Source: Gammaproteobacteria bacterium
Lineage (GTDB): Bacteria; Pseudomonadota; Gammaproteobacteria; GCA-001735895
Assembly: GCA_029862005.1 (NCBI GenBank)
Contig: JAOTYD010000013.1
Span: 1-64,000, forward strand
Direction of reading: 5' to 3'
DNA length: 64,000 bases
The position numbers and the translations under genes were made by a program. Every line of letters starts with the position of its first letter. Positions within the stretch are counted from its first letter, which is position 1. This document shows positions 1 through 64,000 of this stretch, one piece after another. The notes under the pieces were generated by a model. The model ran no database searches and was not told where the DNA came from. It saw only the letters and a list, made by a program, of their open reading frames with translations.

Positions 1-63
1 CCTCTCGCCCGGCAGATCGTTTTCGATTGGATCGAGGACCGGATGCGCGAAGGGGAACGATGA
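1..63 (+). CDS. C-terminal end of an unidentified protein (partial)
   Basis: Frame 1 is open from the first base to a TGA at 61-63 and encodes a 20-residue tail ending in DWIEDRMREGER. The charged, helical composition and the codon use look like a genuine C-terminus. The gene begins outside the window, so no family can be assigned. A non-coding stretch follows up to the ceramidase-like gene at 297. Confidence 0.4.
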   Translation, partial: PLARQIVFDWIEDRMREGER

Positions 64-72
64 CAATCCGTG

Positions 73-107
73 AGAGTCGGCTTTGGGTCGGTTATTGCCG
101 CTGATCA
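73..107. repeat. Degenerate intergenic repeat, copy 1
   Basis: This segment carries the word CTTTGGGTCG followed by a TGCCG element and ATCAA. It matches 1643-1677 at about 28 of 35 positions, and weaker similarity continues downstream in both places. The two copies flank the two membrane-protein genes at 297-1479. The function is unknown; it may belong to a dispersed intergenic repeat family. Confidence 0.4.
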
Positions 108-296
108 ATCGAATTTGAGCGTCAGCTTTCTCAATAGCGGACTCTCATCGAATCCTGATGGGAGGCAATCTTCAGCCAAGAGCGGACACTTGATAATCAG
201 GGGCTGCTAGTGATCGTGAGTTTTTGGATACCGCACTTAAACAAGATCACGCGTAAAATGCCCTTTAAACCACTTGAGAGGATTTATTAACGGCCA

Positions 297-944
297 ATGG
301 TGGATCTTTATTGTGAAAGAGTAGACTCTGGCTTCTGGGCGGAACCAGTCAACGCCTTGACCAATATCGGTTTTGTCTTTGCGGCGTGGTTTATATGGCG
401 CATCGTGGCGCGCGGGCAAGTGCACAGCTCGAGTATCGCTGCGATTGTCGGCGTGATAGCGGCTATCGGTATTGGAAGTTTCCTGTTTCATACAATGGCA
501 ACACCGCTTACGCGATGGCTGGATATCATTCCCATTTTCGTGTTCCAGCTGTTATACATCGGATTTTATACTCGCCGGATTATCAATCTGCCCATGGCAG
601 TTATTGGCATCTTACTAATCGTGTTTGTGGCAGCATCTGTCTATGGTAGGCAATTTCCGGACGTCATTAACGGCTCGCTGATATACGCGCCTGCTTTGCT
701 GGTAATTTTTGTTCTGGGTTTATACCACTACCAGAGTCAGAAGGTGGAGCGCACCTTGTTACTCGTTGCCGCCAGTGTGTTCTTGCTTTCGATATTTTTC
801 CGTTCTATCGATAACATGATTTGTTCCCAGTTTGCATTAGGAACCCATTTCCTGTGGCATATTCTAAATGCGTTGGTTATATACTTGGCAATGCGTGCTC
901 TAATTTCAAACTTATCGTCTGGGCCCAGGTCGGTTTCTCACTAA
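297..944 (+). CDS. Ceramidase-family (CREST-type) integral membrane protein
   Basis: This 215-residue polytopic protein has about seven membrane segments. It begins with the LYCER...FWAEPVNALTN block typical of bacterial members of the alkaline ceramidase family. The expected metal-site pattern is present: S61-x3-H65, D76 in TRWLDIIP, and H184-x3-H188 near the C-terminus. Members of the CREST superfamily are zinc-dependent membrane hydrolases acting on amide bonds in lipids, so a lipid amidase role in the inner membrane is likely, but the substrate cannot be told from sequence. The ATG at 297 sits directly before the conserved N-terminal block. The gene converges on the membrane-protein gene at 964-1479. 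Confidence 0.8.
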   Translation: MVDLYCERVDSGFWAEPVNALTNIGFVFAAWFIWRIVARGQVHSSSIAAIVGVIAAIGIGSFLFHTMATPLTRWLDIIPIFVFQLLYIGFYTRRIINLPMAVIGILLIVFVAASVYGRQFPDVINGSLIYAPALLVIFVLGLYHYQSQKVERTLLLVAASVFLLSIFFRSIDNMICSQFALGTHFLWHILNALVIYLAMRALISNLSSGPRSVSH

Positions 945-963
945 CCATTCCGAGGATAGCTCC

Positions 964-1479
964 TTAATCTTTATTTTGGAACGTTTCGTTTTCGATTTTT
1001 ATTTTTATAGGGTAGATCTTCAATACATCTACCATAAAGATCTTTATCCCAATATAAAGGCCCGATATTGTTAAAAGCGAGGCTATAAATCCGTAGTTGG
1101 CACCGATTTTATAAATCAGAAGACCCGCGGCAACGAACATAAGACAATAATAACAAACGTCTAATAAAAAATTGCGAAGCCCAAAGTAACCAGATATACA
1201 GCCATCCTCTACAGGCATTCCATAATGAACTGGAAATGGAATGCCACCAACACAAATATCAGGATTTCTTTTGTAAGCTACCATCGGATTCACAAACCAA
1301 CCTACCAATACACCAAGCACGGCGGCCAGCGTGATCGTTATTGATAGCCAAGTTGTTTCTGAATGCTGCAACCGTTCGTAAAGAGTGCTCCATACATAAT
1401 AGATAAGCATCGGCAAGATAACGAGCGATCCAATAACAACATACCTCACCTTATCAAGTTGTATTCGTGGGGTTTTCAT
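964..1479 (-). CDS. Hypothetical four-helix inner-membrane protein, AT-rich
   Basis: I do not recognise a family for this 171-residue protein. It has hydrophobic segments at about residues 14-30, 43-66, 107-128 and 130-152. Between helices 2 and 3 is a polar loop containing a CVGGIPFP...GCISGYFG stretch with two cysteines and several glycines. The C-terminus is lysine-rich. The coding DNA is visibly much richer in A and T than the neighbouring genes, which suggests recent acquisition. It is convergent with the ceramidase-like gene with a 19-base gap and has no obvious operon partner. Confidence 0.65.
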   Translation of the reverse strand: MKTPRIQLDKVRYVVIGSLVILPMLIYYVWSTLYERLQHSETTWLSITITLAAVLGVLVGWFVNPMVAYKRNPDICVGGIPFPVHYGMPVEDGCISGYFGLRNFLLDVCYYCLMFVAAGLLIYKIGANYGFIASLLTISGLYIGIKIFMVDVLKIYPIKIKIENETFQNKD

Positions 1480-1642
1480 GAACTACTCGTATATTGCCCC
1501 ATTGAAATTATTTCACGATCCATGGTATGCCTAATTCATGGATTTGAGGGTAAAAGTTGCTCGAACTATTCGTTTCACAAAATTAATGGGATCATAAGCA
1601 TCGAATAGCCATACTGATGCGTATCAATTTCCCTTTAGATGG

Positions 1643-1677
1643 GAGTCTCCTTTGGGTCGTTTTCTGCCGCCCATCAA
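1643..1677. repeat. Degenerate intergenic repeat, copy 2
   Basis: This is the partner of the segment at 73-107. It shares CTTTGGGTCG, TGCCG and ATCAA with the same spacing, at about 28 of 35 identical positions. It lies just outside the AT-rich membrane-protein gene, so the two copies bracket the pair of membrane genes. Confidence 0.4.
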
Positions 1678-1738
1678 AGATTTCCCAGCGTCTGCTTTTC
1701 GGAATTGAGGCTTAAACTCGGGCTAATTGAAACTCTCT

Positions 1739-1856
1739 AATTCCCTCGAAAACAGCCCTGACCTCTCGCGAAGGCGCCAGGCAAAAAGTTCGATATGTGT
1801 CCACGATGGGGAGCCAAACACCAAAAAGCCGGTTGAGCATGCCCAACCGGCTTTTC
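1739..1856. repeat. Long direct repeat, copy 1, ending in a terminator
   Basis: About 118 bases here are repeated in the same orientation at 6632-6749 with scattered substitutions. Shared landmarks in order are TCGAAAAC, GAAGGCGCCAGGCAAAAAG, TTCGATA, CCACGA, CCAAACACCAAAAAGCC and a GCCGGTTG/CAACCGGC hairpin. The two copies bracket the complete exporter operon at 2052-6356. Confidence 0.75.
1824..1856. terminator. Rho-independent terminator hairpin inside repeat copy 1
   Basis: The arms AAAAGCCGGTTG and CAACCGGCTTTT enclose a 7-base loop. A-rich and T-rich flanks allow termination in either direction. It would insulate the exporter operon from upstream transcription. Confidence 0.8.
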
Positions 1857-2051
1857 TCGTTCCTGGCGACGTCGGGTAAATCTTAGCGGAGTCCGGAGAC
1901 GTCACCCTTATCCGGAAACGCCTTTACCACCTGCCATCAGGCCGCACCCGACATTTCCCTGCCGGTATGGCACATTTTCCTGACTTGCATCATTTCATTC
2001 CGACCCAATTGCATTTAAATACCGGTAACCAGAGATTCTAATACTGGATAA

Positions 2052-2786
<735 letters not shown>

Positions 2787-2790
2787 AAAG

Positions 2791-5157
2791 ATGAGAGCAC
2801 TGAACCTCAAACTCTGGCGCGACCTTTGGCATTTGCGCGGCCAGTCCCTCGCCATCATCGCGGTGATGGCCAGCGGGGTTGCCTGCTTTCTCATGTTCAT
2901 GAGCACGCTGGACTCGTTGCTGCTGAGCCGCGACTTGTATTACAGCGAAAACCGTTTCGCCGACATCTTCGTGCCGATCAAGCGCGCGCCGGAATCGGTC
3001 GCCCGGCTAATCGCAACGATCGATGGCGTAGACAAGGTCGATACCCGCGTTGTGGCACCCCTGACGATCGACATCGAAGGTTTTCCCGAACCTGTCGTCG
3101 GCACCGTAACCTCCATTCCGGACAACGGCGAATCCCTGCTCAACCAGCTCTACCTGCGTGCCGGGCGGCTGATCGATCCCGGACGCAACGACGAAATCAT
3201 CATCAGCGAATCCTTTGCCAAAGCGCACGACTTCAAGCCGGGCGATCAGCTGCATGTCATCATCAAGGGCAAGCGCAAACAACTGCGTATCGTCGGCACC
3301 GGCGGATCCCCTGAATTCGTTCACCAACTGCGCCCCGGCGGCATGTTTCCCGACTACGAACGCTACGGCATCCTGTGGATGGGCCGTACGGCGCTGTCAC
3401 ACGCCTACGAAATGCAGGGCGCATTCAATTACGCGGTGCTGACGCTGACGCGCGACGCCGATGAACAAACCGTGATGGACCGTATCGACGAGCTCCTGGG
3501 GCGTTATGGCGGCATCGGCTCCTTTGCCCGTGAGCACCAGCCCTCGCATCGGTTCCTCGCGCAGGAACTCGAACAGCTGGAAAACCTGTCCGGTATCTTT
3601 CCGATTATATTCCTGGGCGTGGCAGCCTTCCTGCTGAACGTCGTCGTCACCCGCCTTGTCGGCACCCAGCGCGAGCAGATCGCGGCCCTGAAAGCGTTCG
3701 GCTATGCGAACACTACCGTCGCTTCGCATTACCTGCAGATGGTCATGCTTATCGTACTGGCCGGTGTCGTGCTCGGTATTGCAGCCGGCGCCTGGCTCGG
3801 CGTGATGCTCAGCGAAATCTTTGTGGAATATTTCCGGCTGCCGTTCGTGCATTTCGAAATGCATCCACTGCGCATAATCCAGGCCGGCCTGATCACTGTC
3901 GTCGCGGGTCTGCTGGGCACACTGGCCGCGGTGCGTGCCACTGTGCGCCTGAAACCGGCCGAAGCCATGCGCCCGGAAGCGCCGACCGTCTACCGCACAT
4001 CGTTGATAGAAGAAATGGGGTTGAAGCGTGTGTTCTCGACACCCACCCGCATGATTTTGCGTAATCTCGGCCACAAGCCGGTCAAGTCGCTATTGTCGGT
4101 GCTGGGGATCGCGCTGGCTGTCGGTATGCTGATGACCGGCCGCTTCCAGGAAAACAGCACCAACTACATGGTGGACATGCACTACGGTCTGTCGCAACGC
4201 GATGACCTGTCAGTCGGATTCAACGAGGCGACTTCGCACCGCGCACTCACCGAACTGCAAAGCCTGCGCGGCGTCGAGTATGGAGAACCGGTGCGCACGT
4301 TACCGGCGCGACTGCGTTTTGAGCACCGCGAGTATCGGGTCTATATCTCGGCGTTCGAACCGGGGACGACGATCAAGCGCCTGGTCGATAGCGATCTCAA
4401 TATTGTCGAACTGCCGCGCGACGGCATCGTACTGAACGAATACCTGGCCGAGGAAATCCTCGGTATCGAGACCGGCGAACTGCTTACGGTCGAAATTCTG
4501 GAAGGCAGCATGCCGGTTCGACGGATTCCCGTGGCTGCACTGATCCGCCAAGACCTCGGTGTCGGCGCCTATATGGACCTGGACGCTCTCAACCGCCTGA
4601 TGCAGGAAGGCGACGTCATCTCGGGTGCCTATCTCTATATCGATGATCGCTACGCTAACGAGATTTACCAGCATCTGAAGGACCGGCCGAGAATCGTCGG
4701 TTCCGTGATCCGAACCCAGGAGATCGATAACTTTCACCGCACCATGGACGAAACCATGCTGTTCTGGACCTTCGTGGCGACCCTCTTTTCCGTTGTTATC
4801 GCGGTGGGCGTGGTCTACAACAGCGCGCGCATCACGCTGACAGAGCGCAGCCGCGAACTGGCCAGCCTGCGCGTACTGGGTTACACGCGTGGCGAAATCT
4901 CTTATATCCTGCTCGGCGAACTGGCATTGCTGACCCTAACAGCCATGCCGCTGGGCCTGTGGTTCGGGCACGAGCTGTGCCGTTATATCGCCGCCAGCAT
5001 TGGCAACGAAATGTACCGCGTACCCCTGGTTCTCGAGCCTTCCACCTATGCTTTTGCCGCGCTGGTGGTATTGATTGCCGCCGCCGTTTCAGCCTTGCTG
5101 GTGCGGCGCCGGCTGGACGAACTCGACCTGATCGAAGTATTGAAAACAAAGGATTAA
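2791..5157 (+). CDS. FtsX-like ABC permease with two FtsX domains
   Basis: This 788-residue inner-membrane protein has an N-terminal membrane helix (about residues 15-40), a large periplasmic domain, three helices around 265-390, a second anchor near 430-450, another periplasmic domain, and three C-terminal helices (about 655-780). This duplicated architecture, two FtsX units in one chain, matches DevC/YbbP-like permeases rather than the four-helix MacB. With the ATPase before it and the HlyD adaptor after it, it should form a tripartite exporter that moves a periplasmic or outer-leaflet substrate. The adaptor begins 2 bases after its stop. Confidence 0.9.
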   Translation: MRALNLKLWRDLWHLRGQSLAIIAVMASGVACFLMFMSTLDSLLLSRDLYYSENRFADIFVPIKRAPESVARLIATIDGVDKVDTRVVAPLTIDIEGFPEPVVGTVTSIPDNGESLLNQLYLRAGRLIDPGRNDEIIISESFAKAHDFKPGDQLHVIIKGKRKQLRIVGTGGSPEFVHQLRPGGMFPDYERYGILWMGRTALSHAYEMQGAFNYAVLTLTRDADEQTVMDRIDELLGRYGGIGSFAREHQPSHRFLAQELEQLENLSGIFPIIFLGVAAFLLNVVVTRLVGTQREQIAALKAFGYANTTVASHYLQMVMLIVLAGVVLGIAAGAWLGVMLSEIFVEYFRLPFVHFEMHPLRIIQAGLITVVAGLLGTLAAVRATVRLKPAEAMRPEAPTVYRTSLIEEMGLKRVFSTPTRMILRNLGHKPVKSLLSVLGIALAVGMLMTGRFQENSTNYMVDMHYGLSQRDDLSVGFNEATSHRALTELQSLRGVEYGEPVRTLPARLRFEHREYRVYISAFEPGTTIKRLVDSDLNIVELPRDGIVLNEYLAEEILGIETGELLTVEILEGSMPVRRIPVAALIRQDLGVGAYMDLDALNRLMQEGDVISGAYLYIDDRYANEIYQHLKDRPRIVGSVIRTQEIDNFHRTMDETMLFWTFVATLFSVVIAVGVVYNSARITLTERSRELASLRVLGYTRGEISYILLGELALLTLTAMPLGLWFGHELCRYIAASIGNEMYRVPLVLEPSTYAFAALVVLIAAAVSALLVRRRLDELDLIEVLKTKD

Positions 5158-5159
5158 CT

Positions 5160-6356
5160 ATGAACGTACAATGGCAAAGACGCATCACCTGGCTGACCGT
5201 ACTGTTGCTAATCGTGGCTGCACTGGCATATGGATTCAGGCCCCAGCCACGCCTGGTCGATATCGCCGAGGCGAAACGCGCGCCCATGCAGGTCACCATC
5301 CAGGAGGAGGGCAAGACCCGCGTAATCGATCGCTATATAATCACCGCGCCGGTCGCCGGCACCACCTGCCGCGTCGACCTGGAAGTGGGCGACCTCATCG
5401 AGAAAGACGAAACTCTCGTCAATATCAACCCGCTGCAATCGCAAGCGCTCGACCCTCGTAGCCGGGCCGAGGCACGCGCCCGGGTTTCCGCTGCGGAAGC
5501 CTCGTTGCACGCCGCCGAACAGAACGTCAGCGTCGCGCGTGCCGAAGCCGACCTGGCCGTCACGGAACTGGCGCGACTCGAGCCGCTCGTGGAAGCGGGT
5601 CACATCTCTGCAGAAAGGCTCGACCAGGCCAGAGCAGTCAAGCGCGGCACTGAGGCCAGACTGCGCTCCGCCTTGTTCGCCGTGGACGTCGCCAAATACG
5701 AACTCGAGGCGGCGCGCACGGCGCTGCGTTACACGGGAAACACGTCGTCGGATCCAGAAGATATCGTGCGGGTGGCCGCGCCCGTCACCGGCAGGATTCT
5801 CAAACTGCATCAGGAATGTGAAGGCGTGGTCAGCCGCGGCCAGCCCCTGCTGGAAATCGGCGATACCCGCTCGCTGGAAATCGAGACCGATGTCCTCTCC
5901 GCGGACGCGGTGAAGATCAAACCGGGAATGCCCGTCCTGTACGAGCGCTGGGGTGGCGAAAAACCGCTGACCGGCCGAGTGCGGCGCGTGGAGCCGGTCG
6001 GTTTCACCAAGATCTCCGCCCTGGGCGTGGAAGAACAACGCGTGCTGATCATCTCCGACATCACCTCGGACGCCGAACGATGGCAAACCCTCGGCGATGG
6101 TTACCGTGTCGAGTCACGCTTCATACTCTGGGAAAACGAGGACGTGTTGCAAATTCCGGCCAGCGCCCTGTTTCGTATCGATGATCAATGGGCTCTATTT
6201 GTCATGGAAAACAACAAGGCCAAACGGCGCGGGGTCAAAGTCGGGCAACGTAACGGACTGTCCGCACAGATACTGGAAGGCCTGGCGGAGGGTGACGCCG
6301 TGATTACACATCCGGACAAAACGATTGAAGATGGCATCGGAGTGAAACAAAGATGA
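5160..6356 (+). CDS. HlyD/RND-type periplasmic adaptor of the ABC exporter
   Basis: This 398-residue adaptor starts at the ATG at 5160, just after the permease stop. The longer upstream reading frame only overlaps the permease. An N-terminal signal anchor (about residues 10-27) is followed by the first half of a lipoyl domain, a long alanine- and arginine-rich coiled-coil hairpin (about 100-185), the second lipoyl half with APVTGRILKL, a beta-barrel domain and a membrane-proximal domain. Such proteins link an inner-membrane pump to an outer-membrane channel. No TolC-like gene is nearby, so a channel encoded elsewhere is presumably shared. Confidence 0.92.
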   Translation: MNVQWQRRITWLTVLLLIVAALAYGFRPQPRLVDIAEAKRAPMQVTIQEEGKTRVIDRYIITAPVAGTTCRVDLEVGDLIEKDETLVNINPLQSQALDPRSRAEARARVSAAEASLHAAEQNVSVARAEADLAVTELARLEPLVEAGHISAERLDQARAVKRGTEARLRSALFAVDVAKYELEAARTALRYTGNTSSDPEDIVRVAAPVTGRILKLHQECEGVVSRGQPLLEIGDTRSLEIETDVLSADAVKIKPGMPVLYERWGGEKPLTGRVRRVEPVGFTKISALGVEEQRVLIISDITSDAERWQTLGDGYRVESRFILWENEDVLQIPASALFRIDDQWALFVMENNKAKRRGVKVGQRNGLSAQILEGLAEGDAVITHPDKTIEDGIGVKQR

Positions 6357-6631
6357 GAATAAATGTAATCAGTCATTCGTGGCTTGCGCCCTATTGTTTC
6401 CCATGGTCGAGGGCTGCCTGAAGCCATTGGTAGACACCCGGTCGGCAAGTCTTGCGTTGCAAAGCGGATGTCGAGCCCGGTGCTGGTTGAGCGTACGGGT
6501 GAATTCGGCCCACCCGCTTCCAGCGGAATATAAAGCTCCTTTTCCGGTCGGTTACAGCTGCTATTCGAAAAAAAGCACGATGTCAGTTTTTCCGTTCGAG
6601 TATCTGCTTCAGGATAATTAAAAACTTGCGG

Positions 6632-6749
6632 TAATCTCGAAAACTGCCCGGATTTCTGGTGAAGGCGCCAGGCAAAAAGTTCGATAGGTGACCACGACGG
6701 GGACCCAAACACCAAAAAGCCGGTTGGGCATGCTCAACCGGCTTTTTTT
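6632..6749. repeat. Long direct repeat, copy 2, ending in a terminator
   Basis: This is the same-orientation copy of 1739-1856, about 4.9 kb away and just past the exporter adaptor gene. It shares the GGCGCCAGGCAAAAAGTTCG and CCAAACACCAAAAAGCC blocks and the terminator. Differences are single substitutions. Confidence 0.75.
6713..6749. terminator. Rho-independent terminator of the ABC exporter operon
   Basis: The arms AAAAGCCGGTTG and CAACCGGCTTTT are followed by a run of seven T residues. It lies about 360 bases after the adaptor stop codon and is the first clear terminator there. Confidence 0.82.
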
Positions 6750-6828
6750 ATTCATCTGATAACGATTATTTACTAACCCAGATTGTTGGGGTCCCCACCA
6801 TCGACAATTTGCCTTTAACCTGTCTGGA

Positions 6829-7950
6829 ATGGTTGCTGTTTCACGTGATAGGATCGGTAAAGTGTTAAAACCGTTGGAAAATCGATCATCACTGCTTTAC
6901 CCTTCCATGCAAGATAACCTCCAGCCACTTCTTACTGCCGTTCAGCGTAATTGCCATATTTCTGATGCACGGCACGCCGGTGATTACACCCTGTGTGTAT
7001 ATCTCCTTAAGATGAGGGAATATTTCCGCTGGGAGATGGGTTATGCGTTTCACGACAACCTGCCTGACGGCGATCTCGGCGACTGGCTAAAAGAGCGCGA
7101 ACTCTACTGGCAAACCATTGAAGACGAGTCTTTTGCCAATTTACCGATCGCCGGCGACAGTTATGATCCCTTCGACATCGACGCGCTAAACGTGGCGTTG
7201 AATCCGCACGGACTGATTTATAGCGGTGGATTCGGTTACAAACACACGCCGCATTTTTTCCTCGGTAGGCTGGGACATATCGAAAAGCAAGCCGACTTTA
7301 CCATCCTCCTATCGGAAAACGAGTACGCACGGGATTTGACGGCCCCGCCAGCAATGACGCGCAACGGCACGATCTTCGTCCGGCGCGAGTCTCTGCGACG
7401 CATGATCTGGGAAAAGATCGAGGAATGGCAGTGGAACCGGCAAGAAAACGCGATGGCCCGCGCAATTCGCGGCTTCGACTTCGAACATAACACCGAGACC
7501 GCGCTCGAGAATATGACCGATTCGGTGCTCGACTCGGCGCTGTTGCATGAAAAGGGAGAAGTGCTTGCGGGAAAGCGGCTGGGGCCGGAATGGGAGCAGA
7601 TGCTTGCCGACCTGCCGCGATCGAAAACCGAAATCATGATCCGCGCCGTGCGCGATAATCTTGCCGACTCGCTGACGACGCTTCCCGTCCTGCTTCGTAA
7701 AGGAGACGACCCCTCATTGCACTTTTTCTTTGCGAATCTTACGAATATGCGCAAGGAACTTTTTCCGTCGCTTACGCGGTCTTATGAAAACTGGGTAACA
7801 ACTGGCAAACGCAACGGTATCGAGGCGCTGGTATCGGCGAGCGAGAACCACTGGAACAGGCTTGCAAACCAGGTGCTCGTTACGTATCGAAAGAATTCCG
7901 ATGATTTTTCCGACCGGCTAAATGACCTGATTGAAAATAACAAATTCTAG
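6829..7950 (+). CDS. Sfum_1244-family protein (function unknown)
   Basis: This soluble 373-residue protein resembles the Sfum_1244 family of uncharacterised proteins from sulfur-metabolising and other bacteria. The marker is the N-terminal CHISDARHAGDYTLCVYLLK block, followed by MREYFRWE and a long helical remainder. No signal peptide, membrane segment or known catalytic motif is visible. The conserved Cys, His and Asp residues of the N-terminal block are candidates for a functional site. The true start may be the internal ATG at 6907 (MQDNLQPLL), where family resemblance begins; the 26 residues before it look unconserved. The assignment rests on remembered family sequence features and is moderately sure. 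Confidence 0.7.
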   Translation: MVAVSRDRIGKVLKPLENRSSLLYPSMQDNLQPLLTAVQRNCHISDARHAGDYTLCVYLLKMREYFRWEMGYAFHDNLPDGDLGDWLKERELYWQTIEDESFANLPIAGDSYDPFDIDALNVALNPHGLIYSGGFGYKHTPHFFLGRLGHIEKQADFTILLSENEYARDLTAPPAMTRNGTIFVRRESLRRMIWEKIEEWQWNRQENAMARAIRGFDFEHNTETALENMTDSVLDSALLHEKGEVLAGKRLGPEWEQMLADLPRSKTEIMIRAVRDNLADSLTTLPVLLRKGDDPSLHFFFANLTNMRKELFPSLTRSYENWVTTGKRNGIEALVSASENHWNRLANQVLVTYRKNSDDFSDRLNDLIENNKF

Positions 7951-7966
7951 AATTGCCTAAAGGGTA

Positions 7967-8440
7967 CTAGCGCAGCTCAGGCGGTTTCCCGGGGATGGCC
8001 GGGCGATTAATATTCCAGGACATCGTAATTCTGGGGCGAATATGGCTATGTGGCATGCAATAGTCACCCTTGCGATATATATTGACCCAGCACTGGTCGA
8101 CCACTGCCTGGTCGAAATCAAGGCCATTGACGAAAAAAGCAATGGCGCGCGCATGAACCAAATCGGCTTCGGGCACATTCCAGCGATCGATATGGTCTAT
8201 TTTTGTTCCACAACCTCCGCGCATAAGCTGGATCAAAAAATCGGGATCGTTTTCGAGATCTAGAATCGCCTTCGCCAGGTTTTCGTTTAAATTTGAGGGA
8301 CCTTCGAATATTGTGGAATGTACTTTGGTTTCAGCATTTACGTAGGGGAAAACGTGCTGGTCCGAAGGCTAAACTTCTGCCGGCTCCTGATTTATGACAA
8401 CCACTTTTTCTAGTTCAGATTCTTCCATTTTATTGGCCAT
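7967..8440 (-). pseudogene. Decayed 2OG-Fe(II) oxygenase-like gene
   Basis: On the minus strand a frame starts at the ATG at 8440 (MANKMEESELEKVVV), meets an in-frame TAG at 8371-8369 after 23 codons, then continues for 134 open codons. The later part has a WVNIYRKGDYCMPHSHIR segment that resembles the iron-binding region of small prolyl-hydroxylase-like oxygenases. After HIRP the expected continuation (VLEY, PGHP) appears in another frame, so a frameshift is likely, and no second iron-ligand histidine follows. The premature stop, frameshift and missing C-terminal half indicate a pseudogene. It abuts the convergent gene at 6829-7950. Confidence 0.55.
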
Positions 8441-8552
8441 AAGATTTCGAACTTTGAAGCTTTGATAAACGAAGCACAAGAATAATAAAGTGGGTGAGCA
8501 GACATTCTATTGACAATCGAACTTCTGCAAACGATCAATTTTTACATCTGAG

Positions 8553-8578
8553 CAATAAAAAATCCCGCGGTGGCGGGG
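8553..8578 (-). terminator. Rho-independent terminator after dciA
   Basis: On the minus strand the hairpin CCCGC-CACC-GCGGG is followed by ATTTTTTATT. It lies about 45 bases past the dciA stop codon and ends the rluB-dciA transcription unit. Confidence 0.8.
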
Positions 8579-8621
8579 CGTACGGGTTGGAAATGTCATA
8601 CACCGAAATGCAATACATTAG

Positions 8622-9062
8622 CTAGTCAGCTTTGAGGCTCTCGGCCAATGACAACAGGGCTGCTTTCAGTTCTTCATCTTCAATCCAGTCCGCGTTACGC
8701 CGAATCGCCCTGATCGATTCAGCACTGACTGCGCGCGGTTCACGCGCGGTTTGAATTTTATCAATCTTTAACAGCGAATCCGGAACGGTGCGGAATTTCA
8801 AAGCCTGCTCGAGGTGAAAGGTTTCCCGCAACTGCTGCGCGATCTCCCCGCTATGCAAACGCAGGTAGTTCGCCACCATCGGGCTGCTCGCGGCAATCAC
8901 GATTTCATGCCGATTGACGTTCAGCAGCGTTACTGCCTGGTTCACCGATTCGGGCAGGTTCTGTTCCAGGAAATGCTGGATCTCGGGCCCGAGGCGAGTA
9001 ACCTCTTCAAACCCGGCCGGCAGCACCGACTGGCAAAGCCTTGATAATTTCTTCGATCCCAT
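8622..9062 (-). CDS. dciA: DciA-type (DUF721) helicase-loading protein
   Basis: This 146-residue protein has a DUF721-like core, in which NRHEIVIAASSPMVANYLRL is the typical 'stored in bulk, tested against the rest' strand-helix segment, followed by a helical C-terminus. DciA is the ancestral bacterial loader for the replicative helicase DnaB and works in the cytoplasm at initiation. Its start ATG shares one base with the rluB stop codon (TGATG), so translation is probably coupled to rluB. In many gammaproteobacteria the gene lies near secA, so this position is unusual. Sequence divergence in this family keeps the call below certainty. Confidence 0.72.
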   Translation of the reverse strand: MGSKKLSRLCQSVLPAGFEEVTRLGPEIQHFLEQNLPESVNQAVTLLNVNRHEIVIAASSPMVANYLRLHSGEIAQQLRETFHLEQALKFRTVPDSLLKIDKIQTAREPRAVSAESIRAIRRNADWIEDEELKAALLSLAESLKAD

Positions 9063-9841
9063 CAGGCCCTGCGTCGCTGGCGCTTCGGACGATGCGTTTC
9101 GCGGCTTTTCCTGCCCAGGTCGAGACGCCGATAAACCCGGGTCACCACTTCTTCATCCAGTAATCGCGACTTACCGGGCTTTAACCACTTCGGCAGCCTG
9201 AACTGGTCATAGCGCACCCGGGTCAGGCGGCTCACCTCGACCCCAACCGCTTCCCAGAGGCGTCGCACCTCGCGGTTGCGTCCTTCCTTTAAAACCACGT
9301 GATACCAGTGATTGCTGCCGCTACCGCCGGAATCGATAATATCTTCAAAATGGGCCATGCCATCTTCAAGCTGAACACCATCGCGCAGCTGCTGCAGCAT
9401 TTCATGACTGACGGCACCGTGCACGCGCACCGCATACTCGCGTTCTACCTCGAAAGACGGATGCATGAGGCGATTCGCGAGTTCACCATCGTTGGTAAAT
9501 AACAGCAGTCCGCTGGTATTGATGTCGAGCCGCCCGATACTGACCCAGCGACCCTGGTTCAGACGCGGCAAATTCCTGAACACGTCATCGCGTCCCTCGG
9601 GGTCCGAGCGCGTGCAGACCTCGCCCACCGGCTTGTGGTACATCAGGATCTTTGGTTTGGCAACGTGACGCTGCAGGCGCAGCAGCTTGCCATCGATCGC
9701 GATCTTTTCGCGGCCGTTGATCTGATCGCCCGGTTTAGCGGTTTTGCCGTTGACGCTGATGCGCCCCTGCTGTAGCAGCGCGTCAATATGGCGCCGCGAA
9801 CCGGCACCCTGGTTGGCTAAATATTTCTGTATGCGCTCCAT
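9062..9841 (-). CDS. rluB: 23S rRNA pseudouridine(2605) synthase RluB
   Basis: This 259-residue enzyme converts U2605 of 23S rRNA to pseudouridine. It has an N-terminal S4 RNA-binding domain (about residues 1-60, MERIQKYLANQGAGSRR) and an RsuA-type catalytic domain. The catalytic aspartate lies in GRLDINTSGLLLFTNDGELA. The family motif NREVRRLWEAVG and the C-terminal basic tail are present. The start was set at 9841 because the longer frame crosses the intergenic palindromes and lacks similarity. It follows scpA-scpB as in many gammaproteobacteria, but a WD40 gene and a structured 299-base gap separate them here. Confidence 0.92.
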   Translation of the reverse strand: MERIQKYLANQGAGSRRHIDALLQQGRISVNGKTAKPGDQINGREKIAIDGKLLRLQRHVAKPKILMYHKPVGEVCTRSDPEGRDDVFRNLPRLNQGRWVSIGRLDINTSGLLLFTNDGELANRLMHPSFEVEREYAVRVHGAVSHEMLQQLRDGVQLEDGMAHFEDIIDSGGSGSNHWYHVVLKEGRNREVRRLWEAVGVEVSRLTRVRYDQFRLPKWLKPGKSRLLDEEVVTRVYRRLDLGRKSRETHRPKRQRRRA

Positions 9842-9881
9842 CGCGCGATTATACAGCAGGCCAGAGCCGCGCCCTAAGTTA

Positions 9882-9928
9882 ATGTCATCCCGCGGCTCGA
9901 CCGGGCCGCGTAGGTCGCGGGATCCAGT
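9882..9928. repeat. Intergenic palindrome (ATCCCGCG/CGCGGGAT)
   Basis: Arms ATCCCGCG at 9887-9894 and CGCGGGAT at 9916-9923 are separated by 21 bases. The flanks TGTC and CCAGTA resemble the widespread proteobacterial intergenic palindromes that read GGATCCCGCG...CGCGGGATGACA. It sits in the 5' region of rluB. Confidence 0.6.
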
Positions 9929-9948
9929 ATTTAATGCACTGCAACTCC

Positions 9949-9974
9949 TCCCTGGAAACCGCGTTATCCAGGGA
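9949..9974. repeat. Short intergenic hairpin upstream of rluB
   Basis: The perfect 8-base arms TCCCTGGA and TCCAGGGA enclose a 10-base loop. It is the second of three hairpins in tandem between the WD40 gene and rluB. Confidence 0.55.
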
Positions 9975-10023
9975 TTATCTAATTGGCGTCCCTGACTCAG
10001 ATAACATTCTGACACTGGTTACC

Positions 10024-10067
10024 GTGGGCGGAATACATTTTTGCCCGCAAAAATTTTTTCCGCCCAC
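10024..10067. terminator. Two-tier hairpin after the WD40 gene
   Basis: The outer arms GTGGGCGGAA and TTCCGCCCAC are perfectly complementary. Inside them a second perfect hairpin ATTTTTGC-CC-GCAAAAAT is stacked. It lies about 75 bases past the WD40 stop codon, so it is probably a terminator or RNA-stabilising structure for that gene, although no long U-tract follows it. Confidence 0.55.
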
Positions 10068-10140
10068 CCTTGTATCATCATGCTCAAAAAAGTTGATTAC
10101 CGCGCAGCCGGTACTAGCGATGGAGGGAATGCCTTGCAGG

Positions 10141-11103
10141 TCAGTTAATGGCCCAGCGCTGGCCGATGCCAGTCGAGGATTCGGAGATCAGGGTTTTCGC
10201 ATTGCTGTCGAGCTTGAGGTCGAGAATCGTCGCCGAGTCCGGCTGCACCTTGTGTTTGACTTTCGGTTTCCAGGTTTCGCGGCGTTTACCGCTAGCAACA
10301 TCCCAGATATCGATCGCCTTGGCCGCCCGGCCGGTCGCGAGCGTACGGTTGTCATCCGAAAAGTCGGCCGAGACCAACGTCATCCTGACTTCATCGAGAC
10401 GCGACACCAGTTCACCCTTGCCGCGCGTCGTGTAAACACGTGCGTCACCGATATGGGCATTCGCGAGCGCAAGTTCACCGTCATCGGACAGCGCAACCAG
10501 CGAGATCTTGTACTCCAGGTTCTTCGACCAAAGATGTTCACCATTGCTCAAATCCCACAGACTGGCGTGCCAGTCATCGGCGCCGGTCAACGCGAAGCGA
10601 CCATCCTTCGAAAGCGCCACGCTGGTAACCTTCTCGTGATGGGCAAACACGAAGCGCATCTCGCCTTCGATCATATCGAAATAAACCGCCTGGTTGTCCT
10701 TGCTGCCGATCAGCGCGAAACGACCGTTCGCCGACACTGCGACATCGGTCAGGTTGGGCCAGGTCCAGTAACCGGTAAGACGTCCCGACTCCACTGCCCA
10801 GCGCGCAATCGAATTTTGTTCAATCGTGACCAGCACATTTCCGAGCTCCGAGAATGCAGCGGCAATAACACCGCCTTCACCACCTTCTTCGTGCTGAACG
10901 CTGTACTTGACCCGGTTGGTTTGTAAATCCCAGACCCGGGCAAATCCGCCAATTTCACCGGTCAGCAGGTACTTGCCATCGGGGCTGATAGCAGCGCCGT
11001 AGGAACCGGTGTCGGCATGCACCCAGGTATCGAGCGCCTGTTTTTGCTCACTGCAGGCAGTCAGCAAGGCGCAAATAGTTATTAGACTAACAAGGCATCG
11101 CAT
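10141..11103 (-). CDS. WD40-repeat lipoprotein
   Basis: This 320-residue protein has a lipoprotein signal with lipobox LTAC, giving a lipid-anchored cysteine at residue 17. About six WD40-type blades follow, with SPDGKYLLTG...ARVWDL, SKDGRFALTG...ASLWDL and IDIWDV as the clearest. This should fold as a beta-propeller in the periplasm or at the outer membrane and act as a binding scaffold; the partner is unknown. It starts 17 bases after the scpB stop, on the same strand, so it may share the scpAB transcript. Its presence between scpB and rluB is not usual for this gene neighbourhood. Confidence 0.82.
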   Translation of the reverse strand: MRCLVSLITICALLTACSEQKQALDTWVHADTGSYGAAISPDGKYLLTGEIGGFARVWDLQTNRVKYSVQHEEGGEGGVIAAAFSELGNVLVTIEQNSIARWAVESGRLTGYWTWPNLTDVAVSANGRFALIGSKDNQAVYFDMIEGEMRFVFAHHEKVTSVALSKDGRFALTGADDWHASLWDLSNGEHLWSKNLEYKISLVALSDDGELALANAHIGDARVYTTRGKGELVSRLDEVRMTLVSADFSDDNRTLATGRAAKAIDIWDVASGKRRETWKPKVKHKVQPDSATILDLKLDSNAKTLISESSTGIGQRWAIN

Positions 11104-11120
11104 CTACCCGATTATAGATG

Positions 11121-11705
11121 CTAATTGGCGGCTGCCTCGATTTTTTCCTCGAACGAAAATTCAGGATTGAACTGGTCGATGTCACGAATTTCAGCCAGCG
11201 TCGGCAACTCGTTGAGCGACTTCAGGTTGAAGTAATCGAGAAACGCGTTGGTGGTACCATACAGTGTCGGCCTGCCCGGGACTTCCTTGTGCCCCAGCGA
11301 TTTAACCCAGTCGCGTTCTTCCAGCGTCCTGATGATGTTGGTACTGACGCTGACACCCCGGATATCCTCGATTTCGCCGCGCGTGATCGGTTGACGGTAA
11401 GCGATCAGGGCCAGCGTTTCCATCAGCGCGCGCGAGTAGCGCGGTGGCTTTTGCTCCCACAGGCGCACCACCCAGGTTTCGAAATCGGCCTTGACCTGGA
11501 ATCGAAATCCCGAGGCGACCTGTTTCAACTCGAAACCACTGCCGTCGTATTTTTCCTGCAGTTGCTGGATTGCCTGGCGAATCTCATCCTTGCCGGGCTG
11601 CTCAATATCGCCGGCAAACAAATCAGACATCTGGTTGACCGATAGCGGTTTATCGCTGGCCGCAAACAGGGCTTCGAGGATGGCTTTGAGTTTTTCGATT
11701 TGCAT
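11121..11705 (-). CDS. scpB: Segregation and condensation protein B
   Basis: This 194-residue winged-helix protein is the dimeric kite subunit of the SMC-ScpAB condensin. The two winged-helix units are seen around residues 1-80 and 90-165. The family segment RALMETLALIAYRQPITRGEIEDIRGV and the PGRPTLYGTTNAFLDYFNL segment are intact. It starts 3 bases after the scpA stop. The partner smc gene is in this window at 24633-28139, so the complete complex is encoded here. Confidence 0.95.
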   Translation of the reverse strand: MQIEKLKAILEALFAASDKPLSVNQMSDLFAGDIEQPGKDEIRQAIQQLQEKYDGSGFELKQVASGFRFQVKADFETWVVRLWEQKPPRYSRALMETLALIAYRQPITRGEIEDIRGVSVSTNIIRTLEERDWVKSLGHKEVPGRPTLYGTTNAFLDYFNLKSLNELPTLAEIRDIDQFNPEFSFEEKIEAAAN

Positions 11706-11708
11706 AAT

Positions 11709-12515
11709 TTATGATCTGGCTTTGACGTAGATCGGGCCATAGGGCTCGGTTTGCACAAGATCGATCAGCGATTCCTTGAGCAGCTCAAGAATCGCGACGA
11801 AACTGACAACGACGCCCATACGCCCTTCGGCTGGATTGAAAAAGTCATTAAAGCTGGTGAAATCGTCGGCCGAGATACGACCCAGCACGATCACCATGCG
11901 TTCACGCACCGACAGCGGCTCACGATCGACATGATGACTGGCAAACTGCTCGGCGCGGTTGACGACGTCGCGAAACGCACTCATCAGGTCATTCAGATCG
12001 ACCGTCGGTAGCGCCAGCTTGACCTTGAACTTGGGAATATCGATGTGGGTCGGATGGATTTCGCGTTCCATTCGATCGAGCCCATCGAGGTCTTCCGCCG
12101 CCTGTTTAAACTGCTCGTATTCCTGCAGGCGTCGAATCAGCTCGGCACGCGGGTCTTCCTCGTCCTGCGATTCCGTGGGTCGCGGCAGCAGCATACGCGA
12201 CTTGATTTCGGCCAGCATCGATGCCATCACCAGGTATTCCGCGGCCAGTTCGAGTTCGAGATTGTCCATCAGGTGGATGTATTCCATGTACTGCCGGGTG
12301 ATCGCGGCTATGGGTATATCGAGGATATCGATATTCTGGCGCTTGATCAGGTAGAGCAACAGATCGAGAGGCCCTTCGAAAGCCTCGAGAAATACCAGCA
12401 GCGCGTCGGGCGGGATATAGAGATCCTGCGGAATAACGGTCAGCGGCTCGCCCTCAACCAGGGCAAACGGCATTTCCTCCTGGATCGATGTACTACTGGT
12501 GAAAACTTTTTCCAT
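11709..12515 (-). CDS. scpA: Segregation and condensation protein A
   Basis: This 268-residue kleisin bridges the SMC heads and binds ScpB. The N-terminal FEGPLDLLLYLIKRQNIDI block contacts the SMC neck. The middle AAEYLVMASMLAEIKSRMLLP segment binds ScpB, and the C-terminal winged helix contacts the SMC head. The N-terminus before VFLEAFEGPLD is about 40 residues longer than usual. The gene lies 13 bases after trpS, within the conserved yciO-trpS-scpA-scpB order. Confidence 0.95.
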   Translation of the reverse strand: MEKVFTSSTSIQEEMPFALVEGEPLTVIPQDLYIPPDALLVFLEAFEGPLDLLLYLIKRQNIDILDIPIAAITRQYMEYIHLMDNLELELAAEYLVMASMLAEIKSRMLLPRPTESQDEEDPRAELIRRLQEYEQFKQAAEDLDGLDRMEREIHPTHIDIPKFKVKLALPTVDLNDLMSAFRDVVNRAEQFASHHVDREPLSVRERMVIVLGRISADDFTSFNDFFNPAEGRMGVVVSFVAILELLKESLIDLVQTEPYGPIYVKARS

Positions 12516-12528
12516 GGTTTTATCGATA

Positions 12529-13746
12529 CTACCTGCGCCCGGTTAATCCCATGACCTTGCGCACTTCTTCGATGGTATCCTGCGCAACGTCACGAGCGGC
12601 CTCGCAGCCTTCGTTGATGATGCTGTCGACCCCGGAAAGATCGCCCAGGTATTCCTTGACACTCTGCTGTATCGGTTTTAACTCCTCGACGATTGAATCG
12701 ATGACGTATTGCTTGCAGTCGATGCAGCCGATCGACGCCGTTCTGCAACCCTCTCCAAGTTTTTGCTTGGTCGCTTCATCGGTATAGACCTCGTGAAACT
12801 CCCACACCGGGCATTTGTCCGGGTCTCCCGGATCCGTGCGCCGCACGCGTGCCGGGTCGGTCGGCATGGTTTTGATTTTCTGGGTAATGCTGTCCTTGTC
12901 TTCGCGCAATGCGATCGTATTGTTATAGGACTTCGACATTTTCTGCCCGTCAGTCCCGGGCATTTTTGACGACACGGTCAGCAGGGCCTGCGGTTCCGGC
13001 AGGATAATGCGTCCCTCGCCATCGAGGTAGCCCAGCAGTCGTTCGTGGTCACTCAAACTGATGTTCTGTTGCGATTCCAGCAACGCGTGACCAATCGACA
13101 GTGCCTCGCTATCACCCTGCTCCTGGTAGCGCTTGCGTGCATCCTGGTAAAGCCTGGCGTTTTTCTTGCCCATCTTATTAATCGCGGCGCTGACCTTGTT
13201 TTCAAAATCAGGTTCGCGACCATAGAAATGATTAAAGCGGCGTGCAACCTCGCGCGTCAGCTCGACATGAGCGACCTGGTCATCGCCCACCGGCACAAAG
13301 CCGGCCTTGTACATCAGGATATCCGCGCTCTGCAGCAACGGGTAACCGAGAAAGCCATAGGTCGATAAATCCCTATCGTTAATCTTTTCCTGCTGATCCT
13401 TGAAGCTGGGCACACGTTCAAGCCAGCCCAGCGGTGTAATCATCGACAATAACAGGTGCAGTTCGGCGTGTTCCGGGATGCGTGACTGGATAAACAGGGT
13501 TGCCGTGCCCGGATTCACGCCGGCGGCAAGCCAGTCGATCACCATATCGCGCGTGCTCTCGGCGATAATCGATGGATCCTCGTAATGCGTCGTGAGCGCA
13601 TGCCAGTCCGCAACGAAGTAAAAACACTCGTAGCTGTGTTGTAGTTCGATCCAGTTTTTCAAGACGCCGTGATAGTGGCCTAGGTGCAACAACCCGGTAG
13701 GACGCATGCCCGACAGCACGCGGTTGTTTTGACTAATGGTATTCAA
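12529..13746 (-). CDS. trpS: Tryptophanyl-tRNA synthetase, long form
   Basis: This class I synthetase charges tRNA(Trp) with tryptophan. The HIGH-equivalent motif is in PTGLLHLGHYHG, the KMSKS loop reads GQKMSKSYNN, and GYPLLQSADILMYKA is a family block. At 405 residues it is longer than the roughly 330-residue E. coli type. The extra C-terminal part includes CPVWEFHEVY and a cysteine-rich GEGCRTASIGCIDCK segment, which fits the long proteobacterial TrpRS subgroup. The start used is TTG at 13746, just before RVLSGMRPTG. It is followed closely by scpA. Confidence 0.94.
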   Translation of the reverse strand: MNTISQNNRVLSGMRPTGLLHLGHYHGVLKNWIELQHSYECFYFVADWHALTTHYEDPSIIAESTRDMVIDWLAAGVNPGTATLFIQSRIPEHAELHLLLSMITPLGWLERVPSFKDQQEKINDRDLSTYGFLGYPLLQSADILMYKAGFVPVGDDQVAHVELTREVARRFNHFYGREPDFENKVSAAINKMGKKNARLYQDARKRYQEQGDSEALSIGHALLESQQNISLSDHERLLGYLDGEGRIILPEPQALLTVSSKMPGTDGQKMSKSYNNTIALREDKDSITQKIKTMPTDPARVRRTDPGDPDKCPVWEFHEVYTDEATKQKLGEGCRTASIGCIDCKQYVIDSIVEELKPIQQSVKEYLGDLSGVDSIINEGCEAARDVAQDTIEEVRKVMGLTGRR

Positions 13747-13887
13747 TAATGATGATCCGGTTTATAGAGGCCCGGCTTGAATTATACTGACAAGCCAGGC
13801 CACAAACCATGATTTTAACATGTCATCCTGCGGTAATTGGAATAGACCACCGCTCATGGGCACAACCAGGAAAACGGCCCTGTCTCC

Positions 13888-14508
13888 CTACTCCAGGAAC
13901 GAAATCTCGCCGCGCCCATGCCTCAGGATTTCAGGCTGTCCGTCGATCAGGCTGATGACCGTGGTCGGCTCGACACCGCAGAAACCGCCGTCGATGACCA
14001 GGTCGACCTCGTGTTCATAGATTTCGCGAATTTCGGCAGCATCGTCCAGCGCCTGCTGCGCGCCCGGCGGAATCAGCGTGCTACTCATGATGGGCTGTCC
14101 GAGTTCCGTCAGGATCGCCTGCACGATATAGTTATCGGGCACGCGCACGCCGATGGTTTTACGTTTCGGGTTCATCAGGCGTCGCGGCACGACCGAGGTT
14201 GCCTTGAGCAGGAACGTGTAGGGCCCCGGGGTCAGCGTTTTCATCAGGCGGTAATCCGAGTTGGATACCTTGGCATAAGTGCCGATCTCGGACAAGTCGC
14301 TACAGACCAGCGTGAAGTGGTGCTTGTTGTCGGTACGCCTTATGCGCTGGATGCGTTCCATCGCGGCCTTGTCACCTATGTGGCAACCGAGCGCGTAGCT
14401 TGAGTCGGTGGGATAGATCACCAGGCCTCCGCGATCGATGATTGCCACGGCCTGCTGAATCAGGCGTCGCTGCGGGTTGTCCGGATGTATTTCAAAAAAT
14501 TGCGCCAT
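13888..14508 (-). CDS. yciO: Sua5/YciO family translation factor
   Basis: This protein of about 206 residues has the YrdC/Sua5 fold: GGLVIYPTDSSYALGCHIGDKAA near the N-terminus, PGPYTFLLKATSVVPRR in the middle and IGVRVPDNYIVQAIL. Sua5/YrdC proteins make threonylcarbamoyl-AMP for the t6A37 modification of tRNA. YciO is the related paralogue whose exact role is less clear, and the trpS-scpA-scpB neighbourhood is typical for it. The start at 14508 (MAQFFEIHPDNPQ) is preferred over the upstream ATG at 14526. The symbol follows context rather than biochemical evidence. Confidence 0.85.
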   Translation of the reverse strand: MAQFFEIHPDNPQRRLIQQAVAIIDRGGLVIYPTDSSYALGCHIGDKAAMERIQRIRRTDNKHHFTLVCSDLSEIGTYAKVSNSDYRLMKTLTPGPYTFLLKATSVVPRRLMNPKRKTIGVRVPDNYIVQAILTELGQPIMSSTLIPPGAQQALDDAAEIREIYEHEVDLVIDGGFCGVEPTTVISLIDGQPEILRHGRGEISFLE

Positions 14509-14821
14509 GACCATACCTATGTGCAAGCCGCGCGATAATACAGGAAATCAGTGGGAATAAAACAACGTTTCAAAAGATATTTAAATCAATAGATTAGCGC
14601 GGATTTTTGAACAAGCGGGGAAGAAATCGTTTAATTTGTGTTACATTTATGCAACAAATGGCAAAAATTGTTGTTTTTTTCAAAAAAAAGGGTTGCTATT
14701 GTGCCAATTATGGCTATCATCGTTGCACATAAGCCATCTGGGTCAATACATTACGCGAAACCCAACATAGAAGGTTTATATCCTAGGCACAAAACTATAA
14801 CTGACTTAAGGGTAATTACTC
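14509..14821. other. Divergent intergenic region between yciO and the porin
   Basis: This region has no gene. It is AT-rich near the middle, with a run of T followed by a run of A around 14670-14690 just upstream of the porin promoter. Such a tract can bend DNA or act as an upstream promoter element. About 100 bases of leader lie between the predicted start of transcription and the porin ATG. Confidence 0.6.
14693..14720 (+). promoter_or_regulatory. Predicted sigma-70 promoter of the porin gene
   Basis: The -35 box TTGCTA (14693-14698) and -10 box TATCAT (14715-14720) are separated by 16 bases. An A-rich tract lies immediately upstream. The predicted leader is about 95 bases, long enough for post-transcriptional control, as is common for porins. 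Confidence 0.5.
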
Positions 14822-15793
14822 ATGAAATTTAAAACATCTGCAATCGCAATGGCCGTAGCCGGTAGCATTGCCGCTCCCGCCGCAGTACAAGCTGACGTTT
14901 ATGCCTCGGCTCGCGTCGGAATCTGGAATGTTGACGAGGGCGGCGTGAGCGATCTCGAGCTGCGCAGCTTTTCATCCCGCTTCGGCGCCAAGGGCGAAAC
15001 CGACCTCGGCAATGGCATGACCGGATACGGTCGTTACGAGTGGGACGTCGACCTGAACGACGAGACTAACACCGAGTCTCTGAGCGTACGTCATCGTTAC
15101 GTCGGCCTGAAAGGCGACTTCGGCGACATCCGCATGGGCCAGGGCGCACAAACCTGGTACAACCACGTGGTCGGCCCGATCGACTTGCCCTGGTGGCACG
15201 TTGGTTACGCCATGATTTCATACACGAACCGTACCGATAACGCGCTGACCTACTCGAACAGTGCAGGCGCGGTCTCTTTCGGTATCACCGCATATTTCAC
15301 CAACCTGGATACCGGCGAAGATGCTCCGGATGGCATGGAACTGGGTGTGACTTTCCCGATCGGCGATCTGGCGCTGGGTATCGGGGTGAAGACCACTGCT
15401 GAAGATGACGCCGGCGCTGGCGCTGCCGCGGCAGCAGCCACCGAAGCGGGTAGCATCGGTACCGATCCTGATGACAGCGACGATAACATCGTAGGCGTGG
15501 CACTTAGCGGTATTTCGCTCGGCGACGCGTCACTAGCTCTCATGTTGCAGAGCCAGGCTGACGACTCCAGCTTGACGGCCAACCTGGGTATCGGTAATGC
15601 TTACATTCACCTCGAGTCTCTCAGCCTCGACGCAGCTGATGCGGACGTGCTTGGGTTAACTCTGGGTTACACGCAAAGCCTGGGTCGCAACACCACCATG
15701 TACTACGAGATCTGGAACCTTGACGCGGATACCGGTGACTCGGACGACGACAAGACTCATGTAATGGCTGTTTTGAAGTACGACATCCTCTAA
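14822..15793 (+). CDS. Gram-negative porin
   Basis: This 323-residue outer-membrane protein has a signal peptide (MKFKTSAIAMAVAG...AVQA, cleaved near residue 24). Beta-strand segments typical of trimeric general porins follow: RFGAKGETDLGNGMTGYGRYEW, RYVGLKGDFGDIRMGQ and a constriction loop with NHVVGPIDLPWW. Near residues 195-225 an alanine-rich and then acidic insertion (AGAGAAAAATEAG, DPDDSDDN) forms a long loop. The C-terminus ends in isoleucine-leucine rather than the usual aromatic residue. It is a single gene with its own promoter and terminator. Confidence 0.88.
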   Translation: MKFKTSAIAMAVAGSIAAPAAVQADVYASARVGIWNVDEGGVSDLELRSFSSRFGAKGETDLGNGMTGYGRYEWDVDLNDETNTESLSVRHRYVGLKGDFGDIRMGQGAQTWYNHVVGPIDLPWWHVGYAMISYTNRTDNALTYSNSAGAVSFGITAYFTNLDTGEDAPDGMELGVTFPIGDLALGIGVKTTAEDDAGAGAAAAAATEAGSIGTDPDDSDDNIVGVALSGISLGDASLALMLQSQADDSSLTANLGIGNAYIHLESLSLDAADADVLGLTLGYTQSLGRNTTMYYEIWNLDADTGDSDDDKTHVMAVLKYDIL

Positions 15794-15818
15794 GCAGAAG
15801 ATTCGTAACGCAGTACCT

Positions 15819-15846
15819 AAAGGGCTCCTTCGGGAGCCCTTTTTTA
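15819..15846 (+). terminator. Rho-independent terminator of the porin gene
   Basis: The hairpin AAAGGGCTCC-TTC-GGGAGCCCTTT is followed by TTTTATT, starting about 25 bases after the porin stop codon. It is a strong stem with a stable UUCG-like loop. Confidence 0.93.
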
Positions 15847-15941
15847 TTGGGCGGGGAGCGTTGCTCACGTGGATTATTTGATACGGCGTGGCGCAGGATT
15901 TAGCCGCCCGCGCCGCGGCGGGCCGGTGATCGTGAAAATCG

Positions 15942-16841
15942 TCAGAAACTGCGTTTTTTCGGTCGCCAGAATTCCAGGCGCTTGTACTTGAAAAACAGCT
16001 GGTTGCCGAGCACGTCTTTGGCCTTCCAGGTGCGATCGCGCAGCTTCGGACCCAGCTTGTGTAAATCGGGTATGCCATAGGCGGCGCCGTCGTTTTCGAC
16101 GATTTCCTTTTCGATTCGATCGAAGGAATGGGTCTGGGTGTCTTCCCAGGTCCTGAGTTCAGGGATGCCGAGAAAATCGTAAATCCTGTCGAGCACGCTG
16201 TCCGGGTCGCTCACCATATCGGCGCGCTCGATCAGCAGCAGGTTCTTGCGGTTCTTGCCCTGCCAGGTCTGCTTCAGGTTGTCGTAACACCAGCCGACGC
16301 TGGTGCCGATTTTCGGGTCCATCAATGCCTCGCATCGATTCGCATCGGACAGTTCTCGGCGTTCGTTACGCAGGTAATTGTCGATGTAGGATATATAGTC
16401 CGGATTGGTACGGATCAACATGATGAAAGACGCGAGGCAATCGGTGATATTATCGACCGGGCAGATGACCTTCATTTCTTCGCCGAGGACTTTGCGTGTC
16501 GAATCGATCGCGTCGTTCATGTGCCAGGCCCATGACTTGTCGACGATATAGGGCTCCGTGCGATGCTGGTACATGCCGTCGCGAATACCGCGCCAGACAT
16601 TAGGCAGTTGATCCGGGTGCTTGTACGCTTTCAACGTAACCACATCCAGACGCCATTTGGAATAAATCTCGCTGATGAAATCACTCAGTGGCGACGCGGG
16701 CGAGACATGAATTCTGGGATTCTGGTTCAGGATCTCGCCCAGCACGGTGCTGCCGGTGCGCGGCAGGCCGGCGAGGTAGAAAAATGTCTTTGCTTCCACG
16801 GTTGATCTTGGGGGCTTAAAAACGAACGCAGAGCATATCAT
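15942..16841 (-). CDS. Sulfotransferase
   Basis: This protein of about 299 residues transfers sulfate from PAPS to an unknown acceptor. The PAPS 5'-phosphosulfate loop is LAGLPRTGSTVLGEIL near residue 24, and the 3'-phosphate-binding region is around DNITDCLASFIMLIRTNPDY. FLGIPELRTWEDTQTHSFD matches the C-terminal half of the bacterial sulfotransferase fold. The protein lacks a signal peptide and should be cytoplasmic. The start could also be a GTG a little downstream, at the codon before EAKTFFYLAG. It converges with the porin gene and has no pathway partner beside it. Confidence 0.85.
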   Translation of the reverse strand: MICSAFVFKPPRSTVEAKTFFYLAGLPRTGSTVLGEILNQNPRIHVSPASPLSDFISEIYSKWRLDVVTLKAYKHPDQLPNVWRGIRDGMYQHRTEPYIVDKSWAWHMNDAIDSTRKVLGEEMKVICPVDNITDCLASFIMLIRTNPDYISYIDNYLRNERRELSDANRCEALMDPKIGTSVGWCYDNLKQTWQGKNRKNLLLIERADMVSDPDSVLDRIYDFLGIPELRTWEDTQTHSFDRIEKEIVENDGAAYGIPDLHKLGPKLRDRTWKAKDVLGNQLFFKYKRLEFWRPKKRSF

Positions 16842-16915
16842 CGGGCCTTAAATTAGTCACCAAAGTGTCGGTTTATACGTTAGAATCTGCGCTGCTTCAG
16901 ACGATTACCGGTTAC

Positions 16916-17566
16916 ATGAAACAACTTTTCGATTTCCTGCCGATCCTGCTCTTTTTCATCCTCTACAAGTTCTACCTGGACTTGCCGGATGAGTTCATCC
17001 TGGGTATCAATGCCTGGGTGCCATTAATGAGCCTGACGCCAGGGGAATCCAGCGACGCGATCTACCTGGCCACGCTGACCGCGATTGTCGTCACCGTGAT
17101 CCAGGTCGTGCTCGCGGCGATTATTGTCAAGCGCGTTGAAAGGATGCCGATTATTACTTTGGCATTGCTGCTGGTTTTCGGCGGTGCAACGCTGGCCCTC
17201 AAAGACCCCGTTTTTATTCAGTGGAAACCGACTGCCATCAACTGGCTGTTTGCCCTGGTCTTTCTGGGCAGTCACCTGATCGGTGACAAGCCTCTGATTC
17301 AACGCATGATGGGTCACGCGATCACGATCGAGGAGCAGCGCGTCTGGGTGCAGTTGAACCTGGCCTGGATCGGATTTTTTGTCGTCGCCGGGATTGCCAA
17401 CATGGTTGTTGCTCCTGAAATCGATCCGTTCGGGTTGCAATTCAGCGAGGATACCTGGGTCGATTTCAAATTGTTCGGGTTGATGGGCATGACGATTGCG
17501 TTCGTCATCGCGCAAGCATTTTTCCTGGCGCGTTACATGCCCGATAGCGATAAGGAGGTGAGTTGA
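16916..17566 (+). CDS. yciB: Inner-membrane septation protein YciB (IspZ)
   Basis: This protein has about 216 residues and six membrane helices. It starts at [18 protein letters not shown], the hallmark N-terminus of YciB/IspZ, so the ATG at 16916 is chosen over the upstream codon. [13 protein letters not shown] and [17 protein letters not shown] are family blocks. YciB affects septation and envelope integrity in enterics. This copy is longer than the usual 180 residues because of an insert after the first helix ([13 protein letters not shown]). It overlaps the next gene by one base (TGATG), with an AAGGAGG ribosome-binding site for that gene inside its last codons. Confidence 0.93.
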
Positions 17567-17865
17567 TGTTTTACAGCATCGTCGGGATCGACAACGCCAA
17601 CAGCCTGCCGGCCCGCATGGCGGTGCGCAGTGAACACGTCGAACGCCTGAATGCCCTGCGTGACGCGGGCAGGCTGATCATTGCCGGGCCGAATCCAGCC
17701 ATCGACAGCGAGGACCCGGGCGATGCCGGTTTCTCGGGCAGTATTATTATCGCGGAATTCGATTCGCTGGCCGCCGCGCAGGCCTGGGCCGACGATGATC
17801 CCTATATCAAGTCCGGCGCCTACGCCTCGGTCAGCGTAAAACCCTTCAAAAGGGTTCTGCCTTAG
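17566..17865 (+). CDS. yciI: YciI-like protein
   Basis: This 99-residue ferredoxin-like-fold protein has the YCII pattern [28 protein letters not shown]...[10 protein letters not shown] and [13 protein letters not shown]. The conserved His in RSEHVERL and the Asp in ADDDPY are the proposed active-site residues of the family, whose reaction is not established for most members. The ATG at 17566 has a strong AAGGAGG site and shares a base with the yciB stop, so the two are a coupled pair. Confidence 0.93.
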
Positions 17866-18012
17866 GCAGTGCGTGTCGTTGATCATCCCGATACGTCAAA
17901 TCCGCGTACGCGATGGAGCCGCCGCCACAGGTAATTGCTGCACGTTTTCCAGGATGAAGCCTGCAGGCGTTACCCGTGTGGAAATGAAGGTATTAGCTAG
18001 AAATCTCTTGGG

Positions 18013-18522
18013 CTAGAGAGCTTTACTGGGGCTTTCGAGATTATCGCTGATTTCGCGTAGCAGCATGTCTTCGGACTCGATGCGTTCGGCCATCGCCTCG
18101 CCGATCGAGGACAGGTCGGTATATAAGTCAGCCAGGCTCTCCGGTTCATCGACGCCATCGTACTTGTCATTGAAATCGACAATGACTTGCGTCGTATCTG
18201 AAATTAACGGGTAGACACGATCGGCAACTCGCTTGATATTGCCGCGTCGCTCCTTGCCGTCAATGATTCTTTCATAGATCTCGAAATGACCCAGCGCCGT
18301 GTAATCGACCAGCCGCTGGTTGAAACTGCGAAGATTGTGGATCACCGTGTCGGGCGGCACCTCTCCGGTTTCCAGTTCGGCCAGTTCACACATCGATACC
18401 AGTACCTGTTGCCGTTCCTGCAAAAGGTTATTTATGGTCTGCGTTTGCCGGGTACGCCGGTTTTCTTCCGCCGAAATTTTTTCGGCAATCTGGGCTATCT
18501 TTTCAATTTGTGATTCGCTCAC
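18013..18522 (-). CDS. rsd: Rsd/AlgQ-family anti-sigma-70 regulator
   Basis: This 169-residue helical protein of the Rsd/AlgQ family carries the segments NQRLVDYTALGHFEIYERI and LSDIGEA-like LSSIGEAMAERIESEDMLL. Family members bind region 4 of the housekeeping sigma factor and free RNA polymerase for alternative sigma factors such as RpoS, which is encoded at 46146-47228. The first 30 residues form a charged coiled helix. It is a single gene divergent from slyX. Confidence 0.9.
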   Translation of the reverse strand: MSESQIEKIAQIAEKISAEENRRTRQTQTINNLLQERQQVLVSMCELAELETGEVPPDTVIHNLRSFNQRLVDYTALGHFEIYERIIDGKERRGNIKRVADRVYPLISDTTQVIVDFNDKYDGVDEPESLADLYTDLSSIGEAMAERIESEDMLLREISDNLESPSKAL

Positions 18523-18674
18523 GGGTTACCTCGTTCGTGCTACTGCCGGATGACAATCAATCAGCTACGGTGTGCGTATTATGCGGCTGAATTCGCCTTC
18601 GGTAAACCATCATTATATGATTTGGCCGGGTTAATTTTTGTTAAACTCGTCTGATTTCCGCAGAGTGGATCTCC

Positions 18675-18893
18675 ATGACTGAAAAGCTTAAGGCCCAACT
18701 GGATCGTCTCGAGATCCTGTATACCGAGCAAGACTACACGATCCAGACCCTCAATAACATGGTTGCGCAGCAGGAACAGGAAATCTCGCGCCTGGGTAGC
18801 CATATCGAGCGGCTCGAGGTTCAACTGCGGTCGCTGAAGAGCAACCTGCCGAGTGACGTCGATCCCGGCTTCGAGAAACCGCCCCATTATTAA
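18675..18893 (+). CDS. slyX: SlyX-family coiled-coil protein
   Basis: This 72-residue protein is a single long coiled coil (residues 5-55) with the conserved PPHY C-terminal ending of SlyX. Its function is unknown. The stop codon TAA shares its last base with the ATG of rsmJ, so the two are translationally coupled. Confidence 0.93.
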   Translation: MTEKLKAQLDRLEILYTEQDYTIQTLNNMVAQQEQEISRLGSHIERLEVQLRSLKSNLPSDVDPGFEKPPHY

Positions 18894-19594
18894 TGGCTTA
18901 TCCAGAACACAGGGAGCAGGACATTCGGCATATCCTGGCGGCTGCCTCGAGTTCGGAATTAATCATTGCAACCGATGATACCGGTGTCGACATCAACCTG
19001 GTCAACTCGCAACTTCGCTTTCATCACAGCTTTATCTCGGGAGCGTTGCCCGCGAGGTCCCGCCAGGCAGGCCAGGCCATTGTCAAGGCCTGCAGCAACA
19101 AGCAGCGCAGCATCAAAAAAATTCTCGACCTGACCGCCGGTTGGGGCGTGGATAGCCTGACCCTCGCCCACCACGGCAAGCAGGTCGCGATGCTGGAACA
19201 GAATCCACTGGTGTTTGCCATCGTCGCCTATTCGCTCGAGCGACTCGCCGCGGTCGAGGCCGGCGCTGCGATTGCACGTCAAATGACGATTGAAAATAGC
19301 GACGCACGCGATTTCCTGGGCAGGCTGAACAATGACCACGACATCGACTGCATTTACCTTGACCCGATGTTCCCGGGTCACAAGTCCGGGGCCAAGCCAT
19401 CCAAGGAAATGCAAATCCTGCAGGCCATGACCGGCAACCTGGGCATCGAGTCCTGTTTCGAGCAGGCACTCGGCAAGGCGCACAAGCGAGTGGTGGTTAA
19501 GCGCCCGGCGAAAGCGGGCAGTCTCGACAGCCTAAAACCCGACATGACCTATCGAGAAAAAACGATTCGATTCGATGTTTACCTTACCGCGTAG
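18893..19594 (+). CDS. rsmJ: 16S rRNA m2G1516 methyltransferase RsmJ
   Basis: This 233-residue SAM-dependent enzyme methylates G1516 of 16S rRNA. The SAM motif is ILDLTAGWGVDSLTLA near residue 83, the catalytic motif is IYLDPMFP near residue 160, and the C-terminal RPAKAGSLDSLKPDM...GKTIRFDVYL-like end is typical (here EKTIRFDVYL). The length agrees with the E. coli enzyme. It forms an overlapping pair with slyX and converges with yajQ with a 30-base gap. Confidence 0.94.
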   Translation: MAYPEHREQDIRHILAAASSSELIIATDDTGVDINLVNSQLRFHHSFISGALPARSRQAGQAIVKACSNKQRSIKKILDLTAGWGVDSLTLAHHGKQVAMLEQNPLVFAIVAYSLERLAAVEAGAAIARQMTIENSDARDFLGRLNNDHDIDCIYLDPMFPGHKSGAKPSKEMQILQAMTGNLGIESCFEQALGKAHKRVVVKRPAKAGSLDSLKPDMTYREKTIRFDVYLTA

Positions 19595-19624
19595 CGATTT
19601 CGAGCGGTCCGACCGGGCCCGGTT

Positions 19625-20107
19625 TCAGTCACGGAAATTATTGAACTGCAAAGGAATACCAAGCCCCGCTTCACGCAGGATCTGCATGACCTGCTGCAAA
19701 TCATCACGCTTTTTACCGCTGACCCTGAGTTGCTCACCCTGAATTGCTACCTGTACCTTGAGCTTGCTGTCCTTGACCAGCTTGACCATCTTGCGCGCCA
19801 GGTCCTTGTCCAACCCCTCCCTGACTTTCACCTGCTGCCGGGCTCGTTTATTCATTTCGACGATATCGGCAAACTCGAGGCAATCGACGTCGATTCCGCG
19901 TTTAGACATTTTTTCCTTCAGTATCGGGACCATCTGTTTTACCTGGAATTCTGACTCGGCTTCGAGGGTGAGATCGTTCTGTGACTGTTCAATTTTCGCA
20001 CCCGAGCCTTTAAAGTCATAGCGGGTGCCGATCTCGCGATTGGCCTGGTCCAGTGCATTTTTAAGCTCGTGGTGGTCGATTTCCGAAACAACGTCAAAAG
20101 AAGGCAT
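19625..20107 (-). CDS. yajQ: YajQ-family nucleotide-binding protein
   Basis: This 160-residue protein has two ferredoxin-like domains. Family blocks MPSFDVVSEIDHHELKNALDQA, GTRYDFKGSGAKI and GEQLRVSGKKRDDLQ are intact. YajQ proteins bind nucleotides or RNA, and in Xanthomonas and Pseudomonas they bind cyclic di-GMP. It is the last gene of the long minus-strand run that starts at smc and follows the Rieske-like gene by 15 bases. Confidence 0.95.
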   Translation of the reverse strand: MPSFDVVSEIDHHELKNALDQANREIGTRYDFKGSGAKIEQSQNDLTLEAESEFQVKQMVPILKEKMSKRGIDVDCLEFADIVEMNKRARQQVKVREGLDKDLARKMVKLVKDSKLKVQVAIQGEQLRVSGKKRDDLQQVMQILREAGLGIPLQFNNFRD

Positions 20108-20122
20108 GGCTGATTCTCGTGG

Positions 20123-20734
20123 TCAGGGTCTGATGGTCAAGATATTGAAATTATCGCTAAAAGTATAATCCGGGACTGCAAGATTCAAAAACTTATTATC
20201 ACCGAGCAGTGCCCTGCCGGCGAAATCATAGCGTGCCTGACTACAGGTCTCTTTGACAGTGGAGGCACTTACTTCAAGACTGCAGCCAAGGTCGGTGCCA
20301 ATCGCATAGCCGACGAAATACTCCGGATGCCTCGAGCGCAACAGGTTGGTCGCAAATTCGGGCTGGTGACTGCGCTCCGATTCGGGATCCTGCAATCGTG
20401 ACAGGTCCTGGCCAAGCGCAGCAATGGTCTCTGCCGAGCGCCGTATCACGAGCACCGAAAGGTTATCCTGGCGCAAGATTAGGGCCTGGTCCTGTGGCAA
20501 TTCGGTCAGCTTGAACTGGTAGGAACTGTGCACCCGTGGCGGGCGCAGATCAAACGTAAAATCGATAAAAATGTAAACCAGCGCCGCCGCGAACGCGAAC
20601 ACAAAATACCTGACCAGACGCTCTAATACGCTGCTTTCTTTTGCTGCCGCCACGACCTCACCACGAGCTGTCAGGGCTTGATGAATAAAATCTACAATCC
20701 GGTGATCGAGGCCTCCTGGTAGGGCCGGCGTCAC
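20123..20734 (-). CDS. Membrane-anchored Rieske-like protein lacking cluster ligands
   Basis: This 203-residue protein has one membrane helix (about residues 41-60) and a soluble C-terminal domain that reads like a Rieske fold. TDLGCSL at 147-153 aligns with the C-x-H-L-G-C box, and CSQARYDFAGRALLG from 164 aligns with the CPCHGSRYD-GR box, followed by NLAVPDYTF. All four [2Fe-2S] ligands are replaced: the first-box Cys and His are G146 and D148, and the second-box Cys and His are E162 and S165. The two disulfide cysteines (C151, C164) remain. It therefore cannot hold a Rieske cluster in the usual way. The start is uncertain; a downstream GTG near residue 26 is possible. It lies between cyaY and yajQ. 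Confidence 0.65.
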   Translation of the reverse strand: MTPALPGGLDHRIVDFIHQALTARGEVVAAAKESSVLERLVRYFVFAFAAALVYIFIDFTFDLRPPRVHSSYQFKLTELPQDQALILRQDNLSVLVIRRSAETIAALGQDLSRLQDPESERSHQPEFATNLLRSRHPEYFVGYAIGTDLGCSLEVSASTVKETCSQARYDFAGRALLGDNKFLNLAVPDYTFSDNFNILTIRP

Positions 20735-20820
20735 GGATCTTTATCGGCCTGACGTGAACAGACAATCCTTCGAGTAATCGGATATCGAAGCAGAACAAGG
20801 TCAGGTCAAGCACCCGCAAA

Positions 20821-21144
20821 TCAACCGTCGAGCTTTACGGTTTCACCGGCCTGTTCACTGCAGTATCGACCGAGACAGCTAAACAGTTCGTCGCCGTCTC
20901 CCTGCAGGCGCCAGCATTGGTCCTTGGCATCGTAATCGAAGTGGTAACCGCCCGAGCGCGCGGCGACCCAGATCTGCGACAGCGGGGTTTGCTTGTTGAT
21001 GATAATCTGGCTGCGATTGGCAAATTCAAGCGTCAGGATGCCACCGGCACTGTCGTAATCGATGTCGACCCCGCAATCGTCGATTGCCTCCTCGATCGCG
21101 GTCATGGTGTTTTCGGCAAGCTGATTGAAATCCGACTCATTCAT
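20821..21144 (-). CDS. cyaY: Iron-sulfur assembly protein CyaY (frataxin)
   Basis: This 107-residue bacterial frataxin has the acidic first helix ([29 protein letters not shown]) that binds iron and the core strand block [27 protein letters not shown]. Frataxin modulates cysteine desulfurase during Fe-S cluster assembly. The start at 21144 was chosen by homology; upstream codons lie in msrB in another frame. It overlaps the msrB stop by 8 bases. Its location beside a Rieske-like gene is suggestive only. Confidence 0.92.
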
Positions 21145-21529
21145 CTCCAGTGGCCTCGAAATCGAGTGACAGCGAGTTGATACAGTAACGCATTCCGGTA
21201 CTTTCCCGCGGACCGTCCTCAAACAGATGCCCCAGGTGGCAACCACAGCGATCGCACATGACCTCGACACGGCGCATGCCGTGACTCAGGTCCACTTCCT
21301 CACGAATCGTCTCTGCTGATGCCGGCCGGTCGAACGAAGGCCAACCCGATCCCGAATCGAATTTATTGCCCGACTCGAACAAGGCCTCACCGCAGCATTT
21401 GCATCGATACTTTCCGCTCTGGTGGTTGTCATTGTATTCGCCGCTGAAGGGTGGCTCGGTGCCCTTTTCCCGGCACACGCGGTATTCCTCGGCGGTAAGC
21501 TTGCTACGCCATTTCTCATCATCATTCAT
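21137..21529 (-). CDS. msrB: Peptide-methionine (R)-S-oxide reductase MsrB
   Basis: This 130-residue enzyme repairs methionine-R-sulfoxide in proteins. The zinc site is formed by C43-x2-C46 and C92-x2-C95, and the catalytic cysteine is C116 in RYCINSLSL. The family motifs [11 protein letters not shown] and [12 protein letters not shown] are intact. There is no signal peptide, so it acts in the cytoplasm. It overlaps the 3' end of the DUF4870 gene by 8 bases and the start of cyaY by 8 bases. Confidence 0.96.
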
Positions 21530-21860
21530 GTTCCTCTCCCGTTGTTGGCAGATACATTTCCTTACCGTCGACCAGGTAGATCCAGCCGCGGGCGATGCGG
21601 TAAATCAACCAGATCGTCACGACCGCGAGCACCCCGTAACCGATCAGAATCGGGGTGGTTAACACGCCCAGAACCGTCCACAGCAGACCATACCAGAAGG
21701 TTGCCTTTTGCCAGTTAAAGTGCGATTCAAGCCAGCCGCCACGCACATCGTCATCCTTGATGTAGTTGATGATCACTCCAATGATCGGCGTAATCAAGGT
21801 AACAAAGGACAGCGCCTGCAGAATATATACCGCGTAAGTATATTTTTTAAGTGTGGCCAT
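21522..21860 (-). CDS. DUF4870-type small membrane protein
   Basis: This 112-residue protein has about three membrane helices and the pattern of DUF4870 proteins: [24 protein letters not shown] near the N-terminus, a [16 protein letters not shown] segment, and [16 protein letters not shown] at the C-terminus. The function is unknown. The start at 21860 (MATLKKYTY) is preferred over the ATG 21 bases upstream, which would leave only 2 bases to ligA. It lies between ligA and msrB in the same run. Confidence 0.8.
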
Positions 21861-21883
21861 CTGCGCTTCGTCAAGTATCATGG

Positions 21884-24632
<2,749 letters not shown>

Positions 24633-24633
<1 letters not shown>

Positions 24634-27600
24634 TACTGAACCCCGGCTAGAACCACCGCTTCGCCGACATCGACCGAGACCAGTCGTGATACCCCGGGTT
24701 CGTGCATGGTTACACCATTCAGACCCTGGGTCATTTCCATGGTTATCTTGTTGTGCGTGATTATGATGAACTGTACCTGCTCGGACATTTCCATAACCAT
24801 CGTGCAAAAACGCCCGACATTGGCATCGTCGAGTGGTGCATCAACCTCGTCCAGCATGCAAAAAGGTGACGGATTGAGCTCGAAAATCGCGAAAATCAAT
24901 GCTACCGCGGTGAGTGCCTTTTCGCCCCCCGATAACAGCTGCAGGTTGGTAATGCGTTTTCCCGGCGGTCGCGCCATGATTTGCACACCCGTGTTAAGCA
25001 AATCGTTTTCGGTCATCTCGAGATGCGCTTCGCCACCTCCGAACAGTTTGGGGAAACGCTCAACCAGGCGACTGTTAACCTGCTCGAATGTAGTCTTGAA
25101 ACGATCCCGGGTTTCCCTGTCTATTTTCCTGATCGCGTCCTCGAGTGTTTCCAGTGCCGAAATCAAATCCTGGTGCTGCGCGTCCAGATACTGTTTTCGT
25201 TCGGCCTGTTCCTTTTGCTCTTCGATTGCCGCGAGATTGATCGGGCCCAGGCGGTCGATACGCTTGTTCAACTTTTCGAGACGCAAGCTCCATTCATCTA
25301 AATCGGCCTCGGGCTCGAGATCCTGCTGTAAAGCAGCAACATCCTGCCCGGTCTTCTGCAATTGTTCCTCGATCGTATTACAGCGGATGCTCGCTTCCTG
25401 AAGCTGCAAACGTTCCTGTTCCAGTTGATTACGAAAGTCATCGACATGCTGCTGACGAGTGTTACGTTCGGTTTCAAGTTCGCGTTGCCGGTTATCCAGT
25501 TCACTAACGGCCTGCTGCGCGCGACCCAGTTCCTGTTCATTCTGGTTGCGCAACTTCAGCAGCTCCTGGAGCGCGGTCTCCTGCTCCGCGATGGGATCGA
25601 CATCACTGTTCATGAGGTCTTCGAGTTCCCCCACTCGTTGATCAAACTGGTTTTTCTGTTGCTCGATGCGCTCGATATTCGAACGCGTGGCGCGCTGCTC
25701 CGCCTCCAGTGCCTGCTGCCGGATCTGCTGCTGATGCGCGCTTTCAAGCGCCTGCTGCAGCGCATTCCGGGTTGCAGTCAACTGCTGCTGCCGGCTTGTT
25801 TTTTGCGCCTGCAGCCCCTCTTCGAGTTCCGTCATCTGGGCAATCTGCTCGAGAAACTCGTTACGCTTGGCGCTATTCGATTGCAGTTCGTTGGTGTGTC
25901 CAAGCTTTTGTTCCTCGAGCTCAGCCAGCTCGGTATGTAACTGCTGGCGCCTGCTTTGTACCTGCTCAGCCTCGCTTTTCCGGTTACTGAGCCGCTGGCG
26001 CAGTTCGGATAAATGCTGCTGCACAGTGGCCAGTGATTTCTGATCGCCGTCCCATTCCTGCTCGAGAACTTGCAAGCGCTGCCGATCACCATCGTAGTGG
26101 GATTTCAAGGTCGTCGCCGCCTGCGTTATCTGCTCCAGCTGCGCACGAATCGAATCGATCTCCTGCGCCCGTGCAAGCGTACCCGCATGCTGGTCCTCTT
26201 CACCCTGTTGCAATATCCAGTTACCACCGGCCCAGAGCCCCTGCGCCGTAACCAGGCTTTCGCCGGCCTTCAGCTGGCTTCGCTTGTCGCGCAGGTCCTG
26301 CTGATCCCTGCACAGGTAAATCCCGTCCAGAATGGCCGACAGATCGACATCACACTCGATATAATCTGAAAGTTTCGGCCAATCACGGTCACCGCTGCGA
26401 GCCGGCACCGGGTCACGGTCGAATACGGCCACACTATGGTTAGGTACGGATGCATCGGGCACAGGTTCGCCGGTAGACGTGCAATAAGCCCCGAGAAAAG
26501 GCGACAGGACCACTTCGACTGCCCTGCCTATATCGCCCTTCAGCTTCAGCAGGCTGGTCAGGCGATGCGTTGAATCGATCTGATTTTGTTCAAGCCACTG
26601 TTTGACCTCCGCGCTGGTTTCGGAAAGCGCATGTTGCTGCAGCGCTTCCAGTGAACTCAAGCGTCCGCGCATGGTTTGCACCCGGTTGCGTAGTTCGTCA
26701 AGCTGGTTGGCCGATTCTTCGCAACTGCCGCGCAAGGCCTGGATATCTTCGGCTCGAGCCTGGGCCTGCGAGGTCGTTGCGGCATATTCCTGCGCGCTGG
26801 CCTCGACACCGGATTCAAGCTGATCGATTTCCTGAACGGCTTCGGAGGCGTCGAGAGTATCCAGCTCACTCTGCAGGCGCAAACGCTGCTGGTCGGTACG
26901 CTGCACCTGGCGTTCGATATGCTCGATCCCGCGGTTTTCGATCTGCGCAGACTCGTGAACCTGGTGGAATTCACGTCGGAACTGATCCCACAATTCCTGC
27001 CACTCGTGCATTTTTTCTTCCGCCTGCGTAGCCGCTGCCTGCTGTTGCTCGAGATTCTGATTGCTGGATTCGAGTTCTGGCGTAATATCGGCTAGCTTCA
27101 GTTCCAGCTGCTCGAGCCTGGCGGCATCATCGGCAAGTACCTTGCCCGCATCCTTTAAGGACTGTTCCAGGCTGTCCAGTTCCTGGCGTCCGCGTTGGCG
27201 CAAATTCTTCTGGTGTTCGATCGCCTGTTCCTTGCTCGAAATCTCTGCGCCGAGTTTGTAAAACTGTCCCTGGACCCGGTTCAATTGCTCACTGGCTTCA
27301 GCCAGTTTCTGTCGTCCCTGCTCGATCTCACGTTCGGTTTCACGCAGGTCCGCAGTACGCTTTTCCATGTCCGTTTCAGCCCCGGCAAGCTCGCGCCGCT
27401 GGGTCTCGATTTCCGCATCAAAAACCTGTTTTTGCAGCAGCAGACTCTCGGCTTCTAGCCGGCGCTGATCCTGTTTTAACCGCTTGTACTTCGCCGCAGC
27501 CTTCGCCTGACGGTCAAGTCGCGAGAGTTGCTTGTCGATCTCGTCGATCAAATCGATAAGTCGATCCAGGTTCTCGCGCGTATGTCGAATTCGGGTTTCG

Positions 27601-28139
27601 GTTTCGCGCCGCCGCTCCTTGTACTTGGAGATGCCAGCGGCCTCTTCGAGATAGACCCGCAGTTCATCCGGCTTGGCGTCGATGACGCGGCTGACCATAC
27701 CTTGCTCGATAATCGAGTAGCTGCGGGGCCCTAGCCCGGTGCCAAGAAAAATATCGGCGATATCGCGACGTCGACAGCGCGTGTTGTTGAGGAAATACTT
27801 GGACTTGCCGACACGGGTGCTGAGGCGTTTTACCGATATTTCATTGTACTTGGCGTACTCACCCTTCACCCGGCCGTCGGAATTGTCGAAAACCAGCTCT
27901 ACCGAGGCCTGGCCTACCGGCTGACGGCTCGACGAACCGCTGAATATCACGTCTTCCATCGATTCGCCGCGTAAATTTCTGGCCGAAGACTCGCCCATCA
28001 CCCAGCGCACCGCATCGATTACATTGGATTTACCGCAGCCGTTGGGGCCGACGATGCCGGTTACGTTTGCCGGAAACACGATCTTGCTTGGGTCGACAAA
28101 CGACTTGAAGCCGGCGATTTTAATCTGATTGAGACGCAT
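24633..28139 (-). CDS. smc: Chromosome segregation protein SMC
   Basis: This 1168-residue condensin ATPase has an N-terminal head with Walker A GPNGCGKSN at about 32-40, two long coiled-coil arms rich in Gln and Glu, a hinge around residues 510-660, and a C-terminal head with signature LLSGGEKALTA and Walker B FCMLDEVDAPLDD. Together with ScpA and ScpB (11121-12515) it compacts and segregates the chromosome. A gammaproteobacterium that keeps SMC-ScpAB presumably lacks MukBEF, which cannot be checked here. It is the first gene of the run smc-zipA-ligA-DUF4870-msrB-cyaY-Rieske-like-yajQ. Confidence 0.97.
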
Positions 28140-28224
28140 CTGTGCGAGGGATTCCCGGGTAAAATTTTTTGCGAGCAGAGTATATCATTTGCGTTATCTG
28201 GCAACAGTAAAACCCTTCAATTAA

Positions 28225-28252
28225 TTGCCTATTGCGGATAGAGATATATAAT
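28225..28252 (+). promoter_or_regulatory. Predicted sigma-70 promoter of queF-cysZ
   Basis: The -35 box TTGCCT (28225-28230) and perfect -10 box TATAAT (28247-28252) are separated by 16 bases. The predicted leader is about 50 bases. I looked for a preQ1 riboswitch in this leader and found none. Confidence 0.65.
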
Positions 28253-28308
28253 GGCGCGCCCCGGAATCAGTTGCGCTGACCCGAGCCGTTTAACCTGCGA
28301 GAAATAAT

Positions 28309-28698
28309 ATGAGTACTCAGCCCTCCAGCGAGCTGGACACTTTTGAGAATCCAAATCCTGAACGCGACTACACAATTCATATCGATACGCCCGAATTCAC
28401 CTGTTTGTGCCCGCTGACCGGGCAGCCCGACTTTGCCAGCATCGAGATACAGTACGTACCTGACCGGCTATGCCTTGAATTAAAGGCGTTGAAGCTTTAT
28501 TTCTGGTCCTATCGCGACCACGGTGCGTTTCACGAGGCTGTGACCAATAAAATCCTGTCAGACCTGGTGGCGGCGATTGCACCGCGATTTATGCGCATTA
28601 ATGCCGAGTTTAACGTGCGGGGCGGGGTTTATACCCGCATCGTCGCCGAACATCACGCCGCGGGCTGGCAGGCTCCCGAACCGGTCGATCTGGCCTGA
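28309..28698 (+). CDS. queF: 7-cyano-7-deazaguanine reductase QueF (short type)
   Basis: This 129-residue NADPH-dependent enzyme reduces preQ0 to preQ1 in queuosine biosynthesis. The catalytic cysteine is C34 in [13 protein letters not shown], with D41 as the proton donor, and the NADPH-binding block reads [22 protein letters not shown]. The unimodular length differs from the bimodular E. coli YqcD type. A promoter with a perfect -10 box lies upstream, and cysZ follows after 12 bases. Confidence 0.95.
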
Positions 28699-28710
28699 GG
28701 GTGACGGTCG

Positions 28711-29451
28711 ATGCTTGCCGATATCACGCGGGGCACACAGGCACTGGCGCGGGCGCTGGGCTTGCTCAACAAACCCGGCGTTCGTATTTACGTGGTCGTG
28801 CCGCTAATGATCAACCTGCTGCTGTTCGGCGCGCTGGTCTGGTATGGATACAACCAGTTTAATCTCTTTGTTGAATGGCTAATGTCGTTCGTTCCCGGGT
28901 TCCTTGACTTTATCGCGTGGCTGATCTGGATCTTTTTCGGCGTGCTGGCGGCGATAATTGTCTTTTTCAGCTTTACCCCGGTAGCTAACATTGTCGCCGC
29001 GCCATTCAATGCCCTGATGGCGGAAAAAATCGAAATAGAGCTGACGGGAAAAGCGGTTTCATCCGAAATCAGTTTCACGCGCATGGCAATCGACGCCATT
29101 GGCTCCCAGTTACGCAAGCTGGTCTACATCATGTTCTGGGCGCTGGGACTTTTCCTCGTAAGCCTGATACCGGTGGTCAACCTGGTTGCCCCGGTGTTAT
29201 GGATCGTGTTTGGTTCATGGCTGCTGTCGCTGGAGTATTTCGATTACCCGATGGGTAACCACGATCTCGTGTTTGCGGAGCAGAAAAAACGTTTGGGCGA
29301 ACGGCGTGGAATCGCGCTCGGCTTCGGCGGCGCGGTCATGATCATGACCAGTATCCCGATCATCAATTTCTTCGCCATGCCGGTCGCGGTCGCGGGCGCC
29401 ACCCTGCTCTGGGTCGAACAACTCCAATCCAACGCACCTGTCAAAACCTGA
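28711..29451 (+). CDS. cysZ: Sulfate transporter CysZ / EI24 family membrane protein
   Basis: This 246-residue protein has long hydrophobic segments around 25-55, 65-95, 145-185 and 205-235. Family blocks FNALMAEKIEIELTG and LLSLEYFDYPMGNHDLVFAEQKKRL match CysZ, which imports sulfate for cysteine synthesis in enterics. The length is as expected. It shares a transcript with queF. The structured composite repeat begins about 100 bases after its stop codon. Confidence 0.9.
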   Translation: MLADITRGTQALARALGLLNKPGVRIYVVVPLMINLLLFGALVWYGYNQFNLFVEWLMSFVPGFLDFIAWLIWIFFGVLAAIIVFFSFTPVANIVAAPFNALMAEKIEIELTGKAVSSEISFTRMAIDAIGSQLRKLVYIMFWALGLFLVSLIPVVNLVAPVLWIVFGSWLLSLEYFDYPMGNHDLVFAEQKKRLGERRGIALGFGGAVMIMTSIPIINFFAMPVAVAGATLLWVEQLQSNAPVKT

Positions 29452-29551
29452 GATTTACCCCCTTTAAAACTTGTTCCTTCGATCGGTACCGCTATCGGTT
29501 ACTTGCTTTGACATGGCCTATCTTGAGCCTCGACCTGCTAGATCAATCCCC

Positions 29552-29683
29552 AGCTGTCTCGGCATAAGGGTCGCAAAAGGCGCTCCCAACCGGCGCAAGC
29601 GCCGGTTGGTCCATCCATGGAATCGCTTGGAGCGCGGCATCCCTGCCGCGCTACACTTTTGCGATTCTTATGCCGAGACAGCT
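29552..29683. repeat. Type A structured intergenic element, copy 1
   Basis: This is a 132-base inverted repeat. The outer stem pairs 29552-29579 with 29656-29683 (26 of 28 positions). Inside are a perfect hairpin CCAACCGGCG-CAAG-CGCCGGTTGG at 29586-29609, a conserved single-stranded TCCATCCATGGAATCG segment, and a second hairpin GCGCGGCA-TCCC-TGCCGCGC. It lies between the convergent genes cysZ and the phosphoesterase. It is related to 45734-45863. Confidence 0.85.
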
Positions 29684-29692
29684 TACTATCGA

Positions 29693-29804
29693 GGTGTGAC
29701 TACCGGTTTCTTCTTGCGGGACGCTGTGCGACAGGGATGTCGCACCGCGAGCCTACACGGACGTATTTACGGCGCTCCCGCAAGAAGAAACCGGTGGTCA
29801 CACC
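29693..29804. repeat. Type B structured intergenic element, copy 1
   Basis: This 112-base inverted repeat has 29-base arms (29693-29721 and 29776-29804) that pair at 28 positions. The top of the stem carries a small hairpin GTGCGAC-AGGGAT-GTCGCAC and a second loop region containing GGACGT. The same AGGGAT and GGACGT words, on different stems, occur in the element at 45876-46087. Confidence 0.85.
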
Positions 29805-29879
29805 GATTACTGGAATGCTGGCAAGCCAGTTCAGATCTTATTACGCGGCTGTAAGTATTCCGCCTGCACAGGGGTAGCG

Positions 29880-30707
29880 CTAGATGTGAAGGGGTGGCAG
29901 GTTCAGGGGGTGGCCGGTTTGCTGCGCCTCGGTTTCGGGGAGAATATCGATGCTCGGCCACAGGCCGGTACCGAGGGCCTCGCCGTATTCGTGCATTCCC
30001 GCTGCCTTGGTTGATTGCTGGCTGGTCGCATAGTCGTAATCGAGCCGATGCCAGCTGATGTCCACGCCGTCATCAACCGGTTCGATCAGCATATACCAGC
30101 CGTGGGCTCCGGCATCGTTGGCCGGCATTCCGATGACCCCGGCATTGAGCCAATACTTGTCATCGATGCGCTGTCCGAACGGAATTCCCGCATGCCCGCC
30201 AATTATCGCGTCGACACCGGCTTCCCTGATCTGTGACAGCTTGGCGGCGGTATCACTCGAGGCAAATACGAACTCGTTAATGCTGGGCAAGCTTGCGTGT
30301 ACTGTTTTGAATCGTGTTCCAGACATCTCGAACTCGATGCTGCGTGGCAGCTTCTGCATCCAGCGTCGCTGCGCCACGGTCACGCGGCGATCGGCATATT
30401 GATACCAGGTCACGGCCAGAGTAGAGCAGCTACTACCCGGTTCAAAACCGCAACCGCAATCCTGCTCACTGAATGCCAGCGATTCCTCGCAGTTACCCAT
30501 AACCACGTGTATACCCCAGGATTGAATGAGGTCGATCGTTTCAGCCGGCTCGGCACAGTAGGCGACGATATCCCCGGTACAGACAACACGACCGGCCGGA
30601 ATCTCAAGTTCTTTAGCGCGTGCCTGCATTGCAACCGTCGCCTGAAGATTACTATAGGGGCCGCCAAAAATAAGCGCTTTCGCGGAAATGTTTCCGAGAT
30701 CTACCAT
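29880..30707 (-). CDS. Calcineurin-like metallophosphoesterase with altered first motif
   Basis: This 275-residue protein has the later metallophosphoesterase motifs: CTGDIVAYC (GD box, D46), MGNCEE (GNHE-like, N72), VHASLP (H137) and GGHAGIPF (GGH box, H172). The first box, normally D-x-H-G-N, reads G15-G-P-Y-S-N, so two expected metal ligands are missing. A compact cysteine cluster (DCGCGFEPGSSC, residues 83-94) might bind metal. It is predicted to be cytoplasmic. Phosphodiesterase or phosphatase activity is inferred, and the substrate is unknown. It converges with cysZ across the structured repeats. Confidence 0.75.
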   Translation of the reverse strand: MVDLGNISAKALIFGGPYSNLQATVAMQARAKELEIPAGRVVCTGDIVAYCAEPAETIDLIQSWGIHVVMGNCEESLAFSEQDCGCGFEPGSSCSTLAVTWYQYADRRVTVAQRRWMQKLPRSIEFEMSGTRFKTVHASLPSINEFVFASSDTAAKLSQIREAGVDAIIGGHAGIPFGQRIDDKYWLNAGVIGMPANDAGAHGWYMLIEPVDDGVDISWHRLDYDYATSQQSTKAAGMHEYGEALGTGLWPSIDILPETEAQQTGHPLNLPPLHI

Positions 30708-30772
30708 ACCCGTAAATACCTCAGGTTAAACAATTATGAAGCCTGGGCCGTGGAGCGACCCTCAATAATATA

Positions 30773-31660
30773 GTGGGCATTGTTAGGACCTTGACCCCGG
30801 TGCAAAAGTTCGCATACTTGCTCGCGTATTCTCTATTATTTCGGAAATCAGGTTTGCGTTTTTTACTGCTGGTTTTATCACTGTTGTTCGCATTGTCTGC
30901 GCAAGCCTTGCCCCGACAGTCACTGGTTCCGGGTGGCCTCGCTATCATTAATCTTGAACCCGGCAAAGATTCCGGTTACCGCTTTCGGAATAAACCAGTG
31001 TTGATAACAAAAATCGGGGGTAAATCCGCGGCTCTGGTTGGTTTACCCCTGAGTCTCTCGCCGGGAGAACACTTTATCGAAAGGCGCGGTGCCAGCCAGG
31101 TTTCGAAAAAGTTTTTCAAGGTTGTGCAAAAACAATACACCACCCAACATATCACGATAACCGATAAGCGCAAGGTCGATCCCTATGCCAGCGATATGGA
31201 ACGGATTCTTGCCGAAAAAGCGCGTAAACAAAAAGCGCGCAATCATTTTTCGATGATTGACGTCGATGTGGATTTTCTGCTCCCTGTCGAGGGTATTCGC
31301 ACGGGTAGTTTTGGCAAGCGCAGGGTCTTCAATGGTCAGAAACGCAGGCCGCATAGTGGTATGGATATCGCGGCCAACCAGGGAACCCCGGTACTTGCCC
31401 CCAGTGCGGGCAAGGTCATCGAAATGGGTGATTTCTTTTTCAGCGGCAACCTGGTTTATATCGATCACGGGCAGGGATTAATCTCGATGTTTGCCCACCT
31501 GAGTGAAATCAACGTCAGCCTTGGCGAGCAGGTCGAGAAAGGTCAGATAATCGGCAAGGTTGGTGCCACCGGTCGGGTTACCGGCCCGCACTTGCACTGG
31601 AGCCTCGGTTTAAACGGCAACTGGATAGACCCGTCGCTATTCCTGCCATCCGACAACTAG
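30773..31660 (+). CDS. M23-family (LytM) peptidoglycan endopeptidase
   Basis: This 295-residue protein is exported to the periplasm. The M23 domain (about residues 165-290) keeps all zinc-site residues: H194 and D198 in RPHSGMDIA, H242 in AHLSE, and H273/H275 in GPHLHW, so it should be an active peptidoglycan-cutting enzyme. The long frame begins at GTG 30773, but a TTG at 30854 would give a textbook signal peptide (MRFLLLVLSLLFALSAQA) and may be the true start. It overlaps the 3' end of convergent yfaZ by 4 bases. Confidence 0.88.
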   Translation: MGIVRTLTPVQKFAYLLAYSLLFRKSGLRFLLLVLSLLFALSAQALPRQSLVPGGLAIINLEPGKDSGYRFRNKPVLITKIGGKSAALVGLPLSLSPGEHFIERRGASQVSKKFFKVVQKQYTTQHITITDKRKVDPYASDMERILAEKARKQKARNHFSMIDVDVDFLLPVEGIRTGSFGKRRVFNGQKRRPHSGMDIAANQGTPVLAPSAGKVIEMGDFFFSGNLVYIDHGQGLISMFAHLSEINVSLGEQVEKGQIIGKVGATGRVTGPHLHWSLGLNGNWIDPSLFLPSDN

Positions 31661-32232
31661 AAAGTCAGGCGCACTCCTAAATGGAGATTGTCGTCATCAG
31701 CCTCATAATCACTATCGTCGTCGGTATCAAACTCGAGATGCCTGATGCCTACGAAAGCGAACGTTTGCGGCAAGGCTTCGATCTGAAATCCTAACTCGTA
31801 ATCAAGCACTTCTTCAGCGTCCAGGAAACTCGTGATCTCAGGTGCGAAATTTCCGCGCAAATAGACCGCCATCGGCATGGTTCCGGGTATCGTATAGCGA
31901 ATTTCGCCACCGATTCCGAGGGCAAGAACATCCTGATCGATATCATCGAGCACACCAAGGTAAACCTTGACACCAACACCGAAGGTGAGTGGAGCCTCTT
32001 CAGAGGCCTGGCGCATCTGCATCAGGCTTGCATGCGCAACAAAGTCGCTGTCTTCGTTATAAAACAATCCGAGCCCGAAGTCGGAACCACCCCAACCGAT
32101 CAGGCTCGAGTCCGAGCGAAAGGTGAACTGTGCAGTTTCTGAACTGAGCGCAGCTTCGAAATCACTGGCGCTCGCGGTGGAAAGGCAGACTATACCGAGC
32201 AAGCAAAGGCAGGTAAAACGATTCAATTTCAT
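31657..32232 (-). CDS. yfaZ: YfaZ-family outer membrane protein
   Basis: This 191-residue protein has a signal peptide (MKLNRFTCLCLLGIVCLSTASA) and a small beta-barrel pattern with alternating hydrophobic strands. It ends in LHLGVRLTF, with the C-terminal phenylalanine recognised by the BAM complex. An acidic loop (DTDDDSDYEADDD) precedes the last strand. Similarity to YfaZ proteins is moderate and the function is unknown. The start at 32232 fits the signal peptide better than the upstream ATG codons. Confidence 0.78.
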   Translation of the reverse strand: MKLNRFTCLCLLGIVCLSTASASDFEAALSSETAQFTFRSDSSLIGWGGSDFGLGLFYNEDSDFVAHASLMQMRQASEEAPLTFGVGVKVYLGVLDDIDQDVLALGIGGEIRYTIPGTMPMAVYLRGNFAPEITSFLDAEEVLDYELGFQIEALPQTFAFVGIRHLEFDTDDDSDYEADDDNLHLGVRLTF

Positions 32233-32330
32233 TATTGGGCCATGGCTGAAAAATCGCGCCATGATAGCACAGGGCTTCACGCCGGTGCGCGTCGAAAATC
32301 CAATAATTGAACTAGTTTACACGGGCGTAT

Positions 32331-33053
32331 CTAAGGTAACGAAGATGAAGGCTCGACTTGATTGAATAGCGGGGTGACGGGATCGCTTTCGACAACAACC
32401 GGTGTATCCAGCCAGCGAAATATCGGCGCCCACTGTTCCTTGTCGGTGCCGTTGCGCGAGGTCCGGATTTCCTGCACGCCAAGCCCCACTTCGATTGCCT
32501 TTGCGTAAAGCTGCGTGTCTCGAAGGCTCGAAATAAACGGGATGTTAAGACTGAACAGGAAACGTTCCAGGGAATGATACATCAGGGTGTTTTTTCGTAC
32601 ACGGTTGGCAACCACGGCGAGCCGAATCATTTTTTTACGCACTCGGCCGGTGGTCAACAGGGCCTTGATGAAGTATGCGGTGGCATGAATGTCAATCGGC
32701 GACGGTAACACCGGAATCAAAACCGAGTCGTTTTGCTGAAATAAGGACACCAGCTCAGTAATATCGGACCCCGCTGGCGAGTCGACAATCGCGACGTCCG
32801 TTTCCGGGGGAATCCGCAATTGCCAGGAGCGTGTCAAGCGGTGATCGGCGTTCCTGGAAGCATCGATTCCGGTGATCGGGGCCGAGGAATCCGTTCGCCG
32901 CTTGATCCAGGCCAGCGACGAACCCTGGGGATCGTGATCAAACAGGCGTACGGTTTTCCCCTGGTGCGCATAGTGGGAAGCGATGTTGGTAGCAAGCGTG
33001 GTCTTCCCACACCCGCCTTTTGCATTAGTGACAAGTATTCTTTGCAGGCCCAT
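32331..33053 (-). CDS. Orphan ParA-family ATPase
   Basis: This 240-residue deviant Walker ATPase has KGGCGKTT at the N-terminus with the signature lysine, Walker A' in FDHDPQGSSLAW and Walker B in VAIVDSPAG. Family members position chromosomes, plasmids or protein clusters by forming gradients on the nucleoid. No ParB or parS-like partner is next to it. It precedes der divergently only in function; both genes lie on the minus strand, with ParA downstream of der by 67 bases. The target is unknown. Confidence 0.85.
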   Translation of the reverse strand: MGLQRILVTNAKGGCGKTTLATNIASHYAHQGKTVRLFDHDPQGSSLAWIKRRTDSSAPITGIDASRNADHRLTRSWQLRIPPETDVAIVDSPAGSDITELVSLFQQNDSVLIPVLPSPIDIHATAYFIKALLTTGRVRKKMIRLAVVANRVRKNTLMYHSLERFLFSLNIPFISSLRDTQLYAKAIEVGLGVQEIRTSRNGTDKEQWAPIFRWLDTPVVVESDPVTPLFNQVEPSSSLP

Positions 33054-33120
33054 ACATCAAAGTCTATGCCGGATCCGCCGTTTTTCTGGTTTTTTTGCGG
33101 AATTCGCCTGTTTTATTCGA

Positions 33121-34470
33121 TTATTTTCGACCAGCGTGATGTTTTGGACGCTTTTTGGTCGAAAATGGATTACTGCCCGACTTCAATTCAAGGCGCACGG
33201 GGGTACCTTTAAGCTTGAGCCTGGAAATAAAAAAGTTTACCAGGTAGCGCTGATAGGAATCCGGGAGATGCCGGGTCTGGTTGCCATGAATTACAATAAC
33301 CGGGGGATTGCGTCCACCCTGGTGGGCATAACGCAACTTTACGCGTCGACCGTGGTGTAGCGGCGGATTGTGCTTAAACACAGCTTCTTCGAGTAGATCG
33401 GTAAGGTAGCGCGTATTGATATCAATAAATGCCGAGGCGTATGCTTGGTCCACTGCCGCCATCAGGTCACCGACGCCGGTGCCATGCCTGGCGGAAATAA
33501 AATGCTGCGCGGCAAAAGAAACAAAACCGAGTCTGCGTTGCAAGGCGCTGCGATTATGTTCGCGTTGATCCGCATCCAGACCGTCCCATTTATTGATCGC
33601 AATGACCAGGGCGCGCCCACTGTTGAGCACGTACCCCAGCAGGGTCAAATCCTGGTCTGTCAAACCCTCCTGCGCGTCGACGACGAGTATAACAACCTGG
33701 GACTTTTCGATCGCCTCCAGCGCCTTGATGACACTGAACTTTTCAATTGCCTGGTGTACTTTTCCGCGTCGTCGAACACCGGCGGTATCGATCAGGGTGT
33801 AGTGTTTTCCGTGGCGCTCAAATGGCACCGAAATGGTGTCTCGTGTCGTGCCGGGCTGGTCGAAGGTAACGACACGTTCCTCGCCCACAAGCCGGTTTAT
33901 CAGGGTTGACTTACCGACATTGGGACGACCGATGACGGCCACCAGGGGACCTCCTCCAGTATCTTCAGTCACCGTATGCGGTGCGTAGGCTTGCAGCAGT
34001 TCGTCGAGCAGATTCACGGTTCCCTTGCGATGTGCGGCTGAAATCAGATGCACATGTTCAAATCCGAGTGCAAAAAATTCAGCCTGCGCCTGCTCCGGAT
34101 CCGAGCCGTCAACCTTGTTGACGACTATCCGGCATGATTTGCCTGATTTGCGAACCAGGTCGGCGATCAATTGATCGCCGCTGGATAAACCCTGCTGGGC
34201 GTCAACGATAAACAGAATTTCGTCGGCCTCGTCGATAGCGAGCCGCGTTTGCCTGGCCATCAAGTCATCGAGGTCCTGCTTTTCACCACTTAATCCACCC
34301 GTGTCGATGACGATAAAGGTTTTGTCGGCTCGTTCGCCAACACCGTACTGGCGATCACGCGTCAAACCCGGTTCATTCGCGACAATAGCGTCTCGACTGC
34401 GGGTAAAAACATTGAAAAGCGTTGACTTGCCGACATTCGGGCGACCGATCAACGCGATGACGGGAATCAT
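33121..34470 (-). CDS. der: Ribosome-assembly GTPase Der (EngA)
   Basis: This 449-residue protein has two tandem GTPase domains, GRPNVGKSTLFNVF at about residue 9 and GRPNVGKSTLINRL at about residue 183, each with DTGG/DTAG and NKVD/NKWD boxes. A KH-like domain and a basic tail (KKRPKHHAGRK) follow. Der is needed for 50S ribosomal subunit maturation. The start overlaps the bamB stop by 4 bases (ATGA). It is the last gene of the rlmN-to-der block. Confidence 0.97.
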   Translation of the reverse strand: MIPVIALIGRPNVGKSTLFNVFTRSRDAIVANEPGLTRDRQYGVGERADKTFIVIDTGGLSGEKQDLDDLMARQTRLAIDEADEILFIVDAQQGLSSGDQLIADLVRKSGKSCRIVVNKVDGSDPEQAQAEFFALGFEHVHLISAAHRKGTVNLLDELLQAYAPHTVTEDTGGGPLVAVIGRPNVGKSTLINRLVGEERVVTFDQPGTTRDTISVPFERHGKHYTLIDTAGVRRRGKVHQAIEKFSVIKALEAIEKSQVVILVVDAQEGLTDQDLTLLGYVLNSGRALVIAINKWDGLDADQREHNRSALQRRLGFVSFAAQHFISARHGTGVGDLMAAVDQAYASAFIDINTRYLTDLLEEAVFKHNPPLHHGRRVKLRYAHQGGRNPPVIVIHGNQTRHLPDSYQRYLVNFFISRLKLKGTPVRLELKSGSNPFSTKKRPKHHAGRK

Positions 34471-35618
34471 TGCTGCAGCGATATCGAGGACAGAAAACCG
34501 TTCCCGTCAAGTGCAAGCACTGACTGTTGCCAGATCAGCGGCTGAACATAATTTCGGTTGCTTGTCGCCTGTATCCTGGCGACCAGTTTGCCGTCTGCCG
34601 CATCGAACCAGTGTATATAGCCATCGAGATCGGCGACCACCACTTTGTCATCTAAAATCGCCGGGGCAGTAATCTTTCGGGCGTGCAAAACATCCTGTTT
34701 CCAGAACGCCGATCCGGTGCGCCTGTCGATTGACCACAAATCGCTATTGTCCGCGGTTAAATAAATCGCGTTGTCATCGATTGCGATTGGCTGGAAGCTG
34801 GAAAAATCGCGCGACCAGAGTAAATCCCCATTGGCCGCCACGACCGCCGCCAGGCGACCCTGAAACGAGGCCACGTAAATAACGCCATTACGTATCACGA
34901 AGCGACCATCCAGATCGACCAGGCGCTCGACTTCAGTGCGCCCGCTGGGGAGGCTGATGGTTGATTCCCATCTCGTTTTACCACTGCGGCGCTCGTACGC
35001 GATCAATTTGCCATCATCGAAACCCATATATACAAGTTGCGCGTCGACCAGGGGTTCACTATTGCCGGTGAGCGATAACGCTGGCACCCGACCCGCTACT
35101 ACCCATTGCTCACTGCCGTCGACAATCGACAGGCTGCGTAACTTACCATCGACGCTGCGCACGAAAACCTGGTCTCCATCGACCGCCGGGGTCGATCTGA
35201 TTTCGCTACCGATACGGATTTTCCAAAGCGGCTCGAGCCCGTTTTCCAAAAACCGAAAAGCGGCTACATCCCCATCCCCTGAGGTCGCGATAAGCAGATT
35301 TTCGTTTCCACTGAGTCCGCTCAAAGATAACAGTTCGGTCGCATAGTCCCAGAGCTTCTGTCCGGTGGCGACATCGACACTGGCAATCATACCGCTGGTG
35401 TCAATCGTGTAGGCGCGGTCCCCAATGATAAGTGGCCGCAGCCGATAGGCAGCTTCATTACTGGCCGCGCGGGTATCAAGCTTCCAGTTCAGGCTCAGGG
35501 GAAGCTCTGCCTCGATGTCGGTTAATGGTGCCGGGGGCTCACTGTTATCCTTATCAGTCGAGCAGGCAGTAAGCATCGACACCAGTAACAGTGCACCTAG
35601 CTTGCTGGTTGATTTCAA
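34467..35618 (-). CDS. bamB: Outer-membrane assembly lipoprotein BamB
   Basis: This 383-residue lipoprotein of the BAM complex helps insert beta-barrel proteins. The lipobox is LTAC (Cys19), and the rest is a PQQ-type eight-bladed propeller with repeats such as VDVATGQKLWDY, VDGSEQWVV and IDRRTGSAFWKQ. It overlaps yfgM and der by 4 bases on each side (ATGA), so the three are tightly coupled. Confidence 0.95.
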   Translation of the reverse strand: MKSTSKLGALLLVSMLTACSTDKDNSEPPAPLTDIEAELPLSLNWKLDTRAASNEAAYRLRPLIIGDRAYTIDTSGMIASVDVATGQKLWDYATELLSLSGLSGNENLLIATSGDGDVAAFRFLENGLEPLWKIRIGSEIRSTPAVDGDQVFVRSVDGKLRSLSIVDGSEQWVVAGRVPALSLTGNSEPLVDAQLVYMGFDDGKLIAYERRSGKTRWESTISLPSGRTEVERLVDLDGRFVIRNGVIYVASFQGRLAAVVAANGDLLWSRDFSSFQPIAIDDNAIYLTADNSDLWSIDRRTGSAFWKQDVLHARKITAPAILDDKVVVADLDGYIHWFDAADGKLVARIQATSNRNYVQPLIWQQSVLALDGNGFLSSISLQQ

Positions 35619-36238
35619 CCCTTACCTCCGAGGTCATTCAGTTTTTGTCGCAGAAACTCAACGTTGGCTGGTTGGGGTTGAGCGGTCTGGGCTTTACGAT
35701 AAGCCTCGATCGCTTCTGCTGATTTACCCTGCAGCGCGTAAACATCACCGCGTAACTCGTTGACGATCGCGGCAAACTCTTCCGGAAAGTCGATCGACAA
35801 CGAGGTCAATGCATTCTCATATCGACCGGTTTGAATCTGCACAGTCGCAAGGCGCGTGCGCGCTACGAAGGCCAGTGGCTGCTGGGCGGCACTGCCCACG
35901 ACCTGTTGCAAAGCTGACTCGGCCTTTTCGTACTCGCCGTTTGCAACATAACTTTTTGCAAGCGCCAACTGTGCCATCATCGCGTAATCGGTCGATTCAT
36001 AATCTGAAAGCAGCGTATCGGCCTGCTCCAGCACGACTTCGTTGTTACCGGCTGACAGCGCTTCCATCATTTGGGCGAAATGACTGGAGGCTTCGGCCGC
36101 GGTGGTTTCCTGCACGTGCATCCAGTAGTTATATCCACCAATACCGCCAACACCAATAATTATGCCCAAAACGATCGATATCCCGTTTTCCTTAAGCCAG
36201 GCCTTTAGTCTTTCGACCTGTTCTTCTTCAGTTTCCAT
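35615..36238 (-). CDS. yfgM: YfgM-family TPR membrane protein
   Basis: This 207-residue protein has one transmembrane helix (about residues 18-38) and periplasmic TPR repeats. It belongs to the YfgM family, which assists the SecYEG translocon and periplasmic chaperones. The N-terminus METEEEQVERLKAWLKENG and the DDVYALQGK-like block GDVYALQGKSAEAIEAYRKA are typical. It lies between hisS and bamB as usual. Confidence 0.93.
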   Translation of the reverse strand: METEEEQVERLKAWLKENGISIVLGIIIGVGGIGGYNYWMHVQETTAAEASSHFAQMMEALSAGNNEVVLEQADTLLSDYESTDYAMMAQLALAKSYVANGEYEKAESALQQVVGSAAQQPLAFVARTRLATVQIQTGRYENALTSLSIDFPEEFAAIVNELRGDVYALQGKSAEAIEAYRKAQTAQPQPANVEFLRQKLNDLGGKG

Positions 36239-36255
36239 TGATGCCCTCTTGTTTG

Positions 36256-37527
36256 TTAATCCAGTAACGATGCCAGTTGTGTCACCACATCAGTCTGTGA
36301 TATTTCCGCTTGTGCCCTGTCCTCGCGCAGGAATTTAACCGCGACGGTACCAGCCTCGATTTCAGACTCGCCAAGAATCAGCGCTATCTGGGCGCCAGAT
36401 TTGTCGGCCTTGCGCATCTGGCTTTTGAAGCTGCCTGCACCGGCATGCACCACGAGTTGCAACCGCGGCATCTTGTCGCGAATGGACTCGGCAATCTGCT
36501 GCGCTTTGGCGACGCTGTTCTCGCCACGCATCACCAGGTAAACATCGCAGCCTGAATCGCTCGCTGCCTTACCCTGGTCAATGAGCATGGCGACGAGTCG
36601 CTCGCAGCCCATGGAAAAGCCGGCCGCGTAATTCGGACGCCCCCCGAGCTGCTCAACAAGGCCATCATAGCGCCCGCCACCGCAAACTGTTCCCTGCGCA
36701 CCCAGGGTATCGGTCACCCATTCGAATACCGTGTGACAATAGTAATCAAGTCCTCTCACCAGGCGCGAATTGACCTGATACGAAACCTGTACCTGGTCAA
36801 GAATATTCGTCAGTTCGCTAAAGTGATCGCGGGATTCCTGGTCGAGGCTATCCTGTAAGGCAGGTGCTGCCTCGATCAGGTTTTGCAGGTCAGGATTTTT
36901 GCTATCCAGAATTCGCAGCGGGTTGGTTTCGAGTCGACGCTGGCTGTCTTCATCCAGCGCCTGGTAATGATCGCGAAAGTACTCGACCAGAATGCTGCGG
37001 AATTTCTTTCGACAGTGGGTACTGCCGAGGCTGTTGATTTGCAGTTCGATCGCATCGAGATCAAGCTGCTTCCAGAACCTGTCGGCTAGCAGGATCAGTT
37101 CTGCTTCGATATCGGCTCCCTCTATACCAAAGGTCTCGGCGCCCAGTTGATGGAACTGCCGATAGCGACCCTTTTGCGGTCGCTCGTGACGGAACATCGG
37201 TCCGCTGTACCACAGTCTCTGCTGCTGTTCCTGCAGCAACCCCGCCTGCAAACCGGCTCTCACCACGCTTGCCGTGCATTCCGGGCGCAAACTCAGGCTA
37301 TCACCATTGCGATCCTCGAAACTGTACATTTCCTTCTCAACAATATCGGTAACTTCACCGATTGAACGCGAGAACAGCGCGGTCTTTTCGACAATCGGGG
37401 TGCGAATTTGGCGATAGCCATACGATTCTGCGAGATCCCGATAAGTGTCTTCGAGCTGGTTCCAGGCAGGCATGTCGGCTGGCAGAATATCGTGCATTCC
37501 GCGGATGACCTGAATTTGGTTCGCCAC
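36256..37527 (-). CDS. hisS: Histidyl-tRNA synthetase
   Basis: This 423-residue class II synthetase charges tRNA(His). Motif 1 is in RGMHDILPADMPAWNQLE, motif 2 in FRHERPQKGRYRQFHQLGAE, the histidine-specific loop is LVRGLDYYCHTVFEW, and motif 3 is AAGFSMGCERL. A C-terminal anticodon-binding domain follows. It lies 13 bases after rodZ. In E. coli and relatives ispG separates rodZ and hisS, and that gene is absent here. Confidence 0.97.
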   Translation of the reverse strand: MANQIQVIRGMHDILPADMPAWNQLEDTYRDLAESYGYRQIRTPIVEKTALFSRSIGEVTDIVEKEMYSFEDRNGDSLSLRPECTASVVRAGLQAGLLQEQQQRLWYSGPMFRHERPQKGRYRQFHQLGAETFGIEGADIEAELILLADRFWKQLDLDAIELQINSLGSTHCRKKFRSILVEYFRDHYQALDEDSQRRLETNPLRILDSKNPDLQNLIEAAPALQDSLDQESRDHFSELTNILDQVQVSYQVNSRLVRGLDYYCHTVFEWVTDTLGAQGTVCGGGRYDGLVEQLGGRPNYAAGFSMGCERLVAMLIDQGKAASDSGCDVYLVMRGENSVAKAQQIAESIRDKMPRLQLVVHAGAGSFKSQMRKADKSGAQIALILGESEIEAGTVAVKFLREDRAQAEISQTDVVTQLASLLD

Positions 37528-37540
37528 GCTCTACCCCGAT

Positions 37541-38581
37541 CTAGCTGCCTACTTTCAGGCGTGCAGTATTGTCATCACGTATACGCCGTGAAACGTCCAC
37601 CGCCTCGCCATTAATTTTGATTTCAACCCCGTGGCCATTTCCGAGAAATACAGAAAAAGGCGCTTCGCCCGTCAATTCCACGGAATCGCCGGCGCGCAAT
37701 AAATCGTAAACCAGCTGGTAGGAATTTGCGTCTTTGACATCAGTCCAGGTATCGGCAGTGACAACAAGTTGCAACTTGTCCGAGCCTGTGGGCGCGAGCA
37801 GCACAGGTCCGGTGCGTGCAGCCGCGGTGGTTTCAGTTACCTCCGCTTCGGAGGCTCGGGATTCGGTCTCAACTGCGACGGATTCCGCCACCACGGGCTC
37901 CGGGGCCGGAGACTCCGGTAATGCAACCGGTTCGACAACTGCCGGTTCAATGGTGTCCTCCTGGGTTGATACAGCCTCGGCAATATCCTCCTGGGTTGGT
38001 AAAGTCTCGGCAGTGTTCTCCTGGATTGGTTCAGCCTCGGCAATGTCAGTTGTTGCAACTAGTTCTTCCGATACAGCTTCGATTTCGCTGCTGATCACTT
38101 CGTCATCGGCTGCGGCACGCTGCTCCGTGGATTGAGAATCCAGTGAAATGGGTGCCTCATTGTTCTGTTCCGCGTTCCACCACCATGCGGCAAGCAACAC
38201 AGCTATGACCAGGATAACGAAGTAGGTGGTCCATTTAATGCGGGCGTCGCCGGCAGACAGCTCAGGCAAAATATTGCTGGTCGAGCTGATCGGGGGATCT
38301 TCTTCCGAATAAAAGTCCCGGTACTGCAGTATCATTTCATCCTCGTTCAGCGAAACGATACGGGCATAAGCGCGCAGGTAGCCCTTTACGAATATCGGTG
38401 CGGTTATCTCTTCGAAATTATTGTCCTCGATGGCCTTCAGGATATCGAGGCTGAGATGCATGCGGTGGGCGACATCTTCAAGAGAAAGACCCTGCTGGAT
38501 GCGGGCTGCCTGCAGCCGCTCGCCGGGACCGATAGCGGATTGCCGGGACTCGTCTCCGAGCTGTGTTTCTGTCGATTTCAT
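37541..38581 (-). CDS. rodZ: Cytoskeletal protein RodZ
   Basis: This 346-residue single-pass protein links MreB to the cell-wall elongation machinery. It has an N-terminal helix-turn-helix domain (GERLQAARIQQGLSLEDVA, about residues 20-90), a transmembrane helix (about 140-157), a long acidic and proline-rich periplasmic linker and a C-terminal beta domain (about 270-346). The linker contains a three-fold imperfect tandem repeat. The start at 38581 (MKSTETQLGD) is set by context, 1 base after the pilF stop. Confidence 0.92.
   Translation of the reverse strand: MKSTETQLGDESRQSAIGPGERLQAARIQQGLSLEDVAHRMHLSLDILKAIEDNNFEEITAPIFVKGYLRAYARIVSLNEDEMILQYRDFYSEEDPPISSTSNILPELSAGDARIKWTTYFVILVIAVLLAAWWWNAEQNNEAPISLDSQSTEQRAAADDEVISSEIEAVSEELVATTDIAEAEPIQENTAETLPTQEDIAEAVSTQEDTIEPAVVEPVALPESPAPEPVVAESVAVETESRASEAEVTETTAAARTGPVLLAPTGSDKLQLVVTADTWTDVKDANSYQLVYDLLRAGDSVELTGEAPFSVFLGNGHGVEIKINGEAVDVSRRIRDDNTARLKVGS
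37956..38045 (-). repeat. 30-bp tandem repeat (3 copies) in the rodZ linker
   Basis: Three adjacent 30-base units at 37956-37985, 37986-38015 and 38016-38045 share CTCCTGG, TTGG/TTGA and CTCGGCA words. They encode repeated ten-residue units such as AEAVSTQEDT, AETLPTQEDI and AEAEPIQENT. Copy number may vary between strains. Confidence 0.8.
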
Positions 38582-38582
38582 G

Positions 38583-39329
38583 CTATTGAATCTGCTTCCA
38601 TTGCTGATATTCCCTGGAGTCCGGAAAATCCGTCTCCAGTCGTTGCGCCAGTTCCTCTGCTTCACCCTCGTTATCGAGCTCCAGCGTGTTTCTGATCGCA
38701 AGCCACAGACTTCTCGCACTGGCCCTGGAAACCAGGTGATAACGGTCAATGTAAATTTTTGCATTGGTGAAATCACCTTCCTTGTAGAGCACATCTCCTA
38801 GGGCGACGAGGGCCGGACCGAAATCACTTTTCGATGCCACCGCCTGGCGCAGGTATTCTTTGCCCTTCTCGGCTTGATTTACCTGCAGCAAGCAAATCGC
38901 GGCATTGGTATAGGCATATTCCGGAGTCTTGTAAAGCGGGTTATCAAGGGCCTTCAAAAAATACTTTTCCGATTCCAGCTCCCGGCCATTACGGCACAGA
39001 AATGCCCCGAAGTTATTCGCGGCCTCGGAATTTTTTGGATCCAGTTCGGTCGCCTTTCGATAGTGAAACTCGGCCAGTTCTTTTTGCCCAAGCTTGTCCT
39101 GCAGCACGGCATACACGTAGTTTGCCTTTACCGATTCCGGATTCTGTCGAAGCGCTTTAACAAGTTTTTCCGTGGCAAGCTCAAAATTGTCCTGTTGCAG
39201 GTACCCAAGCCCCATCTCGGTATTTACATCACTGGCCTGTTCGTCCCTGCTCTTGCCGGGATTCACCGCTACGCAAGCCTGGAGTAATCCAGTTACCACA
39301 AGCAAAATGAATAGTCTTTTAATTGGCAA
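38583..39329 (-). CDS. pilF: Type IV pilus assembly lipoprotein PilF/PilW
   Basis: This 248-residue lipoprotein (lipobox LQAC, Cys19) has about six TPR repeats, beginning with MGLGYLQQDNFELATEKL and ANNFGAFLCRNGRELESEKYF. It acts as the pilotin that brings the PilQ secretin to the outer membrane. The start is TTG at 39329, preceded by an AAGGGG ribosome-binding site within the rlmN end, and it overlaps rlmN by 11 bases. It lies between rlmN and rodZ as usual. Confidence 0.93.
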   Translation of the reverse strand: MPIKRLFILLVVTGLLQACVAVNPGKSRDEQASDVNTEMGLGYLQQDNFELATEKLVKALRQNPESVKANYVYAVLQDKLGQKELAEFHYRKATELDPKNSEAANNFGAFLCRNGRELESEKYFLKALDNPLYKTPEYAYTNAAICLLQVNQAEKGKEYLRQAVASKSDFGPALVALGDVLYKEGDFTNAKIYIDRYHLVSRASARSLWLAIRNTLELDNEGEAEELAQRLETDFPDSREYQQWKQIQ

Positions 39330-40440
39330 GACGCATCCCCTTTATTTCTTTCAAACTTAACTGATACTTTTCGCTACGCCGGCTGCGGTCATGAAATGCG
39401 CCTACCAGCTGTCCGCAGGCAGCGTCGATATCGTCTCCGCGCGCGCGCCGGGTGACCGTCACGATTCCCTTACCCGCGGTATAGTCACGAAAACGGTCGA
39501 TCGCCTGCTGCTCCGAGCACTGATAAATGGCATGCGGATAGGGATTGAAAGGAATCAGGTTCAACTTACAGGGTATATCCCTGATGAGTTTAACCAGTTG
39601 ACGCGCGTGCTCGAGACTGTCGTTGACGCCATCCAGCATGACGTATTCAAAAGTGATCTTGCGACTCTTGTAACCGTCAATATAACCGTGGCAGGCCTGC
39701 AGTAACTTGCGTATCGGGTATTTTCTGTTGATCGGGACCAGCTGGTTGCGCAACCGATCATTGGGTGCATGTAGCGATACCGCCAGCGCAACATCGGTTG
39801 AGTGCTCGAGCTTTTCTATCGCTGGAACAACACCAGCGGTGCTTATCGTGACCCGCCGTTTGCTCAAGGCGTAACCATAGTCATCACACATCATATCGAC
39901 TGCGGCAATGACCGCATCGAAATTCAGCAGCGGCTCACCCATGCCCATCATGACCACGTTGGTAACACCCTTTGTATAACCCTCGGCCAGCAGGCTGTGA
40001 TGCGCAAAATGCAGTTGGGCGATGATTTCGGCAGTCGTCAGATTGCGATTAAATCCCTGCTTTGCGGTTGCACAGAAACTGCAGTTCAAGGTGCAGCCGA
40101 GTTGCGAAGATACGCAAAGTGTCATGCGCGATTTTTCCGGGATTAATACGCACTCGATCGCGTTGTCGCTATCGTCGACGCTCAGTAACCATTTGCGCGT
40201 ACCGTCGGCCGCGCGCTGATGCGTCAGTATCCGCGGGCGCCGAACGCAACAATTTGCATGCAGAAACTCACGCAAACTCTTGGACATGTCCGTCATCAGG
40301 CTGAAGTCGGTAACCCCGCGCTGGTGTACCCATTGCATCAACTGCCGGGCACGAAACGGTTTTTCTCCATTGGAGATAAAGAACGTTTCGAGCGCAGCTC
40401 GATTGAAATCAAGCAAATTAATTTTATCAGTCGTGGGCAT
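39319..40440 (-). CDS. rlmN: Dual-specificity RNA methyltransferase RlmN
   Basis: This 373-residue radical SAM enzyme methylates C2 of A2503 in 23S rRNA and A37 in some tRNAs. The cluster motif CTLNCSFC, the GMGEPLLN motif, the methyl-carrying cysteine region in DAACGQL and the VSLHAPND block are intact. The start is placed at ATG 40440 (MPTTDKINLLDF); a GTG six codons upstream is possible. It heads the rlmN-pilF-rodZ-hisS-yfgM-bamB-der series. The ndk gene that often precedes it is not present. Confidence 0.95.
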   Translation of the reverse strand: MPTTDKINLLDFNRAALETFFISNGEKPFRARQLMQWVHQRGVTDFSLMTDMSKSLREFLHANCCVRRPRILTHQRAADGTRKWLLSVDDSDNAIECVLIPEKSRMTLCVSSQLGCTLNCSFCATAKQGFNRNLTTAEIIAQLHFAHHSLLAEGYTKGVTNVVMMGMGEPLLNFDAVIAAVDMMCDDYGYALSKRRVTISTAGVVPAIEKLEHSTDVALAVSLHAPNDRLRNQLVPINRKYPIRKLLQACHGYIDGYKSRKITFEYVMLDGVNDSLEHARQLVKLIRDIPCKLNLIPFNPYPHAIYQCSEQQAIDRFRDYTAGKGIVTVTRRARGDDIDAACGQLVGAFHDRSRRSEKYQLSLKEIKGMRLAN

Positions 40441-40606
40441 CGGATTAGACACGGGCACTCAGGCTCAGCCAAACATGATTCCCCGGTCTGGACAATCAAC
40501 CGGGTCGATCGGCGAATTTTACGCATAAATTCGACTCAGTAGAAGTGAAATGCAGTCAGTTATCGGGTATTTGGGGGCTTTTGGCACGTTTTCCTTGTAA
40601 AACAGC

Positions 40607-40634
40607 TTGTTAGGTCAGGGTAGCCAGATATAAT
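40607..40634 (+). promoter_or_regulatory. Predicted sigma-70 promoter of thrC
   Basis: The -35 box TTGTTA (40607-40612) and perfect -10 box TATAAT (40629-40634) are separated by 16 bases. The predicted leader is about 33 bases, too short for a peptide-based attenuator. Confidence 0.7.
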
Positions 40635-40673
40635 TCGCTTTTTCTCCAGCTTTGGCAGGCCCGAGGCCCCCGC

Positions 40674-42155
40674 ATGATTTTCACCGAAACCCGAGGCAAC
40701 GACGGTATACGCCAGGCGCGCATGAGCTTTTCGGGCGCGCTGCAGTCTCCGATCGCCTCGTTCGGCGGAATTTACAGCCCCGAGGCCATGCCACCGCTTG
40801 ACCCCGGATTCCTGGGCCGCCACCTGGACAGTTCATACAAGCAATTGGCGCTCGCCTTGCTGCAACACCTCGATATCGATATCGACACGCAAGTGTTACG
40901 TCAGGCACTTGATTTGTACGATCGTTTCGACGACGCGACTGACCCGGTACCGGTGGTCAGGCTGGATCAGAATATATTTGTCAGCGAACTCTACCATGGG
41001 CCAACCCGTGCCTTTAAGGACATGGCGTTACAACCCTTTGGCCTGGTACTGTCGGAGCTCGCGCAACAGCAACAACAACAATACCTGATCCTGACCGCAA
41101 CCAGCGGTGACACGGGTCCGGCCGCGTTGGAGACGTTTCGCAACCGTGCCAACATCCGTGTTGCCTGCCTGTATCCGGATGGCGGCACCTCCGACGTGCA
41201 GCGCCTGCAGATGGTGACCGAGGATGCACCCAATCTCAAGGTAATTGGTATTCGCGGTAATTTTGACGACGCGCAGTCAGCGCTTAAATCGCTACTTTCT
41301 TCACAAACGTTTAACCAGCGCTTAAGCGAATTAAACATATCCCTGTCAGCCGCCAACTCGGTTAATTTCGGGCGCATCATATTCCAGATGCTGTACCAGT
41401 TTCATTGCTACCTGGCGTTGGTGCGTCAACAGGCAATTACGCTGGGTGAAAGTATCGTGCTGCATATTCCCAGCGGCAATTTTGGTAATGCGCTGGGCGC
41501 TTACTATGCCCATCGTCTCGGTTTGCCGATCGCTAAAATCGTAATCGCGTCCAACGCCAATAACGTACTCACCGAATGGATTCAAACCGGTCGCTACGAC
41601 CTGAGTCATCGCGACCTGATTACGACGACTTCACCGGCGATGGATATTCTCAAATCATCCAATGTTGAGCGCCTGCTGTTCGACCTGTTCGGTGCGATCC
41701 GCACCCGGGAACTGATGCAGCAGCTAGACGAGCTGGGTTGTTACCAGCTCGAACCAAAGGAGCATGAGCAGGTTACCGAGGTATTTGCGGCCGATTTTTG
41801 TTCAGACAACGAAGGAAAGGAGTACATTCGACAGACTTTTGCGCAGGGATACCTGGTAGATCCACATACAGCGACCTGCCTGAAAACCTGCCGGTCGGAG
41901 CCCTTTCGGGACCAGGTCAATCTCATTTATTCGACCGCGGAATGGACCAAGTTCGCTCCGGTTATGGACAATGCGATTAATGGAAACGAACCAGAATCGG
42001 ACCGGGCGGCACTGGAATCGGTTGCGGCCGCCGCCGGCATAAAGGTGCCCGAGGTCATCGCACAATTATTCGAGAAAGCCATCGCTCACCCCGACGTTGT
42101 CAAAAAGCAGGACATCGAAAGCGAGATTTTGAAATTCCTGGAACCGAAGCGCTAG
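40674..42155 (+). CDS. thrC: Threonine synthase
   Basis: This 493-residue PLP enzyme converts O-phosphohomoserine to threonine. The PLP lysine lies in HGPTRAFKDMALQ, the phosphate-binding block in TATSGDTGPAALE, and IPSGNFGNALGAYYA is typical of the enzyme group that includes Pseudomonas ThrC. A short glutamine run (QQQQQ) occurs near residue 133. Hom, the earlier enzyme, is encoded 3 kb away on the other strand. The gene overlaps the convergent MFS gene by 4 bases. Confidence 0.95.
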   Translation: MIFTETRGNDGIRQARMSFSGALQSPIASFGGIYSPEAMPPLDPGFLGRHLDSSYKQLALALLQHLDIDIDTQVLRQALDLYDRFDDATDPVPVVRLDQNIFVSELYHGPTRAFKDMALQPFGLVLSELAQQQQQQYLILTATSGDTGPAALETFRNRANIRVACLYPDGGTSDVQRLQMVTEDAPNLKVIGIRGNFDDAQSALKSLLSSQTFNQRLSELNISLSAANSVNFGRIIFQMLYQFHCYLALVRQQAITLGESIVLHIPSGNFGNALGAYYAHRLGLPIAKIVIASNANNVLTEWIQTGRYDLSHRDLITTTSPAMDILKSSNVERLLFDLFGAIRTRELMQQLDELGCYQLEPKEHEQVTEVFAADFCSDNEGKEYIRQTFAQGYLVDPHTATCLKTCRSEPFRDQVNLIYSTAEWTKFAPVMDNAINGNEPESDRAALESVAAAAGIKVPEVIAQLFEKAIAHPDVVKKQDIESEILKFLEPKR

Positions 42156-43369
42156 GAATCCGATTCGAGGCCGGCTTCAGTCCATTTGATAATCAACAGG
42201 CTGGCTAATCCGAGTATCGCGAATCCTGCCACCAGCGGCATAATAGTCGAGTTATAGGCGTTGGCAATGATGATCCCAAACACAACCGAGATCAGGGTTG
42301 ACAGGGACCCTACGACCGCCGACCCAAGACCGGCTATGTGACCGAGCGGCTCCATCGCGAGCGCAATCAGGTTTCCAAACAGAATACCAAAGAAAAAGAA
42401 TACGCAAAGCAGATACATCATTAACATGAAAAGGCCTGGATGACCATCCAGAAATGCCGCGCCAAGAAAAAATGGAAAAGACAGCAAACAGATCACCTGC
42501 AGCGCGATTCTTGACAGACGCCTCATTCCGAAGCGCATCACCAGGCGCGCGTTTACCAGCGATGCGCAGCCAATCGCACTGGCCAGAATTCCGAAATAAA
42601 GTGGAAACAGGTCGAATAACTCGTACTGTACCTGGAAAATCTGCTGAGAGCTGCTGAGGTACCCGAGGAAAGCACCAAAAATAAATCCCATCGTCAAGGT
42701 GTAGCCCAGCGCGGCCCGGTTTCTGAGTATGGCCTGAATATCGAGCAACAATTGGGCGAAAGAAAACCTGATTCGGTTCTTGCGCGCCAGTGTCTCGGGT
42801 TGACGCAACCAGAACCAGGATACAACCACCAGCACCAGCAGCAGAAACATAGCGAAGATCCAGTGCCAGCTGGCCAGCTTCAGAATCAGCTGCCCTATCG
42901 CAGGCGCGAATACCGGAACCAGTATGAACACGGTCATCACGAAAGACATGACTCTTGCCATTTCGCGGCCTTTGAACTGATCGCGAACCAGCGCAATCGA
43001 TACGATGCGCGGCCCCGAGGCCCCCAATCCCTGCAGAAATCGGCCCAGCAACATCTGCTCGAAATCGACTGCAACGATAGAAAGCACGCAACCCAGCGCG
43101 AACACTGCAAAACCCGAGATAATGGAGGGACGACGACCGAACGAATCCGACAGCGGGCCGAAAAATATTTGACCGAAGGCCATACCCGCAAAAAAAATCG
43201 AGATCACGTATTGGCTGTCATTAATCTGATGCACACCGAGATCGGCCGCAATCTCCGGCAGTGCCGGCAACATCGCATCGATTGAAAGCGCAACCAGCGA
43301 TATGATCAATGCAATGAGAATAACAAACTCGATAAACCCGGGACTTCGACCGGCTACCCGGGGATTCAT
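42152..43369 (-). CDS. Bcr/CflA-family MFS drug exporter
   Basis: This protein of about 405 residues has twelve membrane helices and the DHA1 motif GPLSDSFGRRPSIISG between helices 2 and 3. SIDAMLPALPEIAADLG in helix 1 and RFLQGLGASGPRIVSIALVRD in helix 4 are typical of Bcr/CflA exporters, which expel drugs or small metabolites by proton antiport. The ATG at 43369 is preferred because the earlier start codon is a TTG inside the GNAT gene. It follows hom and the GNAT gene on the same strand, and export of an amino-acid-related compound is one possibility. Confidence 0.9.
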   Translation of the reverse strand: MNPRVAGRSPGFIEFVILIALIISLVALSIDAMLPALPEIAADLGVHQINDSQYVISIFFAGMAFGQIFFGPLSDSFGRRPSIISGFAVFALGCVLSIVAVDFEQMLLGRFLQGLGASGPRIVSIALVRDQFKGREMARVMSFVMTVFILVPVFAPAIGQLILKLASWHWIFAMFLLLVLVVVSWFWLRQPETLARKNRIRFSFAQLLLDIQAILRNRAALGYTLTMGFIFGAFLGYLSSSQQIFQVQYELFDLFPLYFGILASAIGCASLVNARLVMRFGMRRLSRIALQVICLLSFPFFLGAAFLDGHPGLFMLMMYLLCVFFFFGILFGNLIALAMEPLGHIAGLGSAVVGSLSTLISVVFGIIIANAYNSTIMPLVAGFAILGLASLLIIKWTEAGLESDS

Positions 43370-43388
43370 CTCGCGACTCGTCCGACGC

Positions 43389-43838
43389 CTATCGAGGCGC
43401 TGCAAACGTCATCTTCAGACAACTGGCAGTGTCTGGACAAAGCGACGTAAATTGGCGGGTACTTGCAATAGCGGGCGGGACTTCGATACGATCAATTCGC
43501 TTAAAACCCAGATTTTCAAAATAGGCCCCGGCAGTTTCGGTGAGTAAATAAACCGACTCCCTGCCCTCGGAATCAGCGAACCTGATGAGGTGTTCGATGA
43601 TGCTTTTTCCGAGACCACGGCCGCGATATTGCTCGTGCACGACCACGGAGCGCAGCAGCGCAACGTTTGCAGCAGGTTCGAGTCCTCCGGCAGCAATCAG
43701 ATCGGCCCCGTCGAAGATCCCATAGAAATTTTGCACCTGTTCTGCACAATCCTCCGCCGGTAGATTATTGCCAAGCAGCAGGTTTTCCAGCTGAACCAGG
43801 TCACCAGCCCGAAGCCTGATTATCGAATCGAAAGGCAA
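43389..43838 (-). CDS. GNAT-family N-acetyltransferase (ArsN2-like)
   Basis: This 149-residue acetyltransferase has the acetyl-CoA loop VHEQYRGRGLGKSIIEHL and the C-terminal pattern TETAGAYFENLGFKRIDR...FTSLCPDTASCLKM, which resembles ArsN2-like and related GNAT enzymes. No arsenic genes are nearby, so the substrate is open; an amino acid or amine is possible given hom beside it. The start is TTG at 43838 with a GGGAG site upstream. It lies 18 bases after hom and 19 bases before the MFS gene. Confidence 0.85.
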   Translation of the reverse strand: MPFDSIIRLRAGDLVQLENLLLGNNLPAEDCAEQVQNFYGIFDGADLIAAGGLEPAANVALLRSVVVHEQYRGRGLGKSIIEHLIRFADSEGRESVYLLTETAGAYFENLGFKRIDRIEVPPAIASTRQFTSLCPDTASCLKMTFAAPR

Positions 43839-43856
43839 GACGCCGGCACTCCCGTC

Positions 43857-45173
43857 TTAATCCCCGTCGAGCGTCTCAACGCGAATCCGGTGGACATCGC
43901 CGTGTACAACTTCAAGTCGCTTGATTGCATCAATCGCATCGACCATTTGCTGTTCCTGGATCCTTTGCGTCAGCATGATAATTGTCGCCCGTGTGACCCC
44001 GGATTCCGGCTCCTTTTGCAATACCGCTTCGATAGAAATTTCCTTATCTCCCATAATGCGGGTGATTTCAGCCAAAACACCGGGACGATCATCGGCACAC
44101 ATGCGTAAATAGTAGGCAGTTTGAATCTCAGTGATCGGCAGAATCGGTAGATCGACAATTTGATCGGGCTGGAAAGCCAGATGCGGTACCCGGTTCTGTG
44201 CATCGGTGGTAATCGTGCGGGCAACGTCGATAATATCTGCGATTACGGCAGATGCGGTTGGGTCGGCTCCTGCCCCGGCACCATAGTAGAGTGAAGGCCC
44301 AAGCCTGTCAGCCTGCACCAGCACCGCGTTCATGACGCCGTCCACATTGGCAATCAATCTTTTTTCCGGAATCAGGGTCGGATGTACACGCATTTCAATT
44401 CCTGCCTCGGAACGACGTGCTACGCCCAAATGCTTGATTCGATAACCTAGCTGATTGGCATAGACCACGTCCTCGGTCGAAATGCCACCAATACCTTCCG
44501 TGTAAACAGCGTCGAACTGCAGCGGGATACCGAAGGCAATCGACGCCAGGATACAGAGCTTATGGGCCGCATCAATTCCTTCGACGTCAAAAGTTGGATC
44601 TGCTTCGGCATAGCCCAGTTGCTGAGCCTCATGCAGTACGTCGTCAAAATCACGACCCTTATCACGCATTTCCGTGAGTATGAAGTTACCGGTGCCGTTG
44701 ATAATTCCAGCAACCGACTGGATATGATTCGCACTTAAACCCTCGCGAATCGATTTGATGATCGGTATACCCCCGGCTACTGCAGCCTCGAATACAACAT
44801 TGACGCCACTTTTCTGGGCCGCGGCAAATATTTCGTTACCGTGTAATGCGATCAACGCCTTGTTGGCGGTCACTACGTGTTTCCCTTTTTCGATCGCCTG
44901 CATCACCAGTTCAAGCGCCGGGTCATAGCCACCGATAAGCTCGATGACGATATCGATTTCGGGATTGTTGATGACTTCAAAAGGATCATCAACGAGATTG
45001 ATATCTCCGCTACCCTGTGGCAATCCAGCCGCGACATTGCGCCGTGACGCCTGAATAATTTCTATTTTTCGACCTGCCCGACGCGCGATTTCGGCGGAAT
45101 TATTCTTTAACACTATCGCGGTACTGGCACCGACGGTACCGACACCAAGCAAACCCAGTTTCACCGGTTTCAA
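43857..45173 (-). CDS. hom: Homoserine dehydrogenase
   Basis: This 438-residue enzyme reduces aspartate semialdehyde to homoserine. The NAD(P) motif is GLLGVGTVGAST at the N-terminus, the catalytic region includes GIINGTGNFILTEM and EGIDAAHKLCILASIAFG, and a C-terminal ACT domain (about residues 350-425) should give threonine feedback control. It is the monofunctional form, without aspartokinase. Translation starts at TTG 45173 with a GGAG site 8 bases upstream. A sigma-70-type promoter lies about 45 bases upstream. Confidence 0.96.
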   Translation of the reverse strand: MKPVKLGLLGVGTVGASTAIVLKNNSAEIARRAGRKIEIIQASRRNVAAGLPQGSGDINLVDDPFEVINNPEIDIVIELIGGYDPALELVMQAIEKGKHVVTANKALIALHGNEIFAAAQKSGVNVVFEAAVAGGIPIIKSIREGLSANHIQSVAGIINGTGNFILTEMRDKGRDFDDVLHEAQQLGYAEADPTFDVEGIDAAHKLCILASIAFGIPLQFDAVYTEGIGGISTEDVVYANQLGYRIKHLGVARRSEAGIEMRVHPTLIPEKRLIANVDGVMNAVLVQADRLGPSLYYGAGAGADPTASAVIADIIDVARTITTDAQNRVPHLAFQPDQIVDLPILPITEIQTAYYLRMCADDRPGVLAEITRIMGDKEISIEAVLQKEPESGVTRATIIMLTQRIQEQQMVDAIDAIKRLEVVHGDVHRIRVETLDGD

Positions 45174-45216
45174 TCAAAGTCTCCAGAAGTCATCGCAGGG
45201 GATTTTCGAACGCGCA

Positions 45217-45245
45217 ACAGTAAGAAAACTATACTCGACTGTCAA
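45217..45245 (-). promoter_or_regulatory. Predicted sigma-70 promoter of hom
   Basis: On the minus strand a perfect -35 box TTGACA (45245-45240) is followed after 17 bases by TACTGT (45222-45217). It would give a leader of about 38 bases before the TTG start of hom. Confidence 0.55.
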
Positions 45246-45304
45246 CCACAAGCATCATTGGGCCAATATTGATCAGGCTGGCAATTTACATTATTCTGAG
45301 TTGC

Positions 45305-45688
45305 ATGCCGCTTGCCGAAGACATCATCACCAGTAGCCATCGAATCACCGCCTATGACACGGGCATGATCAGCATAAACGAGGAGATATATCGTCAAAGC
45401 CTGGTCATGACGGCCGATTCTATTCTGTGTCCGTGGCCGGTTTCATCGCTTGAGCATCTCGATACGGAAACCCTGGCGCCAATATTCGATTCAAAACCAA
45501 CGGTGGTCCTGCTCGGCACCGGCGAACGCCAAATGTTTCCGGATGCCAGGATATTCGTACAGTTCGGCGAGCGGGGCATCGGCCTCGAGGTCATGGACAA
45601 CGGCGCCCTGTGCCGCACCTTTAATATCCTCGTCGCCGAAGACCGCGACGTCACCGCCGCCATCATCCTCAACGCCTCAAACACCTGA
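45305..45688 (+). CDS. Mth938-like domain protein
   Basis: This 127-residue protein of the Mth938/NDUFAF3 group (DUF498) has the typical RITAYDTGMISINEEIYRQSLVM, PTVVLLGTGERQMFP and GIGLEVMDNGALCRTFNILVAEDR segments. The human relative NDUFAF3 assists complex I assembly; bacterial members are uncharacterised. The ATG at 45305 is chosen; an upstream TTG would add a hydrophobic extension. The gene converges with rpoS across the second composite structured element. Confidence 0.88.
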   Translation: MPLAEDIITSSHRITAYDTGMISINEEIYRQSLVMTADSILCPWPVSSLEHLDTETLAPIFDSKPTVVLLGTGERQMFPDARIFVQFGERGIGLEVMDNGALCRTFNILVAEDRDVTAAIILNASNT

Positions 45689-45733
45689 CTCACAAATACC
45701 GAGCCAACAACCCGACCGATAATCCGTCCGAAC

Positions 45734-45863
45734 GCTATCCCGGAATAAAGCTCGCAAAAGACGCTCCCAACCGGCGCGCGCGCCGGTTGGTCCATCCATG
45801 GAATCGCTTGGAGAGCGGCACGGATGCCGCGCTCCACTTTTGCTGGCTTTATTCCGGGATAGC
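45734..45863. repeat. Type A structured intergenic element, copy 2
   Basis: The outer stem pairs 45734-45760 with 45837-45863 (25 of 27 positions). The inner hairpin CCAACCGGCG...CGCCGGTTGG at 45767-45790, the conserved TCCATCCATGGAATCG segment and a GCGGCA/TGCCGC hairpin match copy 1 at 29552-29683. The outer-stem sequences of the two copies differ at several positions, and both arms change together. Confidence 0.85.
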
Positions 45864-45875
45864 TACCCACGGTAG

Positions 45876-46087
45876 AGGCAACCGAAGAGACTCATTGCGA
45901 CATAAAGACCGGGTGCTGAAAAATGCTTGTTTTTAAAGGGTCAGGCCGCAGGGATGCGGTGGTCCGACACATCGGCTGAGGCGATCCGAGACAAGGACGT
46001 CGAGTCTCGCCGTGCCCTTTAAAAACAAGCATTTTTCAGGTAGCCGAAGGCCACCCGGTCAGTCGCAATGAGTCTCTTCGGTTGCCT
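45876..46087. repeat. Type B structured intergenic element, copy 2
   Basis: This 212-base nested palindrome has outer 26-base arms at 45876-45901 and 46062-46087, an ACCGGGTG/CACCCGGT step, and inner 25-base arms at 45916-45940 and 46015-46039 that pair perfectly. At the tip are CCGC-AGGGAT-GCGG and a CGAGAC...GTCTCG hairpin whose loop holds GGACGT. These two loop words are shared with 29693-29804. Confidence 0.88.
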
Positions 46088-46145
46088 GTACAGAGTTCGA
46101 AGGATTGTGGGCCGGGTTGTCGGCCTAGTAAGCGCGAGAGCGGTG

Positions 46146-47228
46146 TTATTCTTCGATTATGTTTTCGCGCGAGTAGCCGCTGTGCTCGAGGATGCGACGC
46201 AGCTTGCGCAGTGCATCCATCTGGATCTGGCGCACGCGCTCACGGGTGACACCGAGCTCGAGCCCAACCTCCTCCAGCGTACCGCGCGCGTGATTGCGCA
46301 GACCAAAGCGGCGTACCACAACATCCCGCTGCTTCTCATCGAGTTCGTCGAGCCAGCTGTCAAGGTGCGCTATCACGGATTCATCCTGCAGAATAACAGA
46401 TGGATCCGCATTATTATCGTCAGGGATAACGTCGAGTAGCGGGCGTTCACCCTCACCGCCCATCGGAATATCGAAGGAGGAAACACGATCAGCGAGCTTG
46501 AACATTTTCTCGACGTCTTTTACCGGTTTCTTCAGCAACCTGGCCACGTCCTCGGGCGTTGCCTCCCGGTTCAATTCCTGGGTGAGTTTTCGTGCCGCCC
46601 TGAGGTAGGTGTTCAATTCCTTGATCACGTGAATCGGCAACCTGATAGTGCGTGTCTGGTTCATCAGGCCGCGTTCTATGGTTTGCCTGATCCACCAGGT
46701 GGCATAGGTTGAAAAACGAAAACCGCGCTCAGGATCAAATTTTTCGACCGCGCGGATCAGGCCCAGGTTGCCCTCTTCGATCAGATCGAGTAGCGCCAGC
46801 CCGCGATTCATGTATCGTCTCGCAATCTTGACGACCAGGCGCAGGTTACATTCGATCATTTTATCGCGCGCCGCGGTGTCACCTTTTAACGCGAGCCGCG
46901 AATAGTGGACTTCCTCTTCCGCGGTCAACAGTGGTGAAACTTCTATTTCCTTGAGGTAGAGCCGGGTTGGATCTGCATCCGATGAGCGACGTGTCGTCGT
47001 CTTGCGACGATCCGTTTCAGGCTTGCGTCGATCGACAAATTTCTCACTCTCGGTGGCGTCCCCTTCGCCCGCTCCGATCGTAGTGATCTCTTCTACTTCG
47101 TCTTCGTCTCCATCCTCGACATCGGCTTCCAGATCGGTCGCTTCCTCATCGTCGACAAGATCCTCTACCAACTCTTCTGGCGGTATTTCGGTATCTTCGA
47201 TAAGAGACTTATCGGTCGATTTAGTCAT
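46146..47228 (-). CDS. rpoS: Stationary-phase sigma factor RpoS
   Basis: This 360-residue sigma-70-family factor directs the general stress response. It has region 1.2 ([17 protein letters not shown]), region 2 ([27 protein letters not shown] and [17 protein letters not shown]), region 3, and region 4 ([22 protein letters not shown]). The first 60 residues are an acidic extension longer than in E. coli. nlpD lies 12 bases upstream. In enterics and pseudomonads the main rpoS promoter is inside nlpD, which is likely here too. The composite structured repeat follows its stop codon. Confidence 0.96.
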
Positions 47229-47240
47229 TGAGAAGTTCCT

Positions 47241-47963
47241 TTAATTCTTTGGCAGATACTTCATAGGGTCAACTGGCTTACCGTTTCGCCTGATCTCAAA
47301 ATGCAGCTTTGCAACGTTATCTCTGCTTCCCATTTTCGCGACCATCTTCCCTGCCTTTACTGCGCTTCCCTCTTGCACCAGACGTTCCTGACAATAGGCA
47401 TAGGCACTCAGATAGGTATCGCTGTGCTTGATAATGATCAGATTACCATAACCGGCCAAACCATTACCACTATATACCACGCTTCCATCTGCAACTGCGC
47501 GTACCGGTTGACCGAGTCGTCCAGCAATATCGATTCCGCGTCGACCGAGTTCTGACGCCAGAAAAGTATTCATAGGTTTGCCTTTGGTCGGCCATAACCA
47601 TTTAACCGGATTGCGCCCACTAGACTGCTTATTTTTGGTACTGGTGGCAACTTTAGGCTGGGTAGAAGTGCTTTTTTTGCTCGCGCTACTTGCGGTACTT
47701 TTAATGGTACCGGCAACAGCTTGTCCGCTGGGTTTTATCAACCGCAGGCGCTGTCCCGGGTGAATCGGCGAATTGACGCCGATCTGGTTCCAGCGGGCCA
47801 GTTGCTTGTAGTCGAGTCCGTAACGCCACGCGATCGAATAAAGCGTATCACTCGGTTTTACCGTATACCAACCGGCACCGCGCGACACATAAGTCGGCGG
47901 CTTTACCGTAACGCAGGAAACCAGCAGCAATACGGCAAGAGCGGTAGTGAGAGCTGATTTCAT
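47241..47963 (-). CDS. nlpD: NlpD-like lipoprotein, degenerate LytM activator
   Basis: This 240-residue lipoprotein has a signal ending LVSC, a LysM domain (YTVKPSDTLYSIAWRYG...LRLIKP, about residues 30-78), a Ser/Lys linker and an M23 domain. The M23 metal site is lost: RRGIDIAG replaces H-S-G-x-D, AYAYC replaces A-Y-A-H, and KLHFEIR replaces H-L-H. NlpD proteins activate amidase AmiC rather than cut peptidoglycan, so this fits. The start at 47963 gives the lipoprotein signal; an in-frame ATG 36 bases upstream does not. Confidence 0.92.
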   Translation of the reverse strand: MKSALTTALAVLLLVSCVTVKPPTYVSRGAGWYTVKPSDTLYSIAWRYGLDYKQLARWNQIGVNSPIHPGQRLRLIKPSGQAVAGTIKSTASSASKKSTSTQPKVATSTKNKQSSGRNPVKWLWPTKGKPMNTFLASELGRRGIDIAGRLGQPVRAVADGSVVYSGNGLAGYGNLIIIKHSDTYLSAYAYCQERLVQEGSAVKAGKMVAKMGSRDNVAKLHFEIRRNGKPVDPMKYLPKN

Positions 47964-47973
47964 GATTCGACTT

Positions 47974-48561
47974 TTACTGTTTAAAATTATAAATACCAAT
48001 CGCTATCAGCAATGCGACAACGATAAACCATCCAATATATTCGATATACCTGACCAACTTAGGTTCAATTGCCGGCCCAAATCTTGCCAGACACCAGGCC
48101 AACAGGAAAAACCGCGCACCGCGGCCAATAATCGATGCGAACAGAAATGGTAAAATCGCAAGATTCAATACCCCCGCGGCGATCGTAAATATCTTGTAAG
48201 GAACGGGTGAAAATCCGGCCACCAACACTGCCCAGAAACCCCACTGGTTAAACCACAGGATTACCGTGTCGAATCGGGTCTGGTATCCCCAACTGATAAT
48301 ATAGGGTTCGGCCAGGTCGAACAGAAATGCGCCGATTGCGTAACCCACAAGACCGCCCAGAACTGAAAAAACCAGTGTTAGCGTGGCAAAATACAACGCT
48401 CGCGAAGGTCGAGCCAGGGCCATCGGCGCCAGCATAACGTCGGGCGGGGGGAAAGGCAGGATGAAGGATTCAACAAAGCTGAGCGCCGACAGGTAGTAAG
48501 GTGCCTGCCTGCGACGCGCGAACTGCATGACAGCACGGTAGATCTTTTCAAAAACCTGCAC
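47974..48561 (-). CDS. yqaA: YqaA-family (DedA-like) membrane protein
   Basis: This 195-residue protein has about five membrane helices and the DedA/SNARE-associated pattern, with FILPFPPPDVMLAPMALARP near the N-terminus and GFSPVPYKIFTIAAGVLNL in the middle. DedA relatives move phospholipids between leaflets. YqaA commonly lies between pcm and nlpD in pseudomonad-like genomes. It overlaps the pcm stop codon by one base and ends 10 bases before nlpD. Confidence 0.92.
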   Translation of the reverse strand: MQVFEKIYRAVMQFARRRQAPYYLSALSFVESFILPFPPPDVMLAPMALARPSRALYFATLTLVFSVLGGLVGYAIGAFLFDLAEPYIISWGYQTRFDTVILWFNQWGFWAVLVAGFSPVPYKIFTIAAGVLNLAILPFLFASIIGRGARFFLLAWCLARFGPAIEPKLVRYIEYIGWFIVVALLIAIGIYNFKQ

Positions 48562-49226
48562 TAGTTTAATCCCGGCAACAGCGGCACAAACACGACTTTT
48601 TCCAGCGCCTCGCTCACCAGACCACTTTGACTTCGGGTTACCTTGGTCATGGTTTGATCGGTACCGTTATCGAATGGCAACACCATGATGCCCCTATCAC
48701 TGAGTTGTGACACCAGAGCTGCCGGTAACTCGGTGCAGGCAGCCGTCATGATAATTCGATCAAAGCGATAACTGGGATTAGGCCAACCCTCGGTGCCATC
48801 GGTATAACGCAACTGAACGTTATACAATTCCAGTTCAGCGAGTCGTTGCTTTGCCTGGAGATACAACGCTTCGATGCGCTCAATGCTATAAACCTGGGGG
48901 AAAATATTGGCTAGCACTGCGGTCTGATACCCGCAACCGGTACCAATTTCAAGCACAGAGTTGGGCATACCATCTTCCAGCAACAGCTGCGTCATTTGGG
49001 CAACGATATAGGGTTGTGAAATCGTCTGTCCATAGCCGATTGGCAGCGCGGTATCCTCATAGGCCCGGTGCGCAAGAGCCTCATCGACAAACAAATGCCG
49101 GGGCACGCGACGCATCACTTCAAGTACCTGTTCGTTATTGATGCCCTGCTGTTTCAGGCGCCTGACCAGGCGATCACGCGTACGCTGGGAGGTCATCCCG
49201 ATTCCCTGGTGTTCCCGATCCGACAT
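48561..49226 (-). CDS. pcm: Protein-L-isoaspartate O-methyltransferase
   Basis: This 221-residue enzyme methylates isoaspartyl residues to start their repair in aged proteins. The SAM motif is VLEIGTGCGYQTAVLA near residue 82, and PIGYGQTISQPYIVAQMTQLL and VPRHLFVDEALAHRAYED are family blocks. The ATG at 49226 lies 2 bases after the surE stop. The surE-pcm-yqaA-nlpD-rpoS order is that of the stationary-phase survival cluster. Confidence 0.96.
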   Translation of the reverse strand: MSDREHQGIGMTSQRTRDRLVRRLKQQGINNEQVLEVMRRVPRHLFVDEALAHRAYEDTALPIGYGQTISQPYIVAQMTQLLLEDGMPNSVLEIGTGCGYQTAVLANIFPQVYSIERIEALYLQAKQRLAELELYNVQLRYTDGTEGWPNPSYRFDRIIMTAACTELPAALVSQLSDRGIMVLPFDNGTDQTMTKVTRSQSGLVSEALEKVVFVPLLPGLN

Positions 49227-49228
49227 AT

Positions 49229-49975
49229 TCACAAAGCGGCCAGCCAATCTTGCAAAGGTTCGATACCGTTATGACGCGTCAGGTCAATCTGCATCGGGGT
49301 TACCGAGGCAATGGCGTGTTCGACCGCGTAGAAGTCGGTGCCGGGACCGGCATCCTGGGCCTCGCCCGGTGGACCAACCCAGTATATCGGACGGCCATTG
49401 GGATCACGCTGCTTTACCATGGATTCGGACCGGTGTCGGAAACCGAGGCGAGTTGCCTGGATCGCAGTAATATCGCGACCGGGTAAATCAGGCACGTTTA
49501 TATTGAGCAGGGTGTCATCCGGTAACGGACTTTGGGTGAGTCTTCCAATCACGCGCCGGGTAATCTGTGCGGCGGAAAGAAAATGGTTTGCCGGTTTGCC
49601 GACAAGCGATACCGCGATCGCGGGCAGGCCCAGGTAACGACCTTCCATCGCGGCTGCCACGGTACCCGAATACAACACATCGTCACCGAGGTTGGGGCCA
49701 GCATTAATGCCCGAGACAACCATATCGGGCTGCTCATCGAGCAATCCCGACAGTGCCAGGTGAACACAGTCGGTAGGCGTTCCGTCGACGTAATAGCTGC
49801 CATCCGAAGATTGCTCGACGCGCAGCGGGCGCATCAGGGTCAGTGAATTACTGGCCCCGCTTTTATTCCGATCCGGGGCAACCACGGAAATGTCGGCAAC
49901 CTGGGCAAGTTCCTGTGCCAGAATTTTGATTCCGGGCGCCAGGTAGCCGTCATCGTTGGTAATGAGAATGTGCAC
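49229..49975 (-). CDS. surE: 5'/3'-nucleotidase SurE
   Basis: This 248-residue metal-dependent nucleotidase removes phosphate from nucleoside monophosphates. Metal ligands are in ITNDDGYLAPG, the asparagine in APDRNKSGASNSLTL and VSGINAGPNLGDDVLYSG. By homology the protein begins at GTG 49975 (VHILITNDDG read as MHILITNDDG). Upstream ATG codons would add a 24-residue extension without similarity. It heads the pcm-yqaA-nlpD-rpoS run. Confidence 0.95.
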   Translation of the reverse strand: MHILITNDDGYLAPGIKILAQELAQVADISVVAPDRNKSGASNSLTLMRPLRVEQSSDGSYYVDGTPTDCVHLALSGLLDEQPDMVVSGINAGPNLGDDVLYSGTVAAAMEGRYLGLPAIAVSLVGKPANHFLSAAQITRRVIGRLTQSPLPDDTLLNINVPDLPGRDITAIQATRLGFRHRSESMVKQRDPNGRPIYWVGPPGEAQDAGPGTDFYAVEHAIASVTPMQIDLTRHNGIEPLQDWLAAL

Positions 49976-50065
49976 GGAATGGGATTCTATATGATTTGAA
50001 TGCAGGTCTGAGAGCATTTTCGGATAATATACAGGGAAAAATAACATTTACTTTGTGATAACTCG

Positions 50066-50572
50066 ATGAACGACGATGACGACTCCGAATTTGCCCGGCT
50101 GATCCCGGGGGTTAAACGCCTGCGTCAAGATCGCATCAACGTCTATCAGCATCGCCGTCGGGAAAAGAATGTAACCCGGGCCAAGAACGCGGGTACGCAT
50201 TGGCAGGAATCTGGGTTTGTTGACGAGTCCGTTCCGGCGCGCGATACCCACTTTAAGCCCGGTCTGCAAAAAAAACTGCAACGCAAAATAAAACAGGGGA
50301 CAATCCGTCCCGAAACCAGCATCGATTTGCACGGTTACCGACAGCTCGAGGCACTGGAAGCGCTGGAAGCGTTCTTAGCCGATGCGCTGCAGCACGGAAA
50401 CCGGATGTTATTAATCGTCCATGGCCAGGGCTATCGATCGCAAAGCGATGCAGTGCTCAAGCCCCTGGTACAACGCTGGCTCGCAAACCAGGCGCAGGTG
50501 CTCGCCTGGTGCCCAGCCCTGGCACGAGACGGCGCGGCGGGTGCGAGTTATGTTTATCTGCGCGGTAGTTGA
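50066..50572 (+). CDS. Smr-domain protein (putative nuclease)
   Basis: This 168-residue protein has a basic N-terminal half and a C-terminal Smr domain (about residues 85-168) with SIDLHGYRQLEALEALEAFL, LLIVHGQGYRS and a final GAAGASYVYLR strand. Stand-alone Smr proteins of this SmrA/YdaL type nick DNA or cleave RNA. The D-L-H-G and H-G-x-G motifs are intact. It diverges from surE with a 90-base gap and converges with the metzincin-like gene after 3 bases. Confidence 0.9.
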   Translation: MNDDDDSEFARLIPGVKRLRQDRINVYQHRRREKNVTRAKNAGTHWQESGFVDESVPARDTHFKPGLQKKLQRKIKQGTIRPETSIDLHGYRQLEALEALEAFLADALQHGNRMLLIVHGQGYRSQSDAVLKPLVQRWLANQAQVLAWCPALARDGAAGASYVYLRGS

Positions 50573-50575
50573 GCC

Positions 50576-51343
50576 TTATTCGACGGGCCAATTGATTTCC
50601 GCCGCGGTATAAACCCCGATCACGACTTCGTTCAAAGACTCGGGCATTTTCGAATCCTGTACTGACAGTGGAACTCGACCACCCATTATTTCCGCCTTTT
50701 GCTGCGGATATAGCGGATTCCGATAGGGTTCGGCGTAACCCTGCGGATGGATCGGCAGGTTTCCCGGGGTATATTTATCCGACGCACCCAGCGTATGCAT
50801 TAGTTCATGTGCGATGACGACCTGGTTAGAGCCGTTGTAGGATTTATCGGCAAAGGCGTTGATGATGCCGATAAGCCCGCTTTGCAATCCAACCGAATGG
50901 CGCAGTGATTGCGTGGTTTCGGTATCGTAATAGTTCACGAATAGCTCGACGTCACCTGCCTCGCTATCGCTGCGCCAGCCACGGTAGGTAGCCCAGGCCC
51001 GGAACTTCAGACTCCACCAGATATTCTCGAGCATGCTCTGGCCGGATGGGGGCTGTGGGGGCCCCGACTGCAGGCGCCCGTTGTAGGCAACATCGATAGC
51101 GTCAATCTTGATGCCGTAACGTCTGGCCTCGCGGTTTACAAATTTTTCTGTCATCTCGAAGCTCCGGGTCGTGAGCGAATCGATATACTTATCGGTCGCT
51201 GCGCGACCATCTCCGTTCACCGCATAGATTCGCACCCACAGAGGATTCTCCCAGTTGGTCGAACGCGTTTTGTTCAGTGCCTCGTTAACTGCGACAAACA
51301 GCAGTATCAACAACAGGATCAGATAGCGCAGGTTCTTTCGCAT
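50576..51343 (-). CDS. Membrane-anchored metzincin-like zinc protease (putative)
   Basis: I do not recognise an established family for this 255-residue protein. It has an N-terminal signal anchor (about residues 5-19) and a predicted periplasmic domain. The sequence VVIAHELMHTLGASDKY gives H179-E-x-x-H183-x-x-G-x-x-D189, the metzincin zinc signature with Asp as third ligand, as in snapalysin-like enzymes. A possible Met-turn (AEIMGG, M220) follows 31 residues later. A zinc protease facing the periplasm is therefore likely; its substrate is unknown. It lies 9 bases before the dusA stop on the same strand, downstream of dusA. Confidence 0.7.
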   Translation of the reverse strand: MRKNLRYLILLLILLFVAVNEALNKTRSTNWENPLWVRIYAVNGDGRAATDKYIDSLTTRSFEMTEKFVNREARRYGIKIDAIDVAYNGRLQSGPPQPPSGQSMLENIWWSLKFRAWATYRGWRSDSEAGDVELFVNYYDTETTQSLRHSVGLQSGLIGIINAFADKSYNGSNQVVIAHELMHTLGASDKYTPGNLPIHPQGYAEPYRNPLYPQQKAEIMGGRVPLSVQDSKMPESLNEVVIGVYTAAEINWPVE

Positions 51344-51352
51344 CAGGCGGTT

Positions 51353-52321
51353 CTAGCTGACCAGTTGCTCAGCCCGGTAAAGCACTTCGATACCGGCCGT
51401 TTTTTGATGAGCGTTTTCACTCAGGTAACGACGCCAGCGTCGCGCATTGGGTTCTCCGTGAAACAACCCGATGATATGGCGCACCATGTGCATCAATGGC
51501 AGGCCCTGTCCAAGCTGCCGTTCGATATAAGGGTAAACACGGTGCAGCATTGCCATGCGGCTGGGAATTTCGGCACGCGGTTGATTGAAAATCACCTGGT
51601 CGACATTATGCAGCAGATAGGGGTTTTGGTATGGCTCGCGGCCCAGCATGACGCCATCGACCTGCTGTAAATGGTTGCGACAGGCATCGAGGGTTTTAAT
51701 GCCACCGTTGATGATGATCTGGTGATCCGGTAAATCCCGTTTAAGACGATAAACCCAGTCGTATTTCAGCGGCGGTATTTCCCGATTTTGTTTCGGACTA
51801 AGTCCCTGCAACCAGGCATTGCGTGCGTGCACGATCAGCGCATCTGCCCCGGCCTCGACCTGGGTCGAGGCAAAGACGGCGAATATTTCATACGCTTCCT
51901 GCTGGTCGACGCCGGTACGATGCTTTACGGTAACCGGTAGCGACGTCGCCGATTTCATTGCCGAGACACATTCAGCCACCAATCCCGGATCCTTCATCAG
52001 GCAGGCACCAAAGCTGCCGGACTGAACCCGGTCACTGGGGCATCCGCAGTTCAAATTGATTTCATCATAGCCGTATTCTTCACAAATTTGCGCGGCACGG
52101 TATAACTGCTGCGGATCCGAGCCACCCAGTTGAATCCCCAGTGGATGTTCTTCTTTATTGAAGCCGAGCAGGCGATCACGGTCGCCATGCAAAACGGCGG
52201 CAGCGGTAATCATCTCGGTATACAGCAGAATGCGATCAGAAAACAAACGCAGGAAAAAGCGCAGGTGCCGATCCGAGCAGTCCATCATCGGGGCGATACT
52301 GAATCGCCGATCGATAACCAT
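51353..52321 (-). CDS. dusA: tRNA-dihydrouridine synthase DusA
   Basis: This 322-residue FMN enzyme makes dihydrouridine at positions 20 and 20a of tRNA. It has a TIM barrel with FSIAPMMDCSDRHLR at the N-terminus, the catalytic cysteine region INLNCGCPSDRVQSGSFGACLM, the VKHRTGVD segment and MLGREPYQNPYLL. The DusA-type C-terminal RNA-binding domain is present. The usual tryptophan in MMDWTDRH is a cysteine here. The start is set at ATG 52321 (MVIDRRFSIAPMMD); a GTG 24 bases upstream is possible. Confidence 0.94.
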   Translation of the reverse strand: MVIDRRFSIAPMMDCSDRHLRFFLRLFSDRILLYTEMITAAAVLHGDRDRLLGFNKEEHPLGIQLGGSDPQQLYRAAQICEEYGYDEINLNCGCPSDRVQSGSFGACLMKDPGLVAECVSAMKSATSLPVTVKHRTGVDQQEAYEIFAVFASTQVEAGADALIVHARNAWLQGLSPKQNREIPPLKYDWVYRLKRDLPDHQIIINGGIKTLDACRNHLQQVDGVMLGREPYQNPYLLHNVDQVIFNQPRAEIPSRMAMLHRVYPYIERQLGQGLPLMHMVRHIIGLFHGEPNARRWRRYLSENAHQKTAGIEVLYRAEQLVS

Positions 52322-52361
52322 CTTGTTGTTACGCTCTGATGTCACTGCTAATCGTTTCCGC

Positions 52362-54482
52362 TCAGGCGATCCGCCTGACGTCCTGCACATTCGGTAGCTG
52401 GGAAAGCTTGTCAATGATAGCGACCAGTTCGTCAACACTGTGAATCTCCATGGTAAGACGGGTATAGACCATTTGCTCCGCCTTGTTGGTATTGGAGTTT
52501 ATATTCAGCAGGTTGACTTTCAAGTTTGCCAGGATGGTGCTGATGTCCTGCATCAGGCCGGTGCGCTGGTACGCAGTCAGGGTGACTTCGACCGGGTAAA
52601 CCGATCCGTTCTGCCGACCCCACTCAACCTCGATCAGGCGCGGTCGTTTCTCGTCCGGTAATGCCAGGATGTTCGAACAACTGCGCTTGTGAATCGAAAT
52701 ACCACTGTTGATGGTAATGAATCCAATAATCTCATCCCCGGGCACCGGTTTGCAGCAGCGCGCAAACTGCGTCATCAGGTTACCAACGCCATGAATGCTG
52801 ACTTCATCCCGGGAGGTTTGCGCTTTGCTTACTTTTTTGATTTTCTTGAACGGATCCTGCTCGGGTTCGGATTGCAGATACCCGACGATCTGGGGCGAGG
52901 TAATCAATCCGCGACCGATATCGGCATAAAACTGGTCCGCATCCTTGCGCTTGAAATGCACCACCAGGTTTTTCAGATTCGCGTCGTGAATCGAGTACTT
53001 GCTCAGGATGCGATCATAGATAGATTTTCCATCCAGCAGATTTTGTTCGAAATCCTGGTGGTTAAACCAGTTTCGCACCTTGGACCGGGTCCCTGCTGAC
53101 TTGATGAAACCCAGGTTCTTGTTCATCCAGTCGCGACTGGGCCGGCTCTCCCTGGTGGTCAGAATCTCAACCTCGTCACCTGTCCGCAACACCGTTGTCA
53201 GGTTGACGATGCGCCCGTTGACCTTGGCTCCGCGACAGCGGTGACCAACCTCGGAGTGAATGCTGTAGGCAAAATCGAGCGGGGTACCACCTTGCGGAAT
53301 ATCGACAATTTGACCAGTTGGTGTAAATACGTAGACCCGATCATTCGATAATTCGGTCGATATCTCCGAAATCGCGTCGGATACTTCTTCCTCCGAGCCC
53401 TGCAGCAGATCACGCATTTGCGCGATGCTGGATTCCATACGCTTGTCGAGTTTCGCACCTTCCTTGTAGCGCCAGTGCGATGCAACTCCGAGTTCGGAAT
53501 TTTCATGCATCTCGAAGGTACGAATCTGGACTTCTACAATCTTGCCGTCATCGGCGACAACTGCCGTATGCAGCGACTGGTACCCGTTCTCCTTGGGATT
53601 GGCGATATAGTCATCGAACTCGGCAGGGATATGCTGCCAGGTGGTGTGGACAACTCCGAGTACCGCGTAACAATCGGCCACCGAATCGACCAGTATCCGT
53701 ACCGCACGAACATCGAAGAGTTCATGAAACTCGAGATTCTTACGCCGCATCTTGCGCCAGATACTGACAATGTGCTTGACGCGACCCTCAACGCTTGCAC
53801 TGAGTTCCTGCTCCGCCAGCAGATCTTTCAGGCGTGCGATAAATTTTTTAATGAAGGTTTCACGTTCGCTGCGTTTCTCTTCCAACAACCTGGCGATCCG
53901 CTTATACGCCTGAGGTTCCAGTGCCCGAAACGCCAGGTCTTCAAGTTCCCACTTGAGCAATCCCATACCGAGGCGGTTGGCCAGGGGCGCAAAAATATCG
54001 AGCGTCTCCTGTGCGATCCAGCGACGTTGTTCGTAGTTATCGTGTTTTAACAGTGGTAATCGTTCCACCCGGTAACACAACTTAATCAGCATGACGCGCA
54101 CGTCGCTGACAATGGCCATCAGCAGGCGGCGCAGTTTTTCAGCCTGTTCGGGTGTATTTATTTGCGCTTGCGCCCCTTCTTTTAGCGTATTCAGTTTGTT
54201 TACACCCTGCGTCAGCCTGGCAATTTTGTTACCAAATTCCGATTCGATACGCTTGATATCCAGCACATCGCGTAACGCGGGATCACTGAGCAGGGTTGCG
54301 ATAACCGCTTCACGATCATTACCCAGGTCGAGCACCCGTCTGGCAACATCGATACTGCGTGGCAGGCTCTTGTTCAGGTGCTTTGCTCCGGATGCATAAT
54401 CCAGCGCTTTGGCGAGTTCTTCATCCCAGCCAATCTGTCTGGTCACTGCCGCAATAAATTTTTTATCGGATGCGGTTTTCAT
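52362..54482 (-). CDS. relA: (p)ppGpp synthetase RelA
   Basis: This 706-residue protein makes (p)ppGpp upon amino-acid starvation. The N-terminal hydrolase domain lacks the His-Asp pair (AVIATLLSDPALRD around residue 60), as in synthetase-only RelA. The synthetase domain spans about 225-350 with HELFDVRAVRILV and NPKENGYQSLHTAV. TGS (about 385-445), the cysteine-containing CCKPVPGDEI region and an ACT domain (about 630-706) follow. SpoT is not in this window. It acts on the ribosome and should work with RpoS, also encoded here. Confidence 0.95.
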   Translation of the reverse strand: MKTASDKKFIAAVTRQIGWDEELAKALDYASGAKHLNKSLPRSIDVARRVLDLGNDREAVIATLLSDPALRDVLDIKRIESEFGNKIARLTQGVNKLNTLKEGAQAQINTPEQAEKLRRLLMAIVSDVRVMLIKLCYRVERLPLLKHDNYEQRRWIAQETLDIFAPLANRLGMGLLKWELEDLAFRALEPQAYKRIARLLEEKRSERETFIKKFIARLKDLLAEQELSASVEGRVKHIVSIWRKMRRKNLEFHELFDVRAVRILVDSVADCYAVLGVVHTTWQHIPAEFDDYIANPKENGYQSLHTAVVADDGKIVEVQIRTFEMHENSELGVASHWRYKEGAKLDKRMESSIAQMRDLLQGSEEEVSDAISEISTELSNDRVYVFTPTGQIVDIPQGGTPLDFAYSIHSEVGHRCRGAKVNGRIVNLTTVLRTGDEVEILTTRESRPSRDWMNKNLGFIKSAGTRSKVRNWFNHQDFEQNLLDGKSIYDRILSKYSIHDANLKNLVVHFKRKDADQFYADIGRGLITSPQIVGYLQSEPEQDPFKKIKKVSKAQTSRDEVSIHGVGNLMTQFARCCKPVPGDEIIGFITINSGISIHKRSCSNILALPDEKRPRLIEVEWGRQNGSVYPVEVTLTAYQRTGLMQDISTILANLKVNLLNINSNTNKAEQMVYTRLTMEIHSVDELVAIIDKLSQLPNVQDVRRIA

Positions 54483-54493
54483 GGGATGTCGGG

Positions 54494-56944
54494 TCAGGAG
54501 CGTAATATTTTCATGGGTGAAATATTATAAACCCTACGGCTTACCAGGGTACCGGCCAGCGTGAGAACGAGGCAGGCTGAAACCAGGCTGTAAATCCATA
54601 CCATCGGCGATAACTGGAATTCAATCTTGAAAAAATAAACGCTAATCGCCCAACCGGCCAGGCTCGCCAAACAGGCCGAGAAAAAACCGATCAAGGCGCC
54701 CATCAGCGTGTATTCGAACACGTGCACCCGGTACAGCTGGCTGGTATGCGCACTCAGGGCGCGCAGCAGCGAAGATTCGATCTCACGTTCCTGTCTACCG
54801 GTTTGTATCGCGGCGAGTAACACGATGGTTGCAGAGGCCAGTGCAAACAGGAAAAAGAATTGCAGGGCAACAGTCGCCTTGTCAACGATGGCGCGCACGC
54901 GCGCCATCAGTTCGCTGATATCGAGCAGGGTCACCGAGGGATAGCGCTTCAAAAGCTGCTTCAGATCAGCCTTGTTCTGGTCTGTGATCAGAGCGCTCAA
55001 CAACCAGGTTTGTGGAAAAGACTCGAGTAATTCAGAATTTGCGATCAGGTAGAAATTGGGTTTGAAATTTTCCCATACGACCGAACGAATGCTGGTCACC
55101 TCCGCCTGCATAACCTTGCTGCCGACAGTCATCGTGAGCCTGTCACCGAGTTTCAAATCCAGTCTTTTCGCCATCCCCTCTTCCACCGACATTTGCGCCA
55201 GTCCCGGATTCGCGCTCAGCCACTGGCCTTCGACTATCCTGTTTTGATCGGGTATTTCTTCCGCATAGGTAATGTTGAAAGTGTGCGTTACCGAATGGGA
55301 TGCACGCGGGTCGGAAAAATCGATCTTGTCGACATCTACTGAATTGATTTGCGACATCCTCGCGCGCACCAGCGCATAGGGTGTCGACGCGTCGATACGC
55401 CGCTGCTCGAAAAAATTCCTGATGCCGCCCACGTCCTCGCTGCGTATATTGATCAGGAAATAGTTTGGGATATTCTCGGGCAACTGCGCCTCCCATTCGC
55501 CCAGCAGTTCATCCTTGACCACGGCGATTAAAAGAATCGCGATCAATACCAGGCTGAATCCCGCCATCACGTAGATCGCGCCGCGAGAGGTTGCCTGCAA
55601 GCGGCTCAGCAGGTATTGCCGCAACCAGAACCTGCGCCGCGAGGAAAACAGCAGCAGTTTCACCATCCATCCCAGGATGAGCGGCAATACCAGGGCGCAG
55701 GCCAGCACCAGCGCCAGCGTGGCCACCGCCAGTATCGAGCTTTGCATCAGCATCATCAGGACGATGAATATGGCAACAATCGCGCTGCTCGATATTAACA
55801 GCCCGCGGATCAGGGAACGCCGGTTGCCGCCGCTACGTAACACCTGCATCGGCGGAGTCGCGGTTGCGTTGACCAGGTACGGCAGCGAAAAACCCGATAG
55901 CGCCAGCAATCCAACCAGCGCCGCCGTCAGGTAGGGCCGCAAACCGTATACCTGGGGTAGCGTTCTACCAAACCATCCATCCAGCGCCCACTGCAGCGGA
56001 AATTGCGTGCACCAACCAACCAGCACACCGATGACGGTGGCCGCGATCCAGAGCGCACCGAGCTGACGCAGGTAATACTTCAGCAGGCTGAACTGCGAAA
56101 TGCCGAAGGCGCGTAGCATCGCTACTTTCGGGGCTTCCTGGCTGGCCGTGTAACGGGCGGTAATGGCGATTGCCGCCATCGCAATTACCAGCGTCAACAC
56201 GATTGCAAGCGCAAAAAACTTTCGTGTCCGCTCCAGTGCCTGTCGCATTTCCGGCCGGGCATTTTCTAGATCCTGGATTTCTTCCCCGGGTTTCAAATTC
56301 TGGCTGAGCCAGTTCTTGTAACTTGCTACATCGGCCTGCTCGCCGGCAAACATCAGTCGATAACGGACGCGGCTGCCCGGTATGACGAGACCGGTTTCGG
56401 CAAGATCGTCAAGATTCATCAGTACCCGTGGCGCCAGGTTAAAGATGGCCCCACCCCGGTCGGGCTCGTAGGTTAAAAGCCAGCCGCTATCGAAAGATTG
56501 ATTGCCCAGGCTGATCCTGGTGCCGACGAGGTCGCTGAGCTTGGTATCAACCCAGACCTGGCCACTCGATGGAATTTCTGTTGTCGTGGTGCGCGTGCCG
56601 GTTACCTCCCGGGCTATTTCCAACCTGCCGCGCAACGGATAGGCATTATCGACCGCCTTTAATTCTACCAGCCGCGGATTATCGTCGATAAAAATGGCGG
56701 TACGCAGGCTTGCACTCTGGCTGATTTGCAGACCTTGCCTGCGGGCTTCCTGGCGATACTCGTCCGCAAATTCATTGCTGGAAACAATCACCATATCGGC
56801 CGCCAGTAATTCGCTCGCCTGGCGATCGAGCAACAGCCCGATACGATCGGTAATCAGCTGGCTGGAGGTGACGATGCCGACCGTAATCACGGTGGCGATA
56901 AACATCAGCCAATAGGAATGGAGAGTGGCGCGTTTAACCTTCAT
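54494..56944 (-). CDS. ybbP: YbbP-like FtsX-family ABC permease
   Basis: This 816-residue inner-membrane protein has an N-terminal helix, a large periplasmic domain, helix clusters around 245-360 and 375-480, a second periplasmic domain and three C-terminal helices (about 690-800). This is the duplicated FtsX layout of YbbP. With YbbA it forms an ABC system whose substrate is unknown but has been linked to lipid or hydrophobic cargo because of its steady association with tesA. It starts 6 bases after the ybbA stop codon. Confidence 0.93.
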   Translation of the reverse strand: MKVKRATLHSYWLMFIATVITVGIVTSSQLITDRIGLLLDRQASELLAADMVIVSSNEFADEYRQEARRQGLQISQSASLRTAIFIDDNPRLVELKAVDNAYPLRGRLEIAREVTGTRTTTTEIPSSGQVWVDTKLSDLVGTRISLGNQSFDSGWLLTYEPDRGGAIFNLAPRVLMNLDDLAETGLVIPGSRVRYRLMFAGEQADVASYKNWLSQNLKPGEEIQDLENARPEMRQALERTRKFFALAIVLTLVIAMAAIAITARYTASQEAPKVAMLRAFGISQFSLLKYYLRQLGALWIAATVIGVLVGWCTQFPLQWALDGWFGRTLPQVYGLRPYLTAALVGLLALSGFSLPYLVNATATPPMQVLRSGGNRRSLIRGLLISSSAIVAIFIVLMMLMQSSILAVATLALVLACALVLPLILGWMVKLLLFSSRRRFWLRQYLLSRLQATSRGAIYVMAGFSLVLIAILLIAVVKDELLGEWEAQLPENIPNYFLINIRSEDVGGIRNFFEQRRIDASTPYALVRARMSQINSVDVDKIDFSDPRASHSVTHTFNITYAEEIPDQNRIVEGQWLSANPGLAQMSVEEGMAKRLDLKLGDRLTMTVGSKVMQAEVTSIRSVVWENFKPNFYLIANSELLESFPQTWLLSALITDQNKADLKQLLKRYPSVTLLDISELMARVRAIVDKATVALQFFFLFALASATIVLLAAIQTGRQEREIESSLLRALSAHTSQLYRVHVFEYTLMGALIGFFSACLASLAGWAISVYFFKIEFQLSPMVWIYSLVSACLVLTLAGTLVSRRVYNISPMKILRS

Positions 56945-56950
56945 TACATA

Positions 56951-57631
56951 TCAGTTTGCTAGCAGTTTGCCCGATTCGATCAGGATCTGGCGATCCCCTC
57001 GTTCCAGCAATTCCTCTTCATGCGTTACCAGAACCAGCGTGGTGCCCGACTGGTCACGTAAATGGAACATTAAATCGGTGATCTGGCGACCGGTGACCGC
57101 ATCCAGATTACCCGTCGGTTCGTCGGCAAACAATACCTTCGGACTAGTCGCGTAGGCCCGGGCAATTGCCACCCGCTGCTGTTCGCCACCCGAAAGATGC
57201 TCAACCAGGGTATCGGTTTTAGCTTCCAGGCCCACCTGTTGCAAGCTCGCGATGGCAAGCTGATGGGCATCATCAATCCCGGCCAGTTCGAGCGGTAGCA
57301 TGACGTTTTGTGCTGCCGTTGCACCCTGCACCAGGTGAAAGGACTGGAACACGAAGCCTACTCGTCCAGCCCGTATCGACGAACGCTGTTCTTCGTTCGC
57401 ATCGGTCAGATTATGGCCAAATAGGATCACGTCTCCACTGCTGGCCTGATCGAGACCCGCCATCAAACCCAGCAGCGTGGTTTTACCGGAACCCGAGGCA
57501 CCCTTGATGACAACGGCCTCCTGGTACTTAACATCCAGCGATATATTGTCTAGGATATCGAGCTTTCCATTCGGGGTATCAACGGTCTTGCATACCTGGT
57601 TCAATTCAATGCAGAAATTATCTTCGGCCAT
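56951..57631 (-). CDS. ybbA: YbbA-like ABC transporter ATPase
   Basis: This 226-residue ATPase has Walker A GASGSGKT near residue 40, signature LSGGEQQR, Walker B with ADEPTGNLD and the H-loop VTHEEE. It belongs to the LolD/YbbA/MacB group and energises YbbP, encoded directly downstream. Its ATG at 57631 is interlocked with the start of tesA on the other strand. Confidence 0.95.
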   Translation of the reverse strand: MAEDNFCIELNQVCKTVDTPNGKLDILDNISLDVKYQEAVVIKGASGSGKTTLLGLMAGLDQASSGDVILFGHNLTDANEEQRSSIRAGRVGFVFQSFHLVQGATAAQNVMLPLELAGIDDAHQLAIASLQQVGLEAKTDTLVEHLSGGEQQRVAIARAYATSPKVLFADEPTGNLDAVTGRQITDLMFHLRDQSGTTLVLVTHEEELLERGDRQILIESGKLLAN

Positions 57632-58238
57632 GGTCCTGTTCTTGTTGCTGGGCTTTCACTGCAGTGGTAATGCAACTCACGCCGCGACACGCATCCTCAT
57701 TGTAGGCGACAGTCTGAGCGCCGCCCACGATATATCGATAGAAAAAGGTTGGGCGCAACTGTTCAGCTCCAATATAAGGTCAAGTTTTCCGCAAACAAGC
57801 GTTATCAATGCCAGCATCAGCGGGGAAACCACGTTTGGCGGCCTGCAACGCCTGCCGGGATTGCTGGCGGAACATCAACCCACGCACCTGATTATAGAGC
57901 TGGGCGGCAACGACGGGCTGCGCGGGCTCGGTTTCGAGCAGAGCACGGAAAACCTGCGGCAAATGGTAAAACTTGCCGAAGACCGCTCAACAACGGTGCT
58001 GTTGATCGGGGTGCGCATGCCACCGAACTTCGGGGCCGCCTATAACGAGCGCTTTCAGCAAATCTTCGAAACCATTACCGACGAATTCGGAATACACTAC
58101 CTGCCCAGGTTTCTCGACGGGATCGCGGCCAGTGATCCCGCCCTGATGCAGGCAGACGGAATTCATCCGACGGCTATTGCCCAACCGATTCTGGCGCGGA
58201 AGGTTGAAGCCAAGATGATTCGAATTCTCAATCACTGA
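57609..58238 (+). CDS. tesA: Periplasmic acyl-CoA thioesterase / lysophospholipase TesA
   Basis: This protein of about 209 residues is an SGNH hydrolase with block I GDSLSAAHDI (catalytic serine), block III GGNDGLRG and block V DGIHPT (Asp-His). It hydrolyses acyl thioesters and lysophospholipids in the periplasm. The start at 57609 gives a signal peptide with a lysine (MQKLSSAMVLFLLLGFHC); the ATG at 57630 is the alternative. Either start overlaps the beginning of ybbA, so the divergent pair has no intergenic space. The 3' end overlaps the convergent HAD gene by 11 bases. Confidence 0.92.
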   Translation: MQKLSSAMVLFLLLGFHCSGNATHAATRILIVGDSLSAAHDISIEKGWAQLFSSNIRSSFPQTSVINASISGETTFGGLQRLPGLLAEHQPTHLIIELGGNDGLRGLGFEQSTENLRQMVKLAEDRSTTVLLIGVRMPPNFGAAYNERFQQIFETITDEFGIHYLPRFLDGIAASDPALMQADGIHPTAIAQPILARKVEAKMIRILNH

Positions 58239-58920
58239 GCAACGCCTCAAGCTGATGCAAATCGGTCACCTCGTACTCTGGTGCAGGTGAGTGATGCGGC
58301 CACGCGACGCCTTCGCGGTTGACCCAGACCGCCTGGTAACCGGCTTCCAGCGCACCCACCACATCGTAAACGGGGTGATCACCCACGTAGACAATTTCTT
58401 CCGGCAGGGCCTCGAAGCGTTCGGCCAGGTGCTGGTAAATCAAGCGATCCGGTTTAGCCGCCATCACGTCGGCAGCACTGACCGAATGCTCGATCAGGTG
58501 ATCGAGCCCAACATGCGGAATACTGGCATTGCCATTGGTGATGGAACCAAGACGGTATTTCTGCCCGAGTCGGTGCAGGCAAGGTAATACGTCGTCATAA
58601 AACTCGACCTGCTGACGTGCCTCGAAAAAAATATCAAAGCCGTTCCTAGCGACCTGTTCGCCGTCGTAATCATGGATCTCGCCGAGGTGCTGCAGGAAAT
58701 CGCAGCGCATCGCGGTCATATCCACAGCGTAGTGCTGCTCGCGACCGCTGAATTCGCGGCGGTATTCGAGCATCTGAGCAGGATCAAATCGTTCCGTGAT
58801 GCGCGGATAGTGTTTTTCCAGCCATTGATACAGCAGTTCCTCGGCACGATGAATCGTCGGCATGCAGGGCCAGAGGGTATCATCAAGGTCGAAGGCAATT
58901 ACGGTTACCTGTCTAATCAC
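58228..58920 (-). CDS. HAD-superfamily phosphatase (YigB-like)
   Basis: This 230-residue HAD hydrolase has motif I FDLDDTLW (nucleophile D11, D13), motif II SITNGNA, motif III lysine in MAAKPD and motif IV VGDHPVYDVVGA. The cap and sequence pattern resemble YigB, one of several phosphatases that can remove phosphate from the riboflavin precursor 5-amino-6-ribitylamino-uracil phosphate. Substrate assignment is tentative because such enzymes are promiscuous. Confidence 0.88.
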   Translation of the reverse strand: MIRQVTVIAFDLDDTLWPCMPTIHRAEELLYQWLEKHYPRITERFDPAQMLEYRREFSGREQHYAVDMTAMRCDFLQHLGEIHDYDGEQVARNGFDIFFEARQQVEFYDDVLPCLHRLGQKYRLGSITNGNASIPHVGLDHLIEHSVSAADVMAAKPDRLIYQHLAERFEALPEEIVYVGDHPVYDVVGALEAGYQAVWVNREGVAWPHHSPAPEYEVTDLHQLEALLSD

Positions 58921-59115
58921 GACGGTTCCAGTCTAAACAGGCTGGGATTTTAAAGGTTTTGTTGCACTTGCGAAACAGCCTACTGGTATCGATGGCCCCG
59001 TGACCGAATCCCGGAAAATTTGACTTCGGGCGAATTTTAACCTGCGGGTATAGTGCTTTCACTGTCAGGCAATGTTCATTACTATTAGCGACCTTCAGGA
59101 CGTAGACGACATTTG

Positions 59116-60330
59116 ATGGATACTAACAGCAGCAGGCATCGCGTTGATGTTTCCGGCGTAATCATCGGCGGCGGTGCACCGATCGTGGTGCAATCGATGA
59201 CGAACACCGATACGGTCGATATCGCGGCAACCGTAGCGCAGATCAAACTGCTATACGAGGCTGGATCAGAACTGGTGCGTATCACCGTTAATAACGACGC
59301 TGCCGCGCGCGCGGTGCCGCACATCATCGATCAGCTTGATGCCCAGGATTGCCGGGTTCCCGTCGTTGGTGATTTTCATTTCAACGGTCATAAATTGCTC
59401 GCTCAACACGATGCCTGCGCGCGTGCGCTGGCAAAATACCGCATCAATCCGGGTAATGTCGGGCATGGTAAAAAACGCGACAAACAGTTCAGCGACATGA
59501 TCGAAATCGCCTGTCGCCACGACAAACCCGTTCGTATAGGTGTTAACTGGGGCAGCCTCGACCAGCAGCTCCTCGCGAACATGCTCACCCGCAATGCCAA
59601 TCTCGCTGATCCGCTGTCGCTCACGACCATCAACCGCCAGGCGGTCATCGAATCGGCGCTTGGCAGCGCAACATTTGCCGAGGATATCGGTCTTCCCGCC
59701 GATCACATCGTCATCAGCTGTAAAATGAGCCGTGTGCCGGACCTGATCGATGTTTATCAAACCCTGGCGGAACGTTGCCGATATGCGCTACATCTTGGCC
59801 TGACCGAAGCCGGCATGGGCGACCCGGGTGTCATCGCCTCGAGCGCTGCCCTCGCCATTCTGTTGAACCAGGGTATCGGCGATACGATTCGTGTCTCGCT
59901 CACGCCCGAGCCCGGTGCAACGCGCGAACGCGAAGTGAAGGTCGCGCAACAAGTGTTGCAGTCCCTGGCGTTACGTTCCTTCACCCCGACTGTAACGGCC
60001 TGCCCCGGCTGCGGACGCACCACGAGCGAATATTTCCAGGAGCTTGCCCTGCAGATTCAACAGGAATTGGACCAATCGATGCCCGCGTGGAAACACCAGT
60101 TTCCGGGTGTTGAATCGATGAAGGTTGCGGTGATGGGATGCGTCGTAAATGGACCAGGTGAGAGCAAGCACGCCAATATAGGAATCAGCCTGCCAGGCAC
60201 CGGTGAAAATCCGGTGGCGCCGGTCTACCAGGATGGTCAAAAAACCGTTACTTTAAAGGGAGATAATATTGCCGACGAGTTTATCGGCCTGGTAAAAGAC
60301 TACGTCGAATCGCACTATGGTGCCGGTTAG
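59116..60330 (+). CDS. ispG: 4-hydroxy-3-methylbut-2-enyl diphosphate synthase IspG
   Basis: This 404-residue [4Fe-4S] enzyme carries out the penultimate step of the MEP isoprenoid pathway. The TIM-barrel part is [19 protein letters not shown] to about residue 270. The reductase part holds the cluster cysteines in [14 protein letters not shown] and [12 protein letters not shown]. The CPGCGRTTS form and the length differ from the E. coli type and resemble the IspG of other proteobacterial lineages such as xanthomonads. It starts at ATG 59116. It lies far from the rodZ-hisS junction, where gammaproteobacterial ispG normally sits, and overlaps the convergent PilZ gene by 4 bases. Confidence 0.95.
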
Positions 60331-60620
60331 CCCTTAACCAGCTTGATTTCACATGCAATTTCAAACAGCACTTCGTTATCGGTAACCCGGGTGACAACAG
60401 CCGTCGCCTCCATCGGGGGCGTGTCCGAGTTACTAGGCGTCAGGGTGATTTTGAGAACGGTACCCTCGTCAAATCCTTCGTTGGAAGTAAACAGGATCCC
60501 CTTGCTGCTCAGATTGATAACGCTGCCGGTATATTGCCTGGTACTTCCCGTCTTCGAAAAACTCATCTCGCAATCGATAGGCATGCGCAAAAAGTCGCGT
60601 TTTTCAGCGTAATCGATCAT
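60327..60620 (-). CDS. PilZ-domain cyclic di-GMP receptor
   Basis: This 97-residue single-domain PilZ protein has both ligand-binding elements, R8-DFL-R12 (RxxxR) and N-L-S-S-K-G (D/NxSxxG). It should bind cyclic di-GMP in the cytoplasm and pass the signal to an unknown partner. It lies 12 bases after the STAS gene on the same strand, and a GGDEF enzyme is encoded 1.1 kb upstream. The combination suggests a local cyclic di-GMP circuit. Confidence 0.92.
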
Positions 60621-60632
60621 CAGAGAATCCCG

Positions 60633-60935
60633 TTAAAGTTTGAACAATTTTCCGAAATTGGCAACATCGAGAATCTTGCGCACTTCGGGGGAGGCTTGGG
60701 TAATTTCGATATTCGACGATTCCCCGCCCGCATGTTCGCGCAGTAATAACAACATGCCCAATGCCGAACTATCCAGATATTCGGTATTCGACAAATCTAC
60801 CACATACTCGGTACCCTTGCCTGCGGTATCTGCGTAGGAAGCCCGAAATTCGTCGTACAGTTGGAAATCGAACTTTCCGGCAACGGCGATGGTGACTTTG
60901 TTACCGTCATCGGTAACCGTCATATTTATACTCAT
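60633..60935 (-). CDS. STAS-domain anti-sigma-factor antagonist
   Basis: This 100-residue STAS protein has the phosphoacceptor serine S56 in EYLDSSALGMLLLL. Such proteins are phosphorylated by HPK-type kinases and release partners when unphosphorylated. The start at ATG 60935 has a GAGGTAAT ribosome-binding site; the longer upstream frame is not supported. It shares a predicted promoter and probably a transcript with the PilZ gene. No kinase or phosphatase partner is seen in the window. Confidence 0.92.
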   Translation of the reverse strand: MSINMTVTDDGNKVTIAVAGKFDFQLYDEFRASYADTAGKGTEYVVDLSNTEYLDSSALGMLLLLREHAGGESSNIEITQASPEVRKILDVANFGKLFKL

Positions 60936-61097
60936 TGTATTACCTCTTCCGAGTTGCAGCCCGGCGTGATTAAACCATTTCAACGCTGCCAAGGTCCAGT
61001 GAGAATTGCGATTCTGCGGTCTGCGATTTCGCTGACACCAACGCCATCCCGGCACGTGATTCCTTAACATTCATTTCAGGTTCGCCGATACCTTTAT

Positions 61098-61125
61098 TTT
61101 ATAGACCAAATTCTTCACTTATCAA
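61098..61125 (-). promoter_or_regulatory. Predicted sigma-70 promoter of the STAS-PilZ pair
   Basis: On the minus strand TTGATA (61125-61120) is followed after 16 bases by TATAAA (61103-61098). The leader to the STAS ATG would be about 155 bases. Confidence 0.45.
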
Positions 61126-61260
61126 AGGTTTGCAGGGACCTTTCAATGTAAAGTTTGAACTTGGGTACTCGGTCTTTGACACGATTGCGGTACAAAATAG
61201 ATCAATCAGCAACCACGAGCTGGGCCGGGATCAATCGATCGTTCGCCATCAATCCGGCGT

Positions 61261-61623
61261 TTAACCTAGCGTGCGCCTGATGACATCGATCAACTGGGCT
61301 TCGTTAACAGGCTTGACTATCCATCCGTTCGCACCAGCACGTTTGCCGGCCTGCTTCTTGTCGGTGCCCGATTCCGTCGTCAATACCAGCAGTGGCGTTC
61401 CCTCGAAACCCGGCAGCTTGCGCAATTCCGAGACCAGCGTGATGCCGTCCATGTTGGGCATATAAACATCGGTAATAACCAGGTCAAAAGCCTGCGCACG
61501 TGCCATCTTTAGCGCAACCTTCCCGTCTTCGGCCTGGATCACATCATGACCATCATTTTGCAGCGTCACGGCAAGCATTTGTCTCATTGTGTATGAATCA
61601 TCGACTGCCAGTATTGTGGCCAT
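61261..61623 (-). CDS. CheY-like single-domain response regulator
   Basis: This 120-residue receiver has the acidic pair D8-D9, phosphoacceptor D52 in VITDVYMPNMDG, the Thr in VLTTES and the Lys in WIVKPV. It lacks an output domain, as in CheY and PilG. The KKQAGKRAGANGWIVKPV segment is typical of chemotaxis CheY proteins. No histidine kinase is nearby. It lies 138 bases downstream of the GGDEF gene on the same strand. Confidence 0.93.
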   Translation of the reverse strand: MATILAVDDSYTMRQMLAVTLQNDGHDVIQAEDGKVALKMARAQAFDLVITDVYMPNMDGITLVSELRKLPGFEGTPLLVLTTESGTDKKQAGKRAGANGWIVKPVNEAQLIDVIRRTLG

Positions 61624-61671
61624 GGAACTCTCACGCCTCCCTGGATTATGCCTTTAGGTGTAGTGTTCAAT

Positions 61672-61722
61672 TCGAGGTGCAACGGGGAACGACACCTCGA
61701 GCCTTAGATATAGGCTATCTAA
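61672..61722. promoter_or_regulatory. Two palindromes upstream of the CheY-like gene
   Basis: TCGAGGTG at 61672-61679 pairs with CACCTCGA at 61693-61700. TTAGATA at 61704-61710 pairs with TATCTAA at 61716-61722. They lie between the GGDEF and CheY-like genes. They could be a regulator-binding site or an RNA hairpin that separates the two genes; no poly-U tract is seen. Confidence 0.4.
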
Positions 61723-61762
61723 TGCAATTATGCTACGAACCCGATGCGAGCCATCCAGTTCT

Positions 61763-62692
61763 TTAACAGATGACGATCTGATTTTTACCGCTCAATTTCG
61801 CCCGCAACAAGGCTTTGTCGGCGCGCTTGAATGCACTCCAGAAATTATCGCTATGACGCACCAGCGTAATTCCAATACTAATCTGGACTTGCCCGGAGAC
61901 CCCGCATTCCTGCAGATCGAGTTCATCAATACTGCTGCGGATACGTTCGCAAACATCGACCGCACCGTGGATATCAGTTTGCGCGAGGCCGCCGACAAAT
62001 TCATCGCCACCATAGCGATAGACGAGATCTGTATTGCGTACCACTTGGCTAATGACGCTGGCTACTTCGCGCAGCACCTGGTCGCCGGCTTCGTGACCAC
62101 AGTTGTCGTTGATCTGCTTGAAACCGTCTAGATCCATCACCAGTATCGCCATCGGTTGTCGATGGCGTTTAGCCAGGTCTATTTCCCGCGGCAGGTACTT
62201 CTCCATCGACATGCGGTTGTTCAAACCAGTCAGCGGATCGCGGTAGGCAGACTTGAGCGCAATCTGGTACATCAATGCATTTTTAACCGGGTAAATCAAC
62301 GAACACAGCAGGTCTTCGAGCTCGCTGAGTTCGTGACTGTTAAAGTTCGAACGTTTAAACAGGGTTATTTCGCCCAATAGCTGGTTTTGCATCTTGAGCC
62401 GATAGCTCGCGCTGAATCCTTCTATAGAGCCCTGTTCGATCCTGGTCTCAATGTCGTCGCATTCGAATCGATACCCGCAATAATCAACTTCACTGACGAT
62501 TTCGGCCATGAATGCCTCGACGACCTGGGACACTTCGAGATGGCGCGACAACAAATCTGAAATCTGCAATACACGGAGGTATTTTTTACTGCCCCGGGCC
62601 TTTTCAACCGGTCGAGGATCCAGGGCAATTACCTGGCCAGGCGCCCGTCGCACCGATTTAGCACCGGTTATTAATTGAATTGTCTGAGCCAT
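61763..62692 (-). CDS. Diguanylate cyclase (GGDEF) with N-terminal sensor region
   Basis: This 309-residue cytoplasmic enzyme makes cyclic di-GMP from two GTP. The GGDEF domain begins at DPLTGLNNR (152-160), has the intact catalytic GGDEF at 228-232 in YGGDEFVGG, and keeps the inhibitory site R219-x-x-D222. Residues about 40-145 form a GAF-like sensor region with no membrane segment. A sigma-54-type promoter and an AGGTGAG ribosome-binding site lie upstream, which suggests flagellar-type regulation. Confidence 0.95.
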   Translation of the reverse strand: MAQTIQLITGAKSVRRAPGQVIALDPRPVEKARGSKKYLRVLQISDLLSRHLEVSQVVEAFMAEIVSEVDYCGYRFECDDIETRIEQGSIEGFSASYRLKMQNQLLGEITLFKRSNFNSHELSELEDLLCSLIYPVKNALMYQIALKSAYRDPLTGLNNRMSMEKYLPREIDLAKRHRQPMAILVMDLDGFKQINDNCGHEAGDQVLREVASVISQVVRNTDLVYRYGGDEFVGGLAQTDIHGAVDVCERIRSSIDELDLQECGVSGQVQISIGITLVRHSDNFWSAFKRADKALLRAKLSGKNQIVIC

Positions 62693-63020
62693 GTAATACT
62701 CACCTTTTTCTTAACTGCTGCATTCCTGGGAATACATGCTAATTGCGTGCCAATTAATAAATTCCTTTAAAATCAATAATTTAAAAGTCTTATTAAGTTT
62801 AAATCAGTCAAAATGACATTTTTTTGTCGAATTTTGACGACGAAATCGGCATTCGAGACAATAAACCGCCTCAAGAACTTGCCGTCGCGGCCGAATATCC
62901 CTCCAGGCGACATAATTTCAACGCTCTACCCATAGTCCCGGCGCCGATTCCGGCATTTTGGGTTCGATATAAATTGATCAAACGGCAGCTTCCGACCCGG
63001 GGTGGAAAATAATTGCCAGC
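62693..63020. other. Divergent regulatory region between GGDEF and FliK-like genes
   Basis: This 328-base gap is very AT-rich from 62751 to 62835. It contains a sigma-54-type promoter reading toward the GGDEF gene. No clear promoter for the FliK-like gene was found, but the stretch 62955-62980 (TTTTGGGTTCGATATAAATT) is a candidate. Confidence 0.55.
62736..62752 (-). promoter_or_regulatory. Predicted sigma-54 promoter of the GGDEF gene
   Basis: On the minus strand TGGCACGCAATTAGCAT matches the -24/-12 consensus TGGCACG-N4-TTGC with one mismatch. GG and GC are separated by the required 10 bases. The predicted transcript starts about 35 bases before the ATG at 62692. Confidence 0.7.
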
Positions 63021-64000
63021 ATGGACATAAAAAGTCTCGACGACTCCCTACCAGCCAGGTCCCCGGTTTTGCAATCCAGCAACCTGTTGGCACAACTCAA
63101 GGCAGCAGGAACCATCGAAGCCGAGGTAATCAAGGTATTGCAGGACAAGCTTTTATTAAGCAGTCGACTCGGAGAAATACTGACCTCCAATTCACTGAAC
63201 TACAAGACGGGTGATCAGCTCAATTTGCGCCTTGCCGGAAGCGACCTGGAGCCTGTGCTCAAGGTCAGCCCCAGACAATCGGGGCCAGTGACGCTTGACG
63301 ACAATCAGAATCCGCGCCTGACCCGGTTGGTGCCGGTTAACACGGCGGTACTCGCGATCGTAACCAGCGTAGTGCCACAGCGCATCCAGATAAGGCTTGC
63401 AGAGCAAATCCTGACCCTGCCACACCAGCCGGGCATCGCCCGGGGCCAATTGCTCAGCCTGCAACGTAACAATGCCAGCCAGAAAATCGAAATCACACCC
63501 GTGGATCGGAAACTCATTTACAAGGCCATGCTCAAGCAGTTGGTACCGGGTCAACCCGAGACCGGCTCCAAAAGCCTGGTCAAGTTATTAAACCTGGTCA
63601 ACAAGGTCACAAGTTCTCCGACTTCGCAGGCGGCGCCGGTGACCAACCGGATTACGGATACCTTCGGTGGAGGAAACTCGACCGCGGTATCCCGGGCAGT
63701 AACGGCCGCGTTAAGTAACCAGGCCTCAACCAGCCCCGGTAGAACCGGGGGAATGCCAACACCCGAAAATCAATACCGACCGACCGTTGTCAAAACGCCA
63801 GGGCCGCCCACTGAGACAGCATCCAACGACACGCGAACCGAATCCAGACCCGTGCAAACCGGAAACAACCGCCAGATAACCGCATTGCTGCAGCAAATAA
63901 ACAAGCAAGGCAACCAGTCTTTCGAGCGCACTCCGGTCGCCAAACCTGCTACTTCGAGGTCGGCATTGCCAGCAGATGATTTTCGTCCCATTATCGGGTC
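63021..64000 (+). CDS. FliK-like flagellar hook-length control protein (5' part)
   Basis: The frame starting at ATG 63021 stays open to the window edge (326 codons). The N-terminal part has VIKVLQDKLLLSSRLGEILTS and NYKTGDQLNLRLAGSDLEPVLKV, which resemble FliK-type proteins found beside a second FlhB-like gene in many gammaproteobacteria. From about residue 190 the sequence is rich in Ser, Thr, Pro, Gln and Asn, as expected for the flexible ruler region. The conserved C-terminal domain lies outside the window, so the assignment is provisional. Confidence 0.6.
   Translation, partial: MDIKSLDDSLPARSPVLQSSNLLAQLKAAGTIEAEVIKVLQDKLLLSSRLGEILTSNSLNYKTGDQLNLRLAGSDLEPVLKVSPRQSGPVTLDDNQNPRLTRLVPVNTAVLAIVTSVVPQRIQIRLAEQILTLPHQPGIARGQLLSLQRNNASQKIEITPVDRKLIYKAMLKQLVPGQPETGSKSLVKLLNLVNKVTSSPTSQAAPVTNRITDTFGGGNSTAVSRAVTAALSNQASTSPGRTGGMPTPENQYRPTVVKTPGPPTETASNDTRTESRPVQTGNNRQITALLQQINKQGNQSFERTPVAKPATSRSALPADDFRPIIG

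Follow-up and report, generated by a model that had tools for sequence, protein, structure and literature searches.

We found that the two branched hairpin structures in the window, by which we mean the whole 64,000-nucleotide stretch of DNA analysed here, are copies of a dispersed element, type A, which resembles the known TwoAYGGAY RNA. The reading that we prefer, with a probability of about 0.6, is that type A is a TwoAYGGAY-like RNA element dispersed over the 3' ends of genes and, judging from its loops, bound by CsrA. The structured-RNA part of this reading is strong. The host genome is a 4.0-Mb gammaproteobacterial metagenome-assembled genome (MAG) of 105 contigs and marine origin, and the relatives with which it was compared are gammaproteobacterial MAGs from marine and sediment sources.

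Copy 1 of type A, which is intact, lies at 29552-29683 and is supported by genome search, covariation and a sub-threshold match to RF01731; copy 2 lies at 45734-45863 and is supported by direct comparison of the copies and by the hairpin survey. In both, the GGA strand, which is probably the functional one, is the minus strand, and both sets of coordinates agree with the preliminary description. On the minus strand, type A consists, in order, of an outer stem (about 22 bp, variable), AAAAG, the hairpins P2, P3 and P4, CTTTT and the returning outer stem; the conserved core, inside the 22-bp outer stem, has 86 nt. In copy 1, a hypervariable outer arm ending in the A-tract AAAAG (29552-29579) is 93% complementary to the opposite arm (29656-29683), and the pairing is borne out by covariation in 53 copies. 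P2 (29631-29652, AGCGCGGCAGGGATGCCGCGCT on the minus strand) carries the first ANGGAN loop, AGGGAT, and P3 (29610-29621, TCCATGGATGGA on the minus strand) carries the second, ATGGAT, both as judged from the type A alignment and loop counts. P4 (29586-29609, CCAACCGGCGCTTGCGCCGGTTGG on the minus strand), recognized by covariation and loop counts, has a variable loop without GGA. The branching that had been noticed earlier is therefore present, but with three internal hairpins instead of two. In copy 2, the outer stem is intact and the P2 hairpin at 45810-45834 is inverted, so that the GGA strand reads CATCCGTG and loop 1 is lost (alignment, L021). Such an inverted P2 loop occurs in only one of 53 type A copies, and copy 2 keeps one GGA loop on that strand; the idea of two equivalent copies, implied earlier, is thus not supported, copy 2 being damaged. 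The in-place inversion at 45810-45834 may be a trace of template switching. As previously described, the two window copies share an identical 33-nt stretch, CGCCGGTTGGTCCATCCATGGAATCGCTTGGAG, and their outer arms differ and covary (CTCGGCATAAG/CTTATGCCGAG versus CCCGGAATAAAG/CTTTATTCCGGG). The minus-strand folding energies correspond to z = -10.1 for copy 1 and -9.8 for copy 2, and none of 200 shuffled sequences was as low.

That the fold itself is maintained, as had been proposed from the two copies, was borne out by an alignment of 53 type A copies in which 52 pairs were scored. Two-sided changes were found at 33 of the 52 pairs and, within the outer stem, at 26 of 29; a few lie in P2, P3 and P4, and P2 swaps tandem GA with CG/CG (at columns 36-37/50-51, about 40% of the copies depart from CG/CG, mostly to GA/GA). 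The covariation score was 0.429, compared with 0.126 for shuffled alignments (reached in 0 of 500 shuffles) and 0.05-0.09 for slid pairings, and 93.5% of the cells pair, compared with 78.1% after shuffling and 34-46% after sliding. Type B elements, described below, gave 0.529 against 0.169 (0 of 500 shuffles, 21 copies), and the stems of type C are 94-96% paired within a copy and 65-73% between copies. The identical 33-nt core could suggest that the window copies were duplicated recently and that their structure is not under selection. However, a genome-wide search, proposed in the preliminary description as a check, found about 30 type A copies in the own genome rather than the two loci only. 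The left arms of these copies are 47% identical to each other and the core 91%, whereas within one copy the Watson-Crick complementarity between the arms is 92%, compared with 49% for an arm and the opposite arm of another copy. This explanation, to which we assign almost no probability, is refuted by the covariation in the 53 copies together with compensatory changes at orthologous loci in relatives.

These changes were seen in 21 pairs of orthologous copies, defined as pairs matched by both flanks. Per site, the two flanks diverged by 25% and 17% and each stem arm by 21%, compared with 8% for the core. Among 122 changed stem pairs, 49 were in-place double replacements of one Watson-Crick pair by another, whereas about six would be expected by chance; the remainder were 29 one-sided changes that kept a standard pair, 34 single breaks and 10 others. 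The excess of double changes shows that pairing is maintained. These are old copies in which the core is under constraint and the stem is required only to pair. Because the stem diverges at 21% and the core at 8%, the unlike stems need no special mechanism of insertion. We had considered that the core, which is alike between copies, was inserted into pre-existing terminator hairpins with unlike stems, and these rates, together with a shared stem consensus (GCYRYCYCGGGG), make this unnecessary. Part of the restoration of the stem may be mutational, by template switching, as the inverted P2 loop of copy 2 would illustrate.

Regarding the strand, G.T cells exceed A.C cells in the stems when the GGA strand is read, at 58:14 in type A, 29:0 in type B and 37:6 in type C, with orthologues in these counts not independent; for type A of the own genome alone, the excess is weak (14:8, p = 0.29). 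The evidence from wobble pairs and loops that the GGA strand is the functional strand is strong but not conclusive, and it places the probable RNA on the minus strand and not, as the earlier reading implied, on the plus strand. Loop 1 has A(N)GGA in 51 of 53 type A copies, three of them without the N base, and loop 2 in about 49 of 53. Variation in the GGA loops is mainly at the N positions, and the P4 loop varies freely in the same 53 copies. The stricter AYGGAY pattern fits loop 2 in 44 copies and loop 1 in 21, the latter being otherwise mostly AGGGAY, that is, ANGGAN. In contigs C1 and C13, the 447-kb sample used for the hairpin survey, 9 of the 11 perfect hairpins with ANGGAN-type loops were inside type A, B or C elements.

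Both window copies have a neighbour that had been missed earlier and that is a relative of type A. These neighbours, of types B and C, lie on the strand opposite to type A, and each type has a core and variable stems of its own along with two ANGGAN loops. The type B element (29693-29804, plus strand, loops AGGGAT and ACGGAC), supported by covariation in 21 type B copies, is the head-to-head partner of copy 1. The type C element (45872-46091, plus strand), recognized as a TwoAYGGAY relative by a sub-threshold RF01731 match, is the head-to-head partner of copy 2 and has two nested variable stems, the inner of which, with the core, spans 45916-46039 (plus strand, by stem comparison). The A/B pair lies between cysZ (28711-29451, plus strand, named via NCBIfam) and a converging unnamed gene without an NCBIfam match (29880-30707, minus strand). 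The A/C pair lies between an unnamed gene (45269-45688, plus strand), which is kept beside rpoS in most genomes of the genus, and the converging rpoS (46146-47228, minus strand, NCBIfam). Genes at both loci were called with a home-made coding score, on which the two unnamed genes rest.

The own genome has about 30 type A, seven type B and four type C elements, and 13 of the 17 long-stem inverted repeats listed in the 447-kb sample were A, B or C (one type C being counted twice because of its nested stems). Convergent gaps hold 19 of the 30 own type A copies but make up 24 of the 130 intergenic gaps of that sample (p = 3e-6); divergent gaps are avoided. Among 58 cases of adjacent elements, 55 are head-to-head and none is tail-to-tail. 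This count includes orthologous pairs from several species, and the own genome by itself gives about 10 of 12. With copy 1 as the query, 11 of 30 other members of the genus were matched (G005 weakly), several of them with at least 15 matches. Outside the genus, the same DNA query gave a single marginal match (G047). The element is missing from many genomes of the genus, which counts against our reading, the relatives being MAGs whose possible incompleteness may affect such presence/absence counts. In viral contigs, the core patterns of types A and B had no exact matches; in plasmids, the type A core had none either.

The elements come and go at orthologous loci. The cysZ locus has A< B> in the own genome (G000), B< A> in G002 and none of the three types in G025, G004, G006 and G018. 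In G016 and G023 (L157 and L159), two head-to-head type C elements (C< C>) occupy the convergent gap in which the window has A and B. The rpoS locus has A< C> in G000, G020 and G007, C< A> in G030, G009 and G002, and no elements in G013, G025, G001, G006 and G029. By eye, the inner stems of the type C elements at the rpoS locus (CTGAAAAA...GTTTTT.AAGGG, then GTGCCC) are alike in both orientations, which suggests that the pair was inverted as a unit and not inserted separately.

At gathering thresholds, Rfam gave nothing in the window. RF01731 (TwoAYGGAY), with a gathering cut-off of 43 bits, matched copy 1 at 29545-29690 on the minus strand with 23.2 bits, and type A of the own genome scored 23-33 bits, all below the cut-off (best 32.9 bits, C1:125153-125296). 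The window type C scored 37.8 bits (45909-46046, plus strand, E = 3.2e-4), also below 43 bits, and other type C elements exceeded the cut-off (G000:C2:138570, 52.3 bits; C38:9705, 48.2 bits; C2:101207, 47.7 bits; one in G002, 66.7 bits). RF01731 matches over the cut-off were found in 13 of 57 relatives, and those inspected in the genus are type C. Class-wide, among 229 genomes, RF01731 was over the cut-off in 11, and R1, our type A model, whose E-values are rough, matched in 14 other genomes, often several times per genome. At least three loci were matched by both models, for example G108:C7:20006, in another family (44.6 and 56.6 bits). In most of the distant loci that we refolded, long perfect stems, which are unlike between copies, enclose two GGA hairpins, with no apparent P4 hairpin; L193 and L200, whose matches are so close to the end of a contig that the folded stretch was misplaced, were left out of this inspection. 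Multi-copy elements with two GGA loops and long perfect stems, without P4, were seen in other gammaproteobacterial families at L191, L194, L195 and L196 (G124, G102, G108 and G230). Low-score Rfam matches such as mir-214, ncS025 and Ysr224 were taken as chance matches to long hairpins.

TwoAYGGAY (RF01731, clan CL00106; Weinberg et al. 2010, PMC2864571) shares with the present elements two AYGGAY-type hairpins and a long, poorly conserved outer stem, as well as tandem GA, gammaproteobacterial hosts and the type C relatives over the cut-off. Type A itself has the two AYGGAY-type hairpins, tandem GA in part of the copies and the 22-bp stem of low conservation, but it adds a third hairpin and reaches only 23-33 bits. 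CsrB/CsrC and RsmX/Y/Z are said to belong to the Rfam clan of TwoAYGGAY. They share with our elements several ANGGA hairpin loops per RNA; each of them, however, is one sRNA gene that has a promoter and a terminator of its own, whereas here dozens of two-loop elements are without promoters. No promoter consensus was seen at either window locus, and 60 non-redundant copies have sharp ends with nothing conserved beyond them and no conserved upstream sequence, which led us to reject a promoter of the element's own. Neither window locus has a convincing intrinsic terminator, one weak consensus match in the type B stem apart. The Alcanivorax sRNAs CsrR1 and CsrR2 were also considered and set aside, as the parts of their description consulted (PMC9788540) mention no dispersed copies. 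In the open-licence papers searched, we did not find descriptions of about 30 copies per genome, head-to-head pairing, convergent location or invertible pairs.

According to our preferred reading, the element, located mainly between convergent genes, would be read out within the 3' transcripts of the flanking genes. A long outer stem on the GGA strand would present two short ANGGAN-hexaloop hairpins, together with the third, GGA-free hairpin in type A, and the two loops together would form the site for one CsrA/RsmA dimer. Each copy would then be a predicted CsrA site in a gene 3' end, acting in cis on the mRNA, for instance on its stability, or titrating CsrA in trans. The outer stem would be kept as a duplex only, its sequence drifting at the local rate with pairing restored. 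With the head-to-head order, each of two convergent transcripts would carry exactly one sense element, the distal one. The host genome encodes a homologue of CsrA, a global regulator (N-terminus of the homologue, MLILTRRVGE). The ANGGAN hexaloop is the loop of RsmE-RNA structures, and the SELEX consensus is RUACARGGAUGU (PMC7652899); type A loops fit both. For TwoAYGGAY, CsrA binding was proposed, and tandem GA noted, by motif analysis (PMC4333381). Against our reading, copy 2 persists despite the loss of one GGA loop, and very stable hairpins are under-represented among CsrA SELEX ligands (PMC7652899). An extended version, in which the elements form a class-wide invertible 3'-end module of paired CsrA sites, a network of titration or mRNA-end control whose stems diversify by template switching yet remain paired, is quite improbable as it stands.

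One alternative is that the elements are bidirectional terminators or BIME-like 3'-end stabilisers of mRNA, with the GGA loops incidental. The strong preference for convergent ends, the very stable stems and the AAAAG/CTTTT beside GC-rich hairpins on both strands would suit such a role, but the near absence of a terminator consensus does not, and neither the conservation of ANGGAN twice beside a free P4 loop nor the one-strand wobble preference would be expected; we consider it unlikely. Equally doubtful, as a sole cause, is that hairpin-templated repair (quasi-palindrome correction by template switching) keeps the arms complementary instead of functional selection. Paired stem sites change at the rate of the flanks, which is fast for purely selective compensation, and this process could produce the inverted P2 loop of copy 2 and inverted whole pairs. 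However, it leaves the slow core, the ANGGAN loops and the one-strand excess of G.T over A.C unexplained. Such repair and selection may act together.

The elements might also be mobile DNA hairpins (MITE- or REP-like) that fold as single strands for transposition, RNA being irrelevant. REP/BIME sequences with RAYT are likewise dispersed palindromes at gene 3' ends that form inverted pairs. The dispersal of the copies points this way, as do their gain or loss at sites that are orthologous, their sharp ends without conserved sequence beyond and the presence in the genome of two genes for Y1 (RAYT-like) transposases. Nevertheless, neither Y1 gene is adjoined by an A, B or C element or a GTAG-type palindrome, and the elements differ from REP/BIME in the missing RAYT linkage, variable stems, conserved loops and larger size. 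As to MITE features, the arms differ in every copy, which would leave no fixed terminal repeats for an enzyme; empty sites exist, with gaps too diverged for a target-site duplication to be read. Furthermore, the loop constraint matches ANGGAN exactly, and mobility of this kind seems rather improbable to us.

Other repeats were seen besides these elements. A separate 118-nt repeat at 1745-1862 and 6636-6753 of the window (87% identical, 4.9 kb apart, with the terminator-like end hairpin AAAAAGCCGGTTGNGCATGCNCAACCGGCTTTTT) may represent the duplication of a small RNA or of a 3' region. A 30-bp repeat in three tandem copies lies within a coding region at 37953-38047, and another dispersed palindrome, GTCATCCCGCGGCTCGCCCGCGGGATCC-like and unrelated to A, B and C, is at G000:C1:233973-234060 and 274563-274646.

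Since 2010, TwoAYGGAY has remained an orphan among RNA families. Its relatives are here placed in a dispersed multi-copy system with its own rules, namely convergent gene ends, head-to-head pairs, strict loops and stems that are free yet paired, and its proposed link to CsrA thereby becomes directly testable. The copies also serve as natural replicates showing the drift of a stem under a pairing constraint. If the elements titrate CsrA, dozens of gene ends, rather than a few sRNAs, would supply its binding sites.
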